Source: Clostridia bacterium (GTDB taxonomy: Bacteria; Bacillota; Clostridia; UBA1381). Taken from it: a DNA stretch of 64,000 nucleotides. Where the stretch lies: NCBI GenBank assembly GCA_017935675.1, contig JAGBHE010000027.1:1-64000 (forward strand), given 5' to 3'. The notes beneath the pieces are model-generated. The model was given only the letters and a program-made list of their open reading frames with translations. It had not been told where the DNA came from and searched no databases. Positions 1 through 64,000 of the stretch are shown piece by piece. A program made the position numbers and the translations under genes. Every line of letters begins with the position of its first letter. Within the stretch, counting starts at the first letter, position 1.

Positions 1-25
1 AAGCAAGCGCAGGAAGCGTCAGCTC

Positions 26-100
26 CTAAGAATTTCAGTGGGAGTTATAATCTCCCACTGAAATTCTGAGATGGGACCCGCCTTTATAGGCGGGGGACAT
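26..100 (+). repeat. Double stem-loop repeat, copy R1
   Basis: Two adjacent hairpins. The first has arms at 26-44 and 52-70 around the core TTTCAGTGGGAG and its complement. The second has arms CCCGCC at 77-82 and GGCGGG at 89-94. The unit ends GGGGACAT. The same unit recurs at 14128-14204 and 15311-15395, always on the plus strand, and R1 and R3 also share AGCTCCT just before the first stem. The structure resembles the right end of IS200/IS605-type elements, whose 3' end also forms the omega RNA of TnpB; that link is inference from memory. No tnpA or tnpB is inside the window, though one could lie just upstream of base 1. It sits immediately after the stop of rpoC. Confidence 0.7.
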
Positions 101-111
101 CTGCGCGTAGG

Positions 112-3100
112 TTATTTGATTTGTTCGTTCGGAATTACCTGACCGTCAACCTTAATATTAATATCCTTATAAATAGGCATTCCTGTACCGGCTGGTATAA
201 GCTTACCGATAATAACATTTTCTTTAAGTCCAATAAGCGGATCAACCTTACCCTTAATTGCAGCATCGGTAAGAACCTTTGTTGTCTCCTGGAACGAAGC
301 TGCCGAAAGGAAGGAATCCGTTGCAAGGGACGCTTTTGTAATACCGAGAAGCACCGGAGAATAAGTCGCATGTCTGCCCTCAAACCGATCCGGCACTGTA
401 ATACCTTCGTCAGCTGCAATCTCGCCTGTTTCCTCATCTATAACCGGTTCGGGAACAACACCGTCATGAGCTTCAAGATATTCGGAAATTCTGTCAACCT
501 CTTTATTTGCCGCCTCAAGCTCAAATATATCAATAAGCGAGCCGATAAGAAGATTTGTATCTCCCGAATCCTCAATTCTTACCTTACGCAGCATCTGACG
601 CGTTATAACCTCAACGTGCTTATCGTTAATGTCAACACCCTGCATACGGTAAGTTCTCTGAACCTCTCTTGTAATATAAACCTGAACATCGTGAGGGCCG
701 AGAATACGCAGAATATCGTTCGGGTTTATGGAACCTGCTGTCAGCTCAGCACCCTTTTCAATTATATCTCCGTCTCTCACCATTATGCTTGCTGAATAAG
801 GAATGACATAAGTTTTTGATTCGCCGATTTCATCATTCGTAACGGTTATCTCACGTTTTCTTTTGCTTTCGGATACTGAAACTCTTCCTGCTATCTCGGA
901 AATTATAGCAACACCCTTAGGACGTCTTGCTTCGAAAAGCTCCTCAATACGCGGAAGACCCTGGGTAATATCGCTTCCGGATGCAACACCGCCGGCATGG
1001 AAGGTACGCATGGTAAGCTGTGTACCCGGCTCACCTATTGACTGAGCCGCGATTATGCCTACTGCCTCGCCGACATTTACAAGTTCACCCGTTGCAAGGT
1101 TTCTCCCGTAGCACTTAGCGCAGACACCGTTTTTACATTCACATGTAAGAACGCTTCTGATGTTTACGCTTTCTATTCCTGCCGCCACAATTCTTGACGC
1201 GCTTTCATCACTTATCATTTCATCGGCAGGAACTATTATTTCACCTGTATCAGGATGAACGATATCAAATTTAGCCGTACGGCCTATGATACGGTCAGCA
1301 AGGGGCTCAATTACCTCATTTCCGTCCATAATAGCTGTAACCTGCTCATATTTTTCAGTGCCGCAGTCAATCTCACGGACAATAACATCCTGAGAAACGT
1401 CAACAAGACGACGTGTAAGGTAACCCGAGTCAGCAGTACGCAAAGCCGTATCGGTAAGACCCTTTCTTGCACCGTGAGAGGATATGAAATACTCAAGTAC
1501 ATTCAGTCCCTCACGGAAGTTTGCACGTATAGGAATTTCAACCGTTCTTCCCTGTGTATCAGCCATAAGTCCGCGCATTGCGGCAAGCTGTCTTATCTGG
1601 TTTACACTACCACGGGCACCGGAATCAGCCATCATGAATATAGGATTAAACTTACCGAGGTTTGCCATCATGGCATCCGTAACCTTGCCCGAAGCCTCTG
1701 CCCAAACCTTGATAACAGACGTATATCTTTCTTCATCTGTAAGGAAGCCTCGTCTGTACTTCTTCATGATGCCCTCAACCTTTTCCTCAGCGGCAGCAAG
1801 AATTGCCTTCTTTTCCTCAGGAACTTCAATATCTGATACGGCAACCGTAATTGCGCCCTGAGTTGAGTACTTATAGCCTGTTGACTTGATAAGGTCAAGC
1901 ACCTTTGCGGTTTCCGTAATACCGCATACACGTATACATTTATCTATAATTTTTCCGAGCTGCTTCTTCCCTACTATGAAATCAATTTCATAATTGAGGA
2001 AGGTTTCAGGGTCGGTTCTGTCAGCAAAACCGATATTCTGCGGAATATTGTTGTTAAATAATATTCTCCCGACAGTTGTTTCCACAAGACGAGTGTATTT
2101 TACGCCTTCGAGAATACCTGCCTTTCTTACCTTAACAAGAGAATGAAGACCTACTGCTCCGTTCTGATATGCCATCAAGGCCTCGTCCTCGTCACAGAAA
2201 ATCATTCCTATGCCCTTCTCATCCTCTTTAACAAGAGTAAGATAGTAGCTTCCAAGAATCATATCCTGTGTCGGTACGGTAACAGGATTTCCGTCCTGAG
2301 GCTTCAACAGGTTATTTGCCGACAGCATGAGGAACCGCGCCTCGGACTGAGCCTCCGGCGAAAGCGGTACGTGAACAGCCATCTGGTCACCGTCAAAGTC
2401 GGCATTATATGCGGTACAAACAAGAGGATGCAGCTTAAGAGCGCGTCCCTCAACAAGCACCGGCTCAAATGCCTGAATACCAAGTCTGTGAAGTGTCGGT
2501 GCACGGTTAAGAAGAACGGGGTGCTCCTTTATTACATCTTCAAGCACATCCCAAACCTCAGCGCTTCCGCGCTCTACCATACGCTTTGAGCTCTTGATAT
2601 TGAAAGCAAGCTTCCTTGCAACAAGCTCCTTCATAACAAAGGGCTTGAAAAGCTCTATCGCCATCTCCTTCGGAAGACCGCATTGATAAATCTTAAGCTC
2701 CGGTCCTACGACAATAACCGAACGTCCGGAATAGTCAACACGCTTACCGAGAAGGTTCTGACGAAATCTTCCCTGCTTACCCTTAAGAAGGTCGGAAAGA
2801 GACTTAAGAGGTCTGTTTCCGGGTCCTGTTATTACACGTCCGCGTCTTCCGTTGTTTATAAGCGCATCAACAGCCTCCTGAAGCATACGCTTCTCATTTC
2901 TTATAATAATATTCGGCGCACCAAGCTCAAGCAATCGCTTAAGTCTGTTATTTCTGTTTATAACACGTCTGTAAAGATCGTTAAGGTCGCTGGTGGCAAA
3001 ACGTCCTCCGTCAAGCTGAACCATAGGTCTGAGCTCAGGCGGAATTACGGGAACAACCGTCATTATCATCCATTCGGGTCTGTTTCCGGAAACCCTGAAA

Positions 3101-3747
3101 GCCTCAACAATCTCAAGTCTTTTTATAATTTTAGCTTTTTTCTGACCGGCGGCAAGAGTTTCAAGCTCTTCCTTAAGCTCCCTTGAAAGCTCATCAAGAT
3201 CGATTTTGCGCAGAAGCTCAAGTATTGCCTCAGCACCCATTCCCGCCTTAAAAGCATCACCGTATTTTTCCCGCGCAGCAGAATACTCGCTTTCAGAAAG
3301 CACCTGATTCTGCATAAGATTACTGTCGCCCTTATCAGTTACAATATACGATGCAAAATAAAGCACCTTTTCAAGCTGTCTCGGTGACAGATCAAGAATA
3401 AGACCCATCGACGAGGGTACACCCTTAAAATACCATATATGAGACACAGGAGTTGCAAGCTCAATATGTCCCATGCGCTCGCGCCTTACCTTGGATTTTG
3501 TTACCTCAACGCCGCATCTGTCGCAGACTACTCCCTTATATCTTATCTTTTTATACTTGCCGCAGTGACATTCCCAGTCCTTTGTAGGTCCGAAAATTTT
3601 CTCACAGAACAGTCCGTCACGCTCCGGCTTAAGTGTTCTGTAGTTTATTGTTTCAGGCTTCTTTACCTCTCCGTAAGACCATTCGAGTATTTTCTCAGGT
3701 GACGCAAGCCCGATTTTTATAGCTTCAAAACTGTTAAATTCCAACAT
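112..3747 (-). CDS. rpoC: DNA-directed RNA polymerase subunit beta'
   Basis: This is the clamp and active-site subunit of RNA polymerase, 1211 residues, full length for a Firmicute protein without large insertions. The N-terminal zinc site is visible as CHCGKYKK...CDRCGVEV near residues 60-78. The catalytic magnesium motif [12 protein letters not shown] is intact, and the second cysteine cluster [14 protein letters not shown] lies in the C-terminal half. The start at 3747 is preceded by a GGAGGT ribosome site. It follows rpoB after 56 bp with no terminator seen between them, so the two are almost certainly co-transcribed. Downstream, where many Firmicutes have rpsL-rpsG-fusA, the window instead has a mobile-element-like double hairpin before it ends. 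Confidence 0.99.
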
Positions 3748-3803
3748 TCAATAACCTCCGTTTGAGTATTTAAGTTACGCTGTTATCAGGAATCCGGGTC
3801 ATT

Positions 3804-6800
3804 TTAATCGTCTATGCCGTCCATGTCATCCTCATCATCCTCATCATCGTCATAAAGATCATCATCACCAAATTCGATATCTTCCGAATAATAATCAAAG
3901 TCGTCACCCTTGTCTTCTTCCTCCGGCTCATCAATAAGCTCATCAAGGTCATAGTCGGGAATAAGTCCCGCGTCACCGATGTTATCCTCATCAAGCTGAT
4001 TGTTGACACCGTCGGCATCCTCCATAACCTTGGAGTAATCCTCCTTCGGTGTGTAATCATCATCCTCATCGGTAACCTCATCAAGGTCTATTTCTTCTCC
4101 GTTATCGTTGAGAATACGTATATCAAGGGCAAGGGACTGAAGCTCTTTGACAAGAACCTTGAAGGATTCGGGAATACCCGGCTTCGGTATATTCTCACCC
4201 TTTACAATTGCCTCGTAAGTCTTTACACGTCCCACAATATCATCAGATTTAACTGTAAGAATTTCCTGAAGCGTATATGCAGCACCGTAAGCCTCCAGCG
4301 CCCATACCTCCATTTCTCCGAAACGCTGTCCGCCGAACTGGGCTTTACCGCCGAGAGGCTGCTGCGTAACAAGAGAATACGGGCCGGTTGAACGCGCGTG
4401 AATTTTATCGTCAACAAGATGGTCAAGCTTAAGATAATGCATGACTCCGACTGTTACGGGATTATCAAACTTATCTCCTGTCCTTCCGTCGTAAACCACC
4501 GACTTGAAATCCTTTCGGAGTCCGGCAATCATAAACGCGTCGGCAAGGTCATCATCTTCGGCTCCGTCAAATACCGGAGTTGCAAGCTTAAGGAATTTAC
4601 CCGGCTCAACATGCTTCTTTGCTTCTATAATTGTATCCTTATATTCAATTGCGTAATCTACTATTGCTGAAATCGCGTCTGTAAGCTGCTCTGAGCCGCC
4701 GTCAACGCTGCCGACCGCTGCCATTATGGCAGCCTTTGACATATCGCTTCTGTCCATTTCAAGAAGCGCGTCACATACTGCTTTCAGATATTCGGGATCG
4801 GCATTAAGCTCATCTTCAAGATGAAGCGCTTCAACGCGGTTTGCAACAACTCTTACGGTGTTCCTTTCGATTTCGGACGGATCCATAAAGCTGAGCGTTC
4901 TGTATGCATAGCCAAGATGCATTTCAAGCACCTGACCGATATTCATACGCGAAGGTACGCCCAGAGGGTTAAGAACAATCTGAAGAGGCGTTCCGTCATC
5001 AAGGAACGGCATGTCCTCACGGGGCAGCACTCTTGAAACAACACCCTTGTTTCCGTGACGTCCCGCCATCTTATCTCCGACCGATATTTTTCTCTTCTGC
5101 GCTATATAGCATCTTACCACCTTATTTACACCGGGGCTCAGCTCGTCGCCGTTTTCACGCAAGAATTCCTTTACGTCAACAATAATTCCGCTCTCACCGT
5201 GAGGTACACGGAGGGATGTGTCTCTTACCTCTCTCGCCTTTTCACCGAAAATGGCACGGAGCAGTCTTTCCTCGGCAGTAAGCTCTGTTTCTCCCTTCGG
5301 AGTTACCTTACCTACGAGTATGTCTCCGGAACGCACCTCAGCTCCAATTCTGATTATACCCACTTCGTTGAGGTCACGCAGCGCATCCTCCGACACATTC
5401 GGTATATCCCGGGTTATTTCCTCTGGTCCGAGCTTTGTATCTCTTGCTTCACATTCGTATTCCTCAATGTGTATGGAAGTGAATACATCATTTTTGACAA
5501 GCTCCTCGCTGATTAAAACAGCGTCCTCGTAGTTATATCCCTCCCAGGTCATAAACCCGATAAGAATGTTCTTTCCGAGAGCAAGCTCACCGTTTGACAT
5601 AGCCGGTCCGTCGGCAATAATCTGTGATTTTTCAACCGTATCTCCGAGCTTTACGATAGGTCTGTGGTTTATACAAGTGCTCTGGTTTGAACGCGCAAAC
5701 TTTGTTAGCTTATGAACATGGCTTGCACCGCTTTCACCTCTTATAACTATCTTTTCTGAATCAACCTTCTCGACAACCCCGCCCTCTCTTGCAAGTATTG
5801 CCGAGCCGGAATCCTGTGCAACCTTATGCTCTATTCCCGTACCGACAATAGGTGAATCCGTCGTAAGAAGAGGTACTGCCTGACACTGCATGTTTGAACC
5901 CATAAGCGCACGGTTGGCGTCATCGTTTTCAAGGAAGGGAATACATGCCGTAACAACAGATACAAGCTGTCTCGGCGATACGTCCATGTAGTCTATGCTT
6001 GAAGCCGAAACCTCTATTATTTCATCTCTGTAACGCGCCGATACCCTTTTATCAAGGAATCTTCCGTTTTCATCAAGAGGCTCGTTCGCCTGTGCAATCG
6101 TAAATTCATCCTCAACATCGGCAGTCATGTAAACTATTTCATCGGTAACGCAGCCGGTATCCTTATCAACCTTCCTGTAAGGAGCCTCAATAAAGCCGTA
6201 CTGATTTATCCTGGAAAAGGTTGCAAGTGAGGTTATAAGTCCTATGTTCGGTCCTTCAGGGGTTTCTATAGGACACATTCTTCCGTAATGTGAGTAATGG
6301 ACGTCACGCACCTCAAATCCCGCTCTTTCTCTTGAAAGACCGCCGGGGCCGAGAGCTGATATTCTTCTCTTATGCCTCAGCTCGGCAAGAGGATTAGGCT
6401 GGTCCATGAACTGCGAAAGCTGTGAGGAACCGAAAAATTCATTTATCGCCGCAATAATCGGTCTTATGTTAATAAGTGACTGAGGTGTTATTATTTCAAG
6501 GTCCTGTGTGGACATTCTCTCACGAACAACACGCTCCATACGCGCAAGTCCTATTCTGAACTGATTCTGCAAAAGCTCTCCGACGCAGCGCAGACGTCTG
6601 TTGCCGAGATGGTCTATATCGTCAACACTGCCGGTACCGTTTGATAAATTGAGAATATAGTTTATTGAAGCAAAAATATCCTCACGGAGAACATGCTTAG
6701 GCGACAGCTCATGCATCTTTCTTACAATCTCGTCCGCCGTTTCCGAAACAGAATCATTTTTATTTATATCCCCGCTCTTTACCTTTTCAGCAATATCGTC

Positions 6801-7973
6801 AAGTATGCCGAGCAAAACGTTTCTTGCAACCTTGAAGCTTTGCAGCTCCTCCTCCGTTTTGCAATTATCAGCGCCGCGGGCTATAAGCTCACTGCACACA
6901 GCCTCGCCGGCATACTCACAAAGATATACCATATCATTTGAAAATACCTTAACTTCTCTCTCCTCAATGTTGAGATAAACCGTGTTTACTCCGGCTCTGT
7001 CAACAGCATACGCCATATCCTCCGAAAGAACGTCTCCGGCTGATGCTATAACCTCGCCCGTGCGCGGGTCAACAACATCACGCGCAAGCTGCTTCCCTCT
7101 GATTCTTCCGTAAATTTCAAGCTTCTTATTATATTTATAACGTCCTACTCTTGCAAGGTCATATCTTTTCGGGTCAAAAAGCATATTAAAAATAAGAGAT
7201 TCGGCATTTTCAACATTAAGAGGCTCACCGGGACGAAGCCTTTTATAAATTTCAAGCAAAGCCTCGTCACGATTATCTATTTTATCCTTTTCAAAGGTTG
7301 CTGTAAGCTTCGGATCCTCTCCGAACATTTCAACAATTGCCGCATCCTTTTCAAGCATATGAGGGTTATCAATGCTGCCGAGAGCTCTCAGCAAAACGGT
7401 AACAGGTAATTTTCTTGTACGGTCAATACGTACATAGAATACATCGTTTGAATCGGTTTCATACTCAAGCCATGCACCTCTGTAAGGAATTACGGTTGAC
7501 TGATAAAGAGGCTTTCCCGACTTATCCCTGTCAAACGCATAATAAACTCCTGGGGAACGAACAAGCTGACTTACGATAACGCGCTCGGCACCGTTAATAA
7601 TAAATGTTCCCTGTTCTGTCATAAGCGGGAAATCTCCCATGAAAATTTCCTGCTCCTTAATTTCTCCCGTTTCCCGGTTAATCAGTCTTACGCTCACCTT
7701 AAGAGGAGCCGCATATTTTGCGTCTCTTTCCTTACATTCTTCAACAGAATATTTAGGATTGTAATCAAGGCTGTAATCAAAAAACTCCAGCACAAGATTT
7801 CCGGAATGGTCCGTTACCGGAGAAACATCCTCAAATACCTCTTTAAGCCCTTCCTCAAGAAACCACTTATATGAGTTCTTCTGAACCTCAATAAGATTAG
7901 GCATTGGTAATGGTTCTTTGATTCTTGAATAACTGAGACGGGTATTTTTACCTGCTGTTACCTGATGCACCAT
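3804..7973 (-). CDS. rpoB: DNA-directed RNA polymerase subunit beta
   Basis: This is the catalytic partner of beta', 1389 residues. The rifampicin pocket is readable: [12 protein letters not shown], then [11 protein letters not shown], then [15 protein letters not shown]. It matches E. coli/Bacillus except that the residue before the key histidine is Arg533 (codon at 6375-6377), where those species have Thr. The C-terminal 90 or so residues form a strongly acidic tail rich in Asp and Glu, ending in a run of Asp/Glu and Met-Asp-Gly. Such tails occur in some Clostridia, but this one is long. The start at 7973 has a GAGGTG ribosome site, and a consensus promoter lies at 8095-8123. The usual upstream rplJ-rplL genes are absent. 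Confidence 0.99.
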
Positions 7974-8094
7974 TAATTTATCACCTCATAAAAAATTAAA
8001 TCCGGACAACACGGCTGTCCTCCGCCTGAATCATACAACATTTTTCCGCCTTCAGTCGATAAAACAGGCATATTATCATCATTATACAACATTA

Positions 8095-8123
8095 AGTATA
8101 ATCCAAAACCATCCATTTGTCAA
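8095..8123 (-). promoter_or_regulatory. Promoter of rpoBC
   Basis: Reading the minus strand, TTGACA (8118-8123), a 17-bp spacer and TATACT (8095-8100). This is a near-perfect housekeeping promoter about 120 bp before the rpoB start. It lies just downstream of the araC-type gene's terminator, so rpoBC forms its own transcription unit. Confidence 0.88.
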
Positions 8124-8137
8124 GCCTTTTTTATACC

Positions 8138-8181
8138 AAAAAAAGCAGCCTGTTACAAGCATTTCTTTGTACAAACTGCTT
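8138..8181 (-). terminator. Intrinsic terminator of the AraC-type gene
   Basis: The arms AAGCAG (8143-8148) and CTGCTT (8176-8181) continue inward as TTACAA paired with TTGTA. On the minus strand the stem is followed by a run of seven T. It begins 27 bases after the stop codon of the 8208-9014 gene. Confidence 0.85.
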
Positions 8182-8207
8182 ATTATTCCGTATTTTAGCA
8201 AGAAAAT

Positions 8208-9014
8208 CTATGTATCATACCGCTTATATACTTCTTTCACATATTCCCTCGGCGTCATGCCCATTTTTCTCTTAAATGCATAGCTGAAATATGACTGCGA
8301 CGAAAATCCGCACTCATTTGAAATACGGGTAAGCGTCCAGTCTGTTGTAACAAGCAGATTATTCGCCTTTTTTATTCGCTGCTCTTCCACGTATTCATGC
8401 GGAGTTTTTCCGGTTGATGCCTTGAAGCAGTTATGAAAATAAATAGGACTTAAAGAGGCATATTTTGCAATGGTCTCCAAGGATAAATCGGAAGAAAGAT
8501 TTTCCTTTATATACTTTATGACCTTTTCAATTATTTCATAATTATTGTTTTTCATCTTGTCCCTGTAAAGCTGTTTTTGCGAATCGCCGCTCAAAGTATA
8601 AACAAGCTCAAGCACAAGGCTGTACATAATTATTTTATCGTTTTCAAGAGCAGAATCATAATACCTGCAAAGCTTTGAAAATATTTCCATGTACATTTCC
8701 GCTTTTTCCGTTTTAAAAAAAACAGGAAGCTTCATAAGCAAATCATAAAGTGCGCCGTCCTTTAAAATCATATGTATATAACAGCACTTGAACGGCAGCT
8801 TCGTATGACGTGTCTGCCCCGGCTTTGCACATATAACCATGTCCCGCTCTATTTTCATTCCATCTGAATTGACATATGAAATGCCTCCCTCCTCTATCGG
8901 TATTTCAATTTCAAACATGGTTGTCTTCCTGTTTTTTGTAATCACTTTGTTTTTTGCTGCAAGCTGAGAATTATAAATTCCGACCGCAACAATTTCCGGC
9001 AGGCTTATATCCAT
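8208..9014 (-). CDS. AraC family transcriptional regulator
   Basis: A 268-residue protein. Residues 1-150 or so are a cupin-like effector domain, recognisable by its length and beta-rich character and not by a clear motif. The C-terminal 100 residues are a double helix-turn-helix of the AraC/XylS family: LSLETIAKYASLSPIYFHNCFK and later ISNECGFSSQSYFSYAFKRKMGMTPREY. It is transcribed away from the metallo-beta-lactamase/dehydratase/dehydrogenase operon starting at 9142, so it most likely senses a sugar acid or related ligand and controls that operon (inference). It ends with TAG, one of the few TAG stops in the window, and is followed by a strong terminator. Confidence 0.92.
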   Translation of the reverse strand: MDISLPEIVAVGIYNSQLAAKNKVITKNRKTTMFEIEIPIEEGGISYVNSDGMKIERDMVICAKPGQTRHTKLPFKCCYIHMILKDGALYDLLMKLPVFFKTEKAEMYMEIFSKLCRYYDSALENDKIIMYSLVLELVYTLSGDSQKQLYRDKMKNNNYEIIEKVIKYIKENLSSDLSLETIAKYASLSPIYFHNCFKASTGKTPHEYVEEQRIKKANNLLVTTDWTLTRISNECGFSSQSYFSYAFKRKMGMTPREYVKEVYKRYDT

Positions 9015-9141
9015 TTTTTAATCATTAACCCCTTTAAAAATAATAATATTTCTAATAAATACAGTAAGATTAATGTATTTATTTTATAAATAATATTATA
9101 CAATAAACACATAACAAAGTCAATACAGGGAGGAAAAAAAC

Positions 9142-9816
9142 ATGAAAATTACCTGGCTGGGTCAAGCCGGCTTGCTTTTTGAAAAAGCAAATTTTAAAAT
9201 AATGATAGACCCGTACCTTTCCGACAGCGTGGAAAAAATAAATCCTAAAAGCTACAGAAGGCAGGTTGTTGATGAGAGCTTTTTTGATATAAAGCCGGAT
9301 GTTATGATTTTTACACATAACCATCTTGACCACTACGACCCCGAAACCGTCTGCCGGTTCATTACTGAAGATACGGATATTGTTGTTCTCGCTCCCCCTT
9401 CGGTTTGGAACGAGGTCAGAAAAATCGGAGGCGGCAATAATTATGTGCAGTTTAACCGCCATACAACCTGGACCGAGCAGGGGATTAAATTCACTGCGGT
9501 AAAAGCCGAGCACAGCGATATTACGCCAATCGGAGTAATAATAGATGACGGAGAAAAGAAATACTACGTCACGGGCGACACCTTATATAACGATGACATT
9601 TTCCCGGACATTCCCGATGATATATACGCCGTATTTCTTCCGGTAAACGGCGTCGGAAACAATATGAATATGACTGACGCGAAAAAATTCTGCGAAAGAA
9701 TAAATCCCGAAATCGCCGTTCCCATGCACTGCGGAATGTTTGATGAGCTTGATTTGAACAAATTCATGTATAAAAACAAAGTCGTACCGAAAATATATGA
9801 AAAAATTGAGGTGTAA
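9142..9816 (+). CDS. Metallo-beta-lactamase-fold hydrolase, UlaG-like
   Basis: A 224-residue member of the metallo-beta-lactamase superfamily. The metal motif THNHLDHYDP is intact near residue 59; further metal ligands are His in AEHSD, Asp in TGDTLY and His in PMHCGM. Size and order match the UlaG/L-ascorbate-6-phosphate-lactonase-like branch, which hydrolyses cyclic phosphodiesters or lactones. There is no signal peptide, so it acts in the cytoplasm. A GGGAGG ribosome site precedes the start by 7-8 bases. It is the first gene of an operon: only 3 bases separate its stop from the next start. With a sugar-acid dehydratase and an SDR behind it, opening a sugar lactone is a reasonable guess, but the substrate is unknown. 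Confidence 0.88.
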   Translation: MKITWLGQAGLLFEKANFKIMIDPYLSDSVEKINPKSYRRQVVDESFFDIKPDVMIFTHNHLDHYDPETVCRFITEDTDIVVLAPPSVWNEVRKIGGGNNYVQFNRHTTWTEQGIKFTAVKAEHSDITPIGVIIDDGEKKYYVTGDTLYNDDIFPDIPDDIYAVFLPVNGVGNNMNMTDAKKFCERINPEIAVPMHCGMFDELDLNKFMYKNKVVPKIYEKIEV

Positions 9817-9819
9817 GAA

Positions 9820-10980
9820 ATGAAAATAACGGACATAAAAACCTTCGCGGTAGATTGCTTCAGGACGAACTGGGTGTTTGTAAAGGTATATACCGATGAG
9901 GGTATCGACGGCGTCGGAGAAGCTACTCTCGAATACAAGGAAAAAGCTTTGGAGGGCGCCGTTCATCATATAAGGGAATATCTGACAGGCAAAAATCCCT
10001 TTGATATTGAAAAGCATTGGCATGATATTTACAGAGATGCATATTGGCGCGGCGGCGCTGTGCTGATGTCGGCTTTGTCTGCGGTGGAGACGGCGCTCTG
10101 GGACATTTTGGGGAAAGCTCTTAATGTACCTGTTTATCAGCTTCTCGGCGGCAAGGTACACGATAAAGTAAGAATATACGTAAACGGATGGTTCGCCGGT
10201 GCAAAGGAACCTGAGGAATTCGGAGAAAAAGCAAAAATCGCAGTTCAGAGGGGCGTTACCGCCATGAAATGGGATCCCTTCGGCAAAAGCTATCTTAACA
10301 TATCAAATGCGGACCTTGACAAGGCGATTCGATGTGTTGCGGCAGTTCGCGGGGCAGTCGGCAATAAGGTGGATTTGCTTATTGAGGGTCATGGAAGATT
10401 CAATATTCCGACAAGCATAAAAATTGCAAAGGAGCTTGAGCAGTTTAAGCCCATGTTCTTTGAAGAGCCTGTTCCGCCTGATAACCTTGACGCGCTTAAA
10501 GAGGTAAAGGATAGATCTCCTGTTGCAATTTCAGCCGGCGAAAGGCTTTACACCCGCTGGGATTATAAGCCCATGTTCGATAAAATGGCGGCGGATTACA
10601 TACAGCCCGATATTTCACACGCAGGCGGAATCATGGAATTAAAGAAAATTGCGGCAGAGGCAGAATGCAGATACATCCCATTTGCGCCGCATAACCCCTC
10701 CGGGCCCGTTGCAAATGCCGCAACACTGCAATTGGCGGCAAACTGTCCGAATTTTGAGATACTTGAAATTATGTACTCCGATGTTGAGTGGAGAAAGGAT
10801 GTTACAAACGAAGCTCTTCAGTATAGTGACGGTTACATTACAATTCCGGATAAGCCGGGACTCGGTATGGAAATAAATGAAGATGAATGCCTGAAGCACC
10901 CCTATCAGCCCCATACGTTAAGACATTACACAGGTGCTTTAACCGATATAAGACCTGCAAAAACCGAATTTTATTTTTAA
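9820..10980 (+). CDS. Enolase-superfamily sugar-acid dehydratase (mandelate racemase/galactonate dehydratase-like)
   Basis: A 386-residue protein with the enolase-superfamily plan: an N-terminal capping domain (about 1-115) and a TIM-barrel. The metal-binding acidic residues appear in LLIEGHGRFN, FFEEPVPPDN and ISAGERLY, and the C-terminal PFAPHNPSGP carries the catalytic histidine region. Such enzymes dehydrate or isomerise aldonic and aldaric acids or their lactones (galactonate dehydratase, galactarolactone cycloisomerase). Which one applies cannot be decided by eye. It is translationally linked to the preceding lactamase-fold gene and followed 14 bases later by an SDR. Confidence 0.9.
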   Translation: MKITDIKTFAVDCFRTNWVFVKVYTDEGIDGVGEATLEYKEKALEGAVHHIREYLTGKNPFDIEKHWHDIYRDAYWRGGAVLMSALSAVETALWDILGKALNVPVYQLLGGKVHDKVRIYVNGWFAGAKEPEEFGEKAKIAVQRGVTAMKWDPFGKSYLNISNADLDKAIRCVAAVRGAVGNKVDLLIEGHGRFNIPTSIKIAKELEQFKPMFFEEPVPPDNLDALKEVKDRSPVAISAGERLYTRWDYKPMFDKMAADYIQPDISHAGGIMELKKIAAEAECRYIPFAPHNPSGPVANAATLQLAANCPNFEILEIMYSDVEWRKDVTNEALQYSDGYITIPDKPGLGMEINEDECLKHPYQPHTLRHYTGALTDIRPAKTEFYF

Positions 10981-10994
10981 GGAAGGAAACAGAA

Positions 10995-11771
10995 ATGAAA
11001 ACAGCACTGATAACAGGAGCCTGCATCAATACAGGCGTTGCGATTGTTGAAAAGTTTGCAGCCGAAGGCCGGCGCGTAGTTTTTACCGGCAGGAGCGCCG
11101 ACAAGGTACAGGAAGCAGAAAAAAGATATAAGGAAAAATTTCCGGACGCCGAAATTTTAGGCTTCCATATAAACTCTCTTAAGGACGAAAGGACCGTTGA
11201 CGAGGAAGCTGTTGAAGAATTGTTTTCGGCACTTGACGAAAAAGGCATATTTGTTGATACGCTTGTTCTGAACGCCGCTGACCAGGGACTGGGCATTGAA
11301 ATTTTTAAAAATCCCCTTACCGATTTTATGCGGGTCATCAACACTAATATGGTATGGAATTATTGCCTGTCCGAGCATGCTGCTAAAAGAATGAAGGAAA
11401 ACGGCGGCGGAAGCATAATATTTATTAACTCCAACACCGCCTACAGAGCAATTCCGAACAGAATAGCTTATTCCGCGTCAAAGGGCGGGCAGCTCGGAAT
11501 GATGAGAGCCCTGGCGTTTGATTTGGGAAAATACAATATCCGCGTCAATGCGATTCTTCCGGGAATGATAAAAACTGACCGCTGGGATAAAAATCCCGAG
11601 TTTTACAAAAATGTACCGTCAAGATTCACACCTATCGGCGATGTTGCCGTCAGTGAGGACATTGCAGACGCCGTCTGGTATTTTGCCGAACACGCAAGAA
11701 ACACCACCGGCGCCGAATTGGTAGTTGACGGCGGCAATACCATACAGCTTTATCCGATTACAGACAAATAA
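10995..11771 (+). CDS. Short-chain dehydrogenase/reductase
   Basis: A 258-residue classical SDR. The cofactor-binding glycine motif is TGACINTGVA at the N-terminus and the catalytic YSASK is present, with a serine upstream in INSNTAY. The frame stays open back to 10887, but the ATG at 10995 is the start: it follows GGAAGG, and the SDR fold begins at once. It reduces or oxidises a secondary alcohol with NAD(P), here presumably a keto-sugar acid intermediate given its operon mates. A hairpin at 11778-11806 ends the operon. Confidence 0.93.
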   Translation: MKTALITGACINTGVAIVEKFAAEGRRVVFTGRSADKVQEAEKRYKEKFPDAEILGFHINSLKDERTVDEEAVEELFSALDEKGIFVDTLVLNAADQGLGIEIFKNPLTDFMRVINTNMVWNYCLSEHAAKRMKENGGGSIIFINSNTAYRAIPNRIAYSASKGGQLGMMRALAFDLGKYNIRVNAILPGMIKTDRWDKNPEFYKNVPSRFTPIGDVAVSEDIADAVWYFAEHARNTTGAELVVDGGNTIQLYPITDK

Positions 11772-11777
11772 TATGCT

Positions 11778-11806
11778 ATAAGGCATTCCTTAACGGAATG
11801 CCTTAT
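11778..11806 (+). terminator. Hairpin ending the sugar-acid operon
   Basis: ATAAGGCATTCC (11778-11789) pairs with GGAATGCCTTAT (11795-11806) around a 5-base loop, a few bases after the SDR stop. The following sequence is AT-rich but lacks a clean T-run, so termination may be partial. Confidence 0.65.
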
Positions 11807-11825
11807 AATATATCTGAAAAAAAGC

Positions 11826-11854
11826 TTGCTTTAAGCCACGAGTCGTGGTATAAT
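11826..11854 (+). promoter_or_regulatory. Promoter with a palindrome in its spacer
   Basis: TTGCTT (11826-11831), a 17-bp spacer and TATAAT (11849-11854). The spacer contains CCACGAGTCGTGG, a palindrome placed where a bound repressor would block polymerase. The transcript would start near 11861 and run through four hairpins into the metallophosphoesterase gene. Confidence 0.65.
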
Positions 11855-11862
11855 AATTGCAG

Positions 11863-11967
11863 AAAAACTTGTTAAATCAAGTTTTTAAAGGCTGTCGCCT
11901 TCCCGCATAAATGCGGCTGCATTATTGACGGCTGCGTAAAAATGCCCTTGCGAGCAAGCATTTTTAC
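11863..11967 (+). ncRNA. Candidate structured leader or small RNA (four hairpins)
   Basis: Four consecutive stem-loops fill about 105 bases after the promoter: AAAAACTTG with CAAGTTTTT (11863-11886), AAGGC with GCCTT (11888-11901), CCGCAT with ATGCGG (11903-11916), and GTAAAAATGC with GCATTTTTAC (11936-11967), the last with an inner CTTG/CAAG stem. No known riboswitch was recognised, and no clear terminator separates it from the gene at 12017. It could be a 5' leader, an independent RNA or a small mobile repeat. No open frame of note lies in it. Confidence 0.4.
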
Positions 11968-12016
11968 TTATGGTAGAATATTTTAAAAGCATAATCAGAT
12001 GAAAGGAAAGGCTTTT

Positions 12017-12727
12017 ATGGTGATTTATACGTTATCCGACCTTCACCTTCCACTCGGCATTGATAAACCGATGGACATATTCGGCAGGAAGTGGGAAAAC
12101 TACGTGGAAAGGCTTCGGGAAAACTGGCAGGCAACAGTGAAAGCAGAGGACGTTGTTGTGCTTGGCGGTGACTTTTCCTGGGCGACATATCTTGACGAAG
12201 CAGAAAAGGATTTTGAATTTCTTCAGGCGCTGAACGGGCGTAAAATACTTCTTAAAGGGAATCATGATTACTGGTGGACAACAATGACAAAGCTCGGTGA
12301 GTACACAAAAAGCCGTGGCTTTGATACAATAAGCTTTCTGCAAAACAACTCATATAAAATCGGTAAAACCGGGATATGCGGCACAAGAGGCTGGAGCATT
12401 GACAGCCTTGCAGCTGCCGAGGACAAAAAAATATATGAACGTGAGCTTATAAGGCTCAGGCTGTCCCTTGATGACGCAGTTAAAAAATCATGTGAAAGAC
12501 TTATAGTATTTACCCATTATCCGCCTGTTACAAATACTGCAAGAGAAACCTCATTCCACAAAATACTTGAGGAATACGGTGTTAAAACCTGCGTTTACGG
12601 ACATCTTCACGGCGACTCTCACAAAAATGCATTTACAAAAAGTATCGGCGGCGTCAGATATATTCTTGCTGCCGGTGACTACACCGGATTTATGCCGGTA
12701 AAGCTTGAGGAGGAAAACGATGAGTAA
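12017..12727 (+). CDS. Metallophosphoesterase (calcineurin-like fold)
   Basis: A 236-residue cytoplasmic phosphoesterase with the full set of dimetal motifs in order: SDLHL near the N-terminus, GGDFSW, KGNHDYWW, FTHYPP and YGHLHGD. Substrates in this family range from phosphodiesters to nucleotides and cannot be read from sequence. The ATG at 12017 is preferred to the one at 11999 because the AAGGAAAGG ribosome site lies between them and the fold starts immediately after. It overlaps the next gene by 8 bases, so the two are translationally coupled. Confidence 0.9.
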   Translation: MVIYTLSDLHLPLGIDKPMDIFGRKWENYVERLRENWQATVKAEDVVVLGGDFSWATYLDEAEKDFEFLQALNGRKILLKGNHDYWWTTMTKLGEYTKSRGFDTISFLQNNSYKIGKTGICGTRGWSIDSLAAAEDKKIYERELIRLRLSLDDAVKKSCERLIVFTHYPPVTNTARETSFHKILEEYGVKTCVYGHLHGDSHKNAFTKSIGGVRYILAAGDYTGFMPVKLEEENDE

Positions 12728-13778
12728 GCATTCATATCTCCAGGACTTTCTTACAAACCTTCCCGATTTTGTTTTTGATTATATTGAGATATATTATACG
12801 GGAGAAAGCATTAACACTCAAATAGGCTATTGCATAGATCTGCGCATTTTTCTTGAATATTTAAGCAAGTTCAAGTTCCGGGAAATAAAAAGCACCGAGG
12901 ATTTCACCTGCGATCATATGGCAAAGGTCCGCGCCGAGGATATAATACGCTTTAAAGCGTATCTCCGCGAATACCAATCAACATATATCTCACCCGACGG
13001 GCGTGAAATAACAAGAACGCGGAAAAATTCAAGCTACGGCATAAACAGAAAGCTTTCTGCTGTGCGCGGACTGTTTTCATATCTTTATAAAACCGATCAG
13101 ATTCCGGAAAACGTAACAGATAAGGTGGATATGAACAAGCTCCATCAAAAAATAAAAAAACCGCTGACAACACAGGAAACCCTTCGGCTGCTTGATGTTA
13201 TCTATAACGGTGAAAAAACCTTTACAGGCAGATACCTTACGGAATATAAAAGAACAAGACAGCGGGATATTGCAATTTTAATCTCCTACCTCGGGACCGG
13301 CGTCCGCGTCAGCGAGCTTGTAAATCTCAATGTGCAGGACGTATGCTTTGACACCTCCTCCTTTATCGTTACGCGAAAAGGCGGCGATGAGCAGGAAATA
13401 TTCATGCCGGTGCAGGTTGAAAACGAGCTTTACAGCTACATAAAGGAACGCGGTGAGCTTAAGGATATCAAGGATAAGGACGCGCTTTTTATAAGCCGTC
13501 AGGGAAAGAGAATGACCGTTTCATCAGTGGAAAAAATGCTTAAAAAGTACTGCACGGCAGTCGGTATAATCGATCCGGACAAAACGCGCCCCCACGCGCT
13601 GAGACGTACCTTCGCCTGCCGTCTGCTTGAAGACGGGGTTGACATAAAAATGGTCGCTGAGCTTATGGGACATAAAAACATTGAGGTCACTCATAAATAC
13701 TATGCCCAGTATAACTCCGCCGCAAAGCGCGAGGTTATGAGAAATATCGACGTTACGGGAATTAACGCAAATCAATAA
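12720..13778 (+). CDS. XerC/XerD-like tyrosine recombinase
   Basis: A 352-residue tyrosine recombinase. The N-terminal SAM-like core-binding domain (about 10-130) is followed by the catalytic domain with Arg in TGVRVSEL, Lys in VTRKGG, His-x-x-Arg in PHALRR, His in MGHKN and the nucleophilic Tyr in HKYYAQ. The length exceeds the roughly 300 residues of housekeeping XerC/D, partly through an insertion around residues 90-115. The start at 12720 sits behind GAGGAGG and overlaps the metallophosphoesterase end. It may be a chromosome-dimer resolvase or an integrase. A leucine-rich-repeat fragment and a RhuM gene between hairpin repeats lie downstream, but no att duplication was seen. Confidence 0.92.
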   Translation: MSKHSYLQDFLTNLPDFVFDYIEIYYTGESINTQIGYCIDLRIFLEYLSKFKFREIKSTEDFTCDHMAKVRAEDIIRFKAYLREYQSTYISPDGREITRTRKNSSYGINRKLSAVRGLFSYLYKTDQIPENVTDKVDMNKLHQKIKKPLTTQETLRLLDVIYNGEKTFTGRYLTEYKRTRQRDIAILISYLGTGVRVSELVNLNVQDVCFDTSSFIVTRKGGDEQEIFMPVQVENELYSYIKERGELKDIKDKDALFISRQGKRMTVSSVEKMLKKYCTAVGIIDPDKTRPHALRRTFACRLLEDGVDIKMVAELMGHKNIEVTHKYYAQYNSAAKREVMRNIDVTGINANQ

Positions 13779-13809
13779 GCGGCTTTATTATAATCTGAGT
13801 GATATATAA

Positions 13810-14046
13810 TCCATATTAATAACAAGTATTGGCGGTCGTGCGTTCTATAACTGCAGCAACTTAATAAGCGTCACTATTCCGAATAGTGTGATAAGCATTG
13901 GCGATTCTGCGTTCGATAAATGCAGTGGCTTAACAAGCGTCACTATTCCGGACAGCGTGACAAGCATTGGCCATTTTGCGTTCCAAGGATGCCTTGCCGA
14001 GAACTTTTTGAAAAAAAATTGCATTTTTGTTCCTAATAGTGTATAA
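13810..14046 (+). pseudogene. Fragment of a BspA-like leucine-rich-repeat protein
   Basis: Reading from 13810 to the TAA at 14044-14046 gives three repeats of the type SIGxxAFxxCSxLxSVTIPxSV, the hallmark of LRR_5/BspA surface proteins. There is no start codon, signal peptide or anchor, and the frame is closed 5' by a TAA at 13807. This is the stranded 3' end of a much longer surface-protein gene, presumably left by a deletion or insertion. The near-identical DNA of the repeats suggests recent origin or recombination. Confidence 0.8.
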
Positions 14047-14127
14047 TTGTTCATGAAGTGATATTTTTAGAAAGCCAAAAAAACATATGGATGTTTTCAA
14101 TAAGGGGCCTTGCCCCGTCATTCAACG

Positions 14128-14204
14128 TTTCAGTGGGAGATTGTAACTCCCACTGAAAAAAGTAAGTGGCACCCGCCGCCTTAGAGGTGGGTGACATCTT
14201 ACTT
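14128..14204 (+). repeat. Double stem-loop repeat, copy R2
   Basis: The first hairpin is TTTCAGTGGGAG (14128-14139) with CTCCCACTGAAA (14147-14158). The second is CACCCGCC (14170-14177) with GGTGGGTG (14186-14193), extended by AAGTAAG and CTTACTT outside. It is followed by ACAT as in R1 and R3. It lies about 60 bases before the RhuM gene. Confidence 0.72.
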
Positions 14205-14263
14205 TTAGTTATATTCAATTTGCGAAGGTAATGCTAAGTATAAAACATAGAAAGGCAATAGCT

Positions 14264-15286
14264 ATGAATAACGAATTTCAATTTTTAATATACCGTTCTG
14301 CAGAGGAAGACGTTTCCGTCAATGCGGTAATAAAAGACGAAACAATATGGCTTACACAAAAGGCTATGGCAGAGCTTTTTGATGTAAATGTTCCTGCAAT
14401 ATCAAAGCATTTACAAAATATCTTTGATGAGGGAGAGCTTGACCGAAATTCAACTGTTTCCAAAATGGAAATAGTTCAGCAAGAGGGGGCAAGAAGTGTT
14501 AAGCGAACAATGGAGTTTTATAATCTTGATGCTATTATCTCTGTCGGCTACCGTGTTAATTCTCACAGAGCTACCAAATTTCGTATTTGGGCGACAAGTA
14601 TATTGAAGGAATATATGCAAAAAGGCTTTGTGCTTGATGATGAACGGTTAAAGCAAGGAAAAGCGGCTTTTGGCACAGATTATTTCAGAGAATTACTGGA
14701 GCGTGTACGCTCAATCCGTGCAAGTGAACGACGTATATGGCAACAGATTACAGACATTTTTGCTGAATGTAGTATTGATTATGATAAAACTTCTCAGGTT
14801 ACGCATGACTTTTATGCAATGATACAAAATAAATTTCATTTTGCCATTACCGGGCAAACTGCAGCAGAGATAATTTATTCAAAGGCAGACAGAACTAAAG
14901 ATCATATGGGACTTACTACTTGGAAAAACTCTCCGGATGGCAGAATTTTAAAATCGGATGTTACTGCTGCAAAAAACTATTTATCAGAACAAGAAATTTC
15001 TCGCCTTGAACGTGCGGTTTCCGGATATTTTGACTATATAGAGGATTTGATTGAAAGAGAAAACACCTTTACAATGACAGAGTTCGCTGACAGCGTAAAT
15101 GAATTTTTATCCTTCCGCAGATACCAAATATTAAAAGACCATGGCAAAATATCACGGCAGCAGGCTTTTGAAAAAGCGGAGCGTGAATATGATGTGTTTA
15201 ATAAAACGCAGTTGATAGTGTCAGACTTTGATAAAGAAATAAGGTATTTAACTGATGCCTGTTCTGGCAGCGGAGGTGATAGCTGA
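14264..15286 (+). CDS. RhuM family protein (virulence-protein/Fic-associated type)
   Basis: A 340-residue protein of the RhuM (COG3943) family. The N-terminal third (about 15-125) has the diagnostic signature TIWLTQKAMAELFDVN...AISKHLQNIFDEGEL and later YNLDAIISVGYRVNSHRATKFRIWA, a winged-helix-like DNA-binding domain. The rest is helical. The family name comes from a Salmonella pathogenicity-island gene; its biochemical role is not known, and members are typical of mobile islands. The start at 14264 follows AGAAAGG. The gene lies between two same-direction copies of the double stem-loop repeat, suggesting it travelled as cargo (inference). There is no obvious partner toxin or antitoxin. Confidence 0.9.
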   Translation: MNNEFQFLIYRSAEEDVSVNAVIKDETIWLTQKAMAELFDVNVPAISKHLQNIFDEGELDRNSTVSKMEIVQQEGARSVKRTMEFYNLDAIISVGYRVNSHRATKFRIWATSILKEYMQKGFVLDDERLKQGKAAFGTDYFRELLERVRSIRASERRIWQQITDIFAECSIDYDKTSQVTHDFYAMIQNKFHFAITGQTAAEIIYSKADRTKDHMGLTTWKNSPDGRILKSDVTAAKNYLSEQEISRLERAVSGYFDYIEDLIERENTFTMTEFADSVNEFLSFRRYQILKDHGKISRQQAFEKAEREYDVFNKTQLIVSDFDKEIRYLTDACSGSGGDS

Positions 15287-15310
15287 TGCCATGTCCGAAA
15301 AACCTCAGAA

Positions 15311-15395
15311 TGTTAGCTCCTCAGGGTTTCAGTGGGAGATTTAAGCTCCCACTGAAATTCTGAAATGGAACCCGCGCCTTAGGGGCGGGGGACAT
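15311..15395 (+). repeat. Double stem-loop repeat, copy R3
   Basis: Starts with GTTAGCTCCTCAGGG, close to the GTCAGCTCCTAAGAA of R1. TTTCAGTGGGAG (15327-15338) pairs with CTCCCACTGAAA (15346-15357), followed by CCCGC (15371-15375) with GCGGG (15385-15389), then GGACAT. It begins 24 bases after the RhuM stop codon. Confidence 0.75.
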
Positions 15396-15444
15396 TAGCG
15401 ATATAAATTGTTGATTTTACTTGTAATTTTTATTGCGCTCTGAC

Positions 15445-15531
15445 TTAGTTTATGCATAGTTGATGCATATTTGAGCCGTTAATAACTGTTTTACCGCTTT
15501 TCATATGCTCTAAGACTTCTGCTGTTGTCAT
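15445..15531 (-). pseudogene. 28-codon remnant, possibly the start of a sugar O-acetyltransferase
   Basis: An ATG at 15531 with a good AGGAGG site 9-14 bases upstream opens a frame reading MTTAEVLEHMKSGKTVINGS then NMHQLCIN before a TAA. The N-terminus resembles the first residues of some clostridial maltose/galactoside O-acetyltransferases, from memory only, and breaks off where the conserved SQEAL-type region would follow. It lies directly downstream of the aldo/keto-reductase fusion gene, among other gene fragments, so a truncated operon member is the best reading. A genuine small peptide cannot be excluded. Confidence 0.35.
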
Positions 15532-15553
15532 TGCCTTATATCCTCCTGAAATT

Positions 15554-17395
15554 TTAATACCAATCGTGTTTTTCGTTACGGTCAAGTGCATTGATTTTTT
15601 CCATTTCCTCGTCAGTTAGTTCAAAATCATACAATTCGGTATTTTCCTTAATATGGTCGGGATTGCTTGAACCGGGAATTACAACAACACCCTTTTGTAA
15701 GTTCCACCTTAAAATTACCTGTGCCGAGGATACACCGTGAGCTGCGGCAATTTCAGAAATCACCGTATCGCTCAAAAGCTCTGCCGTATGACCTCTGCCG
15801 CCGAGAGGATACCACCCTTGCACAACAATACCTTGCTCCTGAATATACGGGATTACATCATTTTCCTGATAATACGGGTGTATCTCGTTTTGAACAAGCG
15901 CGGGCTTAATTGTAACTTGCGGTAAAAAACTCTTTAACTCTGACACATACCAATTCGATAAACCAAGTGAACGAATTTTTCCGTCCTCGACAAACTTTTC
16001 CATAGCCTTATATGCCTTTACATCGTTTGTATCGGGGTGATGTAAAAGCATCATATCAACATATCCGATATTTAATCTGTCAATGCACGCTTGTATGGAT
16101 TGCTCCGGATTTGCCATTTCGTTGCCCGGATATATTTTCGTTATAACAAATATCTCCTCGCGCTTTGTACCTGTTTCCTCCATAAATTCACGAACAGCCT
16201 GACCGACTTCCTGCTCGTTGCCATAAGCTGACGCGGTATCAATAAGACGCACGCCATTTTCAAGTGCGGATTTTACGGAGTTAATGCAGGTATCACCGTG
16301 TAGGCTGTATGTACCCAAGCCATTTATCGGCATTTCATAACCACTGTTTAGTATAACTGTTTTTGTATTCAAATTAAAACCTCCCGGATTTTCCACAAAA
16401 TTCGGCAAATCAAGGCTGTCAACCCATTGTGAAATTTCTGTTTGACTTGCACTGCCGCTAAAACGTCTACCTGAAATCCATTCTGCACTTTCAGCAAGTG
16501 AATGTAAATTCGTATCGCTTGAACCTATACCGCTTGAATGAGATGTACAGAACGGAATAATTGTTTTTCCCGAAAAATCATAGCTTTCAAGGAACGTATA
16601 TATTATTTTCGGTGCTTGACCGTGCCATATCGGATAACCTAAAAATACAGTGTCATACTGCTCCATATTTGATATATTGTCAGCAATAGCAGGTCTTGCG
16701 TTCGGGTCAGCTTGTTCTTTATCTGCTCGTCCGTTGGTATAATACTGTAAATCTGCTTCGGTGTATGGCTCGCTTGCTTCGATTTTGTAAATATCTGCGC
16801 CCGTTATATCTACTATTTGCTTTGCAATATTTTCTGTTGTACCTGTGTTTGAAAAATATGCAACAAGCATTTTTGATGTGTCAGGTGTTGGTGTCATTAT
16901 AGAATTTACACTGTTTTGAGATTGAGTATTTTTACTTATGATGATAAGCTGCTGTGCACCGTCCCAATCGACACTATATCCAAGGTTTTCGGATATAAAG
17001 CGTATCGGAAGCATTGTGCGTTCATTGATAATAGCGGGGGAAGTATCAAGTATTTTCGCTTCGTTATTTACATATGCCGTTGTGCTGTCTATTGTAAGAG
17101 CTATGGTTTTATCAGACAGCGAAAGAGATATTTTTTGTGTATTCTGTTCCCAAGATACATAACCTCCCATTTCTTCAATAATAGCTCTTATGGGAACGAG
17201 CGTTCTGTTATTTATAATTATGGGTGTCGTTCCTCTGCCCTCGTCAATTTCTTTTTCAATGCCGTTTACGGTCATTATAGGATTATTTATCTGCATTGTA
17301 AGCAAAAAGTCATCTGATACTGTTTCCGCCTTACAGCCTGTCATACAAAGCAGTGAAAATGTTAATATCATCATGATAGATATTATTCTTTTCAT
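15554..17395 (-). CDS. Lipoprotein fusing stalk domain, flavodoxin and aldo/keto reductase
   Basis: A 613-residue triple fusion. Residues 1-21 are a lipoprotein signal ending MTGC. About 36-155 is a copper-amine-oxidase-N-like stalk pair (TPIIINNRTLVPIRAII and SPAIINERTMLPIRFI). About 176-330 is a flavodoxin with the FMN phosphate loop FSNTGTTENI and a YPIWHG segment. About 345-613 is an aldo/keto reductase with its tetrad at Asp386 (LIDTASAYG), Tyr391, Lys420 (VITK) and His452 (LLHHP). Each domain looks complete. The signal predicts an extracellular position, where FMN and NADPH are not normally available, which makes the fusion puzzling. Remnants of a second aldo/keto reductase and of an FMN reductase lie just upstream. 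Confidence 0.9.
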   Translation of the reverse strand: MKRIISIMMILTFSLLCMTGCKAETVSDDFLLTMQINNPIMTVNGIEKEIDEGRGTTPIIINNRTLVPIRAIIEEMGGYVSWEQNTQKISLSLSDKTIALTIDSTTAYVNNEAKILDTSPAIINERTMLPIRFISENLGYSVDWDGAQQLIIISKNTQSQNSVNSIMTPTPDTSKMLVAYFSNTGTTENIAKQIVDITGADIYKIEASEPYTEADLQYYTNGRADKEQADPNARPAIADNISNMEQYDTVFLGYPIWHGQAPKIIYTFLESYDFSGKTIIPFCTSHSSGIGSSDTNLHSLAESAEWISGRRFSGSASQTEISQWVDSLDLPNFVENPGGFNLNTKTVILNSGYEMPINGLGTYSLHGDTCINSVKSALENGVRLIDTASAYGNEQEVGQAVREFMEETGTKREEIFVITKIYPGNEMANPEQSIQACIDRLNIGYVDMMLLHHPDTNDVKAYKAMEKFVEDGKIRSLGLSNWYVSELKSFLPQVTIKPALVQNEIHPYYQENDVIPYIQEQGIVVQGWYPLGGRGHTAELLSDTVISEIAAAHGVSSAQVILRWNLQKGVVVIPGSSNPDHIKENTELYDFELTDEEMEKINALDRNEKHDWY

Positions 17396-17423
17396 ATCTT
17401 AAAATCTCCTCTCTGTAAAATCA

Positions 17424-17486
17424 ATATCAATCGTGTTTTACCTTAAAATTACCTGTGCCGAAGATACACCGTGAGCTGCGGCAATC
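17424..17486 (-). pseudogene. Remnant of a second aldo/keto reductase
   Basis: The minus strand reads IAAAHGVSSAQVILR then TAA (17438-17485). This is the motif found near the C-terminus of the neighbouring fusion protein, and the DNA at 17438-17485 is nearly identical to about 15706-15753. The CAATCGTGTTTT at 17428-17439 also matches the 3' end of the fusion gene near 15563. The two matching pieces, 130 bp apart in the intact gene, are fused here, so this is a deleted tandem copy. Confidence 0.75.
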
Positions 17487-17555
17487 GGCATAATATTTCG
17501 GAAGTTTGTTTGGTTCTGAACTCATATCCCCACATATTGAATTTGAGTTAACGCC

Positions 17556-17714
17556 TTAATATTTGTTGCATTTTGGATAATCAAGACAATCAATGTATTT
17601 TTGATATTTATGCAGTGAGTTTAACATTTTTTGCCTATGAGGGGCAAGCAAAACAAATTGCTGATTTGAATTTCCGTTTTTTCTTGTGCTGCCGTTAAAT
17701 AGCAATACTTTCAT
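17556..17714 (-). pseudogene. N-terminal stub of an NADPH-dependent FMN reductase/flavodoxin
   Basis: A 52-codon frame starting at 17714 reads MKVLLFNGSTRKNGNSNQQF, the classic beta1 and phosphate-loop start of the FMN-reductase/flavodoxin family, which normally runs 170-200 residues. It then diverges and stops. The intact GGAGGTG ribosome site lies inside the 3' end of the truncated alcohol dehydrogenase gene, with which it overlaps by 20 bases. It is truncated and probably inactive. Confidence 0.7.
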
Positions 17715-18339
17715 AAAGCACCTCCGAATTATGGAACAGAGCGTCAAAGCCTTGATATGCCGTATATTTAGGCGGGACAGTTGTCATAAGTTCAGGGTCA
17801 ACGATTGAAAGTACAGGAGTTAACATAGGATCGCCAAAACCGATTTTTTCCTTTGCTTCAAGATTGGATATTACACCCCAGCAATTTATTTCCGAACCTG
17901 TACCTGAAGTTGTTGCAATCGTAACAATAGGTAATCCCTTATTTGAAAGCGGTTTTCCTTTACCTGTGCCTCCGCATACATAATCCCAAAGATCGCCGTC
18001 ATTTGTCGCCATAGCCGCGACTGCAACAGACGTGTCAAGCACTGCGCCGCCGCCAAGTGCAACAATGAAATCGCAGTTGTTTTCTCTTGCGCATTTCGCG
18101 CCCTCCATAACAGCTTCCTTTACGGGATTTTCCATAATGCCCGCATAAATGACATAATCAACATTTGCATTTTCGAGCTGTGCAATAGTTCTGTCAAGGT
18201 AGCCGTTTTCTTTTGTGGATTTACCGTTTGAAATCATAAGCAACGCTTTTTTTCCGGGCATAGCTTGATTGCCAAGTTTATTTAATGCGCCGCTGCCAAA
18301 AATTAAGTTTGTCGGATTGTTAAAATTAAAATTCATCAT
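17695..18339 (-). pseudogene. Truncated iron-containing alcohol dehydrogenase
   Basis: 214 residues of a family that is normally about 380-390 long. The NAD(P)-binding half is clear: FNFNNPTNLIFGSG at the start, ALGGGAVLDTSVAV, TIATTSGTGSEINCW, and the first metal-site stretch GFDALFH. It then breaks into NSEVLYESIAI and stops, so the helical metal-binding C-terminal domain is lost. The start at 18339 is chosen for the GAAAGGAG site just before it. A promoter (18371-18399) and a LysR-type palindrome (18419-18441) remain upstream. The deletion joined it to an FMN-reductase start. Confidence 0.85.
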
Positions 18340-18370
18340 AGTGAAAGCTCCTTTCAAATTTCTTTATTTA

Positions 18371-18399
18371 ATTATATATCAAAATTTTAAAAATAGCAA
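18371..18399 (-). promoter_or_regulatory. Promoter of the truncated alcohol dehydrogenase operon
   Basis: On the minus strand TTGCTA (18394-18399), 17 bp and TATAAT (18371-18376), about 30 bp before the start at 18339. Confidence 0.6.
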
Positions 18400-18418
18400 A
18401 TACTTATATTGAATACTC

Positions 18419-18441
18419 AGCTATTCTTGATATGAATAGCT
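18419..18441. promoter_or_regulatory. LysR-type operator palindrome
   Basis: AGCTATTC, 7 bases, GAATAGCT: a perfect 8-bp inverted repeat of the ATTC-N7-GAAT (T-N11-A) kind used by LysR regulators. It sits 20 bp upstream of the -35 box at 18394-18399 and beside a divergent LysR-like gene stub. The assignment is inference from position and shape. Confidence 0.55.
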
Positions 18442-18489
18442 GACTATGCTATACTATAATAAATAGATTAAAAAAGTGAGAATATATTA

Positions 18490-18552
18490 TTGAATATCAA
18501 ATGCACAAAATTATTTTTAGACAGAATACAAGAAATTTCATCTATTACATAG
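18490..18552 (+). pseudogene. Probable 5' stub of a LysR family regulator
   Basis: From TTG at 18490 the frame reads MNIKCTKLFLDRIQEISSIT and then TAG. Spacing of hydrophobic residues and the ending SSIT match the first helix of LysR proteins (Met-x-x-x-x-Leu-x-x-Phe-Leu ... Gly-Ser-x-Thr). It points away from the truncated alcohol dehydrogenase across a LysR-type palindrome. It is too short for certainty. Confidence 0.35.
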
Positions 18553-18581
18553 TAAATAGCATAAATTTCTACATTATACAG

Positions 18582-18618
18582 AAAATGAGGACCTTGCAAA
18601 TGCAATCGTCCTCATTTT
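18582..18618. terminator. Terminator hairpin after iorB
   Basis: AAAATGAGGAC (18582-18592) pairs with GTCCTCATTTT (18608-18618) around 15 bases. The A and T ends make it usable in both directions. It is 28 bases past the iorB stop. The rest of 18340-18646, apart from the promoter, palindrome and LysR stub listed separately, shows nothing recognisable. Confidence 0.75.
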
Positions 18619-18646
18619 CCTATTTTACAGCTATTTATGCGTCAAA

Positions 18647-19219
18647 TTACATATCTGCCGCATAGTTATATCCCATTTCGAGTGCCTTAAGATTAAGCTC
18701 GACAAATTTTTCGGGAACGGTGCTTTTTACAGCATCAATCCATTTTTCATACGGAACATCGGTTGATTTTGCAAGAACGCCTATAAGCACAACGTTAACC
18801 GCCTTGATACTTCCCGCTTCCGTTGCTGTTTCAAGTGCGTTCACCGCCGTCAGGTCGCATTTTTCCGCCAGCTTTTCTTCAAGGTTTGCCGGATACTCGG
18901 CAGCGCCCGTTATAACAGGCATAGGGTTTATTTCCTGAGTATTTACTATCATTTTTCCGCCGCATTTAAGATACGGAAGAGCCCTGTATGCCTCAAGAAG
19001 CTCAAAAGCAAGAATTATATCAGCCTCTCCCTTCCCGATTATAGGCGAAAATATTTGTTCCCCATACTTAACATATGTAACAACGCTTCCGCCGCGCTGA
19101 CTCATTCCGTGAACCTCGGACACCTTAACATCATATCCGCCGTCAATTGCAACCCTGCCAAGAATGCGGCTGGCAAGCAATGTTCCTTGACCTCCGACAC
19201 CTACTATCATTATATTCAT
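18647..19219 (-). CDS. iorB: Indolepyruvate:ferredoxin oxidoreductase beta subunit
   Basis: A 190-residue gamma-domain-type subunit of the 2-oxoacid:ferredoxin oxidoreductases, starting MNIMIVGVGGQGTLLASRIL, with EVHGMSQRGGSVVTYVKYG downstream. With IorA it oxidatively decarboxylates arylpyruvates from aromatic amino acids to aryl-acetyl-CoA, reducing ferredoxin. The start at 19219 is chosen because of the GGAGG site and because the Rossmann glycine motif begins at once. The frame is open farther upstream, but that part overlaps iorA and is not conserved in character. It follows iorA after 5 bases. Confidence 0.95.
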   Translation of the reverse strand: MNIMIVGVGGQGTLLASRILGRVAIDGGYDVKVSEVHGMSQRGGSVVTYVKYGEQIFSPIIGKGEADIILAFELLEAYRALPYLKCGGKMIVNTQEINPMPVITGAAEYPANLEEKLAEKCDLTAVNALETATEAGSIKAVNVVLIGVLAKSTDVPYEKWIDAVKSTVPEKFVELNLKALEMGYNYAADM

Positions 19220-19224
19220 TTGGC

Positions 19225-20955
19225 TCAGTCCTCCTTTTCTATCGCCCCGAACGGACAAACATTTATGCAAAGTCCGCAGCCGTTGCACTGGTTAGCATCA
19301 ACGACAATCTCGCCGTCAACAACAGAAATAGCGGGACATCCAAGCTTCATACACATCTTGCACTTCTTACATTTGTCGCTTATTTTGCATTTTCCAGTAT
19401 ACTTAACCGTCTTAAGCAGCGCACAGGGACGCTGAGCTATTATTACAGAGGGCTCTTCCCTTGCGGTTTCCTCTTTAACTACACGTTCAAATTCCTTTAC
19501 GTCAAAGGGGTCGGCAACAACAACATTGTTTATTCCCACAGCCTTGCAAAGAGAAATAAGATTTGTCTGAACCGTAGGCTCTTTTCTTATTGTATATCCC
19601 GTTGTAGGATTATCCTGGTGTCCTGTCATTCCGGTAATTGAATTATCAAGTATAATTACCGTTGAAATCCCCTTGTTATATACTATATCAACAAGACCTG
19701 TTATTCCGGAATGCATAAATGTGGAATCACCGATTACGGAAACAAGCTTCTTTGCAAATTCAGGTCCTCTTGCTTTTGCCATACCGTGTGCTGCTGATAC
19801 ACTTGCGCCCATGCAAATAGTAGTGTCAACGCTTGAAAGAGGTGCAACCGCACCGAGAGTATAGCACCCGATATCGCCGCTCACCGTAAGTCCAAGCTTT
19901 GAAAGAACATAGTATGTGCCTCTGTGAGGACATCCTGCGCACATAACCGGAGGACGAACAGGTATGCTGTCGATTTCCTCATATGCAGGCGGCTCTTCAT
20001 TCATAACAGCCTTTGCTATCATGGCAGGAGTGTATTCGCCAAGCATGGTAAAGGCACTTTTTCCGATAACATCAACTCCGATGCAGCGGCAGTGCTCCTC
20101 AATAAACGGATCAAGCTCCTCTATAACATAAACCTTGTCAAGACCTGCGGCAAAGTCAGCAATAAGCTTTTCGGGAAGAGGATAAACCATTCCCAGCTTA
20201 AGATAATTAACCCGGCTTCCGAGCGCTTCTTTAGCATACATATACGATATTCCGGAGGTTATTACTCCGATTTTGCTGCCGTTGTCCTCAACAGTGTTAA
20301 GGGGGCTGCTTTCAGCATAGCTAATAAGCGCTTTTGTTCTTTCCTCAACAACAACATGACGCTTTATGGCATTTCCCGGCATCATTACATACTTGCCTAT
20401 ATTCTTTTCATAAGGCTTAAGAGGAACCGATTCCGGCTCAAGCTCTTCAACAAGAGACTGGGAATGTGAAACTCTGGTGGAAAGACGAATTATAACAGGC
20501 ACGTCTAACTTCTCACTCAGTTCATATGCCGCCTTTGTAAAATCCCTGCATTCGCCGCTGTCCGAAGGCTCCAGCATTGCAATTTTTGACGCCTTCGCAT
20601 AATGGCGTGAATCCTGCTCATTCTGTGAGCTGTGCATTCCCGGGTCATCGGCAACGCAAAATACAAGTCCTCCGTTTACTCCGGTGTAAGCAACAGTAAA
20701 CAGCGGGTCTGCCATAACATTCATACCAACATGCTTCATGCATGCCATACTGCGTGCTCCGGCAATTGAAGCGCCGATTGCAACCTCTCCGGCAACCTTT
20801 TCATTCGGCGCCCACTCAACATATATATCCTTATATTTAACAATATTCTCCGTTATCTCGGTACTCGGCGTTCCGGGATAAGAAGAAACAACGCTGACAC
20901 CCGCTTCAAAAGCACCCCGTGCCACCGCCTCGTTTCCGAGCATTAATTTTTTCAT
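19225..20955 (-). CDS. iorA: Indolepyruvate:ferredoxin oxidoreductase alpha subunit
   Basis: 576 residues. The N-terminal pyrimidine-binding domain (GAFEAGVSVVSSYPGTPSTEI) is followed by the thiamine-diphosphate domain (GDIGCYTLG...MGASVSAAHGMAKA...VIGDSTFMHSGI). A C-terminal pair of ferredoxin-like cysteine clusters follows: CKISDKCKKCKMCMKLGCP and CNGCGLCINVCP. The first cluster has the unusual spacing typical of IorA. It works as a dimer with IorB in fermentative catabolism of Phe, Tyr and Trp and supplies reduced ferredoxin. The start at 20955 follows a GGAAGGAAG site. A consensus promoter lies at 20995-21023. Confidence 0.97.
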   Translation of the reverse strand: MKKLMLGNEAVARGAFEAGVSVVSSYPGTPSTEITENIVKYKDIYVEWAPNEKVAGEVAIGASIAGARSMACMKHVGMNVMADPLFTVAYTGVNGGLVFCVADDPGMHSSQNEQDSRHYAKASKIAMLEPSDSGECRDFTKAAYELSEKLDVPVIIRLSTRVSHSQSLVEELEPESVPLKPYEKNIGKYVMMPGNAIKRHVVVEERTKALISYAESSPLNTVEDNGSKIGVITSGISYMYAKEALGSRVNYLKLGMVYPLPEKLIADFAAGLDKVYVIEELDPFIEEHCRCIGVDVIGKSAFTMLGEYTPAMIAKAVMNEEPPAYEEIDSIPVRPPVMCAGCPHRGTYYVLSKLGLTVSGDIGCYTLGAVAPLSSVDTTICMGASVSAAHGMAKARGPEFAKKLVSVIGDSTFMHSGITGLVDIVYNKGISTVIILDNSITGMTGHQDNPTTGYTIRKEPTVQTNLISLCKAVGINNVVVADPFDVKEFERVVKEETAREEPSVIIAQRPCALLKTVKYTGKCKISDKCKKCKMCMKLGCPAISVVDGEIVVDANQCNGCGLCINVCPFGAIEKED

Positions 20956-20994
20956 GAATTTCTTCCTTCCTGTTATTTATTCAAACTATAACTT

Positions 20995-21023
20995 ATTATA
21001 CATCATCCGACATCAAATGTCAA
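20995..21023 (-). promoter_or_regulatory. Promoter of iorAB
   Basis: Minus strand TTGACA (21018-21023), 17 bp, TATAAT (20995-21000): full consensus, 40 bp before the iorA start. Confidence 0.9.
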
Positions 21024-21056
21024 TACCGCGGAGCTGATTATCTCACGATATATTGC

Positions 21057-21090
21057 AAAAACTGCGCGCCGCGGTATTTGCGGCGCGCAG
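21057..21090 (-). terminator. Terminator of the beta-galactosidase operon
   Basis: CTGCGCGCCGC (21062-21072) pairs perfectly with GCGGCGCGCAG (21080-21090), giving 11 G/C-rich pairs with a 7-base loop, followed on the minus strand by TTTTT. It lies 7 bases after the stop of the 21098-23896 gene. Confidence 0.93.
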
Positions 21091-21097
21091 GGCACAA

Positions 21098-23896
<2,799 letters not shown>

Positions 23897-23909
23897 TCAA
23901 AATACCTCC

Positions 23910-24611
23910 TTACGGTAAAATAATACTGTCCCCGACAGTAAAAATATAATCTCCCGACTTTAATAATTTACTTACATCATAAGAATCCTTCGGCAGGAAT
24001 TTGCTTCGGAGAGCAAAAACTCCTCTTTGCCATTGATGGTGAAAATCCACTCCGCCGCATGCTATCATACCCTTGTGCCGAGCCGCATATACAGCAGCAT
24101 CGCCGATTCTGGAATTATGACCCGGATGAAAATTAAATACCTCAATACCGTCAACGCTTTCCGGAGAGGCAAGAACCATTCCGTTTCTGAAAGGATGTGC
24201 TTGAAGTATTATTATTCTGTCATCAGCAAAATCACGATGAAATACATCAATGCCCTTATCAAGAAAGTAAAATGCCCGCTCAACATCAGAGGCGTCAATC
24301 CCGTAGACAAGATAATCGTTATTGTTCTCGGTAAACCTTATTTCCATTCCGAGACACACTGAAAGCTTGTCTCCGGCCAAGCTTCGGACTGCTTCAAAAT
24401 CCCTCAGATAATATTCGGCACACCTTTGCGCAGTTTCATACGACAACAGCGCCGGCGTAAAATGATTCGTCACAACAACTCCGTCATATCCATCCTCTAT
24501 AAATATCCCGGCAAAATCCTCAGCCGGTATCTCAGAACAGCTGCTTACCGGATTCGTGTGTGCATGAAGCTCTATCCTGAATTTATAGCTTTCAAGCAGT
24601 TCATCCTTCAA
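23910..24611 (-). CDS. PHP-domain phosphoesterase-like metal hydrolase
   Basis: A 233-residue single-domain PHP protein. The metal-binding histidines and acids appear in ELHAHTNPVS, VVTNHFTP, GMEIRF, QAHPFRNG, HPGHNS and GGVDFHHQ. PHP proteins hydrolyse phosphate esters using three metals; the substrate of this one is unknown. ATGs at 24641 and 24668 are rejected as starts because they lie inside the promoter (24640-24668). The ATG at 24611 follows a GGCGGGAG ribosome site. It is co-transcribed with beta-galactosidase. Confidence 0.87.
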   Translation of the reverse strand: MKDELLESYKFRIELHAHTNPVSSCSEIPAEDFAGIFIEDGYDGVVVTNHFTPALLSYETAQRCAEYYLRDFEAVRSLAGDKLSVCLGMEIRFTENNNDYLVYGIDASDVERAFYFLDKGIDVFHRDFADDRIIILQAHPFRNGMVLASPESVDGIEVFNFHPGHNSRIGDAAVYAARHKGMIACGGVDFHHQWQRGVFALRSKFLPKDSYDVSKLLKSGDYIFTVGDSIILP

Positions 24612-24639
24612 CATCAAAATCTCCCGCCTTTCGCTTGAC

Positions 24640-24668
24640 ATTCTACCATACTTCCGGTAATATGTCAA
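24640..24668 (-). promoter_or_regulatory. Promoter of the PHP/beta-galactosidase operon
   Basis: Minus strand TTGACA (24663-24668), 17 bp, TAGAAT (24640-24645). It places the transcript start near 24633 and so fixes the PHP gene start at 24611. Confidence 0.85.
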
Positions 24669-24760
24669 TAGAAAATTTCATTTTTTTAACAATATATTTG
24701 CTTAATAACTGCCGCACAAGAAACAACGTGTTTTTTTCAACAAATAAATACAAAAAAGTC

Positions 24761-24793
24761 AATAACACAAGAGAACCGTCCCCTTGTGTTATT
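24761..24793. repeat. REP-like palindrome, copy 1
   Basis: AATAACACAAG (24761-24771) pairs with CTTGTGTTATT (24783-24793) around AGAACCGTCCC. The same core, AACACAAGAGAACCGTCCCC then TTGTGTT, recurs at 56090-56116. Read on the other strand it contains GGGGACGGTTCTCTTGTGTT, which I associate with REP-type hairpins of Y1/IS200-like (RAYT) transposases in Firmicutes. No such transposase is in this window. The rest of 24669-24893 holds nothing I recognise. Confidence 0.75.
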
Positions 24794-24893
24794 AACGCAA
24801 CAGCCCCTTTTTGCTTTTTCAAACTATCAAATTCGGGATTATACTATATTGTTATACGATTGTCAACGTATTATGTAACATATTTCGCAAAAT

Positions 24894-25349
24894 TCAGGAT
24901 TGTCTCTTTTCTTTTTCCAAAAATGTATATACATATCTCACCCAAGCATATCGTGAAAGTGAGCTGTCGATATGTGTTGGGTATGCATGTGCTGTTTTAA
25001 AGGCGTCAACAAAAGAATTGTCCGCAAGCTGTTTTAAATCCTTTTTTATTCCTTCAATTCCGCCTCCGCGAATATAGTCAACTTCAAAACAAGAATACAT
25101 TTCTCCGTTTTTATTTGCCTTTGCAAAATTCGTTACAAAACCGCACCATGCCATTTCGGTTGCATTTTTATCGCCCGTCAGTACACCGTACCAATAAAGA
25201 GCCTCTGCCTTCCATATGGTCCATGCATGACCTGCGCATATTGCCGGTCCTTCGCCGTCTCCCTCCCAGATGGTTTCCCACCACCTGAAAGATGATCCGT
25301 ACATTCTGGCATCCGGTGTATAAATTGTCCATGCCTTATGAAGCTCCAA
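24894..25349 (-). CDS. C-terminal piece of a broken glycosidase-like protein
   Basis: 151 codons in the same frame as the gene that ends at 25365. Between the two pieces the reading is DERYI, TAG, FAKDVLELHKAW, which continues smoothly. This piece carries a dense aromatic segment, YGSSFRWWETIWEGDGEGPA then ICAGHAWTIWKAEALYWYG, typical of helical (alpha/alpha) barrel sugar enzymes. A TTG at 25349 with AAGGA nearby could restart translation, but an independent role is unlikely. The whole would be about 660 residues. It is best treated as the 3' part of an interrupted gene unless the stop is a sequencing error. Confidence 0.7.
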   Translation of the reverse strand: MELHKAWTIYTPDARMYGSSFRWWETIWEGDGEGPAICAGHAWTIWKAEALYWYGVLTGDKNATEMAWCGFVTNFAKANKNGEMYSCFEVDYIRGGGIEGIKKDLKQLADNSFVDAFKTAHAYPTHIDSSLSRYAWVRYVYTFLEKEKRQS

Positions 25350-25364
25350 TACATCCTTTGCAAA

Positions 25365-26900
25365 CTATATATATCTCTCGTCATGGTGAATATTCGCGCA
25401 AACATACAGCACCGAAAGAGCGGTACAGGAAATCGAGCCATCTTCAAATTCCTGTCCCGTTTCCGTGCCGCCCGTTCCCTCTGTCGGGAAATTTATTCCG
25501 CGTTTTAAAAGATATTCAGCAACAGCTATGGCAGCACCGGTATAGCGTTCCTTTTTTTTCGGATTTTGAACTGTGTTTGCCATATCGGCAATTGCAATTA
25601 CAGGTGCGCACACAGTTGTATAATCCTCGCCGTTATATATTTTACCGTCAATAAACCAATTATCCAATAATTCATCAAGAGCATGCTCAGCATATTCAAG
25701 ATATTTTTCTTCTCCGTATGTCTTATAGGCTTCAAGCAGTATGGATACACCGAAAAACTGTTCCTGTATACGATTTGAACCGCATATATGATACGGTGCA
25801 TATTCCGTTTTTTCGGGAACAATTGTTTTGCGCTGTATCCTTTCACCGTTTTCGCCCATAATCACGCCCAGCTCATATTTTACAACATCATCATACTTTC
25901 TATGATTTCCGATACGCATATTACATAACATCGACCACAAAAAGCAACCGCCCTCACACAAATTATCATCATTATGATACGGCTTTTTTATTGCATCGGT
26001 ACACTTGTCAAAAAGCATTTCAGCATCTTCGCCGCACCATAAAACAGCATCAAGACCTTTCTTTTCATTTTCAACCGGAACTATCGTATATAAACCAAAT
26101 TGAGGCAATTTTACATTTTGATTTTTCCCGTCCGGGATATATTCCGTTTTCGACTTATCCGGCGCTATCAATATAAATTTATCACATTTTCCTACAACTT
26201 CCACCTGCGCATATCCGTCAAATCCGCCGCTTTTTTTTATTTTTAAAAGAGGTAAATTATATATTTCCGATATTTTATCAAAAGCGCAGTCAACATTTTC
26301 AGACCAAAATATTTTTAGTTCAAGTTCTTTATTTCCGGTTCCCTCAAATGCTCTGTCAAAAGATGCCATAATCTGCAATCTCAATATATAATGTCCCGCT
26401 TTGTACGTTGAATAACGAATTCTCCAGCCATCGCACGGTTTTTTTGACAAAATCGTCATAACTTTTCCGTCCGGCCTTGTCAACATATAGTAAAAAAAAC
26501 TGCCGTCTGCTGACTTATATGGCGATGTCGGTAAAAGCTGAGACCTGTAATCAGTATTTTTTTCAAGGAAATTCAAGTCAAAATTCAATGCAAATTGAGA
26601 TATCTGTAAATTCTTTGTGCTTGACTTTATCGACAGAATATCTTCTTCAATACAGTACTCTGTATTAATTCCAAATTCACTGTCATAACAAAGTGCCGTA
26701 TTTATTCCTTGATCCACAATATCATAATTACTTGTTCTGTCGGTATACAAATTACAGTCTTCTTTTGTGCTCCGATTTTTTATGTCATCTGTCATAAGCG
26801 TAAAGCCAACCGAACCTGTTTTTCCCTCCGGGTCTGCATTATTTATGCCGTCATTTATCAAACTGCATATGTTTCCGTTTTTCAACTCTAAATTTATCAT
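25365..26900 (-). CDS. Glycosidase-like protein with (alpha/alpha) barrel character, truncated by in-frame TAG
   Basis: 511 residues up to the TAG at 25365-25367. The N-terminal 250 residues are beta-rich; from about residue 290 the protein becomes helical with repeated segments such as YLEYAEHALDELLDNWFIDG and GRYLL-like helices, and FPTEGTGGTETGQEFEDGSI. The family was not recognised; the layout (beta-sandwich then helical barrel) is that of several glycoside hydrolase and lyase families. There is no signal peptide. The start at 26900 is preferred over the frame opening at 26921 because of the GGTGGGG site between them. It lies 31 bases after the GH130 phosphorylase, so it is probably co-transcribed and part of intracellular oligosaccharide breakdown. 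Confidence 0.72.
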   Translation of the reverse strand: MINLELKNGNICSLINDGINNADPEGKTGSVGFTLMTDDIKNRSTKEDCNLYTDRTSNYDIVDQGINTALCYDSEFGINTEYCIEEDILSIKSSTKNLQISQFALNFDLNFLEKNTDYRSQLLPTSPYKSADGSFFYYMLTRPDGKVMTILSKKPCDGWRIRYSTYKAGHYILRLQIMASFDRAFEGTGNKELELKIFWSENVDCAFDKISEIYNLPLLKIKKSGGFDGYAQVEVVGKCDKFILIAPDKSKTEYIPDGKNQNVKLPQFGLYTIVPVENEKKGLDAVLWCGEDAEMLFDKCTDAIKKPYHNDDNLCEGGCFLWSMLCNMRIGNHRKYDDVVKYELGVIMGENGERIQRKTIVPEKTEYAPYHICGSNRIQEQFFGVSILLEAYKTYGEEKYLEYAEHALDELLDNWFIDGKIYNGEDYTTVCAPVIAIADMANTVQNPKKKERYTGAAIAVAEYLLKRGINFPTEGTGGTETGQEFEDGSISCTALSVLYVCANIHHDERYI

Positions 26901-26931
26901 AATTATTTCCCCACCTTCCATAATACTACCC

Positions 26932-28104
26932 CTAAAAGCATTGTTTGTTATTTTTATCTATCAAGTTACAAATTGCCTCTACAGAAGATCCGGTGGTATA
27001 ATTATCAGCCGGAGTATTCTTACAATAATCAACCATCTTGTCCACAGTTGTGGCTGCTAAATGCAGCCTTGTGTCTGATGATGCATAATAAATATATATT
27101 TGTCCATCCTTTTCAATTGCACCGTTACAGAAAACAACATTTGAAACATCGCCGACTCTTTCGTTTTTTATCGGTGCTATAAAATATCCGCCGGGAGTGT
27201 ATATAACCTTTGTCGGGGCGTTTAAATCCGTCATGAAGCAGTAAAGTACATATCTTAAGCCTGCGGCGGTGTTTCTGACGCCGTGAGCAATGTGAAGCCA
27301 TCCCTCATCGGTTTTTATCGGCACCGCTCCGCCTCCGTTTTTGGTTTCCTTTATGGTGTGATACTTTCTTTCCTCGATAATCGTGTCCTCACCTATTACG
27401 GCATTTGCCATATCGTCAACGAATGCACAGCCTATGCCGCCGCCGGAGCCTACATCTATAAACCCGTCTGACGGTCTTGTATATAGCATATATCTTCTGT
27501 TTACAAATTCAGGGTGCAAAAGCACGTTTCTCTGCTGATACTTCGACTGCAAATCCGGAAGTCTTTCCCAGCTTTCCAAATCCTTTGTTCTGACAATACC
27601 GCACTTTGCTTCGGCGGTTGAGGTGTCGTTTACACTCTTGTCCTTTCTCTCGGAGCAGAACAAGCCGTAAATCCAGCCGTCCTCATGGCGAGTCAGACGC
27701 ATATCATATACGTTTGTGTCCTCCTCGCCGTATACCGGCAGTCTTACGGGATATTTTCTGAACTTGAAATTATCAATACCGTTTTCGCTTTCGCATACGG
27801 CAAAATATGACTTTCTGTCATATCCCTCAATTCTCGGCACAAGAACGAATTTTCCGTTATGGTACAATGCGCCGCTGTTAAAAACTGCATTTACTCCTAT
27901 GCGTTCAAGTAAATTAGGATTAGTTTCATAATTTAAATCATACCGCCATTCAAGGGGTATGTGCTCGTTTGTGAGAACGCAGTTTTCATAACGGTCAAAA
28001 ATACCGTTGTACCAACTTTCATCAACCTTATTTTCAGCCGTAACAAGGCTTTTGTGCTTATCCCTTAATTCCTTTAGCTTAATGTCAAATTCCTGTTTTG
28101 TCAT
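26932..28104 (-). CDS. 4-O-beta-D-mannosyl-D-glucose phosphorylase, GH130 subfamily 1
   Basis: A 390-residue cytoplasmic phosphorylase. It matches the GH130_1 pattern over its whole length: [53 protein letters not shown] with the catalytic aspartate, SQQ-like [50 protein letters not shown] and [12 protein letters not shown]. The family cleaves beta-1,4-mannosyl-glucose with phosphate, giving mannose-1-phosphate and glucose, in mannan or glucomannan catabolism. It is the first gene after an operator-bearing promoter at 28232-28292 shared with the large secreted-protein operon. Confidence 0.95.
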
Positions 28105-28231
28105 ATTGACCTCCTTTTCAATCTCAACAGGGCGGCATCCCTTGCTAATCTCTATTTCATATCCGTTTAATGCAAAAAATCACCATCGGTGAGGTAACTG
28201 CGATTAAGCATAATATCGTACATATGTGTTA

Positions 28232-28292
28232 ATGATAACATAATATCTTTACTTTGCAAATGGAATTTTGTATTATTTAATGTAATTTTGTA
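28232..28292 (-). promoter_or_regulatory. Activator-type promoter of the GH130 operon with a direct-repeat operator
   Basis: Minus-strand promoter TTTGCA (28255-28260), 17 bp, TATCAT (28232-28237). Immediately upstream, written on the plus strand, are ATGGAATTTTGTA (28260-28272) and ATGTAATTTTGTA (28280-28292), a direct repeat at 20-bp spacing whose inner copy touches the -35 box by one base. The weak -35 box and the position fit an AraC-type activator. The same layout is found at 55995-56055. The 280-bp gap 28105-28384 also holds the promoter of the plus-strand sensory operon. Confidence 0.75.
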
Positions 28293-28313
28293 ATATGTTT
28301 TATTGTATATATC

Positions 28314-28343
28314 TTGACAATTTGTTCGCAAATATATTATAAT
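28314..28343 (+). promoter_or_regulatory. Promoter of the sensory operon
   Basis: TTGACA (28314-28319), 18 bp, TATAAT (28338-28343), 42 bp before the start at 28385. The spacer includes ATTTG-TTCG-CAAAT, a short inverted repeat. A strong unaided promoter fits a constitutively made sensor system. Confidence 0.82.
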
Positions 28344-28384
28344 GGTATAGTAGTATAAATCAAACGAAAAGGAGGAGAATAGGC

Positions 28385-29677
28385 GTGAAAAAATATATTG
28401 TCTCCATAAGTCTGATACTTATAATGTCAGCCGCAGTTTTCATCGGCTGCCATTGCACAGATAAAATTAAATTTTCCTACTATGACATACGCGATGACAA
28501 AACAAAAATAAGATTAGTCTCAACATGGGATACGCAAAACGAAAAGGACGCCGTATTTTTAAATCTGATTTCAGAATATAATACATCACATTCCGCTGTA
28601 TGCATAGAAAATGAATGTACCTCAGGAAGCGATTATTTTTCAAAAATTGAATCAGACTTTTCTTCGGGGAACGAACCGGATATATTTATTTCATGGCCGA
28701 ACGAGGAGATAAGACGGCTTGCTGATAATGAAAAAATCATTATACTGAACGAATTCTTACAAAGCTGCGACTGCTATTCCTTATTTAAAAAAAGCATATG
28801 GAAATATGTTTCGAACTCAAATAGAATTTACGGTTTACCGCTTGAAAGTATTTTTGTGGGATTTTACTGCAATACAGATGTTTTAAACGATGCAGGGATA
28901 GAACATGAACCTCAGACATATGAGCAATTGCTTGCAGATATTGAAATATTAAAAAATAAAAATATAATTCCGATTTCGGTTTCGCTTCAGCCCGACGGAA
29001 TACTGATATATGAAGCAATTGCAGCAAGCATCGGAATGACTTCAGCTGAAAAAACAATTTACAGTGAGGAAAGCGGAGTTTGTCAAGCATATAAAACCGC
29101 CGCAGAATATGTTAAAGAGCTTTATAAAAAAGGTGCGTTTCCAAAGAATTTTCTGACAATATCAGATTATGAAGCAAAGGCGATTTTTCTGAACAAGCAG
29201 GCCGCATTTACGCTGCAGTATTCTGACTTTTTATCTGACGCTTTCAACATTAATAAGGAAAAAGCACAATCTGTAAGCTTAAATGTTTTTCCTGTTTTTT
29301 CGCAAGACAACAGGAAAAGAAAGCCTCTTCTTTACAGTGTTGGCGCAAATACTCTTTATGTTTCATCAAAGGCATGGAATGATCCCGAAAAGCAAGCTGC
29401 AATTTCTGATTTTCTTCGCTTTATCACATCAAGCTCCTCAATGATAAGCATAGCACGTTCACGCGGAAGCTTTCCTTCGTTGAAAGTGTCGCACCCCCGG
29501 ATTTATTCCGATAATTTTGCATATCAGCAAAATTATGAATTTTACAAAACAATAAACGAAATTTTGGATTTCCCGAACAACTATGTTTCACCCGAAAAAC
29601 TTCTGCAGGTTTATGAGCGTTTTCCGTACTATTTAAACAATTCACTCAGCATAGATGATGTCTGGTGCAATAACTGA
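28385..29677 (+). CDS. Extracellular solute-binding lipoprotein, probable sensory partner
   Basis: A 430-residue sugar-type (family 1) binding protein with a lipoprotein signal ending FIGC (Cys22). Features include VSTWDTQNEKDAVFLNLI, GNEPDIFISWPNEEIRRLAD, YGLPLESIFVGFYCNTDVL and late YVSSKAWNDPEKQAAISDFL, all usual positions in ABC sugar-binding proteins. No permease follows it. Instead it precedes a YesM-type kinase by 17 bases and a YesN-type regulator, so I infer that it presents ligand to the kinase. The transporter with its own binding protein is encoded at 40855-44196. Confidence 0.9.
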   Translation: MKKYIVSISLILIMSAAVFIGCHCTDKIKFSYYDIRDDKTKIRLVSTWDTQNEKDAVFLNLISEYNTSHSAVCIENECTSGSDYFSKIESDFSSGNEPDIFISWPNEEIRRLADNEKIIILNEFLQSCDCYSLFKKSIWKYVSNSNRIYGLPLESIFVGFYCNTDVLNDAGIEHEPQTYEQLLADIEILKNKNIIPISVSLQPDGILIYEAIAASIGMTSAEKTIYSEESGVCQAYKTAAEYVKELYKKGAFPKNFLTISDYEAKAIFLNKQAAFTLQYSDFLSDAFNINKEKAQSVSLNVFPVFSQDNRKRKPLLYSVGANTLYVSSKAWNDPEKQAAISDFLRFITSSSSMISIARSRGSFPSLKVSHPRIYSDNFAYQQNYEFYKTINEILDFPNNYVSPEKLLQVYERFPYYLNNSLSIDDVWCNN

Positions 29678-29694
29678 AACAAAGGAATGTTGTT

Positions 29695-31452
29695 ATGATA
29701 AGGAAATTTCAAAATCTAAAACTTAAATATAAGCTTGTCTCGCTTATTATAATCACACTTGTAATACAGATAGTATTTAACATACTCTTAAATTCCGTTT
29801 TGGTTAAAAATATATTTTCACAAACGGTTATTCAGTATGCAAACGACAATATTATCAACATAAAATCGAATATAGATGCGAAAATGTCAGGCATCAATGC
29901 TGTTTCTCAAAATATTATATATGACAAAAATATTTATAATATACTTCTTGAAAACTGCACCTCCTCTGACGTAATGCAAAACTATGAATACCAAAAGAAA
30001 ATAAGCAATATACTAAAGGATATGATGTATCCCCAATCAAATATAAAATCAATTTCAATTTATAATAACAATTACATCAGTTACACCGCCGATAACAGTA
30101 TTAACAGTAATAACAGTATTAACCGCAATAATAATATCGAAAAGCTTCCCGACAGCCTCATTCCGTCATGGTATTACGATGATACCGGCATTTGGCTGTT
30201 CAGGACAATATATCAAAAAAACAGTGATGAGAAGCTCGGTGTAATGGTAATCAAATTAAAGGACGATGCATTTGAAATAAACAATCAAACAAATCCGTCA
30301 GATGGAATTTCGCTTCTCATATCCGAAAATGAAATACTGGAGCTTAGCAAAAATGCTGCCGATAACGGTCCTATCATTCCCTATTACGAAGAAATAAAGT
30401 CAAAAAACGGCTCTTATATTGACACAAAAAACAAACTTCTCGTATGCTTTGTTTCGCTCAAGAATGCGCCATGGAGCGTTGTTTATACAACTGTGCTCCC
30501 GGTAGTTTACCGTGCGGTAAACATGGCAAACTATCTGCTGATTTTATCAGGCGTAATTTCATGTATTATACTAATCGGATTTAACGTGCTTCTCTCACGT
30601 GATTTGTTAAATCCGATAAACACGCTTGTCGGCAATATAAAATCTTTTGAAAATAACGATACTCTCACGCCTGTTTCCGTAGAACGAACCGATGAGCTCG
30701 GATATCTTATGAAAATGTTTAACAAGTTGATTGAGCATCTTGAAAAGCTTATAAAAACGGTGTATGTGGAAAAGCAGGCACAAGATGCCGCACAGATAAA
30801 GGCTCTTCAAGCGCAAATTAATCCGCACTTTCTTTACAACACACTTGAGACGATAAACTGGCTTGCTCTTGTTCATAACGCAAAAGATATAAGCGATATG
30901 ATTTTGTCACTCAGTGCCTTAATGAAAGCAAATGCAGGTAAGCTTGACAAAATTATAACACTTGACGAAGAACTCGAATACGCTCGCTCGTACTGTACCA
31001 TAATGCATTACCGATTCGGAGACGAGCTTGAATTTCGCTATAAAATCGATGATGATGTACGATCAATGTATGTTCCGACTCTTACGCTCTATCCGTTAAT
31101 TGAGAATTCAATTTTGCACGGTACGGAGAAAAGCGACAAAAAAGGAATTGTATTTGTGCACGCATTTAAGGAAAACGATAATTTTATTCTTGAGGTAATC
31201 GACAACGGAATAGGGCTGGACAACAGCGCTGTGAGAAATATCAATTCAGAGCTTGAAAACTCGGAATTTGCAAGCTTTGAGCAAGAAAAACCCGGCGAAA
31301 AATCAATAGGTCTTTCAAACACAAACAAACGTATAAAGCTTTTATTCGGCTCAGAATACGGAATAAAGGTTTTTTCCGAGTACGGATATTATTGCAAAAT
31401 GCGCTGTACATTTCCGATAAACAATAAAACAGGAGATTTGAATAATGTATAA
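29695..31452 (+). CDS. Sensor histidine kinase, YesM/LytS-like
   Basis: 585 residues. Membrane helices lie at about 13-35 and 275-300 and enclose an extracellular sensing domain of roughly 240 residues. A HAMP segment (DLLNPINTLVGNIKSFENN) and the His_kinase domain follow, with phospho-acceptor His378 in QINPHFLYNTLETINW, then the ATP-binding region with PLIENSILHG and EVIDNGIGLD. It presumably phosphorylates the regulator encoded next, whose start overlaps its end by 8 bases. Kinases of this type commonly control carbohydrate loci in Firmicutes. Confidence 0.95.
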   Translation: MIRKFQNLKLKYKLVSLIIITLVIQIVFNILLNSVLVKNIFSQTVIQYANDNIINIKSNIDAKMSGINAVSQNIIYDKNIYNILLENCTSSDVMQNYEYQKKISNILKDMMYPQSNIKSISIYNNNYISYTADNSINSNNSINRNNNIEKLPDSLIPSWYYDDTGIWLFRTIYQKNSDEKLGVMVIKLKDDAFEINNQTNPSDGISLLISENEILELSKNAADNGPIIPYYEEIKSKNGSYIDTKNKLLVCFVSLKNAPWSVVYTTVLPVVYRAVNMANYLLILSGVISCIILIGFNVLLSRDLLNPINTLVGNIKSFENNDTLTPVSVERTDELGYLMKMFNKLIEHLEKLIKTVYVEKQAQDAAQIKALQAQINPHFLYNTLETINWLALVHNAKDISDMILSLSALMKANAGKLDKIITLDEELEYARSYCTIMHYRFGDELEFRYKIDDDVRSMYVPTLTLYPLIENSILHGTEKSDKKGIVFVHAFKENDNFILEVIDNGIGLDNSAVRNINSELENSEFASFEQEKPGEKSIGLSNTNKRIKLLFGSEYGIKVFSEYGYYCKMRCTFPINNKTGDLNNV

Positions 31453-33040
31453 GGTTATAATCATTGACGATGAAAACATAATATTGCATGGCTTGAAAAC
31501 CATTATTAACTGGGTGGATTACGGTTGTGAAGTTTGCGAAACCGCAAAAAATGCAAAGGAAGGACTTGAAAAAATCATTGCAAAGAAGCCCGATATTATT
31601 TTGACTGATATAAAAATGAAAAACTCAAATGGTCTTGATATGATTGAGCAAGCGCTTGAACACGTTCCCGACGCAAAAATTATAGTAATGACGGGATACA
31701 GAACCTTTGAATACGCTTACCATGCGATATCTCTCGGTGTTTTTGCATTTTTGCTGAAGCCGACTAATCCCGACGATATAAAGAAAACAATTCAAAAGGC
31801 GGTTCAAGAGCTTGACGAACAAATCCTGAAGAAAAACGATATAGAACATCTCCAAAGTGAAAATACGCAGTATAAATCCATATACATTGAAAATACACTT
31901 TCGGATTTTATAAACTTCAAGTCGTCTCCGAATGTTGATATTGACTCTTTTATGCGTACACATTCAGCAAATTTTAAGAGCTATTGCATACTCTCGGTTT
32001 ATATCGACGGTATTTCAAATCAGCTTGACACAGAGAAAAAAGAGAAAATCAAGAAAATTATATTAAGCCGATTTAACAACAGTGTTACGTCTTATTTGAT
32101 TAATCCGGATTTTCACAAAAATATCATAACAATCGTTTTGACGTCTACAGAGGATTTAAGCAAATATAATATAAGCATCCCGACCGAGCAGATAAATATA
32201 CAGCTTTCCGAGTTGTTTTGCACCATGACTTCCATCGGAGTAAGTCAGTCAAGTACAAGCTTCAGCGAGCTTGAGAAAAAGCATCACGAAAGCATAAGAG
32301 CTCTTGAGCACAGAAAATACACCGGTGACGGAACGGTTATATTCTTTACAGATATATCAGTACCGAAGTTTATAGAGAATTACACAAATCATATGCAGCA
32401 GACGCTGTTTGACTATGTGCTTTCAGGAAATACAGATGAAATGGGTGAAACACTCAACGCAATGCGCCAAAGCATTTATAAAAACGATATCAACTATGTG
32501 CGCAGCTTTTGCTACGATACCATTATCAAGCTGTATTCCGCAGCGGAAAAGCTTCTGTCTTACCTGCACTTCGACAAAGAAACCGCATCATTAGAGAAAT
32601 TTATTTACGAATGTGACGATCCGGATGAGCTTGTATCGCTTTTATACGATATAGCCTATGACATGACAGATAAAATTCACGAGCTTAACAACGCGCTTGT
32701 CATGTACACCATTAACAAAATAAAAAGTTATGTTTGCACACATTTTGCAGAGCCGATAACAAGAGATAGCATTGCAGAGCACATCGGCATCACGCCGAAT
32801 TATATAAGTACTATTTTTAAGAAAAATACCGGCATATCACTTGTTAGCTATATAACGCAGGTCAGAATTGATAAGGCAAAGGAGTTGCTTTCATCAGGAA
32901 CATATAAGCACACAGAAATTGCGTCAATGGTCGGATTTAATGACAGCTTTTATTTTTCAAAATCCTTTAAAAAGATTACCGGCATGACTCCTTCAGATTA
33001 TCAGAAAAAGCAGCTTGATATTAATAATACACAGACATAA
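31445..33040 (+). CDS. Response regulator with AraC-type DNA-binding domain, YesN-like
   Basis: 531 residues. The N-terminal receiver domain (1-120) has the acidic pair IIDDEN, phospho-acceptor Asp55 in ILTDIKM, and conserved Thr and Lys in VMTGY and LLKPT. A helical middle of about 290 residues is followed by an AraC-type double helix-turn-helix near 425-525: ITRDSIAEHIGITPNYISTI and later IASMVGFNDSFYFSKSFKKI. It is co-translated with the kinase. I propose it binds the ATG-type direct repeats at 28260-28292 and 56023-56055 (inference from the shared promoter design and the family's habit of binding direct repeats). Confidence 0.95.
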   Translation: MYKVIIIDDENIILHGLKTIINWVDYGCEVCETAKNAKEGLEKIIAKKPDIILTDIKMKNSNGLDMIEQALEHVPDAKIIVMTGYRTFEYAYHAISLGVFAFLLKPTNPDDIKKTIQKAVQELDEQILKKNDIEHLQSENTQYKSIYIENTLSDFINFKSSPNVDIDSFMRTHSANFKSYCILSVYIDGISNQLDTEKKEKIKKIILSRFNNSVTSYLINPDFHKNIITIVLTSTEDLSKYNISIPTEQINIQLSELFCTMTSIGVSQSSTSFSELEKKHHESIRALEHRKYTGDGTVIFFTDISVPKFIENYTNHMQQTLFDYVLSGNTDEMGETLNAMRQSIYKNDINYVRSFCYDTIIKLYSAAEKLLSYLHFDKETASLEKFIYECDDPDELVSLLYDIAYDMTDKIHELNNALVMYTINKIKSYVCTHFAEPITRDSIAEHIGITPNYISTIFKKNTGISLVSYITQVRIDKAKELLSSGTYKHTEIASMVGFNDSFYFSKSFKKITGMTPSDYQKKQLDINNTQT

Positions 33041-33078
33041 CAAAAAAGGACAGGCAAGCGATATGAAACTCGGGCAAA

Positions 33079-33142
33079 AAGCGCCGCACAAGCAGAAGCA
33101 TACAGAGTAATTCTATATAGCTTCAAACCTTGTACGGCGCTT
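33079..33142. other. Long-loop hairpin between converging operons
   Basis: AAGCGCCGCACAAG (33079-33092) pairs with CTTGTACGGCGCTT (33129-33142) with one mismatch and a 36-base loop. It lies between the end of the sensory operon (33040) and the end of the large minus-strand operon (33206). It may protect or end both transcripts, but there is no T-run. Confidence 0.45.
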
Positions 33143-33205
33143 GATGGTTTCCATTTTCTTCAGAACGAATAAAGCTGTTATCGTTTTACGAAATTATCGT
33201 TCGTT

Positions 33206-34531
33206 TTACATTATGTCGTCAAATATCACCTTTCGTTTATTTGAAGTACCCTTTGAAAAATCAATTTCAGTCGTGTATTGTCCGTTTATACATATTTTAT
33301 ACTTGCCGTAAAATCCTCTGAATTTTATCGTTCCGTTTTCCACCGCTGATTTTTCTTCTGTGGTCCATTCGCTTTTGATAAGATTTTTAAGGACCTTATA
33401 TGCTTTTTTCTCCAAATAATCAGCATTTAAAAGTCCGCTGGACGGCATATTTTCATCGCCCGCCACCCTCTTTGTTGCCATAACGCCATCGTCCGGTAAA
33501 TTCCACCATGTAATTCCTGTTACGGCAGGATGGCTGAAACAAACCTTGTAAAGTTGTTCTGCCGCAAGTGCTTGCAAATCCTCATCCTCTCCGTCCTCAA
33601 AAACCGACGGTATGCTTATTTCCGAAATATTAATTGTTTTTCCGAGGGTTGCATATGTATCCAAAACATCATAAAGCCGTTCGGCATTATAGGCATTCTC
33701 CGGTTCTTGCGTCCCCAAATGACACTGTAGTCCTATTTCATCAATTTCCACACCTCTGCCAATCAAATCCTTGATATTCAGGTAAAAGCCGCTGTACTTT
33801 CCTCGGAACTCAGTGAAGGATGCCCAAACGGTATCGTTAATAATCAGCTTATTCGCCGGAAACAACTTTCTTGCAAGCTGAAAGAGCCATACGCAATAAT
33901 CATCCTCCACAAGCATTGCACCATTCAAGCGAGTTTTTCTGTCCCTCATATATACGTCATATAACCGTGATGGTTCGTTCACAACATCAAAGCACTCTAC
34001 ATCCTTTGAATATCTCTGTGATATTTCCTCAAATCTCTTAACCAGATATTTTTTCAGTTCGCGATAATCATTTGGCAGCCAGTCCGGAACAAACTCCGTC
34101 CAGAACAGCGGATGTCCTTTCATTCTGAGATTATGTTTTCGGCAAAACTCCACCACCTCATCTGCCGGCGGGCGTCTGTAACAGTCTCGGGGCGTCCCTT
34201 TGTCATAGCGAAGATAACCCTTTTTCGGCTCTGTACCCTCCCAATAAAGAGGTACGGTCGCAGTATTGAAAATACCGCAAAACTCATTTTCATATGCAAG
34301 ATTTTTCTCAGGCTCCTCATACTCACCCAGCATGAATATATTCGCTCCAAAATTAAAATCCAAATCCGTCATCTTAATGTCAGCAATTTGACCGTCGGGT
34401 AACGAATTGCCGTTTTTATCAACGGCTATTATTTCAAAGTTTCCCTTACGGTTAATCTCAATATCCCTGTCAGCTCTTTCCTTATAACACTCCTCACCGT
34501 CTTTGATAAAACCATATACCTTATTTCTCAT
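33206..34531 (-). CDS. GH10 family glycoside hydrolase (xylanase-like), no signal peptide
   Basis: 441 residues. After an N-terminal beta-rich segment (about 5-65) comes a GH10 TIM barrel: KGHPLFWTEFVPDWLP, acid/base Glu186 in CFDVVNEPS, IGLQCHLG, nucleophile Glu304 in NISEISIP, and GITWWNLPDDG. The start at 34531 follows GAGGAAG; alternatives at 34549 and 34588 lack a site. Unlike every other enzyme of the operon it has no export signal, so it probably acts on imported oligosaccharides. A short C-terminal beta extension (TIKFRGFYGKYKICINGQY) follows the barrel. It is the last gene of the long operon. Confidence 0.88.
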   Translation of the reverse strand: MRNKVYGFIKDGEECYKERADRDIEINRKGNFEIIAVDKNGNSLPDGQIADIKMTDLDFNFGANIFMLGEYEEPEKNLAYENEFCGIFNTATVPLYWEGTEPKKGYLRYDKGTPRDCYRRPPADEVVEFCRKHNLRMKGHPLFWTEFVPDWLPNDYRELKKYLVKRFEEISQRYSKDVECFDVVNEPSRLYDVYMRDRKTRLNGAMLVEDDYCVWLFQLARKLFPANKLIINDTVWASFTEFRGKYSGFYLNIKDLIGRGVEIDEIGLQCHLGTQEPENAYNAERLYDVLDTYATLGKTINISEISIPSVFEDGEDEDLQALAAEQLYKVCFSHPAVTGITWWNLPDDGVMATKRVAGDENMPSSGLLNADYLEKKAYKVLKNLIKSEWTTEEKSAVENGTIKFRGFYGKYKICINGQYTTEIDFSKGTSNKRKVIFDDIM

Positions 34532-34577
34532 TTGAATCTTCCTCTTCATTTCTATTACAATATATTTTTTGATTTTT

Positions 34578-36818
34578 TTAAAACTCAAGCTTCGCGCAAA
34601 GCGGTCTGCCGAAATCGGTTCTGTCTACAAAGAACACCTCTGCTTTAACATCAGCCGCATTTTCGGGAGCTGTAAAATTAATAATATCCGCAAGGTCCGA
34701 CTTGTTTTCCTTAAGTGTAAAATTGTCAATATCAACGCTTGAAATCGCAACGAGCTTATCTCCGTCATAAACCACCGTATACATTGCAATATCCATCTCG
34801 TCGGCGTTTGCGCAGTAAATTCCTGTTATATCCGCCGTTGTCTTAAGCGTTCCGCTTGCGGCTGCCGACTTATCAACTTTACAGGAATTTATATAAATAC
34901 TGTTTTGTACATTTCCTGTTTTAAACTTAATTTCCTTATTTTCAAGCTGCCTGTCATAGGTACACACAACGCTGTCTGCAGCAGTTATTGCATACTCTTT
35001 CGGGAACTCAAGCTGCTTGTCAAAGATAAGTCTTGCAGTGCGGGTATCAGCTGAATATTCAGTGCTTACAATATTCATACCGTCAACACCGAATCCGTTT
35101 GCAAGCGATTCCTCTTTCATTGACCTGCTGAACATAACATCAGCATAAGAATTTCCTCTGTTGTCAATTCCGCAGGCTGTAACTGTTGCTGTCGGCGGCA
35201 ATATTTTGTTATAAAAACCAAGGTTTTGAATATATATGTGATATTCCTTTGAAATTGTACTCGGCATAAAAAATCTTATCTCAGAAATTTGTGACATATC
35301 AATTGTCGTGTTTTCTGAAATCATATCTGAAATTTTAATTTTAACAAAATTCCATTTGTTCAGCTCAATATTTTGCAGGCTTGAAAGATTACTCCACTTG
35401 TAACCCTTAGAGCCGAATGCAACTGACGGCAAATCAGCTGCTGATTCTGCGTCTGCGTATATTAAAAGCTGAAGATACCCGGTGTCCGCCAATTCGGAAA
35501 AATCCTGTAACTTTTCAATCGGCATAAAGATATTATCGGTTTTCTTTTTGTTCTCTGTTGTAACGCCGTCATAGATTTTGAGCTTCAAGCTCTTTTTACC
35601 GAAAGCCTTAACATTCGAATCATATTCCGGATCTGTCCAGTTCGGATTATCACCGCAGCCAAAACCATTCAGGAGGGTGTCATCTTTATAAGCCATAAAA
35701 TATTCATAAAAATCAGCGTTATATGCTACAATCTGTTTTTCGCTTGTTCTGCTTAAAGTTTTTCCGTCATCGGTACACGCTTCAACATAGTATGTATAGA
35801 AAATCTTGTCATCTTTTATGCTATACTCATAAGACGTATCCGACGTCTCGGCAATTTCATCGCCGTTACAGTACACCTTGTAGTATGATGCAGCCGAATT
35901 GTCGCAGTGCCAGCTGAGCGTAACCTTTCCCTTATCCTCTGTTACGGAATTGAGCATAACGGCAGCTGATTTGTAAAAGCCAAGCCCCTGAATATAAATG
36001 TCATGGTTTGCCGAAGAACCGTTTGCAGTAAAACGTATATGATTTATTTTTGTCAAATCAAGCTGTGAATTCATAACATCGGAAATATTTATTTTGATAA
36101 AGGTCCATTTACCGGGAATCACTTTATTCTTTAAATCCACAGCGTTTGTCCACTTCCAACCGGGACTGCAGAATGCAACATAAGGTAAATCTTCGGTGTT
36201 TTCTGCATCTGTATAAACAAGAAATCCAAAAAATCCGTTATCCTTTATATCGGATATATCAAGCACATTACCTCCAAAATCAAAATCGATATAATTTGTT
36301 TTTTCAAGGTAACTGAGCTTAATGCTCTTTCCGGGCTTTAAGGCTATATCTCCCTCGTTCATCCCTTTCCAGTCACCATCACGTGCGGCGACTGCACCGT
36401 CGTAGTCGTAGTGAACGGGGCTGCCGCCCTCATACTTAATATAACTTCCCGAGCCGCAGTCAAAAATCATTTGGCCTGCAACAGTATTTGCATCCTGTAC
36501 AAAAACCTGCGTTTTATCCGACTCCGTTATGTTGCCCTCACTGTCGAGTGCATTGACAGTGTAATCCGCAACAGAGTCACCATCCGGTGCAAAATCGGTA
36601 AATGTAAAGATATCGCCATCAACCTCGCCGATAGTTTCACCGCCGCGCTCTATGACATATTTTGCAGCACCCACATCATTCCACGTAAGTGCAGCAGTGC
36701 CGACATCAGAAACCGCCGACACGTCCAATGACCCATCCGCATGAGATATTACCGGCAGGCAGCTCAGCAGTAATGCTGAGCCAACCGCCAATGATATTAT
36801 TTTTTTAAACCCTTTCAT
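34578..36818 (-). CDS. Secreted modular protein: FnIII, repeated beta-module and Ig-like domains
   Basis: 746 residues with a signal peptide (GFKKIISLAVGSALLLSCLP). Order: FnIII-like (about 33-108); beta-module (about 112-285); FnIII-like (about 287-365); beta-module (about 370-537); Ig-like domain with VMFSRSMKEESLANGFGVDG (about 540-640); and a C-terminal domain. Each beta-module has the pattern FGFLVYTD...LPYVAF...KWTFIKINISD...IRF...HDIYIQGLGFY, also found in the proteins at 48758 and 53516. No catalytic motif was seen, so binding or scaffolding is likely. The ATG at 36818 is chosen for its GGAGAA site inside the end of the previous gene. Confidence 0.85.
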   Translation of the reverse strand: MKGFKKIISLAVGSALLLSCLPVISHADGSLDVSAVSDVGTAALTWNDVGAAKYVIERGGETIGEVDGDIFTFTDFAPDGDSVADYTVNALDSEGNITESDKTQVFVQDANTVAGQMIFDCGSGSYIKYEGGSPVHYDYDGAVAARDGDWKGMNEGDIALKPGKSIKLSYLEKTNYIDFDFGGNVLDISDIKDNGFFGFLVYTDAENTEDLPYVAFCSPGWKWTNAVDLKNKVIPGKWTFIKINISDVMNSQLDLTKINHIRFTANGSSANHDIYIQGLGFYKSAAVMLNSVTEDKGKVTLSWHCDNSAASYYKVYCNGDEIAETSDTSYEYSIKDDKIFYTYYVEACTDDGKTLSRTSEKQIVAYNADFYEYFMAYKDDTLLNGFGCGDNPNWTDPEYDSNVKAFGKKSLKLKIYDGVTTENKKKTDNIFMPIEKLQDFSELADTGYLQLLIYADAESAADLPSVAFGSKGYKWSNLSSLQNIELNKWNFVKIKISDMISENTTIDMSQISEIRFFMPSTISKEYHIYIQNLGFYNKILPPTATVTACGIDNRGNSYADVMFSRSMKEESLANGFGVDGMNIVSTEYSADTRTARLIFDKQLEFPKEYAITAADSVVCTYDRQLENKEIKFKTGNVQNSIYINSCKVDKSAAASGTLKTTADITGIYCANADEMDIAMYTVVYDGDKLVAISSVDIDNFTLKENKSDLADIINFTAPENAADVKAEVFFVDRTDFGRPLCAKLEF

Positions 36819-36820
36819 AA

Positions 36821-39800
36821 TCAATTCTCCTTACCCACAAGCTTGATTGTTGCAAATGCCGATGTATTACTCCAGTCATCGCTCGTTCCGTTATAGACAA
36901 TAGCACCATCTCTTGCATGATCGGATTTTGTATCATCGTTATCTACTATGTCAATATCAAAACCGATAAGTGTGTTGTTTTTTGGAATTGCCTTCATATC
37001 GGCAAACGGAATACGAACCTCAAGCGTATAACCGTCCTCAGTAAGCTTGCTTATGTGATTTTCTCCACTTGTTCCGGCAACAAAGATAAGCTGTTTATCG
37101 TTTGCGTCATATTTTGTTGCTTTATCATTTTGTCCGTCGTAGTAAATTTCAATACAGTCATTTTCGTGTGAGGTCTGATTTGATGTGTAAATAACATCAT
37201 CTATGACATTTGCCGCAACGTACAGATAAGTGTCGTCCCAAGCAACATTAAAATCACAAATATTGTTCGGTGAACCAAATGACAGCTTCTCCGTACGGTG
37301 GTCAAGCGACCACTCATCCACATCACCGTCAAATACAACATCTGTCTTATATGCTGCATCAAATTTTGAAGTATCAACCGCAACCGCATTACAGCTAATG
37401 TTATAATACGCCGGTTTCCCGACATTTCCCGCTGTATCCTTGGCCTGAACCTTGATAGAATTTCTGCCGTTTTCAAGGGAGCAAAAAGCGTTAAATGTAC
37501 GGTCATCCTTTACAACAACATCCTTGTCGTTTACTCTGACTCTTGCATTTTCGCTTACTTTGCCCTTGATAATGCAAAAACGAGTATCACTGTTTTCGGG
37601 AATGCTTAATATTTCGACAGCAGGTCGAACAAAGTCATATTCAATAACAAAGGTTTCCTCCTGCGATTTTGAACCGTTTTCCGCAATCGCATATGCTTTT
37701 ATCTCGCTTCTCTCGCTCGTCACCCTGATATTGGCAGAGAATTTGTTTTCCTCGTCTGTATTAACAACGCAGTCGCCGACGTGAACCTCAGCCGGTGATG
37801 AAGTTGAGCCGCTGATTGTTACAGTATCTACACTTGTAAGTATTTCTTTTTCGGTTTCGTATTCTATAGCAAAGAACTCAGGAATATATCTTAGTTTTAT
37901 ATATACCGGTTCTGCCTTGTTACCATGCACATCAACAGCTTCCACTCTGAACGTATTTTCACCCTCGGAAAGCGTTACAGCCTTTTCAAACCTTCCGTCT
38001 GTTGTAATGCTGACAGGTTCGTTGTTTATTCTGACCTCAGACTGCTCGTCAACACTGCCCTTTAAAACAACCTCCGGATCATCTACGGCATAATTAAAGC
38101 CGTAAGTATCGCTTGTAGATTCATTTTCCATTTCAATGAGCGGGCCATGGTCGTCAACATCAATTGCCTGACCGTAGTAAACACCGCAACCCGACGTTGT
38201 AATATAACATCTGCCATATAAGTTCCCATCGCCCGTCAAATCCTCATTTCCGGCAAACTGAATAAAACCATAACCGATTTTCTTCCATGTTGCACCAAGG
38301 TCATCGGAGATATACATGCTTTCTTCTGTATCTCCCTTTATTCTGCCGTACATATAAGCTGCCGGCATATCCGAGCCGTCCTTTCCCTTTCCGAATCCGA
38401 AAAGAGCTGCATAATCAACATTTTCCATCCTCGTGAAAGAAGAACCGTATGCTGTTGAAACATATAGTCCGCCATCAGCCCTGAGCCAAACCATGCCCTC
38501 TCTGTTCGGCACGCTTTTGTAGAAAGCATGAAATTGTGTAATATTTGGATTTGAAACCTTTTTCCATGTATCTCCGCCGTCCTTTGTTGTATAAAAACCA
38601 TCACCGCTATTGTAAATCCCGTTTGAGCACCAATAGAAAACATTAGGATTTACTCTGTCGGCAATCAGAGCTTTTACAGACGGATCGACCGTCATAAGCG
38701 TTGCCGTTACACCGTTGTTATCAAGTTTTTCCCATGTTTTGCCGCCGTCCCTGCTGCGGAAAATAAACGCCTCTGATTTATCGCGCTTGTATGCCTCAAT
38801 CATAACAATCGGCCATCCGTTTTCCTGCTTTACAGCCCCGACTGCAACCTGATGAGGCATATACTCGTTGTCCCAGCTTGTAATCGGAACAATAGTTCTG
38901 CCATAATCGGTCAGCATGACAACAGATTCATACATGGATTCGCGTGTTACTCCAAAGGCAATATTCGGATCGCTTTCACAGTAATCCAAATCATTAAAAT
39001 TTCCGTAATGACGTTTAAGTCCGATATCCGCCTGACCTTTTGCTCTGGTGTCTGTTCTGTCGGAATACTCATAACCTCTGTCCCAGCAGGCGAGGAGTAT
39101 TTTCGGAGCGTCCTTTGCGGGCAGAGATAAAATCTTATCGGTTACAAGCATTTCTATTCCCCAGTCACCATAGTCAACTTCAACCTTATCAGCATAAACA
39201 TCCTTGAACAGATAAACACCTCGTCCGTGCGGGAACCAAACTGTTTCCGGATGTTCGGCGTCCTGATAGAAATCGCAGGCACCGACGCCGCCGGCGCTTG
39301 AAAAATACTCCCATGTTTTACCGCCGTCCCATGAACGGTAAACGGTTTTTTGATTAGAAGTATACGGACGCCCCGACGCAATTATGAAATTCTTATTGTT
39401 TCTGTCAACCATAAATGCGCCGATATCTCTTTCCGTGTTTCCGAAAGGTGGGGTTATGTCCTCCCAGTTTGTGCCGTCATATATATACAGACCGCTCATC
39501 CAGCCGTCAACTTTCATGTCACTTGCAGCAGCATAAACCTTACTGTCAATAACCTTTGCACGATTTATAACCTCGGGTGAACCCTCAATTTTCTTGAAAG
39601 TATCTCCGCCGTCCGTGCTCTTGTAAAGAGCGTCCGAATAGTTGCTGACATATACTACAGATGTATTTCCGTTCACAACGGGCGAATCATAGTCATAAAT
39701 AATGGTATGCGGTCCGCCATAGCTGTTATTTGCACATACGTTCGGAATTGTATCGTTCAAATACCATGTCTCGCCGGCGTCGTCACTCATCCAAAGTCCG

Positions 39801-40783
39801 TCCTGCGGCGTTCCGCAAAGGATACGGTTTGAGTTGTTGGGATCAACCATAATGCACTCACCCTGATATCTTGACCCTGAGGAGTTTCCGAGAAAAACCT
39901 TGCTGAGACTTGTTTCCGTCCATGTTCTGCCGTAGTCGGTTGACTTTAAGACGCAATGATAAGACGAATATGTATACGCACCGCATGCCGCATACAAAAC
40001 GCCGTCATTATTCGGGTCAACCGCTAAGCCGTAAACTGAAACGTAATTGTATTTCGCCGGAATATCAGTAAGCAGTTGCAGCCAGCGATGGGCTTCGGGA
40101 ATCCAACGATAACAACCGCCGGTATCGGTTCTGACATATCTCTCCACCGGCTTTTTCGGGTTTTCTATTATTGCACAGCAAAATCCCTCACTGCCCATAA
40201 ACATCTGTGACCATTCCCATGCAAGAGCATCTTTTATTTTGCCTGCCGAAACGGAGTCTATATTCTTTTCGCTTTCCGAGAATACTATTAAGTCATTGTC
40301 ATTATATATTCTCTTATTAAGCAGCTTCGCCAAATCATCGGCGTCTGCAAAAATTCTGTTTGAAAACAGCTCACATTCTGTTTTTGAATCTTCAAGAAGC
40401 TTTTCCCCGTTTTTAGCAGTGTATTCTTTGCCATCGGCTGATTTAAAAGTAATATAGTCCTCCCCTTTCTCAAAGTCTGAGCCATAGCCTTCAAGAAGAG
40501 ACTGGACCGGGATTAAAACCACATCGTTTTTAATATACGGTCTTAGCTTTTCAAACCCCTCAGAAAGTGGTTTTCTATGATTTGAAACAATATAATCTCT
40601 ATTGTCAACTCTCATTATAACGCTGTCTTCGGCAATCAATTGTTCTTTTTGCGATGAAAAAGTAACTTCATTGCCGAAGCTTTCAAGAGTGCCGTTGTCC
40701 GCACCTGCCGGAAGCACAAATCCCAATGAAACAAATGAAAGCGTCATGACAGCCGTAAGCATCCTTTTCAATGCCTTTATCAT
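36821..40783 (-). CDS. Secreted GH74-like propeller protein with Ig-like repeats and CBM9
   Basis: 1320 residues with a signal peptide ending near PAGADN. Order: copper-amine-oxidase-N-like stalk (about 45-170); GH74-like double beta-propeller (about 190-880), with VRTDTGGCYRW at Asp220, many BNR-type blades such as STDYGRTWTE, SWDGGKTWEY and SRDGGKTWEK; Ig-like repeats (about 895-1130; EGENTFRVEAVDVHGNKAEP, ENGRNSIKVQAKDTAGNVG); and a C-terminal CBM9-type domain (FDGDVDEWSL...NDCIEIYYDGQNDK). GH74 enzymes cut xyloglucan. The glycine-rich entry motif of typical GH74 is degenerate here, so activity is uncertain. It is translationally coupled to the next gene. Confidence 0.9.
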   Translation of the reverse strand: MIKALKRMLTAVMTLSFVSLGFVLPAGADNGTLESFGNEVTFSSQKEQLIAEDSVIMRVDNRDYIVSNHRKPLSEGFEKLRPYIKNDVVLIPVQSLLEGYGSDFEKGEDYITFKSADGKEYTAKNGEKLLEDSKTECELFSNRIFADADDLAKLLNKRIYNDNDLIVFSESEKNIDSVSAGKIKDALAWEWSQMFMGSEGFCCAIIENPKKPVERYVRTDTGGCYRWIPEAHRWLQLLTDIPAKYNYVSVYGLAVDPNNDGVLYAACGAYTYSSYHCVLKSTDYGRTWTETSLSKVFLGNSSGSRYQGECIMVDPNNSNRILCGTPQDGLWMSDDAGETWYLNDTIPNVCANNSYGGPHTIIYDYDSPVVNGNTSVVYVSNYSDALYKSTDGGDTFKKIEGSPEVINRAKVIDSKVYAAASDMKVDGWMSGLYIYDGTNWEDITPPFGNTERDIGAFMVDRNNKNFIIASGRPYTSNQKTVYRSWDGGKTWEYFSSAGGVGACDFYQDAEHPETVWFPHGRGVYLFKDVYADKVEVDYGDWGIEMLVTDKILSLPAKDAPKILLACWDRGYEYSDRTDTRAKGQADIGLKRHYGNFNDLDYCESDPNIAFGVTRESMYESVVMLTDYGRTIVPITSWDNEYMPHQVAVGAVKQENGWPIVMIEAYKRDKSEAFIFRSRDGGKTWEKLDNNGVTATLMTVDPSVKALIADRVNPNVFYWCSNGIYNSGDGFYTTKDGGDTWKKVSNPNITQFHAFYKSVPNREGMVWLRADGGLYVSTAYGSSFTRMENVDYAALFGFGKGKDGSDMPAAYMYGRIKGDTEESMYISDDLGATWKKIGYGFIQFAGNEDLTGDGNLYGRCYITTSGCGVYYGQAIDVDDHGPLIEMENESTSDTYGFNYAVDDPEVVLKGSVDEQSEVRINNEPVSITTDGRFEKAVTLSEGENTFRVEAVDVHGNKAEPVYIKLRYIPEFFAIEYETEKEILTSVDTVTISGSTSSPAEVHVGDCVVNTDEENKFSANIRVTSERSEIKAYAIAENGSKSQEETFVIEYDFVRPAVEILSIPENSDTRFCIIKGKVSENARVRVNDKDVVVKDDRTFNAFCSLENGRNSIKVQAKDTAGNVGKPAYYNISCNAVAVDTSKFDAAYKTDVVFDGDVDEWSLDHRTEKLSFGSPNNICDFNVAWDDTYLYVAANVIDDVIYTSNQTSHENDCIEIYYDGQNDKATKYDANDKQLIFVAGTSGENHISKLTEDGYTLEVRIPFADMKAIPKNNTLIGFDIDIVDNDDTKSDHARDGAIVYNGTSDDWSNTSAFATIKLVGKEN

Positions 40784-40854
40784 TTACATTCTCCTTTCAT
40801 ATTTCAAATTTACATTGTAAGTGCAAAACTCATTAAACTACACAATTTCATATC

Positions 40855-41760
40855 TTACCCCTTAACCGATCCGACAACCATACCCTTAACAAAGTACTTC
40901 TGGAAGAATGGATAAACAAGAATAATAGGTCCCATTGTAATAACACACATTGCAAAGCGCGTAACTTCTCTCGGTATATCTGCTGCATCTGCATTTCCGT
41001 ATTTTGCAAGTTCTTCTATGTTAAGAAATATAATCTGTAAATAATATTGCAGATTGAAGAGGCTCTTGTCGTGAATGAGCATCATAGGCAGGTAGTAATT
41101 ATTCCAATAATTAAGCATTGCGAACAATCCGATTGTTGCCATGCCGGCTTTTGAAAGAGGCATAACCATTTTCCAGAAAATACCCATTTCACTGCAGCCG
41201 TCAATTCGTGCCGCTTCAATCATTTCGTCAGGCACATTTGATTTGATGAACGTTCTTAGTATTACAACATTGAAAAATCCGAAAATACTCGGGAGAACGA
41301 GTGCCCAAAAAGAGTTGCCCAAATGAAGCAGCTTTGTGCAAACTATGTACCAGGGCACCATTCCTCCGCTGAAAAGCGAAACAAAATAAGCGTAAAATGT
41401 AAAGAATTTTCTGCCCTTAAAGCTCTTTCGCGAAAGCGGATATGCATAAAGCATTTGAATAAGCACTGACAAAACAGTACCGATTACGGTAGACAAAATT
41501 GTAATCTTATAGGCATTCAATATTTCTCCCGACTTAAAAGCAAGCTTGTATCCCTCAAGTGACCATTTAACCGGTATTATCCTATAACCGTGCTCTATGA
41601 TTGAGTTTTGGTCAGAAAACGAAATTCCGACCGCAAGAAATACAGGATAGAGCATAGATATTGAAAATAAAATGAAGAATATATGCAGAATTATTGTCTC
41701 AAGTCTTGAAATCTCAAGCTCGGATGCACGTCTTATTTTTGTATTTTTATTAATTGTCAT
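40855..41760 (-). CDS. Sugar ABC transporter permease, YtcP/LplC type
   Basis: 301 residues and six predicted membrane helices. The EAA loop is clear: EAARIDGCSEMGIFWKMVMP. The C-terminus PFFQKYFVKGMVVGSVKG is typical of this family (carbohydrate-uptake type 1, DUF-free MalG branch). It pairs with the permease encoded just upstream, 20 bases away, and the binding protein before that. No ATPase gene is in the window, so a shared MsmK-type ATPase elsewhere is presumably used. Confidence 0.95.
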   Translation of the reverse strand: MTINKNTKIRRASELEISRLETIILHIFFILFSISMLYPVFLAVGISFSDQNSIIEHGYRIIPVKWSLEGYKLAFKSGEILNAYKITILSTVIGTVLSVLIQMLYAYPLSRKSFKGRKFFTFYAYFVSLFSGGMVPWYIVCTKLLHLGNSFWALVLPSIFGFFNVVILRTFIKSNVPDEMIEAARIDGCSEMGIFWKMVMPLSKAGMATIGLFAMLNYWNNYYLPMMLIHDKSLFNLQYYLQIIFLNIEELAKYGNADAADIPREVTRFAMCVITMGPIILVYPFFQKYFVKGMVVGSVKG

Positions 41761-41780
41761 CGTGATTCTCTCTCATTCCG

Positions 41781-42698
41781 TTAAAATAGCGCACTGTCAT
41801 AATCTATTTTTCTTACAACGGCATTTGCCAGTATTGTAAGAATAAAGCCGACTACAGAGCAGTAAACACCGGCAGCCGTTGTAAAGCCAACCTTGGACAT
41901 ACCCCTGAACATATAGGTGCTGAGCACGTTTGTTGTAGGAAAAAGCGGGCCTGAATTCATAGGGACGTTATAGAAAAGTCCAAGGTCAGAACCAAGTATT
42001 CCTCCGACAGACATAATAAGCTTAATAGTTATAATTGATCTGAGGCACGGAAGTGTGACATATTTCATCTGCTGCCATCTTGAAGCTCCGTCAACTCTTG
42101 CAGCTTCATAATACTCGATATTGATACCGGCTATGGCGGCAAGGTAAATAACACTTGAAAAGCCAACCTCTTTCCAATTTGCAACAAAGGTAAGTATAAA
42201 CGGCCAGTATTTCGCCTCCGAATACCAACTTATAGGCTCAATACCAAAAAGCGGAAGCACCGTTCTGTTCATTATTCCATATTCACCCCCGAGAAAGGCA
42301 TACACAAGATATGCAATTATCACATACGAAAGGAAATGCGGAAGCAGCCCTATTGTCTGATAAACCTTGCTTACAAACCCTTTTTTAAGCTCATTCAGCA
42401 AAAGCGCAAGCGCAACTGCCAAAATCGTACCGACCACTATAAAATAAACGCTGTACATTATTGTATTTCTTGTGATTAACCATGCGTCGGGTGTGGAGAA
42501 AAAAGCTTTAAAATTTTTAAGTCCTACCCAATCGCTGCCCCAAACTCCCTTAACGGGAGCGTAGTTTTTAAATGCAAGCACAATTCCGCCTATCGGGAAA
42601 TAATTAAAGAGTAATACAAGTATTGCTCCGGGCATTACCATTAAAAACATCGCTCCGTCGTTTAAAAGAAAATCTGTAAAACGTCTGATTTTACTCAT
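41781..42698 (-). CDS. Sugar ABC transporter permease, LplB type
   Basis: 305 residues, six predicted membrane helices, starting MSKIRRFTDFLLNDGAMFLM. Characteristic stretches are FPIGGIVLAFKNY, GLLPHFLSYVIIAYLVYAFL, the EAA loop EAARVDGASRWQQMKYVTLP, and the C-terminal KIDYDSALF typical of LplB. The ATG at 42698 overlaps the end of the binding-protein gene by 8 bases; the one at 42725 would add nine residues without a better ribosome site. Confidence 0.95.
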   Translation of the reverse strand: MSKIRRFTDFLLNDGAMFLMVMPGAILVLLFNYFPIGGIVLAFKNYAPVKGVWGSDWVGLKNFKAFFSTPDAWLITRNTIMYSVYFIVVGTILAVALALLLNELKKGFVSKVYQTIGLLPHFLSYVIIAYLVYAFLGGEYGIMNRTVLPLFGIEPISWYSEAKYWPFILTFVANWKEVGFSSVIYLAAIAGINIEYYEAARVDGASRWQQMKYVTLPCLRSIITIKLIMSVGGILGSDLGLFYNVPMNSGPLFPTTNVLSTYMFRGMSKVGFTTAAGVYCSVVGFILTILANAVVRKIDYDSALF

Positions 42699-44196
42699 TA
42701 CCGTTATTTCCCTCTCTCCACTCATCGTACTGTCTTTGGCTGATTTCTACGATTGTGTCTATCTTTGCACTCTTAAGCTTCGAAATAAACTTCGGCAAAA
42801 GCTCTTCAGGGTCGCCCGCACCATAGGTAAGCGTTCTCAGATATTCCGAAACTACATTTGAGCATGCCGTCGCTTCAATTGAATACTCTTCTGTGTCAAG
42901 TACAAAACCAAGTACCGGCGAAGGTTTTGCAGATTCGTTAAACGCCTCAAGATTTTCTGCTTTGTTGGGGTCGTCGCCTTCTATAGTATAGTTTATAAAT
43001 GTGTTGCCACGCTCCCACATTGTACCCTGAAGGTCGTAATCCTTTTTACCCTTCTCGGTTAATTTAATAGTATTATCCGAAACCTTGTTGAAGTGAACAT
43101 CCTCAATACCGAAGTTTATAAGATTGTTCAGATACGGGTCAGTATTAAAAAGCTCAATAAATTTCATAACACGTACAGGATTTTCACAAGTATAAGGAAT
43201 GGTCGTAACCGAACCAACACAATCAAGTGTACTCATAGACGCGTCTGTCATTTGAACCTTATCCCACTCATAATCACTGCTGTTATTAATTTCAGAAAGC
43301 TTGCTCGGCTGATCCTGCTCCCAATAGCAAAATGCTTTACCGCTCTTTATAAGCTCGGCAGAATTGTCAAGAACCGCGCAGTCCTTGAAGAAGTAGCCTC
43401 TTTGATACATTTCGCGCGCCTGTTCGCATGACTTTTTGAAAAGCTCTGTTTCGTACGGGCAAACAACTTTTGATACGTCATCGTTTTCACCCGTCATAAC
43501 ACATACATATTTGTTTCCGCACAACGAATCATATCCGTTTAAACAAAAGTTTGCGTCATACACTGTTTTTCCGCCTGAAATTGCCATCGGGACCATATTC
43601 GGCTCTTTTTCAAGAAGTGTATCAAATACAGGATACAAGTCCTCGATTGTTTTTACCCCGGACATATCAAGATTATATTTTTCAGCGATATCCTTTCTGT
43701 AAACTATCATATAGTTTGCAGCCTTATCCTTGTTCGCCTGAACGCCGTAAAGCTTGCCGTCTACTCTTGCACCGTTGATAAAGTCTTCGCCAAGCATCTC
43801 CTTTGTTTTCGGTGCATATTTATCCATAAGCTCATCTATATCTATAATCGACTGCTGCATTGCAGCGTATGTATAATCCCCGCCTGCCAGCCAAAGGAGA
43901 TCCATTTTTTCACCGCCGTTTAACGCGTTGTTTTTCTTTGTTCCGTAAGCGCCCCAGTCAAGGGGAGTAAGCTTAAGTGTTACGTTAATCTTATCCTTCA
44001 AATACTCGTTTGCCTTTTCACAAACAGCATCAAGGTCGTTTGGCGGAGCTACAGGGAAAAGCCATACTATTTCATAAGGCTGCGACTCATCATCACCGTC
44101 AGACACCTTGTTTTCCTTCCCGCCTGTGCAGGCTGCTGCGCCAAGCAGCATTGCAGCTGCAATACCAAGTGATAAAAGTTTTTTCAATTTAATCAT
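42691..44196 (-). CDS. Extracellular solute-binding lipoprotein, LipO type
   Basis: 501 residues. The lipoprotein signal ends LLGAAAC (Cys23), followed by an acidic linker and an ABC sugar-binding fold (IVWLFPVAPPNDLDAVCEKA, KMDLLWLAGGDYTYAA, YGVQANKDKAANYMIVYRKD). The family usually brings oligosaccharides to LplB/YtcP-type permeases, which follow directly. The start at 44196 has an AGGAGG site. The ligand is presumably an oligosaccharide released by the secreted enzymes of the same operon. Confidence 0.95.
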   Translation of the reverse strand: MIKLKKLLSLGIAAAMLLGAAACTGGKENKVSDGDDESQPYEIVWLFPVAPPNDLDAVCEKANEYLKDKINVTLKLTPLDWGAYGTKKNNALNGGEKMDLLWLAGGDYTYAAMQQSIIDIDELMDKYAPKTKEMLGEDFINGARVDGKLYGVQANKDKAANYMIVYRKDIAEKYNLDMSGVKTIEDLYPVFDTLLEKEPNMVPMAISGGKTVYDANFCLNGYDSLCGNKYVCVMTGENDDVSKVVCPYETELFKKSCEQAREMYQRGYFFKDCAVLDNSAELIKSGKAFCYWEQDQPSKLSEINNSSDYEWDKVQMTDASMSTLDCVGSVTTIPYTCENPVRVMKFIELFNTDPYLNNLINFGIEDVHFNKVSDNTIKLTEKGKKDYDLQGTMWERGNTFINYTIEGDDPNKAENLEAFNESAKPSPVLGFVLDTEEYSIEATACSNVVSEYLRTLTYGAGDPEELLPKFISKLKSAKIDTIVEISQRQYDEWREGNNGNE

Positions 44197-44225
44197 TTTT
44201 CTTTTCCTCCTGAATTTTTATTTTC

Positions 44226-46970
44226 TTATTTGTATACGAATATTGTTCTCGGGCTTCCCCACCATGAGTTTACAACCACTTCTGAAGCATCGCTTTCGCC
44301 GACCACCTCTGAAGCAAGAATATCCGTCATGTGGCTGCCGACGTATACCTTTTCGGCTTTGCGGCTTGTATCAAATACAACTGTTGTAAAGTCCTGAGCC
44401 TTATATGGATAAAGATCTGCTGTATCGGCAGCGCCTACTGTAGTGTTGCCCTCACTGTCTGTTGTGTATATGTATGGCGCAACATCAAGATAAACGTTGT
44501 TATCCGTTTTCTGATAAACCATACCATGAAGAACATGATATTGACTGTTAACGAATTGATCCGGTGCAGAAAGAGTCGGATTCTGCTTTGTTACAAAGTA
44601 TCTGTCGTCTGCATCAAACACCTTTTCGTACGCTTGAACTCTGCCTGTTACAACATTTTTTGTTACTCTGAACAAGTCTCCGGTTGAAAGCTCTTCAAGC
44701 TTTTGAACAATTTCAGATTCATCAACTTCAAAATTCACAGTCCCGGCACTGCTTACGCCTGTCAATACTGTTATGATTTCATCATTTTTGTCAACCATAC
44801 GTGTCTTTGACTTAAGCATATAGCATATCTCGTTATCTGATACGGTTTTAGTGTTACTGACATCTCTGTTCCACACAATAATTCTTGCAATTTTACTGTC
44901 CTTTTTATCTGCATAAATCTTGCTGAATTTGAGATAATCGTCACCCGAATAGCTAATTCTGAAATATGCGCTCTCATCCGTTGCGTCTGTAAGCGGAGCA
45001 TTTATATAAACCGTGTCCGAATCACGATAGCAAAGAGATTTATGCGGTAAATTGTAAGACTTGTTTATATCTCTGTACTGTATTTCCTGATTTGAATCAT
45101 TTTCAGCAAAGGTTACAAACAAATCGCCGTTATTGTCAGGAAACATAAGATTTGCAAGTTTACCTTCTTCGCTCAGTTCATATTTTACAACGCCGCTTTT
45201 GTACTTTTCCTCTGCTGATTCTTTAAGCCTTTTATAAGCATTCTCTTTTTTCATTGAAACGCCGTCAATTTTAATTCTGTCGGCAAACTCATATCTTTCA
45301 ACATCATCACCCATTGTATAAAGCTTTGCAAAATAGCAGGAGTTATCCGCATCCTCTAAAAGATTTACAAGATATGCGTAAGCGAGACCAACGGATAATC
45401 TGGAGTAAACAACTTTATTATCAGTATCGAGGTAGAATACCCCCTCATCACCCGATTTTATATCGTCAAGCTCTGCATAAACTGAGATATCATAAGCCGT
45501 GCCGTTAATTGATATTTCGCCGGTGGTCAGTGAAATACTTGTAACCCTACCCTTAACGGATGAGCCGCTAACATCTATCTGAACAAATCCTGTACCGTTT
45601 TTATTAATGCTTTGGCGAACATCAAGAACTTCATTTTCGACAATGCCTTCAAGACTTGTTTCCGTATCGTCACTGCCGGTTATAATATAATCCATTCCGT
45701 CAAGCTTAATTGAATCACCTTTTTTAAGCTTGTTATAAATGATTTCATTTGTTACGTCCGTTCCGCTTACGACAATTGTTTTAACGCTGTCAATAAAAGC
45801 ATATTCATATCTGCCGTCACTGTTGTTGTCAACAAGTCTTATGCTTCCGTTTTCCGGAGTAAGGTCGCTTTCCTTATAGTCATCAAGAAGCTTGCCGTTG
45901 TAAACAATTGTGGTGTCAGCTCCGACATACACGCTTTTACTTCTTGTTCCGCTGTAATAATGAAGGTTCGGCTTTGTATATCCCTCGATATCCTCACTGT
46001 CAATTAAAAGCTCCTTGTTTTTGTCTGTCTTGCGGATACATACAACATCGTAGTCAAAATCATCGCTGTAATAATATATAGTTGCGTCATAGCCGAGGTA
46101 ATCGTCTGCTGAAAGACCGGGTGCATCAAAATAAATTCCGTTTACCTTAATTCTGCCCTCAAGCTCTGTACCCTTTCCATCAGTACCTGTAAAGCGATTG
46201 TTTGTTACAACTCCCTGTTCTCTGTAAAGGTCAAGAACACTTTCCATGTAAGACCTGTCCGAACGCTTAAGAATTCTGTTGCCCATTTCCCATTCATACT
46301 CATAAACATCCGACTCAAGTGTATTAAAAAGCATAACTGCCAAGTCTCTGTAAGTTATGAAACCCGAAAAATCTTTTGTCTTAAGCGAATCGATTATTCC
46401 AAGGGCTGCAGCCTGGTTAAAATATCCGGACGGATAATTTCCGTTCGCAAGTTCACCTGCTCCGACGACTGTTACAAGAACCTTTATAACTTCATTTGAT
46501 GTTATTCTCTCGTCCGGTCTGAAACGTCTGTCCGTATCGCCGCTCATCAGTCCGAGCTGTGAAGCCGTGTTAATGCTGTCCCAATATTTATGCTCGGTTG
46601 AAACGTCGTAATATGGAGTAAAGCCTTGCGATGACTGAGACGGCTGCGACTCATCAATCCATATCCAGCTGTCCTCCTCGGGCTTTCTGTCCGCATAGCC
46701 TACATATTTTCCGTCTACTATTTCAGAATCTGTGATTTCCGATGTATTTATGCCTGTAAATTTCAAAATCATATCGGCAAATTCGCCTCTTGTAATGAAG
46801 GATCCTTCATTACAGTCTGTGCCTTCAGGCAAAACATTGATTGCCGACAACAGTTCAGCTGCTTCGCTATATGCTTTGTCATCAACAGCCGTATTCTCCG
46901 CCAAAGCATTTACACACAGCATATTACTGAGCACAGCAACACATAAAAATACATAAATTACCTTTTTCAT
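44226..46970 (-). CDS. S-layer-homology protein with large beta-rich region
   Basis: 914 residues with a signal peptide (MKKVIYVFLCVAVLSNMLCV then NALA). Residues of about 35-220 contain three degenerate SLH repeats (ITRGEFADMILKFTGI; LGLMSGDTDRRFRPDERITS then NEVIKVL; AAALGIIDSLKTKDFSGFIT). These bind secondary cell-wall polymer. The remaining 690 residues are beta-rich and unrecognised, with small repeated folds such as GVFYLDTDNKVVYSRLSVG and GDSIKLDGMDYIITGS. No catalytic motif was seen. It may display or anchor the modular enzymes, which themselves lack SLH repeats. Confidence 0.88.
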   Translation of the reverse strand: MKKVIYVFLCVAVLSNMLCVNALAENTAVDDKAYSEAAELLSAINVLPEGTDCNEGSFITRGEFADMILKFTGINTSEITDSEIVDGKYVGYADRKPEEDSWIWIDESQPSQSSQGFTPYYDVSTEHKYWDSINTASQLGLMSGDTDRRFRPDERITSNEVIKVLVTVVGAGELANGNYPSGYFNQAAALGIIDSLKTKDFSGFITYRDLAVMLFNTLESDVYEYEWEMGNRILKRSDRSYMESVLDLYREQGVVTNNRFTGTDGKGTELEGRIKVNGIYFDAPGLSADDYLGYDATIYYYSDDFDYDVVCIRKTDKNKELLIDSEDIEGYTKPNLHYYSGTRSKSVYVGADTTIVYNGKLLDDYKESDLTPENGSIRLVDNNSDGRYEYAFIDSVKTIVVSGTDVTNEIIYNKLKKGDSIKLDGMDYIITGSDDTETSLEGIVENEVLDVRQSINKNGTGFVQIDVSGSSVKGRVTSISLTTGEISINGTAYDISVYAELDDIKSGDEGVFYLDTDNKVVYSRLSVGLAYAYLVNLLEDADNSCYFAKLYTMGDDVERYEFADRIKIDGVSMKKENAYKRLKESAEEKYKSGVVKYELSEEGKLANLMFPDNNGDLFVTFAENDSNQEIQYRDINKSYNLPHKSLCYRDSDTVYINAPLTDATDESAYFRISYSGDDYLKFSKIYADKKDSKIARIIVWNRDVSNTKTVSDNEICYMLKSKTRMVDKNDEIITVLTGVSSAGTVNFEVDESEIVQKLEELSTGDLFRVTKNVVTGRVQAYEKVFDADDRYFVTKQNPTLSAPDQFVNSQYHVLHGMVYQKTDNNVYLDVAPYIYTTDSEGNTTVGAADTADLYPYKAQDFTTVVFDTSRKAEKVYVGSHMTDILASEVVGESDASEVVVNSWWGSPRTIFVYK

Positions 46971-47056
46971 TTCATTCTCCTCTTATTGTAATATGATATG
47001 AATTTGCTATTGTTACGCAGCTTATAATTCCAATTTTCCTCTTAAAATACTCACTG

Positions 47057-48733
47057 TTAATTCATATAATCATAAACCATGCTTATAAGCTTGGCAGTTT
47101 CGGCTCTTGTGCAGGATTTTAAAGGCTTAAAGCTTCCGTCTTCGAATCCGCTTATAATTTTCGCTTCACTGAGTCTGTTTACCGCATCAAGAGCATATTC
47201 TTTTATCTCATCATTATCCGAAAAGCTGTTCTTGTACTCTGAATCCTTTGTCATGAATCCCTTATAACGCAAAGCTCTGAAAAGAATTGTACATAAATCC
47301 TGTCTTGTAACCTTCCCCTCGGGATTAAAGGTTTTCTCGTCGGTTCCGTTTATAATTCCCGCCGAGTTAAGAGCATTTACATAATCAGCATACCATGCGT
47401 CGCTCCTTACATCGTCAAATTTCATGCTTCTGCCCACCTTGCTCAAACCAAGTGAAAGATATATTATTTTAGAAAGCTCCGCTCTTGTAACTTCGTTTTG
47501 CGGGCGATAAGAACCGTCATCATATCCCGAAACAATGCCAAGCCCGGAAAGCTTATTAATGTGTTCCTTTGCCCATTCGAAGCTTTCAAGGTCGGAATAT
47601 TCGGTTTCTTCGGTTTCAACCACGTCTGCGGGCTTATAATCAGTTTTGCTTCCGCTCGGCACCATAGGCGCAGAGCCGCCTCCGCCTCCCGAACCGCCGC
47701 CGGAGCCTCCTTTTTGATTTTTAGCTATATAAACGTCTAAAATCCCTTGAATATCCTCAAATGTATTTATCTGATCTGCTTCGATTGCTTTGTCGATTTT
47801 CTTAAGCACAGCCGACTTATCGTTTGACGCCTTGTTGTATGTATCAAGGTTAAACAAATTATTATATTTTTCAAGAATGTTTGAAATTGCCGTTGTTCCA
47901 CGGTTGTTGTAAAGCCCGACAATTATTATATTTTCACGAACATCTGCATAAAAATCGGTGAACCTCTCATAAGTCCTTCGGGAGCCTGCAAGTCTTGCAT
48001 TCAGCTGCGTCTTTTCGATGTCGGTCTGATCCGCATATTCGGAAACGCTGCTGAGTCTGAGCTCAGGCTGAGCCATAAGCTCCTTTACCTCATCTGCCGT
48101 GGATGACTTTTCAATATTGAAAATAAGCTCTGCTTCGGTTAAGTATTTGATTAAGTTTTCACTTGTGATTGTTTCATCATAAATCATTTTACCGGCTCTT
48201 GCAGAATTCATCTCAATAAAATCGCCCATTTCAGCCTTTGAGAAGGAAAGAAGCTTCTTATTATCCTTCAAAACTTCAGCAATCTCAGAAAGTGCCGCAT
48301 CGTATGTTGTTTCCTCCGAGGTTACCTTTGCTTTAATTACTTCAATTTGCTTTGCCACCCCGTCAAGCTCGTTTTTTGTATAATACAAAAATTCGCCGCT
48401 TTCCTCATTTTCCACCTGACCTATCGTTGTATAAGCAAAGTCTCCGCCGTTTGTTATAACGGTTTCAAGATCTACTTTAAACGCATATTTACCCTCCTCA
48501 TCAGTCAACGTCTGTTTGATTGCCAGTATATTTCCCGACTCTTTTTCCTTAATGATAAGATTAATCGGAATGTTATTTTCTTTAAGTTCGACTCTTCCCC
48601 CGACGTTTAAAACCCCATCTGAATCAACCTTGCTGAATTGCATATCAATTGTATTGGCGTTTACAGACGCCGTTCCGAAAACACTGCAAATTAATGCTCC
48701 CGCAACAAGCCTTGAGCATATTCTTTTTTTCAT
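47057..48733 (-). CDS. Secreted SLH-domain protein with glycine-rich linker
   Basis: 558 residues, signal peptide ending near SVNA. The N-terminal region (about 30-110) has a carboxypeptidase-regulatory-like beta fold (GVLNVGGRVELKENNIPINL). Residues of about 115-345 are helical. A Gly/Ser-rich linker near 350-365 leads to three SLH repeats (about 395-558: GIVSGYDDGSYRPQNEVTRA, AGIINGTDEKTFNPEGKVTR, AKIISGFEDGSFKPLKSCTR). Wall-anchored, with the helical part free to hold partners. The ATG at 48733 follows AGGTGGG; the GTG at 48745 is less likely. Confidence 0.9.
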   Translation of the reverse strand: MKKRICSRLVAGALICSVFGTASVNANTIDMQFSKVDSDGVLNVGGRVELKENNIPINLIIKEKESGNILAIKQTLTDEEGKYAFKVDLETVITNGGDFAYTTIGQVENEESGEFLYYTKNELDGVAKQIEVIKAKVTSEETTYDAALSEIAEVLKDNKKLLSFSKAEMGDFIEMNSARAGKMIYDETITSENLIKYLTEAELIFNIEKSSTADEVKELMAQPELRLSSVSEYADQTDIEKTQLNARLAGSRRTYERFTDFYADVRENIIIVGLYNNRGTTAISNILEKYNNLFNLDTYNKASNDKSAVLKKIDKAIEADQINTFEDIQGILDVYIAKNQKGGSGGGSGGGGGSAPMVPSGSKTDYKPADVVETEETEYSDLESFEWAKEHINKLSGLGIVSGYDDGSYRPQNEVTRAELSKIIYLSLGLSKVGRSMKFDDVRSDAWYADYVNALNSAGIINGTDEKTFNPEGKVTRQDLCTILFRALRYKGFMTKDSEYKNSFSDNDEIKEYALDAVNRLSEAKIISGFEDGSFKPLKSCTRAETAKLISMVYDYMN

Positions 48734-48757
48734 TCCCAATCCCACCTTTCCTTCAAT

Positions 48758-51700
48758 TTAATTTTTTGAAAGTACCATATTCTTATTCCTGAACTCTGCA
48801 TAATCTATAACGGGCGTGATGTCCTCAAAGTTCCACAAAAAGAGCCTGACCGTATCAAATGCAGCCTCGGAGGATACATCTACCTTGAATTTTTCGCCGT
48901 TCAGGATACTTTTTTCTTCTGACAAACAAACACTTACGAGTCTGTCATCCTTGTAAAGAGCAGCGGCAAGAGCCGGTGCAGCGTTAATTCCCTTTTCAAC
49001 AGAAAGCTCTATCGAAAAGTCGCCCTCGGGAATACTGTCAAGCACTTTCCCGCCTGAAGTTATACTATACTCAAAATTCAACTTGCCGCATATAAGAACT
49101 CCTCTGCCGCCTGTTCCGACATACACTCTGCCGTATACATCTCTGTCAGCTTCAATATGATTGGCATTTGAAAGTCCGTATCGTTCATCGTTTAACTTAA
49201 ACCATGCAGCGCCATTGTCATCGCTGCGGTACAGTCCCCGCTCTCCATTTATGTCGCCGAACACATAAAGTGACAAGTATGAGTTTCCGTCTTTTTCCTT
49301 CCCGTAGGAAATATCGGTTACATTATCGAATTCTGTAAGCTTTGTTACGGTTCTGCAGCCGTCCGTCGATTTAAACAAAGAGTTATTCACGACAATATAA
49401 GCCTCGCCTGCCTTTTTGGGATTTGTGATAATAGAGCAGTAATTGCCGCTGTCAGCGCCTTTTACATTTGCTTTTGATTTTTCAAAGCTTACACCCCAGT
49501 CCTCGCTGATATAAATATCGCCGTTGACCTTATCAATCGCATAAAACACATTTCCCTTTACTCTGTCGGGTTCAATAACATTTCTTTCCTGATCGTACTG
49601 ACTCGCGTCATATAAATTAGCCGGAAGTCCCTCGCATCTGTGCCATGTTCTTCCCCAGTCGTCCGACCAAAGAGCATAGACGTCTCTGACCTTTTCATTT
49701 CTTCTTGCACATGCCACAAGAACAGGATATTTTCCGTCCTTGACTTGTGACGATACAGCAACATCGCCCATACCCGCACCCTCTGTTGTCGGGAATCCGT
49801 TATTTATCCAGTTTTCGCCGCTGTCTTCCGAAACACCTATCAATCCGTAGGTTACGTAATCAGCAGACATCGCAATAAATTTGGGATTCTCCTCACAAAA
49901 GTCAAAGCCTGTCAGCTGACCTAAATATTCGCCGTTTACATGGTCGGTAAGCACGCTGGGTATTGCATAGAAATGATAATTGTCATAGTTGTACGGATTG
50001 CTCATTTTCCAGCCGGTGTAGTCCATAATTGCAACATACGGAGCATCGCCCGGAACCGATACAATGTTATTTATACACGTTTCCTCAATACCCTTTACGT
50101 CAAAGCTGTATTTTATGTCATCTGAAAGCATATCTGTCGATTTCCACATACCTCTGCCGTCAAGACCCCACATCAGAATCTCGCCCTCTTTATCGGGGAA
50201 CGGGTCTATTGCCGTTGCGCAGAAGTTTATGCCAATCTTATCCCATGTCATTTCGTTCGGGATAATGTTGCCTGAATTTATTTCACTCGAACAAAGCTCC
50301 CAGTTGCCGTCTCCAATCCTGCGGTAAATATGAAACTCGGGATAATCACCCTCGCCTGTAACTATAACGACAGGCTTTCCGTCTGAGGTGTAAGCTGTGC
50401 AAACCGTTTCGGCTTTTCTGCCTTTTAGCTTTTCAGGCGTAATATCTGAAATACCGGTTCCGTCATATTCAAATACACCTGTTTTTGACGCCATGTAAAG
50501 CTTTCCGCCGATACAATCCATGCGGAGAACGCTTTCGGGGCTGCCTTCGATAAGGCTCCATGAACGTCCGCCGTCTGCGGTTTTGTAAACACCCACTCCG
50601 TCAGAAGCAGCATAAACAACTTTTGTTCTGCCGTCTGCAAGCCCGCTTTCCTTATCAAAGGTTACCACTCTTGTGCCCTGAAAGGAATTTTGATTAGGAG
50701 AAGTTATTCCGCTTTTGACATCGGAAATATAATACCAGCTTTCTGCACCGTCATTACTTGCCGCAAGCCCATTATATCTCGTTCCGCAGTAGATAACGCT
50801 GCTGTTATTCGGATCAACCGCAATACATTCACCCCAGCGCCTGCCCTCACCGTTGTTTGCTTCAAACACAGCGTTAAGCCCTGTTTTTTCCCACGTTTTA
50901 CCTCTGTCGGTTGACTTAAGAACGTCCGAACCATAGCCCTGCATATACCAATAGGTTCCTGCCGCGGCATAAACCACATCGGGATTTTGCGGGTCTATCG
51001 CAATGCCGGCAATACCCATAAGATTTTTTTCTTTTTCCGTCAGTGCGTCGTTTAGCGGAATCCATTCGCCGAGTTCCCCGTCAAAGCGGTATGCGCCGCC
51101 AACATCTGTTCTGACGTACATCAAATCATTTTCTGACGGGTGACACACGATACCTGTTATCATACCGCCGCCGCCAAAGCGTGCATTGCTCCACGCGTTT
51201 TTCTCCACGCCCGCAACTGCCGATTCTGCTCTGAAATTTATTTTTCGGGTTTCTTTAAGCAAGCGTTCGCCCGATTCGGATATCACATTCTTACTTATAT
51301 TAATATAGTATACATCACTGTCAACAACCGATTTATCAAATGTAATCACAGCTGTTTTTTTATCATCTGAAAGAGTTACGTCTGTAATATTCAGCCCCAC
51401 CGACGGTTCAAAATTTTCAGCCTTAATCGTCAGAGCATCCATCTCGTTTCCGAAGGCAATCTGTATCGAGTTGTCTCCGACAAATCCGTCAAATGATGCA
51501 CAAGGCTTGTCGGTATAGTAAATCTCACTGTCGCCTATCTGTGCGGAATAATCAACATCCGTATCCGGAAACTGTATTTTTATATATTTGTATTTTGACG
51601 GGATTTCACCTGTACGAGATACATAATTTTTTGCTATGTAATAATTAAACCACCCACACTGATTATTTTCAACCCTTGTACCATCATTAACCTCATATTC

Positions 51701-53443
51701 CTTTCCGGAGGTGAGCTTGTCAAAATTCATTCCGTCGCCTGACAAATAAATCGTGTAGTCATACGAAAGCGGATAATTTACCTTATCGATTCTGTCGGAG
51801 CTTGAATATGTTTTTATTTTAAATCCTGTTATAATTCCATCAACCTTGTAAGTTATATAATTTCCGAAGCCCTTGCCGTTCGTTCTGTAAACGTGCGGCT
51901 CGGAACTACCCGCTCCAAACATCCCGCTCACCGAAATGTTTTGCGAACTGCCGGCAAGAATATTGATATCCGAGTTTTCATCGGATAAAACCCGATAATT
52001 GCTCTTTGTTTCAAAAGGAATTTGCCGTACAGATACCGGCTCGCCCATAATCGATTTTACATTTTCGCTTATATTCAAAGTATAATCAGTGTTTTCTGAC
52101 AAATTTTTATCTAAAACAAGCGTTGCGTATTTATTCTCATCCGAATACGCCGCAGATACAACGCTGTAATTTTCTATTTCAAAATTTCCGGCATTAATCG
52201 TCTCCCCGTCCATCCGTTTTGAAAAGCTTACGGTTAAGGTGTTATCCGCTGCTTTATCATCGGCATCTGATATGATTGCCGTCGGTGAATCAGTATTGAT
52301 TGCCCATATGTGTACATCGCCGAGCATCGAAGCATATCTTGCTTTCGAGTTCACATCAGGGAAAACAACTTTTAGCCATCGGTATTTATACGGATTAGTG
52401 TCGCGTTTCATCGTAAGCCGTTTCATTGTGTAGTATGTAAACCACGAACACTGATTGTTTTCGACTCGTTTTATTTCGCTCAAGTAATCTGTACTTTCTT
52501 CCAGCTTAACATAATTTTTACCGTCCTCCGACATATAAATTTCATGCATAGAGTTTCGGTCTGCTCTTTCATGTGTAGTGAAAGTGTCTATCTGAAAATC
52601 TGTTATAATGCCTTTTGTCTTGTATACAACATAGCTGCCGTTTTCCATGTCACCGGTATAAAAAAGATACGGCTCTGAGCTTTCAGCTCCGAAAATAGAA
52701 GGCCTGATTACTCTGTACATTCCGTCACCGATTGTTACCCTTGGGCTTTTTTCCCAGATAACGTTAAAGGTTGAGTTGTCGTCATAAATTTCCTTCTCAC
52801 CGATATTAAGAGTGAAGAAACCGAGATTCTTGATATAAAGATTGTAATCCCGGCTCACAGCTCCGGTAAACTTAAATCTTATTTGCGTAACTGCAGAAAT
52901 GTCAAGATCACCTGCCATGTCCGATACCTTAATTCTTATATCGTTCCACTCATTCATTTTTATATTTCCCGACAGACAGTAAGCATCAGACCATTTCCAG
53001 CCGCCATCCAACCTGCCAAACACAACATTCGGCAAATCAGCCGACACAGCGGTGTCGGCATAAACCGAAAAGCCGAAATAAATATCATCAATTTTCTTAT
53101 TCAGATTGACCGCTGGTGTGGAATAATTTATATATTGTGTATATCCGTCCTCTCCTTTTGTCTCCTTCGAATATACAGACCATTTCTGACTGCCTGTTTC
53201 CGATACTGTTTTATCATAAGTATGACCGTAACCTTTTTTCATTGAATGACCGTTGGAATTTTCCGTAAATTTACCATACTCATCCACAACCTTCGCATAA
53301 TCGGTATATCGCTCATTTATTGAAATTGCTTCATAGCCCTCCGCTCCGGCTGTCACAACAACCGGCAGCAATTGCAATATCAGACAAAACAAAAGCACAA
53401 TAGATGTATATGAACAATACATTCTTGTATAAGTTTTTTTCAT
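48758..53443 (-). CDS. Large secreted GH74 enzyme with duplicated binding domains
   Basis: 1561 residues with a signal peptide (about 1-35). Order: one beta-module (about 75-210); an F5/8-type-C/CBM32-like domain plus Ig-like domain (about 226-480), repeated at about 490-740; a GH74 double propeller (about 745-1455) opening WSNARFGGGGMITGI and VRTDVGGAYRF, the classic xyloglucanase entry with Asp780, with later STDRGKTWEK, WGECIAVDPNN and SEDWGVSF blades; and a C-terminal domain ending in VRLFLWNFEDITPV. GH74 enzymes hydrolyse xyloglucan backbones. Endo or exo action cannot be judged. Confidence 0.93.
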   Translation of the reverse strand: MKKTYTRMYCSYTSIVLLFCLILQLLPVVVTAGAEGYEAISINERYTDYAKVVDEYGKFTENSNGHSMKKGYGHTYDKTVSETGSQKWSVYSKETKGEDGYTQYINYSTPAVNLNKKIDDIYFGFSVYADTAVSADLPNVVFGRLDGGWKWSDAYCLSGNIKMNEWNDIRIKVSDMAGDLDISAVTQIRFKFTGAVSRDYNLYIKNLGFFTLNIGEKEIYDDNSTFNVIWEKSPRVTIGDGMYRVIRPSIFGAESSEPYLFYTGDMENGSYVVYKTKGIITDFQIDTFTTHERADRNSMHEIYMSEDGKNYVKLEESTDYLSEIKRVENNQCSWFTYYTMKRLTMKRDTNPYKYRWLKVVFPDVNSKARYASMLGDVHIWAINTDSPTAIISDADDKAADNTLTVSFSKRMDGETINAGNFEIENYSVVSAAYSDENKYATLVLDKNLSENTDYTLNISENVKSIMGEPVSVRQIPFETKSNYRVLSDENSDINILAGSSQNISVSGMFGAGSSEPHVYRTNGKGFGNYITYKVDGIITGFKIKTYSSSDRIDKVNYPLSYDYTIYLSGDGMNFDKLTSGKEYEVNDGTRVENNQCGWFNYYIAKNYVSRTGEIPSKYKYIKIQFPDTDVDYSAQIGDSEIYYTDKPCASFDGFVGDNSIQIAFGNEMDALTIKAENFEPSVGLNITDVTLSDDKKTAVITFDKSVVDSDVYYINISKNVISESGERLLKETRKINFRAESAVAGVEKNAWSNARFGGGGMITGIVCHPSENDLMYVRTDVGGAYRFDGELGEWIPLNDALTEKEKNLMGIAGIAIDPQNPDVVYAAAGTYWYMQGYGSDVLKSTDRGKTWEKTGLNAVFEANNGEGRRWGECIAVDPNNSSVIYCGTRYNGLAASNDGAESWYYISDVKSGITSPNQNSFQGTRVVTFDKESGLADGRTKVVYAASDGVGVYKTADGGRSWSLIEGSPESVLRMDCIGGKLYMASKTGVFEYDGTGISDITPEKLKGRKAETVCTAYTSDGKPVVIVTGEGDYPEFHIYRRIGDGNWELCSSEINSGNIIPNEMTWDKIGINFCATAIDPFPDKEGEILMWGLDGRGMWKSTDMLSDDIKYSFDVKGIEETCINNIVSVPGDAPYVAIMDYTGWKMSNPYNYDNYHFYAIPSVLTDHVNGEYLGQLTGFDFCEENPKFIAMSADYVTYGLIGVSEDSGENWINNGFPTTEGAGMGDVAVSSQVKDGKYPVLVACARRNEKVRDVYALWSDDWGRTWHRCEGLPANLYDASQYDQERNVIEPDRVKGNVFYAIDKVNGDIYISEDWGVSFEKSKANVKGADSGNYCSIITNPKKAGEAYIVVNNSLFKSTDGCRTVTKLTEFDNVTDISYGKEKDGNSYLSLYVFGDINGERGLYRSDDNGAAWFKLNDERYGLSNANHIEADRDVYGRVYVGTGGRGVLICGKLNFEYSITSGGKVLDSIPEGDFSIELSVEKGINAAPALAAALYKDDRLVSVCLSEEKSILNGEKFKVDVSSEAAFDTVRLFLWNFEDITPVIDYAEFRNKNMVLSKN

Positions 53444-53515
53444 TGTTCTCTCTCTTTTTACCCTTTACCAAAAACAAGACGCTGCCGAAGCAGCTGTCTT
53501 GCTTAGTAAAAAATA

Positions 53516-55903
53516 TCATTCAGCAGCAACCGTCTGTGTAACACCGATTGTTTTAGCGCCGACAATAGGCTGAAGCAGACTATGATTCCATGCAAAAGTC
53601 TTAACACTGTCGCAATCCGTGCCTATTGTATAGCTTGTGCTGAGTCCGTCACAAATTTTCACCGATTTCAAAGTACCTGCCTTGTATTCGGCAACGATAA
53701 GCGTCGCTCCCGGTGCATTTGCAGTAATGTCAATTACCTCTCCGCCGTTTGCGCTTGTAATTTCATTTCCGTCTTTTAAAACAAGCATGTTTTTATCATC
53801 GCTTACATAACGAAGATTTTGGATATATACATCATATTGCGATTTATCATCAGGAAGCGGCATTTCCAGTTTCAAAGCTTTAGCGTCCAGCGTTCCCTTA
53901 CACCCCATATCGCTCAGCTTTACTCTGACAAGATTCCACCGGCCGGCTTTAATCGCAGGCCACTGGTGAGCACTTGCTCCCGTAGACCACACTCCGATAT
54001 GTGTGCTTTCAAGCTTATCCGTATCAGGATAAATCAAAAATTCCAGGTACATATCTTCATTGACAGTTCTCGGTACGTTCGTAAACTCAATCTGAACAGT
54101 TTTTGTTATTTCTTCAACGCCGTCAACCGTGTAAGTCTCGCAATTCTTAAATGACCAGCTTTTTCCGCCGACTGCTGTAACAGTGTCTGTAAAATTCTTG
54201 CCCGGATCCGACCACTTGCCTGTATAAAACAGATTGCTCACATTTTTCAGCTCTCCGTCCGAACCGTAAATAACATTTTCACTTTCTGCTTTCAAGCCGA
54301 TCTTGTATATCGCCAAGGTTTTTGTTTCGCTTTCACTTATAATTTTACCTTCAGCATCAAGCACTTCTACTCTGTAATTATTTACAGTATCGTAATTCTG
54401 AACATCAATGAGCATGTTTGTCTGTGTTGTTTCATATACTGTATCATTTTCATACACCTTATATGATGCAGCCGCGTCAGCATTTGAAGCTGTCCATGAA
54501 AGAGCAACCTTGTTGTTTCTTTGCTCTAAAGTGTCAATCTCAACAGCCTGAGCATCATAAAGACACATATTCTGAATATAAATGTTGTAGGTTTCATTAA
54601 TTGTTCCCGGAGCATAAAATCTGATATACATCAAAGCTCTTTTATCAAAATTTTCGTTTTGAGAATACAAATCCGAAAGTCTGATTTTTACATTACACCA
54701 TTTACCCGGAACAATATTTGTTCCAAATCCTGTTGTAAGCCATTGGTATGATTCTCTGTAACTGCTATAATTGTCTTCAGTGACGCCAATAGCGTTCGAG
54801 TCACTGCCAATCCAGATTTTGGGAAGCTGTGATAAATCCTGCAGATCGGTATATATCAAAAATTGTAAATACGGATCATTATAACCGCTGATATCCTGAA
54901 CATTGTTTACAGGCTTGTCATCTGTCCTCCAATCCTTCTGCATAAGCTTTCCACCCCAATATAAATTGCCGAAAGCTACGTCGGTATTTTTTCCGGGATA
55001 TATAAATCGAAGGCTTTTTCCGCCAACAACCGTACGGTCAGAATCAAGGCAATCGTCATATTTAACACCGTCGATTGTTATGCCATTTCCCCAATCATAA
55101 GACTGGCTAAACCAATTACCTTTTATCCTTTTGTTTCCGAAGATTGTATATTTAAGCTCATGATGATCTGTTTCCTTAAGAACCTCCGGATAATAGAATC
55201 CTATATTTTGGAAAGAAATTTTATAATCCTCGGTAAGGTTTTTGTCAGGCACTGCATTAAACCATAAAAAATTATTTCCGTTATTTGTTCCCAAAAGTTC
55301 GCTTAACTTAATCTCTTTTTTAGCCCATGTATTAAGCTCCTCCGAACGGGCACTGAAATTCACTGTTCCGGTGCCGCTTCCATTTGTTGAAAGTTTAAAA
55401 TTATGTTCTGCCGATGCCTCAGCAGCTTCACTTCCAAGGGTATCCACATACATCCAAAATCTGATATATCCGTTGTTCTTTATATCGCTTAAATCATGCG
55501 CCTTAGTCGAAATCAGTCTTATTTGATTTGTTTTTAAAACTTTAGTATAGTCACCACTTGTGAAATCCCGTTCTTTGTTTACAATATGGAACGTTATACT
55601 TGAACCGTTAAATTTCTTTGAAAGTGACGGATCGTTATATTTTTCGCCAATTCCGCCGTAGGGGATGGTTGTCGTCGTACCGTCATTCTTTCTTGCCGTC
55701 GAATCCCAATACGCAGCAACCGTGGCGCTGTAGTCATTTTCACCGAAATAGCCGGCCTTTTCAAACATATCAATTCCGTTAATAGTAACATTATCATGAT
55801 ACTGCTCTGCAGACTCCTCAGCACCTGCACTAAAACACGCAAGCGAGCCAAGCATAGTTACAGCGGCAAAAAGTGCGATAACACGATTTGCTATTTTTTT
55901 CAT
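53516..55903 (-). CDS. Secreted protein with three copies of the beta-module
   Basis: 795 residues with a signal peptide ending near CFSAGA. Three beta-modules lie at about 50-238, 265-450 and 545-700, each with GYIRFWMYVD or YLQFLIYTD, a KWCNVKIRLSDL-type strand, and YNIYIQNMCLY or YKISFQNIGFY. An FnIII-like domain (about 455-535) separates the last two. The C-terminal domain (about 703-795) ends VKTFAWNHSLLQPIVG, like the FLWN end of the GH74 protein. No catalytic motif was seen, so it is a likely polysaccharide-binding or assembly protein. First gene of the operon, 85 bases or so from its predicted transcript start, with a GGAGGT ribosome site. Confidence 0.88.
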   Translation of the reverse strand: MKKIANRVIALFAAVTMLGSLACFSAGAEESAEQYHDNVTINGIDMFEKAGYFGENDYSATVAAYWDSTARKNDGTTTTIPYGGIGEKYNDPSLSKKFNGSSITFHIVNKERDFTSGDYTKVLKTNQIRLISTKAHDLSDIKNNGYIRFWMYVDTLGSEAAEASAEHNFKLSTNGSGTGTVNFSARSEELNTWAKKEIKLSELLGTNNGNNFLWFNAVPDKNLTEDYKISFQNIGFYYPEVLKETDHHELKYTIFGNKRIKGNWFSQSYDWGNGITIDGVKYDDCLDSDRTVVGGKSLRFIYPGKNTDVAFGNLYWGGKLMQKDWRTDDKPVNNVQDISGYNDPYLQFLIYTDLQDLSQLPKIWIGSDSNAIGVTEDNYSSYRESYQWLTTGFGTNIVPGKWCNVKIRLSDLYSQNENFDKRALMYIRFYAPGTINETYNIYIQNMCLYDAQAVEIDTLEQRNNKVALSWTASNADAAASYKVYENDTVYETTQTNMLIDVQNYDTVNNYRVEVLDAEGKIISESETKTLAIYKIGLKAESENVIYGSDGELKNVSNLFYTGKWSDPGKNFTDTVTAVGGKSWSFKNCETYTVDGVEEITKTVQIEFTNVPRTVNEDMYLEFLIYPDTDKLESTHIGVWSTGASAHQWPAIKAGRWNLVRVKLSDMGCKGTLDAKALKLEMPLPDDKSQYDVYIQNLRYVSDDKNMLVLKDGNEITSANGGEVIDITANAPGATLIVAEYKAGTLKSVKICDGLSTSYTIGTDCDSVKTFAWNHSLLQPIVGAKTIGVTQTVAAE

Positions 55904-55994
55904 TTTAAACTACCTCCTGAATATTTATTTCGGGTTCGGATAATGCGTTTGCCCGATTAAAACATTTTCCGTTCCGTTTTAATTTGTTATATTA

Positions 55995-56055
55995 ATTATC
56001 TCACTGATACCGCTTTTTGTCCATGGAATTTTGTACGTTTCAATGTTTTTTTGTA
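55995..56055 (-). promoter_or_regulatory. Activator-type promoter of the large secreted-protein operon with direct-repeat operator
   Basis: Minus strand TGGACA (56018-56023), 17 bp, GATAAT (55995-56000). Written on the plus strand, ATGGAATTTTGTA (56023-56035) and ATGTTTTTTTGTA (56043-56055) form a direct repeat at 20-bp spacing, and the inner copy shares one base with the -35 box. Every distance equals that at 28232-28292. Confidence 0.75.
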
Positions 56056-56089
56056 CAATGGTATAATTTGCACCGTTTCTGTAAAAAAG

Positions 56090-56116
56090 AACACAAGAGA
56101 ACCGTCCCCTTGTGTT
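56090..56116. repeat. REP-like palindrome, copy 2
   Basis: AACACAAG (56090-56097) pairs with CTTGTGTT (56109-56116) around AGAACCGTCCC, the same core as at 24761-24793. It lies between the large operon's control region and the tRNA terminator. Confidence 0.75.
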
Positions 56117-56147
56117 CGTCCATTTATGGAGTGATTTATTACCGAAC

Positions 56148-56185
56148 AAAAAAGCCGCTTAAAAACTATGTTTAAGCGGCTTTTT
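56148..56185 (-). terminator. Terminator after tRNA-Thr
   Basis: AAAAAGCCGCTTAAA (56149-56163) pairs with TTTAAGCGGCTTTTT (56171-56185) around a 7-base loop. It begins 2 bases past the tRNA 3' end on the minus strand and can work in either direction. Confidence 0.92.
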
Positions 56186-56186
56186 A

Positions 56187-56262
56187 TGGAGCTAATGCGG
56201 GGGGTCGAACCCCGGACCTACTGATTACGAATCAGTCGCTCTGCCAACTGAGCTACACCAGC
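56187..56262 (-). tRNA. tRNA-Thr, anticodon CGT
   Basis: The minus strand starts GCTGGTG and ends CATTAGC-T-CCA, so the acceptor stem closes (with G-T wobbles) and CCA is encoded. The D arm (GCTCAGTTGGCAGAGC), the anticodon arm ACTGA-TTCGTAA-TCAGT and the T arm with GTTCGACCC are all present. The anticodon CGT reads ACG threonine codons. The gene is 50 bases after yqeY; a hairpin without T-run (56271-56295) lies between, so co-transcription with rpsU-yqeY is possible. Confidence 0.97.
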
Positions 56263-56311
56263 GTATTTACGATGCACCGGTCTGACCGATGCATCGGTGA
56301 ATGCATTGCAG

Positions 56312-56758
56312 TTAATCAGAAAGCAAAGCTCTCGCGATTTCATTAATAACCTTACCGTCTGCTCTTCCTTTCGTCTGAGGCATAACACAGGCCATGATTC
56401 TACCCATATCCTTAAGTGATGATGCACCCGTTTCGGCAACTGCTGCTTTTACAATAGCTTCAAGTTCCTCACGGGTCAGCTGTTCGGGCAGATATCCCAT
56501 TAAAATGTCCATTTCCGTTTTTAATTCGGCGATCAAATCTTCTCTGCCGCTTTTTTCATAATCCGGCAAAGAATCGCGTCTTTGCTTTAGCTGTTTTGCT
56601 ATAACATCAAGAACGCCTTCGTCATCAAGAGTGATCTTTTTATCCTTCTCAACCTGCAGCACACCTGATCGGATAAGCTGTACAACATTTTTTCTGACAA
56701 CATCTTTATTCTTCATTGCTTCCTTAAGATCGGAAGCAAGAGTTTCCTTTAGCGACAT
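56312..56758 (-). CDS. yqeY: GatB/YqeY family protein
   Basis: A 148-residue helical protein of the YqeY family, related to the C-terminal tail domain of the GatB amidotransferase subunit. Readable family features include SLKETLASDLKEAMKNKD, KQRRDSLPDYEKSGREDL, YLPEQLTREEL and MGRIMACVMPQTKGRADG. Its role is thought to concern tRNA or aminoacyl-tRNA, but is unproven. It follows rpsU by 11 bases, the conserved S21-YqeY pairing of Firmicutes. Confidence 0.95.
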   Translation of the reverse strand: MSLKETLASDLKEAMKNKDVVRKNVVQLIRSGVLQVEKDKKITLDDEGVLDVIAKQLKQRRDSLPDYEKSGREDLIAELKTEMDILMGYLPEQLTREELEAIVKAAVAETGASSLKDMGRIMACVMPQTKGRADGKVINEIARALLSD

Positions 56759-56769
56759 TAAAATATCAC

Positions 56770-56946
56770 CTACTTAAACTTTCTTTTTCTTGCTGCTTCA
56801 GATTTCTTTTTGCGCTTTACGCTTGGCTTCTCATAATGTTCGCGCTTTCTTATTTCTGACATAACGCCTGACTTTGCACACTGACGCTTAAATCTGCGAA
56901 GTGCGCTATCCAATGATTCATTATCTTTAACTCTAACTTCAGACAC
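56770..56946 (-). CDS. rpsU: 30S ribosomal protein S21
   Basis: 58 residues, full length: [20 protein letters not shown] in the N-terminal half, then a very basic tail ending AARKRKFK. It binds the 30S platform and helps mRNA selection. The start is the GTG at 56946, 8 bases after GGAGGG; the frame is open farther upstream to 57012, but that stretch is leader. It is transcribed from the promoter at 57018-57047 together with yqeY. Confidence 0.97.
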
Positions 56947-57017
56947 TGTGTATCCCTCCCTCCGACAAGTCGAATATAAAACGGACAAAATGGAATGTAA
57001 TACATACAACAATATAT

Positions 57018-57047
57018 ATTATACACCATCAACACCTGTTTTGTCAA
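57018..57047 (-). promoter_or_regulatory. Promoter of rpsU-yqeY
   Basis: Minus strand TTGACA (57042-57047), 18 bp, TATAAT (57018-57023), about 70 bp before the GTG start. Confidence 0.88.
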
Positions 57048-57128
57048 GACCTTATTTGAAAAATTTCGCATTTTTTCAGCTATTTTTTTCACAGCGAATT
57101 TCAAATTATTAATAAAGCACAGCACCTA

Positions 57129-57746
57129 TCAATCAAATACGGTTTTACGGTCAGGATTTTTAAAGGCTTCAAAGCACATTGCAATCTGTTCCGCCGTGTT
57201 TTTTTCCTCAGAAAGCTCCGGAAGCTCATCCAAGGAAAAATAGCCGCTTGCCGTTGTTTCCGAATTTTCACAAAATTCTCCGCCGAGATACGTGCAGAGT
57301 ACAAACACCTTGCAGATATTTACCGCATAAACCGGTGTGTTATGCTTTTTTCTGTCCTGCACAGCGATTATGGAATCGGCGGTAACATCAACTCCCGCCT
57401 CCTCCTTTGCTTCCTTTACTGCATTTTCTCCGACGGACAGATTTACATCAACCCAGCCTCCCGGTAAAGACCATCTGCCGTCATTTTCACGGACAAGAAG
57501 AATTTTACCGTCACGAAAAACCGCGGCTCTTGAATCAAGCTTAGGAGTCTGATAGCCGCTTTCGGCGCAGAACAAATTTCTGACAGTCTCCATATCAAGA
57601 CCTGTTTTTGTGCTCATCATTTCGGCGGAAATTTCTCTTATTCTCTCAAAGCGCTCAATATCAAACCTGTCCTTTGAGTAAAACAGTCCGCTCTGAGCAA
57701 GAGCCTGAAGCTCAATTGCCCAGTCAAGCCACTTATTGTTTCCCAT
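57129..57746 (-). CDS. Nudix hydrolase with N-terminal helical domain
   Basis: 205 residues. The first 60 form a helical domain (WLDWAIELQALAQSGLFYSK) known from ADP-ribose pyrophosphatase-like Nudix proteins. The Nudix domain follows, with GGWVDVNLSVGENAVKEAKE then EAGVD as its box; the usual Arg before Glu is Lys here, a tolerated change. It hydrolyses a nucleoside diphosphate linked to another group, probably ADP-ribose or a nucleotide sugar (inference). It lies 4 bases after the stop of the activase-reductase gene. Confidence 0.93.
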   Translation of the reverse strand: MGNNKWLDWAIELQALAQSGLFYSKDRFDIERFERIREISAEMMSTKTGLDMETVRNLFCAESGYQTPKLDSRAAVFRDGKILLVRENDGRWSLPGGWVDVNLSVGENAVKEAKEEAGVDVTADSIIAVQDRKKHNTPVYAVNICKVFVLCTYLGGEFCENSETTASGYFSLDELPELSEEKNTAEQIAMCFEAFKNPDRKTVFD

Positions 57747-57750
57747 AAAA

Positions 57751-59679
57751 TTAATGCTCCTTTACAGCTTCCTTTTCTTTCTCAGCCGCTTTTCCGGGCT
57801 TCGGCGCTAAATTATCAAAAGCGGTTGCCATCATCAGCTTTATGCGGTTAAGCTGATTGACCTCACTTGCTCCCGGGTCGTAGTCAACCGCAACAATATT
57901 CGCCTGCGGAAATTTCTTTCTTATTGCTTTTATCATACCCTTGCCCGTAACATGGTTCGGAAGACATGCAAAGGGCTGAACACATATTATATTTTTTGTT
58001 CCGCTTTCAATAAGCTCAATCATTTCTCCGGTAAGGAACCAGCCTTCTCCGGAGCAGTGTCCGAGCTCCAGAATATTCTTTGCGCCCTCAGCAATATCCT
58101 CAATATGACCGGGGCATACATGGGCGTACCGCGGGCTTTCCTTAAGCACGGAGCAGGCATGGTCACGATACCTCTCAAGCAGTGATATTGCAAATCCGGA
58201 CATTGCTGCCACTCTCGGCTCAAGTCCGAGATTGTCTCGTCTGAACTTTGTATTGAACAAGCAATACAGCATAAAATCCAGCAGTCCCGGCATTACAGCC
58301 TCGCCGCCCTCTTCTTCGATTACCCGTATACAGTCATTGTTCGCTCCCGGATGAAATTTTACAAGAATTTCGCCCACAAGCCCGACCTTCGGCTTATTTA
58401 TATTTCTTATCTCAATTTTTTCAAACTCGCCGACTAACTCCCTTGCCATATTCTTTACCCGAAAACGATTTCCATTCAGAATATAGCTGTAAAGCTTTTT
58501 CTCACAGCGTTCAAGGGTTCTGTCCGTCTCTCCGCGGTTTACCTCATAAGGTCTTGTAGCAAGAGTCAGGGAAACAAGAATATCTCCAAGCACAGCAGCT
58601 CTGACAAGATTATGAACAAGCCCCGGAGTAATTGAAAATCCCGGATTACCCTCAAGTCCCGACAAATTAAGTGAAATTACCGGAACATTTTCATAGCCCA
58701 TTTCCTTAAGGGCTTTTCTTATAAACGCAATATAGTTTGTCGCACGGCAGCCACCTCCGGTCTGTGTTATCATAACAGAGCAATTATCCGGGTCGCACTT
58801 TTTCTGTTCAAGAGCATTTATGAGCTGACCCGTAACAAGGATTGAAGGATAGCAGGCATCATTATTCACACATTTAAGACCCATTTCAACATCTGACGGT
58901 TCAACGTTTTCAAGCAGCATGGCATTATAGCCCTCTTTCTTCAAAGCCGCTTCAAACAGGCTGAAATGAAAAGGACTCATCTGCGGAAATATTACCGTAT
59001 GATTTTTTTTATTCTCCTTAGTGAACATCACTCTTTTAAGCGTATAGTCTTCGTCCGAGGAATGGTCTATAACTGCCTTATCCCTTTCATCGATGGCAGC
59101 CTTAAGGGAACGAACCCTTATTTTTGCCGTTCCGAGATTTGAAATCTCATCGATTTTAAGAGTTGTATAAATCTTCTGCTTCGCCTCCAGAATTTCAAGC
59201 ACCTGATCTGTTGTTACAGCGTCAAGACCGCACCCGAAGGAATTAAGCTGAATAAGGTCAAGCCTGCTGTTTTTTGTAACATATGCCGCCGCCTCATAAA
59301 GACGCGTATGATACGCCCACTGGTCAACAACGCGTATATCACGCTTCAAGGATCCAAGCTGCGCAATACCGTCCTCACACAGCACGGCAAATCCCTGAGA
59401 AATTATTATTTCCGGTATTCCGTGATTTATTTCCGGATCTATATGGTAAGGTCTGCCCGCAAGCACTATCCCATGCCGGTTTTCCTTTTCAAGCATTTCA
59501 AGAACATCTTCGGTTTTATGCCTTATATCACTCTTGAACCTTTCAAGCTCGTCAAAGCCGGCTTCGGCGGCCTCGGAAATCTCGCGCTTTGTTACTCCGA
59601 ATTCACCGAAGGTTTTGTACATCTGCGCCTCAAAGGATTTTCTGTCGTTAAGATTTACAAACGGGAAAAGGAATTTCAT
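57751..59679 (-). CDS. HgdB-like reductase half of a split activase-reductase
   Basis: 642 residues, equal to the C-terminal half of the about 1400-residue BcrAD/DUF2229-type proteins related to 2-hydroxyacyl-CoA dehydratases. Features include VLAGRPYHIDPEINHGIPE, NSFGCGLDAVTTDQV, FPQMSPFHFSLFEAALKKEG, NDACYPSILVTGQL, TQTGGGCRATNYI and VQPFACLPNHVTGKGMIK, with cysteines probably holding an iron-sulfur cluster. An upstream in-frame TAA (59710-59712) separates it from the activase half. The ATG at 59679 follows a GAGGTGAGG site; the GTG at 59694 is an alternative. The reaction is unknown; ATP-driven low-potential reduction is the family theme. Confidence 0.85.
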   Translation of the reverse strand: MKFLFPFVNLNDRKSFEAQMYKTFGEFGVTKREISEAAEAGFDELERFKSDIRHKTEDVLEMLEKENRHGIVLAGRPYHIDPEINHGIPEIIISQGFAVLCEDGIAQLGSLKRDIRVVDQWAYHTRLYEAAAYVTKNSRLDLIQLNSFGCGLDAVTTDQVLEILEAKQKIYTTLKIDEISNLGTAKIRVRSLKAAIDERDKAVIDHSSDEDYTLKRVMFTKENKKNHTVIFPQMSPFHFSLFEAALKKEGYNAMLLENVEPSDVEMGLKCVNNDACYPSILVTGQLINALEQKKCDPDNCSVMITQTGGGCRATNYIAFIRKALKEMGYENVPVISLNLSGLEGNPGFSITPGLVHNLVRAAVLGDILVSLTLATRPYEVNRGETDRTLERCEKKLYSYILNGNRFRVKNMARELVGEFEKIEIRNINKPKVGLVGEILVKFHPGANNDCIRVIEEEGGEAVMPGLLDFMLYCLFNTKFRRDNLGLEPRVAAMSGFAISLLERYRDHACSVLKESPRYAHVCPGHIEDIAEGAKNILELGHCSGEGWFLTGEMIELIESGTKNIICVQPFACLPNHVTGKGMIKAIRKKFPQANIVAVDYDPGASEVNQLNRIKLMMATAFDNLAPKPGKAAEKEKEAVKEH

Positions 59680-59709
59680 TCCCTGCCGCCTCACCTCATC
59701 AACATTATT

Positions 59710-62022
59710 TTAAATAACCTGCGGATATGAGATGACCATAGGACAGTTAAAATGATTGCCCGCCTTTTCATATTCCTTTATTTCATATGACACACAAGGG
59801 TAAAAAATCGTCATTATTTCCTTTTCAATAAGATCCATAATATGACCGTGAGCAAGCTTTGCCGGATAACATGCGCTTTCACTCGGTATTGATTCTATTC
59901 CCTTTTCATATATGGCATGAGAGCTTCTCGCAGAAAGCTGCACCGAAAATCCAAGCCGCGTCAGGAATGTAAACCACAGCGGATAATTTTCATACATGTT
60001 AAGAACTCTCGGTATACCTATAACACCCCGCGCTGCTTTATCCGGAGAAAGGGGTGTGTAATCGAAAAGCCTTTTATATTTATATTCATACATGTTCGGA
60101 AGCTTTTCGGCAGTCTCAGCAATTCCGGCACCCTTTTCGCACCTGTTTCCCGAAACAAACCTTCTTCCGTCATCAAACCTCGTAATGGTGAGCCTGCATT
60201 TATTCTGACAGCCGGAGCATCTTGTAAGCTTGTTGTCAAAGGAAAAATGTTCAAGCTCCTCAGCGCTGATTATTCCACAGGGCTTTCCGGAGTATCTGTC
60301 CCTCGCAATGAGCGCAGCGCCGAACGCACCCATTATTCCGGCAATATCAGGTCTGATTACCTGACGCCCCGAAACAAGCTCAAAGCACCTTAAAACCGCA
60401 TCGTTATAAAATGTTCCGCCTTGAACCACAATATTCCTGCCGAGAAGAGAGGTATCTCTCAGCTTTATTACCTTATAAAGAGCATTCCTCACAACAGAAT
60501 ATGACAGGCCGGCGCTTATATCTCCTACCTGCGCTCCCTCCTTCTGCGCCTGCTTGACGCGTGAGTTCATGAACACCGTACATCTTGTTCCGAGGTCAAC
60601 GGGATTTTTTGCAGAAAGAGCAGCCTTTGCAAATTCCGGAGCCGTAAGTCCGAGAGATTCGGCAAAGGTATGAATAAACGAACCGCACCCCGAGGAGCAT
60701 GCCTCGTTCAGCATTATGCTTTCAATAACTCCGTTTTTCAGCTTCATGCATTTCATATCCTGACCGCCGATATCAATTATGAAATCAACGTCCGGTACGA
60801 AAAACGAAGCCGCCCTGTAATGGGCTATGGTTTCAATTTCGCCCTCCGGCACGGAAAACGCCGCCTTGCAAAGCTGTTCACCATAGCCTGTTGCAGCAGC
60901 ATTTGCGATAAACGCCTTCTCCGGAAGCTGTGAATATATAGATTTAAGAATGTCTATTGCAAGCATAAGCGGACTTCCGTCATTTTTCGCATAATGGCTG
61001 TAGCAAATCCTGCCGTCCTTATCGCACAGCACCGCCTTCAGCGTTGTTGAACCTATATCAAGCCCTAAAAACAACTCACCTTCGGCCTCTTTTATATCAA
61101 ACCGCTCAGCAGAATGTCCTGCGTGACGCTTTTTAAAGCTTTCATATTCTTCATCATCCGAAAAAAGAGGCTCCATTCTTGTAATCTGATGCTTTGCTTT
61201 TTTGTTTTCTGAAAGCCTGCTTAGAATTTCCTCAATCGTATATTCCTTTTTATCTGTCATATAAGAGGCTCCGAGGGCAACAAAAAGCTGACCGTTTTCC
61301 GGCGCGGAAAAGCTTTTTGCCTTTTCCTTCAGCGTCTCTTCAAAGCGTATACGAAGCTGCGGAAGATAATGAAGAGGTCCGCCGAGAAACAGAATATTTC
61401 CCCTTATCGGTCTCCCCTGGGCAAGTCCGCTTATGGTCTGGGTTACGACAGCCTGAAGCACCGAGGCGGCTATATCTTCTTTTGTAGCACCCTCATTGAG
61501 CAGCGGCTGAATGTCCGATTTTGCAAAAACACCGCATCTTGCCGCAATCGGGTATATAACCTTATGTTTTTCTGCCAGAGAATCAAGCCCCTTTGCATCC
61601 GTTTTAAGGAGAATAGCCATCTGATCTATAAATGAGCCTGTACCGCCGGCACATGTACCATTCATTCTCTGCTCAAGGCCGTTTGACAAATAAAGTATCT
61701 TAGCGTCCTCACCGCCGAGCTCAATTACCACATCCGCCTCCGGGTACAGCCTTGAAACCGCAGTCTTTGTGGCAATAACCTCCTGCACAAAGCCTATTCC
61801 TAAAATTTCCGAGATAAGGAGCCCCCCCGATCCTGTTATTGCCGCAGAAACCGGATTATCTCCTATAACTCCCCGCGTTTCCTCAAAAAGCTCTCTGACT
61901 GTTGCAAGTATATCCGAAAAATGGCGTTTGTACTGCGAAAAAAGGATTTCGCCCTCAGCATTGCGCACTACCGCCTTAACTGTAGTCGAGCCTACATCTA
62001 TTCCCATATAAAGCTTTTGCAT
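59710..62022 (-). CDS. BadF/BadG/BcrA/BcrD-type double activase, split from its reductase half
   Basis: 770 residues with two ASKHA ATPase domains. The first opens [14 protein letters not shown] with the Fe-S-type segment [14 protein letters not shown]; the second opens [20 protein letters not shown] with [16 protein letters not shown] cysteine-rich [15 protein letters not shown] and a DUF2229-like region follow, ending SYPQVI then TAA. The reading after the stop, NNVDEVRRQGMKFLFPF, is what normally continues the same protein. Such activases drive electrons into a dehydratase/reductase partner with ATP. The ATG at 62022 follows a GAGG site; the promoter is at 62094-62123. Confidence 0.88.
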
Positions 62023-62093
62023 TATACACCTCACCCCAAACTTTTAAAAGAAAAACTTGATTAATCAGTGGTTCCTTAATTCCACACCCCTCT

Positions 62094-62123
62094 ATTATAC
62101 TATTTTTTTACCCGATTTGTCAA
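62094..62123 (-). promoter_or_regulatory. Promoter of the activase-reductase genes
   Basis: Minus strand TTGACA (62118-62123), 18 bp, TATAAT (62094-62099), about 72 bp before the start at 62022. Confidence 0.88.
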
Positions 62124-62185
62124 GAACCAATATCAACTTGGCAAAAAATTAACAAAACATATGTATTTATTAATGAATTTTTTTC

Positions 62186-62222
62186 CAAAAAAATACGGCA
62201 GGAAAAATTTCCTTACCGTATT
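62186..62222 (-). terminator. Terminator of the aspartate aminotransferase gene
   Basis: AATACGGCAGGAAA (62192-62205) pairs with TTTCCTTACCGTATT (62208-62222), followed on the minus strand by a run of seven T. It starts 21 bases after the stop codon. Confidence 0.88.
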
Positions 62223-62243
62223 AATTTCTTAAGGAATCACTGA

Positions 62244-63431
62244 TTAATACTCACCGGCTATAAACTTCTCAAGCCTGTCAAGCCCTTCACGGCAGTTTTC
62301 CATGCTTGTGGCATAGCTCCACCGCACATATTCGGGAGCTTCAAAACCGGTTCCGGGAACAACGGCAACCTTTGCCTTGTCAAGGAAAACATCGGCAAAA
62401 TCATCAGCTGAGTTTATGGGCTTTCCGTACAGGGTTTTTCCGATAAGCCCGGAAATATTCATCATAATGTAAAATGCACCGTGCGGGCAAAGACATGAAA
62501 CGCCGTCAATTTTATTTATTCTTTCAACCATATAATCACGGCGCTTTATGAATTCGCATTTCATAGCCTCAACACATTCAAGTCCTCCGTTCAAAGCTGC
62601 AAGAGCTGCTTCCTGAGCTATTGAATTCGGATTTGAGGTTGCATGAGACTGAATGCTTGACATCGACTTGGCAACTGCCTTGTTTGACGCTGTGTATCCG
62701 ATTCTCCATCCCGTCATTGCGTATGTCTTTGACACACCGTTCACTATTATTGTCAAATCCTTTATTTTTTCATTCAGGGAAGCAATGCTTGTGTGCTTTC
62801 CCTCATATATAAGATGCTCATATATCTCGTCCGATACAACATAAATATTGTGACGCACCGCCACATCGGCGATAGCGCGAAGCTCCTCCTCGGTATAAAC
62901 CATACCGGTAGGATTTGAAGGACTGTTAAGAATAATCGCACGGGTTTTTTCAGTTATTGCAGCCTCGTATTCAGCCGCCGTTGCTTTAAAATGGTTTTCC
63001 TCCTTTGTGGGAAGCGAAACGGGAACACCGTCGGCAAGCTTCACCATCTCAGGATAGCTGACCCAATAGGGCGCCGGAATAATCACCTCATCACCGGGAT
63101 TGCAGATTACCATAAACGCATTTACAAGACTGTGCTTTGCACCGTTTGATACAACAATTTCAGACGGTTCATAATCGAGTCCGTTTTCCCTTTTAAGCTT
63201 TTCACATACAGCTTTTCTCAGCTCAACGGTACCGGCTGCAGGAGTGTATCTTGTTTTCCCGTCACTTATTGCCTTCACAGCCGCAGCACAGATATGCTCC
63301 GGAGTATTAAAATCCGGCTCCCCTGCTCCAAAGCCCACAACATCAACGCCGTTTGCCTTCATTTCCTTGAACCTTGTATCAATTGCAAGGGTTGGAGACG
63401 GAGATATAGACATTGCTTTTCTTGAAATCAT
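62244..63431 (-). CDS. Pyridoxal-phosphate-dependent aspartate aminotransferase, class I
   Basis: A 395-residue fold-type I aminotransferase. Readable sites include GAGEPDFNTPEHI, YTPAAGTVELRKAV, VSNGAKHSL, NSPSNPTG, VSDEIYEHL, the PLP lysine in NGVSKTYAMTGWRIGY, and the C-terminal substrate arginine in EYVRWSYAT. It matches the thermophile/Bacillus-type (Ib) aspartate aminotransferases, which transfer the amino group between aspartate and 2-oxoglutarate and may also accept prephenate. It has a GGAAGGAA ribosome site and its own terminator. No convincing promoter was found in 63432-63622, which is AT-rich and otherwise empty. Confidence 0.95.
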   Translation of the reverse strand: MISRKAMSISPSPTLAIDTRFKEMKANGVDVVGFGAGEPDFNTPEHICAAAVKAISDGKTRYTPAAGTVELRKAVCEKLKRENGLDYEPSEIVVSNGAKHSLVNAFMVICNPGDEVIIPAPYWVSYPEMVKLADGVPVSLPTKEENHFKATAAEYEAAITEKTRAIILNSPSNPTGMVYTEEELRAIADVAVRHNIYVVSDEIYEHLIYEGKHTSIASLNEKIKDLTIIVNGVSKTYAMTGWRIGYTASNKAVAKSMSSIQSHATSNPNSIAQEAALAALNGGLECVEAMKCEFIKRRDYMVERINKIDGVSCLCPHGAFYIMMNISGLIGKTLYGKPINSADDFADVFLDKAKVAVVPGTGFEAPEYVRWSYATSMENCREGLDRLEKFIAGEY

Positions 63432-63622
63432 CGTTAATTCATTCCTTCCTGAAATATTACCTCAAAAATAAAAGATTTCCGAAAAAACTTTCATTTCATA
63501 AAATATGCATTTATCAGCAATTTTGTTCGTATTTGGCTTAAAAGCTGATATTACATAAAAGGTAATCACCTATATATAATACTACAAAAAAGAAAAAATT
63601 GCAAGATGTTTTTTTTATTATT

Positions 63623-64000
63623 TCAAAAAAATTTTATAGCCCTTTCCAGATTTTTATGTGCAATTTTATCAACAATTCGTTTATTATATTCATTTTTTAA
63701 CATTTCTTCTCTTATTTTGCACATATCTCCCGCATTTTCTATTCCGTCAGGCATATCCTCCATGCCATCAAAATCTGCACCAAAGCCGATGCAGTTCTCA
63801 CCGCCGAGGTTCAGAAAATGCTCAATATGGCGGATAACATCTTCAATGCCCACTCTTCCCTCCTGCTTCAAAAACGGATTATACATATTTATACCGACAA
63901 AGCCTCCGCTCTCCGCTATAAGCCTGAATTGTTCATCTGTCAGATTTCTCACGGAAGGGCATACCGCCCTTGAATTTGAATGAGTTGCAAAAAGCGGTCT
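63623..64000 (-). CDS. Membrane dipeptidase, peptidase family M19 (3' part)
   Basis: The frame enters the window at base 64000 and reads RPLFATHSNSRAVCPSVRNL then TDEQFRLIAESGGFVGINMY, with GADFDGMEDMPDGIENAG downstream. These are the second metal-site half of the M19 renal-dipeptidase family: the HSN motif, the RNLTDEQ turn and the FGADFDG metal aspartate. About 125 residues are visible; the usual 300-330-residue protein must begin outside. It splits dipeptides, including some with D-amino acids. The GTG at 63952 is not the start, because homologous sequence continues upstream. Confidence 0.9.
   Translation of the reverse strand, partial: RPLFATHSNSRAVCPSVRNLTDEQFRLIAESGGFVGINMYNPFLKQEGRVGIEDVIRHIEHFLNLGGENCIGFGADFDGMEDMPDGIENAGDMCKIREEMLKNEYNKRIVDKIAHKNLERAIKFF

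Follow-up and report, generated by a model that had tools for sequence, protein, structure and literature searches.

Flavodoxins and aldo/keto reductases (AKRs) are usually cytosolic proteins, and enzymes that require NAD(P)H are expected in the cell interior, where this cofactor is found. Extracytosolic members of the Flavodoxin_4 family with covalently bound FMN have nonetheless been described in Firmicutes, where their hallmarks are ApbE and an insertion that separates strand 1 from helix 1 (PMC11334425). Among AKRs, an iron-containing alcohol dehydrogenase (ADH) and a DkgA-type enzyme are encoded together in E. coli yqhD-dkgA, which is upregulated with aldehydes by YqhC (PMC6115493). Each single domain discussed below is already known, as is exported Flavodoxin_4. 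In the literature searched, which left most subscription journals outside, we found no description of an exported AKR, an AKR-flavodoxin fusion or anchor swapping around such a pair; on exported flavodoxins, exported AKRs, the fusion or its stalk, it held nothing beyond flavinylated Flavodoxin_4.

Here we analyze a gene of a Clostridia bacterium that joins a lipoprotein signal, a Cu_amine_oxidN1 stalk, a flavodoxin and an AKR in a single protein. It lies in a window of 64,000 nucleotides (the whole stretch of DNA analyzed). Judged from its sequence relatives, this triple order is a local variant within a wide and conserved family of exported Flavodoxin_4-AKR proteins in which the N-terminal stalk is exchangeable.

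The fusion gene and its product

The gene and the features of its product are as follows.

15554..17395, minus strand: complete coding sequence of the fusion, 613 aa, with lipoprotein signal, Cu_amine_oxidN1, Flavodoxin_4 and aldo/keto reductase
17406..17410, minus strand: ribosome-binding site AGGAG, 10 nt upstream of the fusion start, read from the sequence
17333..17395, minus strand: signal peptide with lipobox MTG-C, residues 1-21, from the sequence and comparative signal analysis; Cys21 is the predicted lipidated residue
16937..17230, minus strand: Cu_amine_oxidN1 stalk domain, residues 56-153 (Pfam, 2.6e-33)
16415..16873, minus strand: Flavodoxin_4 (PF12682) domain, residues 175-327 (Pfam, 6.5e-50)
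15575..16363, minus strand: aldo/keto reductase domain, residues 345-607, DkgA/YvgN-like; tetrad D386, Y391, K420 and H453, cofactor pocket Y363, G575 and H581

The 613-codon frame runs uninterrupted from an ATG start, while the plus strand of 15554-17395 is full of stops. The N terminus, MKRIISIMMILTFSLLCMTGC, is a lipoprotein leader in which the lipobox M18-T19-G20-C21 is preceded by KR and a hydrophobic stretch; the protein thus has the signal peptide and the lipobox ending in Cys (MTGC21) that define lipoproteins. All three Pfam matches lie far above the cut-off (for Aldo_ket_red, residues 362-605, 5.7e-49), and the AlphaFold2 models of the individual domains are of good confidence (mean pLDDT 85). 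The FMN phosphate loop of the flavodoxin comprises S182, T184, T186 and T187, and the (beta/alpha)8 barrel with its Asp-Tyr-Lys-His tetrad places the C-terminal part in the aldo/keto reductase superfamily. An earlier note, made from the sequence alone, had read a lipobox, a stalk, a flavodoxin and an AKR in this one protein, and the leader and the Pfam matches bear it out.

The reductase domain and its cofactor

Among proteins of solved structure, the AKR part is best matched by B. subtilis YtbE and YvgN and by the 2,5-diketo-D-gluconate (DKG) reductases. Foldseek placed its model on E. coli DkgA, T. maritima DKG reductase and B. subtilis YvgN, with target-normalized TM-scores of up to 0.91 and 31-40% identity. 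The domain therefore resembles the DkgA/DKG reductase group (AKR5; YvgN, YtbE, PDB 1mzr) in fold, tetrad and sequence, but it is exported and fused, has Gly and His in place of the Lys and Arg that contact the NADPH phosphate, carries Tyr at position 22 and ends in EKHDWY. Against the DkgA equivalog PRK11565 it scores 184 bits, compared with a curated cut-off of 425.

Across 78 aligned members of the family, the window protein included, the tetrad D386/Y391/K420/H453 is invariant. The carboxamide contacts S480 and Q502 are conserved and N481 is kept in 77 of 78; the further cofactor contacts S576, E584 and N585 are conserved as well. The Flavodoxin_4 profile matches all 78, and most FMN-loop residues are kept in every member or nearly so, which upholds the earlier reading of an intact FMN loop beside a complete catalytic tetrad. 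In eight close pairs, dN/dS was 0.04-0.11 for the AKR and 0.08-0.35 for the flavodoxin, with the stalk looser. Since the catalytic and cofactor residues are conserved and dN/dS is low, both domains are under purifying selection and kept for function.

The pocket for the 2'-phosphate of NADPH, which reads IPKS...HRI.EN in YtbE and YvgN, is IPGSSNPDHIKEN in the window protein. In the numbering of Corynebacterium DKG reductase A, this amounts to K232G and R238H, together with Tyr at position 22; where NADPH-specific AKR5 enzymes have Lys232 and Arg238 for the 2'-phosphate, the fusion has G575 and H581. PDB entry 1m9h differs from the wild type, 1hw6, exactly at F22Y, K232G, R238H and A272G, changes that were reportedly made to let the enzyme use NADH. 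Three of these four residues are thus naturally Tyr, Gly and His (Y363/G575/H581) in 78 of 78 members, while A272 has no counterpart in the shorter C terminus of the fusion. Because of this match and its invariance, NADH is the likelier cofactor, and the earlier description of the enzyme as an NADPH-dependent reductase becomes doubtful. The Gly/His signature is shared by the cytosolic relatives L034 and L138, so it predates export or is independent of it, and we rejected a switch to NADH specific to export. At L034 (1498-2926), AKR genes stand in tandem; the complete copy is leaderless and also has the cofactor loop IPGSSNP.HI.EN.

Gene neighborhood and proposed function

Around the fusions listed from a scan of GTDB genomes, a divergent LysR gene occurs at 50 loci, and a hexapeptide acetyltransferase and/or FMN_red gene (one mixed cluster) at 47. 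Genes for an alpha/beta hydrolase (21 loci), an iron-containing ADH (15), a CMD-cupin protein (6) and a cyclophilin-like lipoprotein (5) also recur, and in two genomes the next gene, as read by eye, resembles L-rhamnose isomerase. In gene content, to which the comparison is confined, yqhD-dkgA with YqhC is alike in combining an iron ADH, a DkgA-like AKR and a divergent regulator. The fusion sets differ in that the regulator is of the LysR type, the AKR is exported, and genes for flavodoxin, FMN reductase, cyclophilin-like protein and acetyltransferase are added. By this analogy, the neighbors (LysR, iron ADH, FMN_red, cyclophilin-like) suggest an aldehyde- or electrophile-response set.

The window retains only pieces of such a set.

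17716..18339, minus strand: truncated iron-containing ADH that keeps about 208 N-terminal residues of 390 and is 80% identical to the undamaged gene lying upstream of the L083 fusion
17655..17714, minus strand: stub, the start of a flavodoxin-like FMN reductase gene (MKVLLFNGSTRKNGNSNQQF), read from the sequence and the family of intact copies
17435..17542, minus strand: scrap like the C-terminal part of an AKR (48% over 48 columns, E 8e-4)
15397..15531, minus strand: frame-broken start of a hexapeptide acetyltransferase gene, whose intact form follows the fusion in L025-L029

The cut ADH lies upstream, followed by the FMN reductase stub and the AKR scrap, with the acetyltransferase remnant downstream. 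Both flanks (window 15397-18339) are thus decayed copies of the usual operon partners and the fusion alone is intact, suggesting that it has been retained on its own. A RhuM-family gene (PF13310, 2.5e-107; window 14231-15286, plus strand) adjoins the broken acetyltransferase remnant.

We propose, at roughly even chances, that the fusion is a surface-anchored carbonyl or quinone reductase belonging to an electrophile-response gene set. The lipobox and the Cu_amine_oxidN1 stalk would hold the flavodoxin and the DkgA-like AKR outside the membrane, where the pair would act on compounds of the carbonyl or quinone type, reducing them before uptake. The reductase would most likely use NAD(H) rather than NADP(H), and the FMN, acquired outside the cell, would be held without a covalent bond. 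The family is part of a gene set associated with LysR (with iron ADH, FMN reductase, hydrolase and cyclophilin-like lipoprotein) that resembles the aldehyde/electrophile operons of the yqhD-dkgA type; the substrate class is suggested by these neighbors only. Several points weigh against this proposal: the operon neighbors in the window are decayed, the Gly/His signature of cytosolic relatives speaks against an adaptation to export, and we know of no extracellular supply of reduced nicotinamide for these cells.

The source of electrons

No electron donor for the fusion was found among its gene neighbors or in the ApbE and FMN_bind content of 17 carriers, so the earlier remark that the donors are unknown still holds. 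Two AlphaFold predictions gave good domains, with pTM 0.55 and 0.64, the latter for the two-domain flavodoxin-AKR piece. Confident packing of the flavodoxin on the AKR was found in neither, and for that reason we rejected direct transfer from FMN to the AKR as a conclusion from structure. Both results count against a surface reductase.

They also count against a possible, though rather doubtful, role in electron export, in which the cell would reduce the exported flavodoxin, through the membrane or by a diffusible reduced flavin, and the flavodoxin would re-reduce a nicotinamide held in the AKR pocket. The AKR would then function outside the cell independently of any NAD(P)H in the medium. The fusion of an electron carrier to the AKR in all 78 aligned members, under conservation, fits such a relay, as do the cytosolic FMN reductases within the same gene sets. 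However, AKRs normally release their cofactor, and at five loci (L031, L032, L051, L135 and L136) the AKR is exported without a flavodoxin.

It is less probable still that the domains bind or sense without turnover, serving in capture of a ligand, flavin or nicotinamide or in adhesion. "Moonlighting" surface oxidoreductases exist, and the missing cofactor supply would be no obstacle to such a pseudo-enzyme, but all catalytic and most cofactor-contact residues are invariant in the 78 members, and the AKR is under strong purifying selection.

A bolder reading is that Clostridia run nicotinamide-dependent carbonyl reduction at the cell surface, with a flavodoxin fused to an NAD-type AKR on exchangeable anchors (wall, S-layer, cellulosome or lipid) and supplied with electrons from the cell without ApbE-flavinylated proteins. 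That this is an undescribed extracytoplasmic redox system we put forward tentatively, as something the sequences make conceivable rather than likely. A conserved surface enzyme of the NAD(P)H type, paired with a flavodoxin in many gut anaerobes, would imply either a use of nicotinamide outside the cell or an unrecognized route for sending electrons out. It would bear on the reduction, by gut bacteria, of aldehydes, ketones and quinones from diet and host, and the existence of cultured carriers makes it testable.

A part in flavinylation-based extracellular electron transfer, with ApbE and FMN_bind proteins, is very improbable. The fusion is like the covalent-FMN proteins of Firmicutes (PMC11334425) in Pfam family and export, and the genome of the window protein does encode one ApbE. 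In contrast to those proteins, however, the fusion is joined to an AKR, and its Flavodoxin_4 domain has only a 5-residue loop between strand 175-180 and helix 186-198 in the AlphaFold2 model, without the insertion and its flavinylated Ser/Thr. The genome's sole FMN_bind protein is, by its neighbors, the RnfG of an Rnf operon. Among the 17 carriers of the fusion or of an exported AKR, 6 lack FMN_bind and 8 lack ApbE; both are absent from four carriers with completeness of at least 96%, and flavinylation-based electron export was therefore rejected as a requirement.

Probable export and exchange of anchors

A hydrophobic leader, called by a simple hydropathy rule, was present in 79 of the 82 listed fusion ORFs, compared with 8 of 157 neighboring control proteins. 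A strict lipobox was found in 62 of the 82 and in none of the controls; several of the ORFs without one have a Pro-containing lipobox, a signal peptide of the ordinary type or a 5' end that is cut or broken. By Pfam, the N-terminal modules among the 78 members were SLH (9), Big_2 (5), Cu_amine_oxidN1 (3), dockerin (1) and cyclophilin-like (1), and the others have mostly short polar linkers. In a phylogeny built on the common Flavodoxin_4-AKR part, the N-terminal module switches at least nine times.

The window stalk is closest (55-65%) to the same domain in other exported proteins of its own genome, whereas the other triple fusions reach 54-55%. AKRs borne on SLH modules and linkers are 84-86% identical to that of the window protein, and the tree does not group this protein with L052/L053. 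For these reasons the stalk was probably acquired locally, with exchange of anchors as the rule.

The swapped anchors, a comparative kind of evidence, are the strongest argument for an outside location, and together with the lipobox they make it very probable that the window protein is located outside the cell. The earlier suggestion of an extracytoplasmic enzyme is thereby strongly supported, whereas its alternative, a fusion of unusual topology, falls away: within the exported Flavodoxin_4-AKR family this topology is ordinary. That the leader is misread and the protein remains cytoplasmic is very unlikely, despite the usual cytosolic place of both domains, given the leaders of its relatives and the SLH, dockerin and Big_2 modules fused at the same place; the comparative leader analysis gave no sign of a cytoplasmic product, and we rejected this reading.

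Cu_amine_oxidN1 surface proteins of Clostridia likewise carry the domain as an N-terminal module behind a signal peptide, at about 35 places in this genome; what sets the fusion apart is its flavodoxin-AKR cargo. On contig C29 of the same genome (L021, 5560-13234), an apparent operon encodes exported proteins that join Cu_amine_oxidN1 to redox or other cargo: one with Flavodoxin_4, one of 747 aa with cyclophilin-like, FGE-sulfatase and Flavodoxin_4 domains, and one with DUF362. Leaderless AKR and flavodoxin genes are mixed in, with TetR and flavin reductase genes. On contig C90 (L022, 6298-9419), genes for exported proteins adjoin: Cu_amine_oxidN1 with a cyclophilin-like domain, a leader-bearing cyclophilin-like protein, and Cu_amine_oxidN1 with a choloylglycine-hydrolase-like domain.

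Distribution of the family

The GTDB scan, whose sample is biased towards the window protein, gave at least 79 loci and, from these, at least 82 Flavodoxin_4-AKR fusion ORFs. Carriers among the matches listed are mostly Clostridia (Lachnospiraceae, Oscillospiraceae), with Sharpea in addition; a few metagenome-assembled genomes labeled Anaeroplasma, Alistipes or Methanomassiliicoccus may be mis-binned or reflect transfers. Cultured carriers are Clostridium methylpentosum DSM 5476, Oscillibacter sp. 1-3, Sharpea azabuensis DSM 18934 and Diplocloster agilis ASD5720.

Among 150 related genomes, the full triple order was found in two more (L023 and L024), at 64% identity over the whole length; the order is thus not unique to this assembly. 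In L025-L029 the lipoprotein leader is followed by a beta domain of ~100 aa that has no Pfam name, then by Flavodoxin_4 and AKR, with 72% over the shared part. Elsewhere Cu_amine_oxidN1 is joined to cyclophilin-like and AKR domains (L030) or directly to the AKR (L032, L051), and the beta domain to the AKR (L031). That the triple fusion is an assembly chimera, as the local rearrangement shown by its decayed flanks might hint, can be dismissed on the full-length matches in two independent assemblies and the recurrence of both domain junctions in other forms.

In the window itself, the C termini of two products (53516-55903 and 48758-53443, both minus strand) are weakly like the beta domain of L025-L029 (..VKTFLWDM..PI; E 0.017 and 0.004), which may serve widely as an accessory domain on surface proteins of this lineage. 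At L119 (4243-8184), L091 (5863-10577) and L097 (3828-7365), fusion genes stand in tandem within one genome with differing anchors, a lipobox linker beside Big_2. The flavodoxin-AKR parts at L119 are nearly identical, which suggests anchor exchange after a recent duplication or gene conversion.
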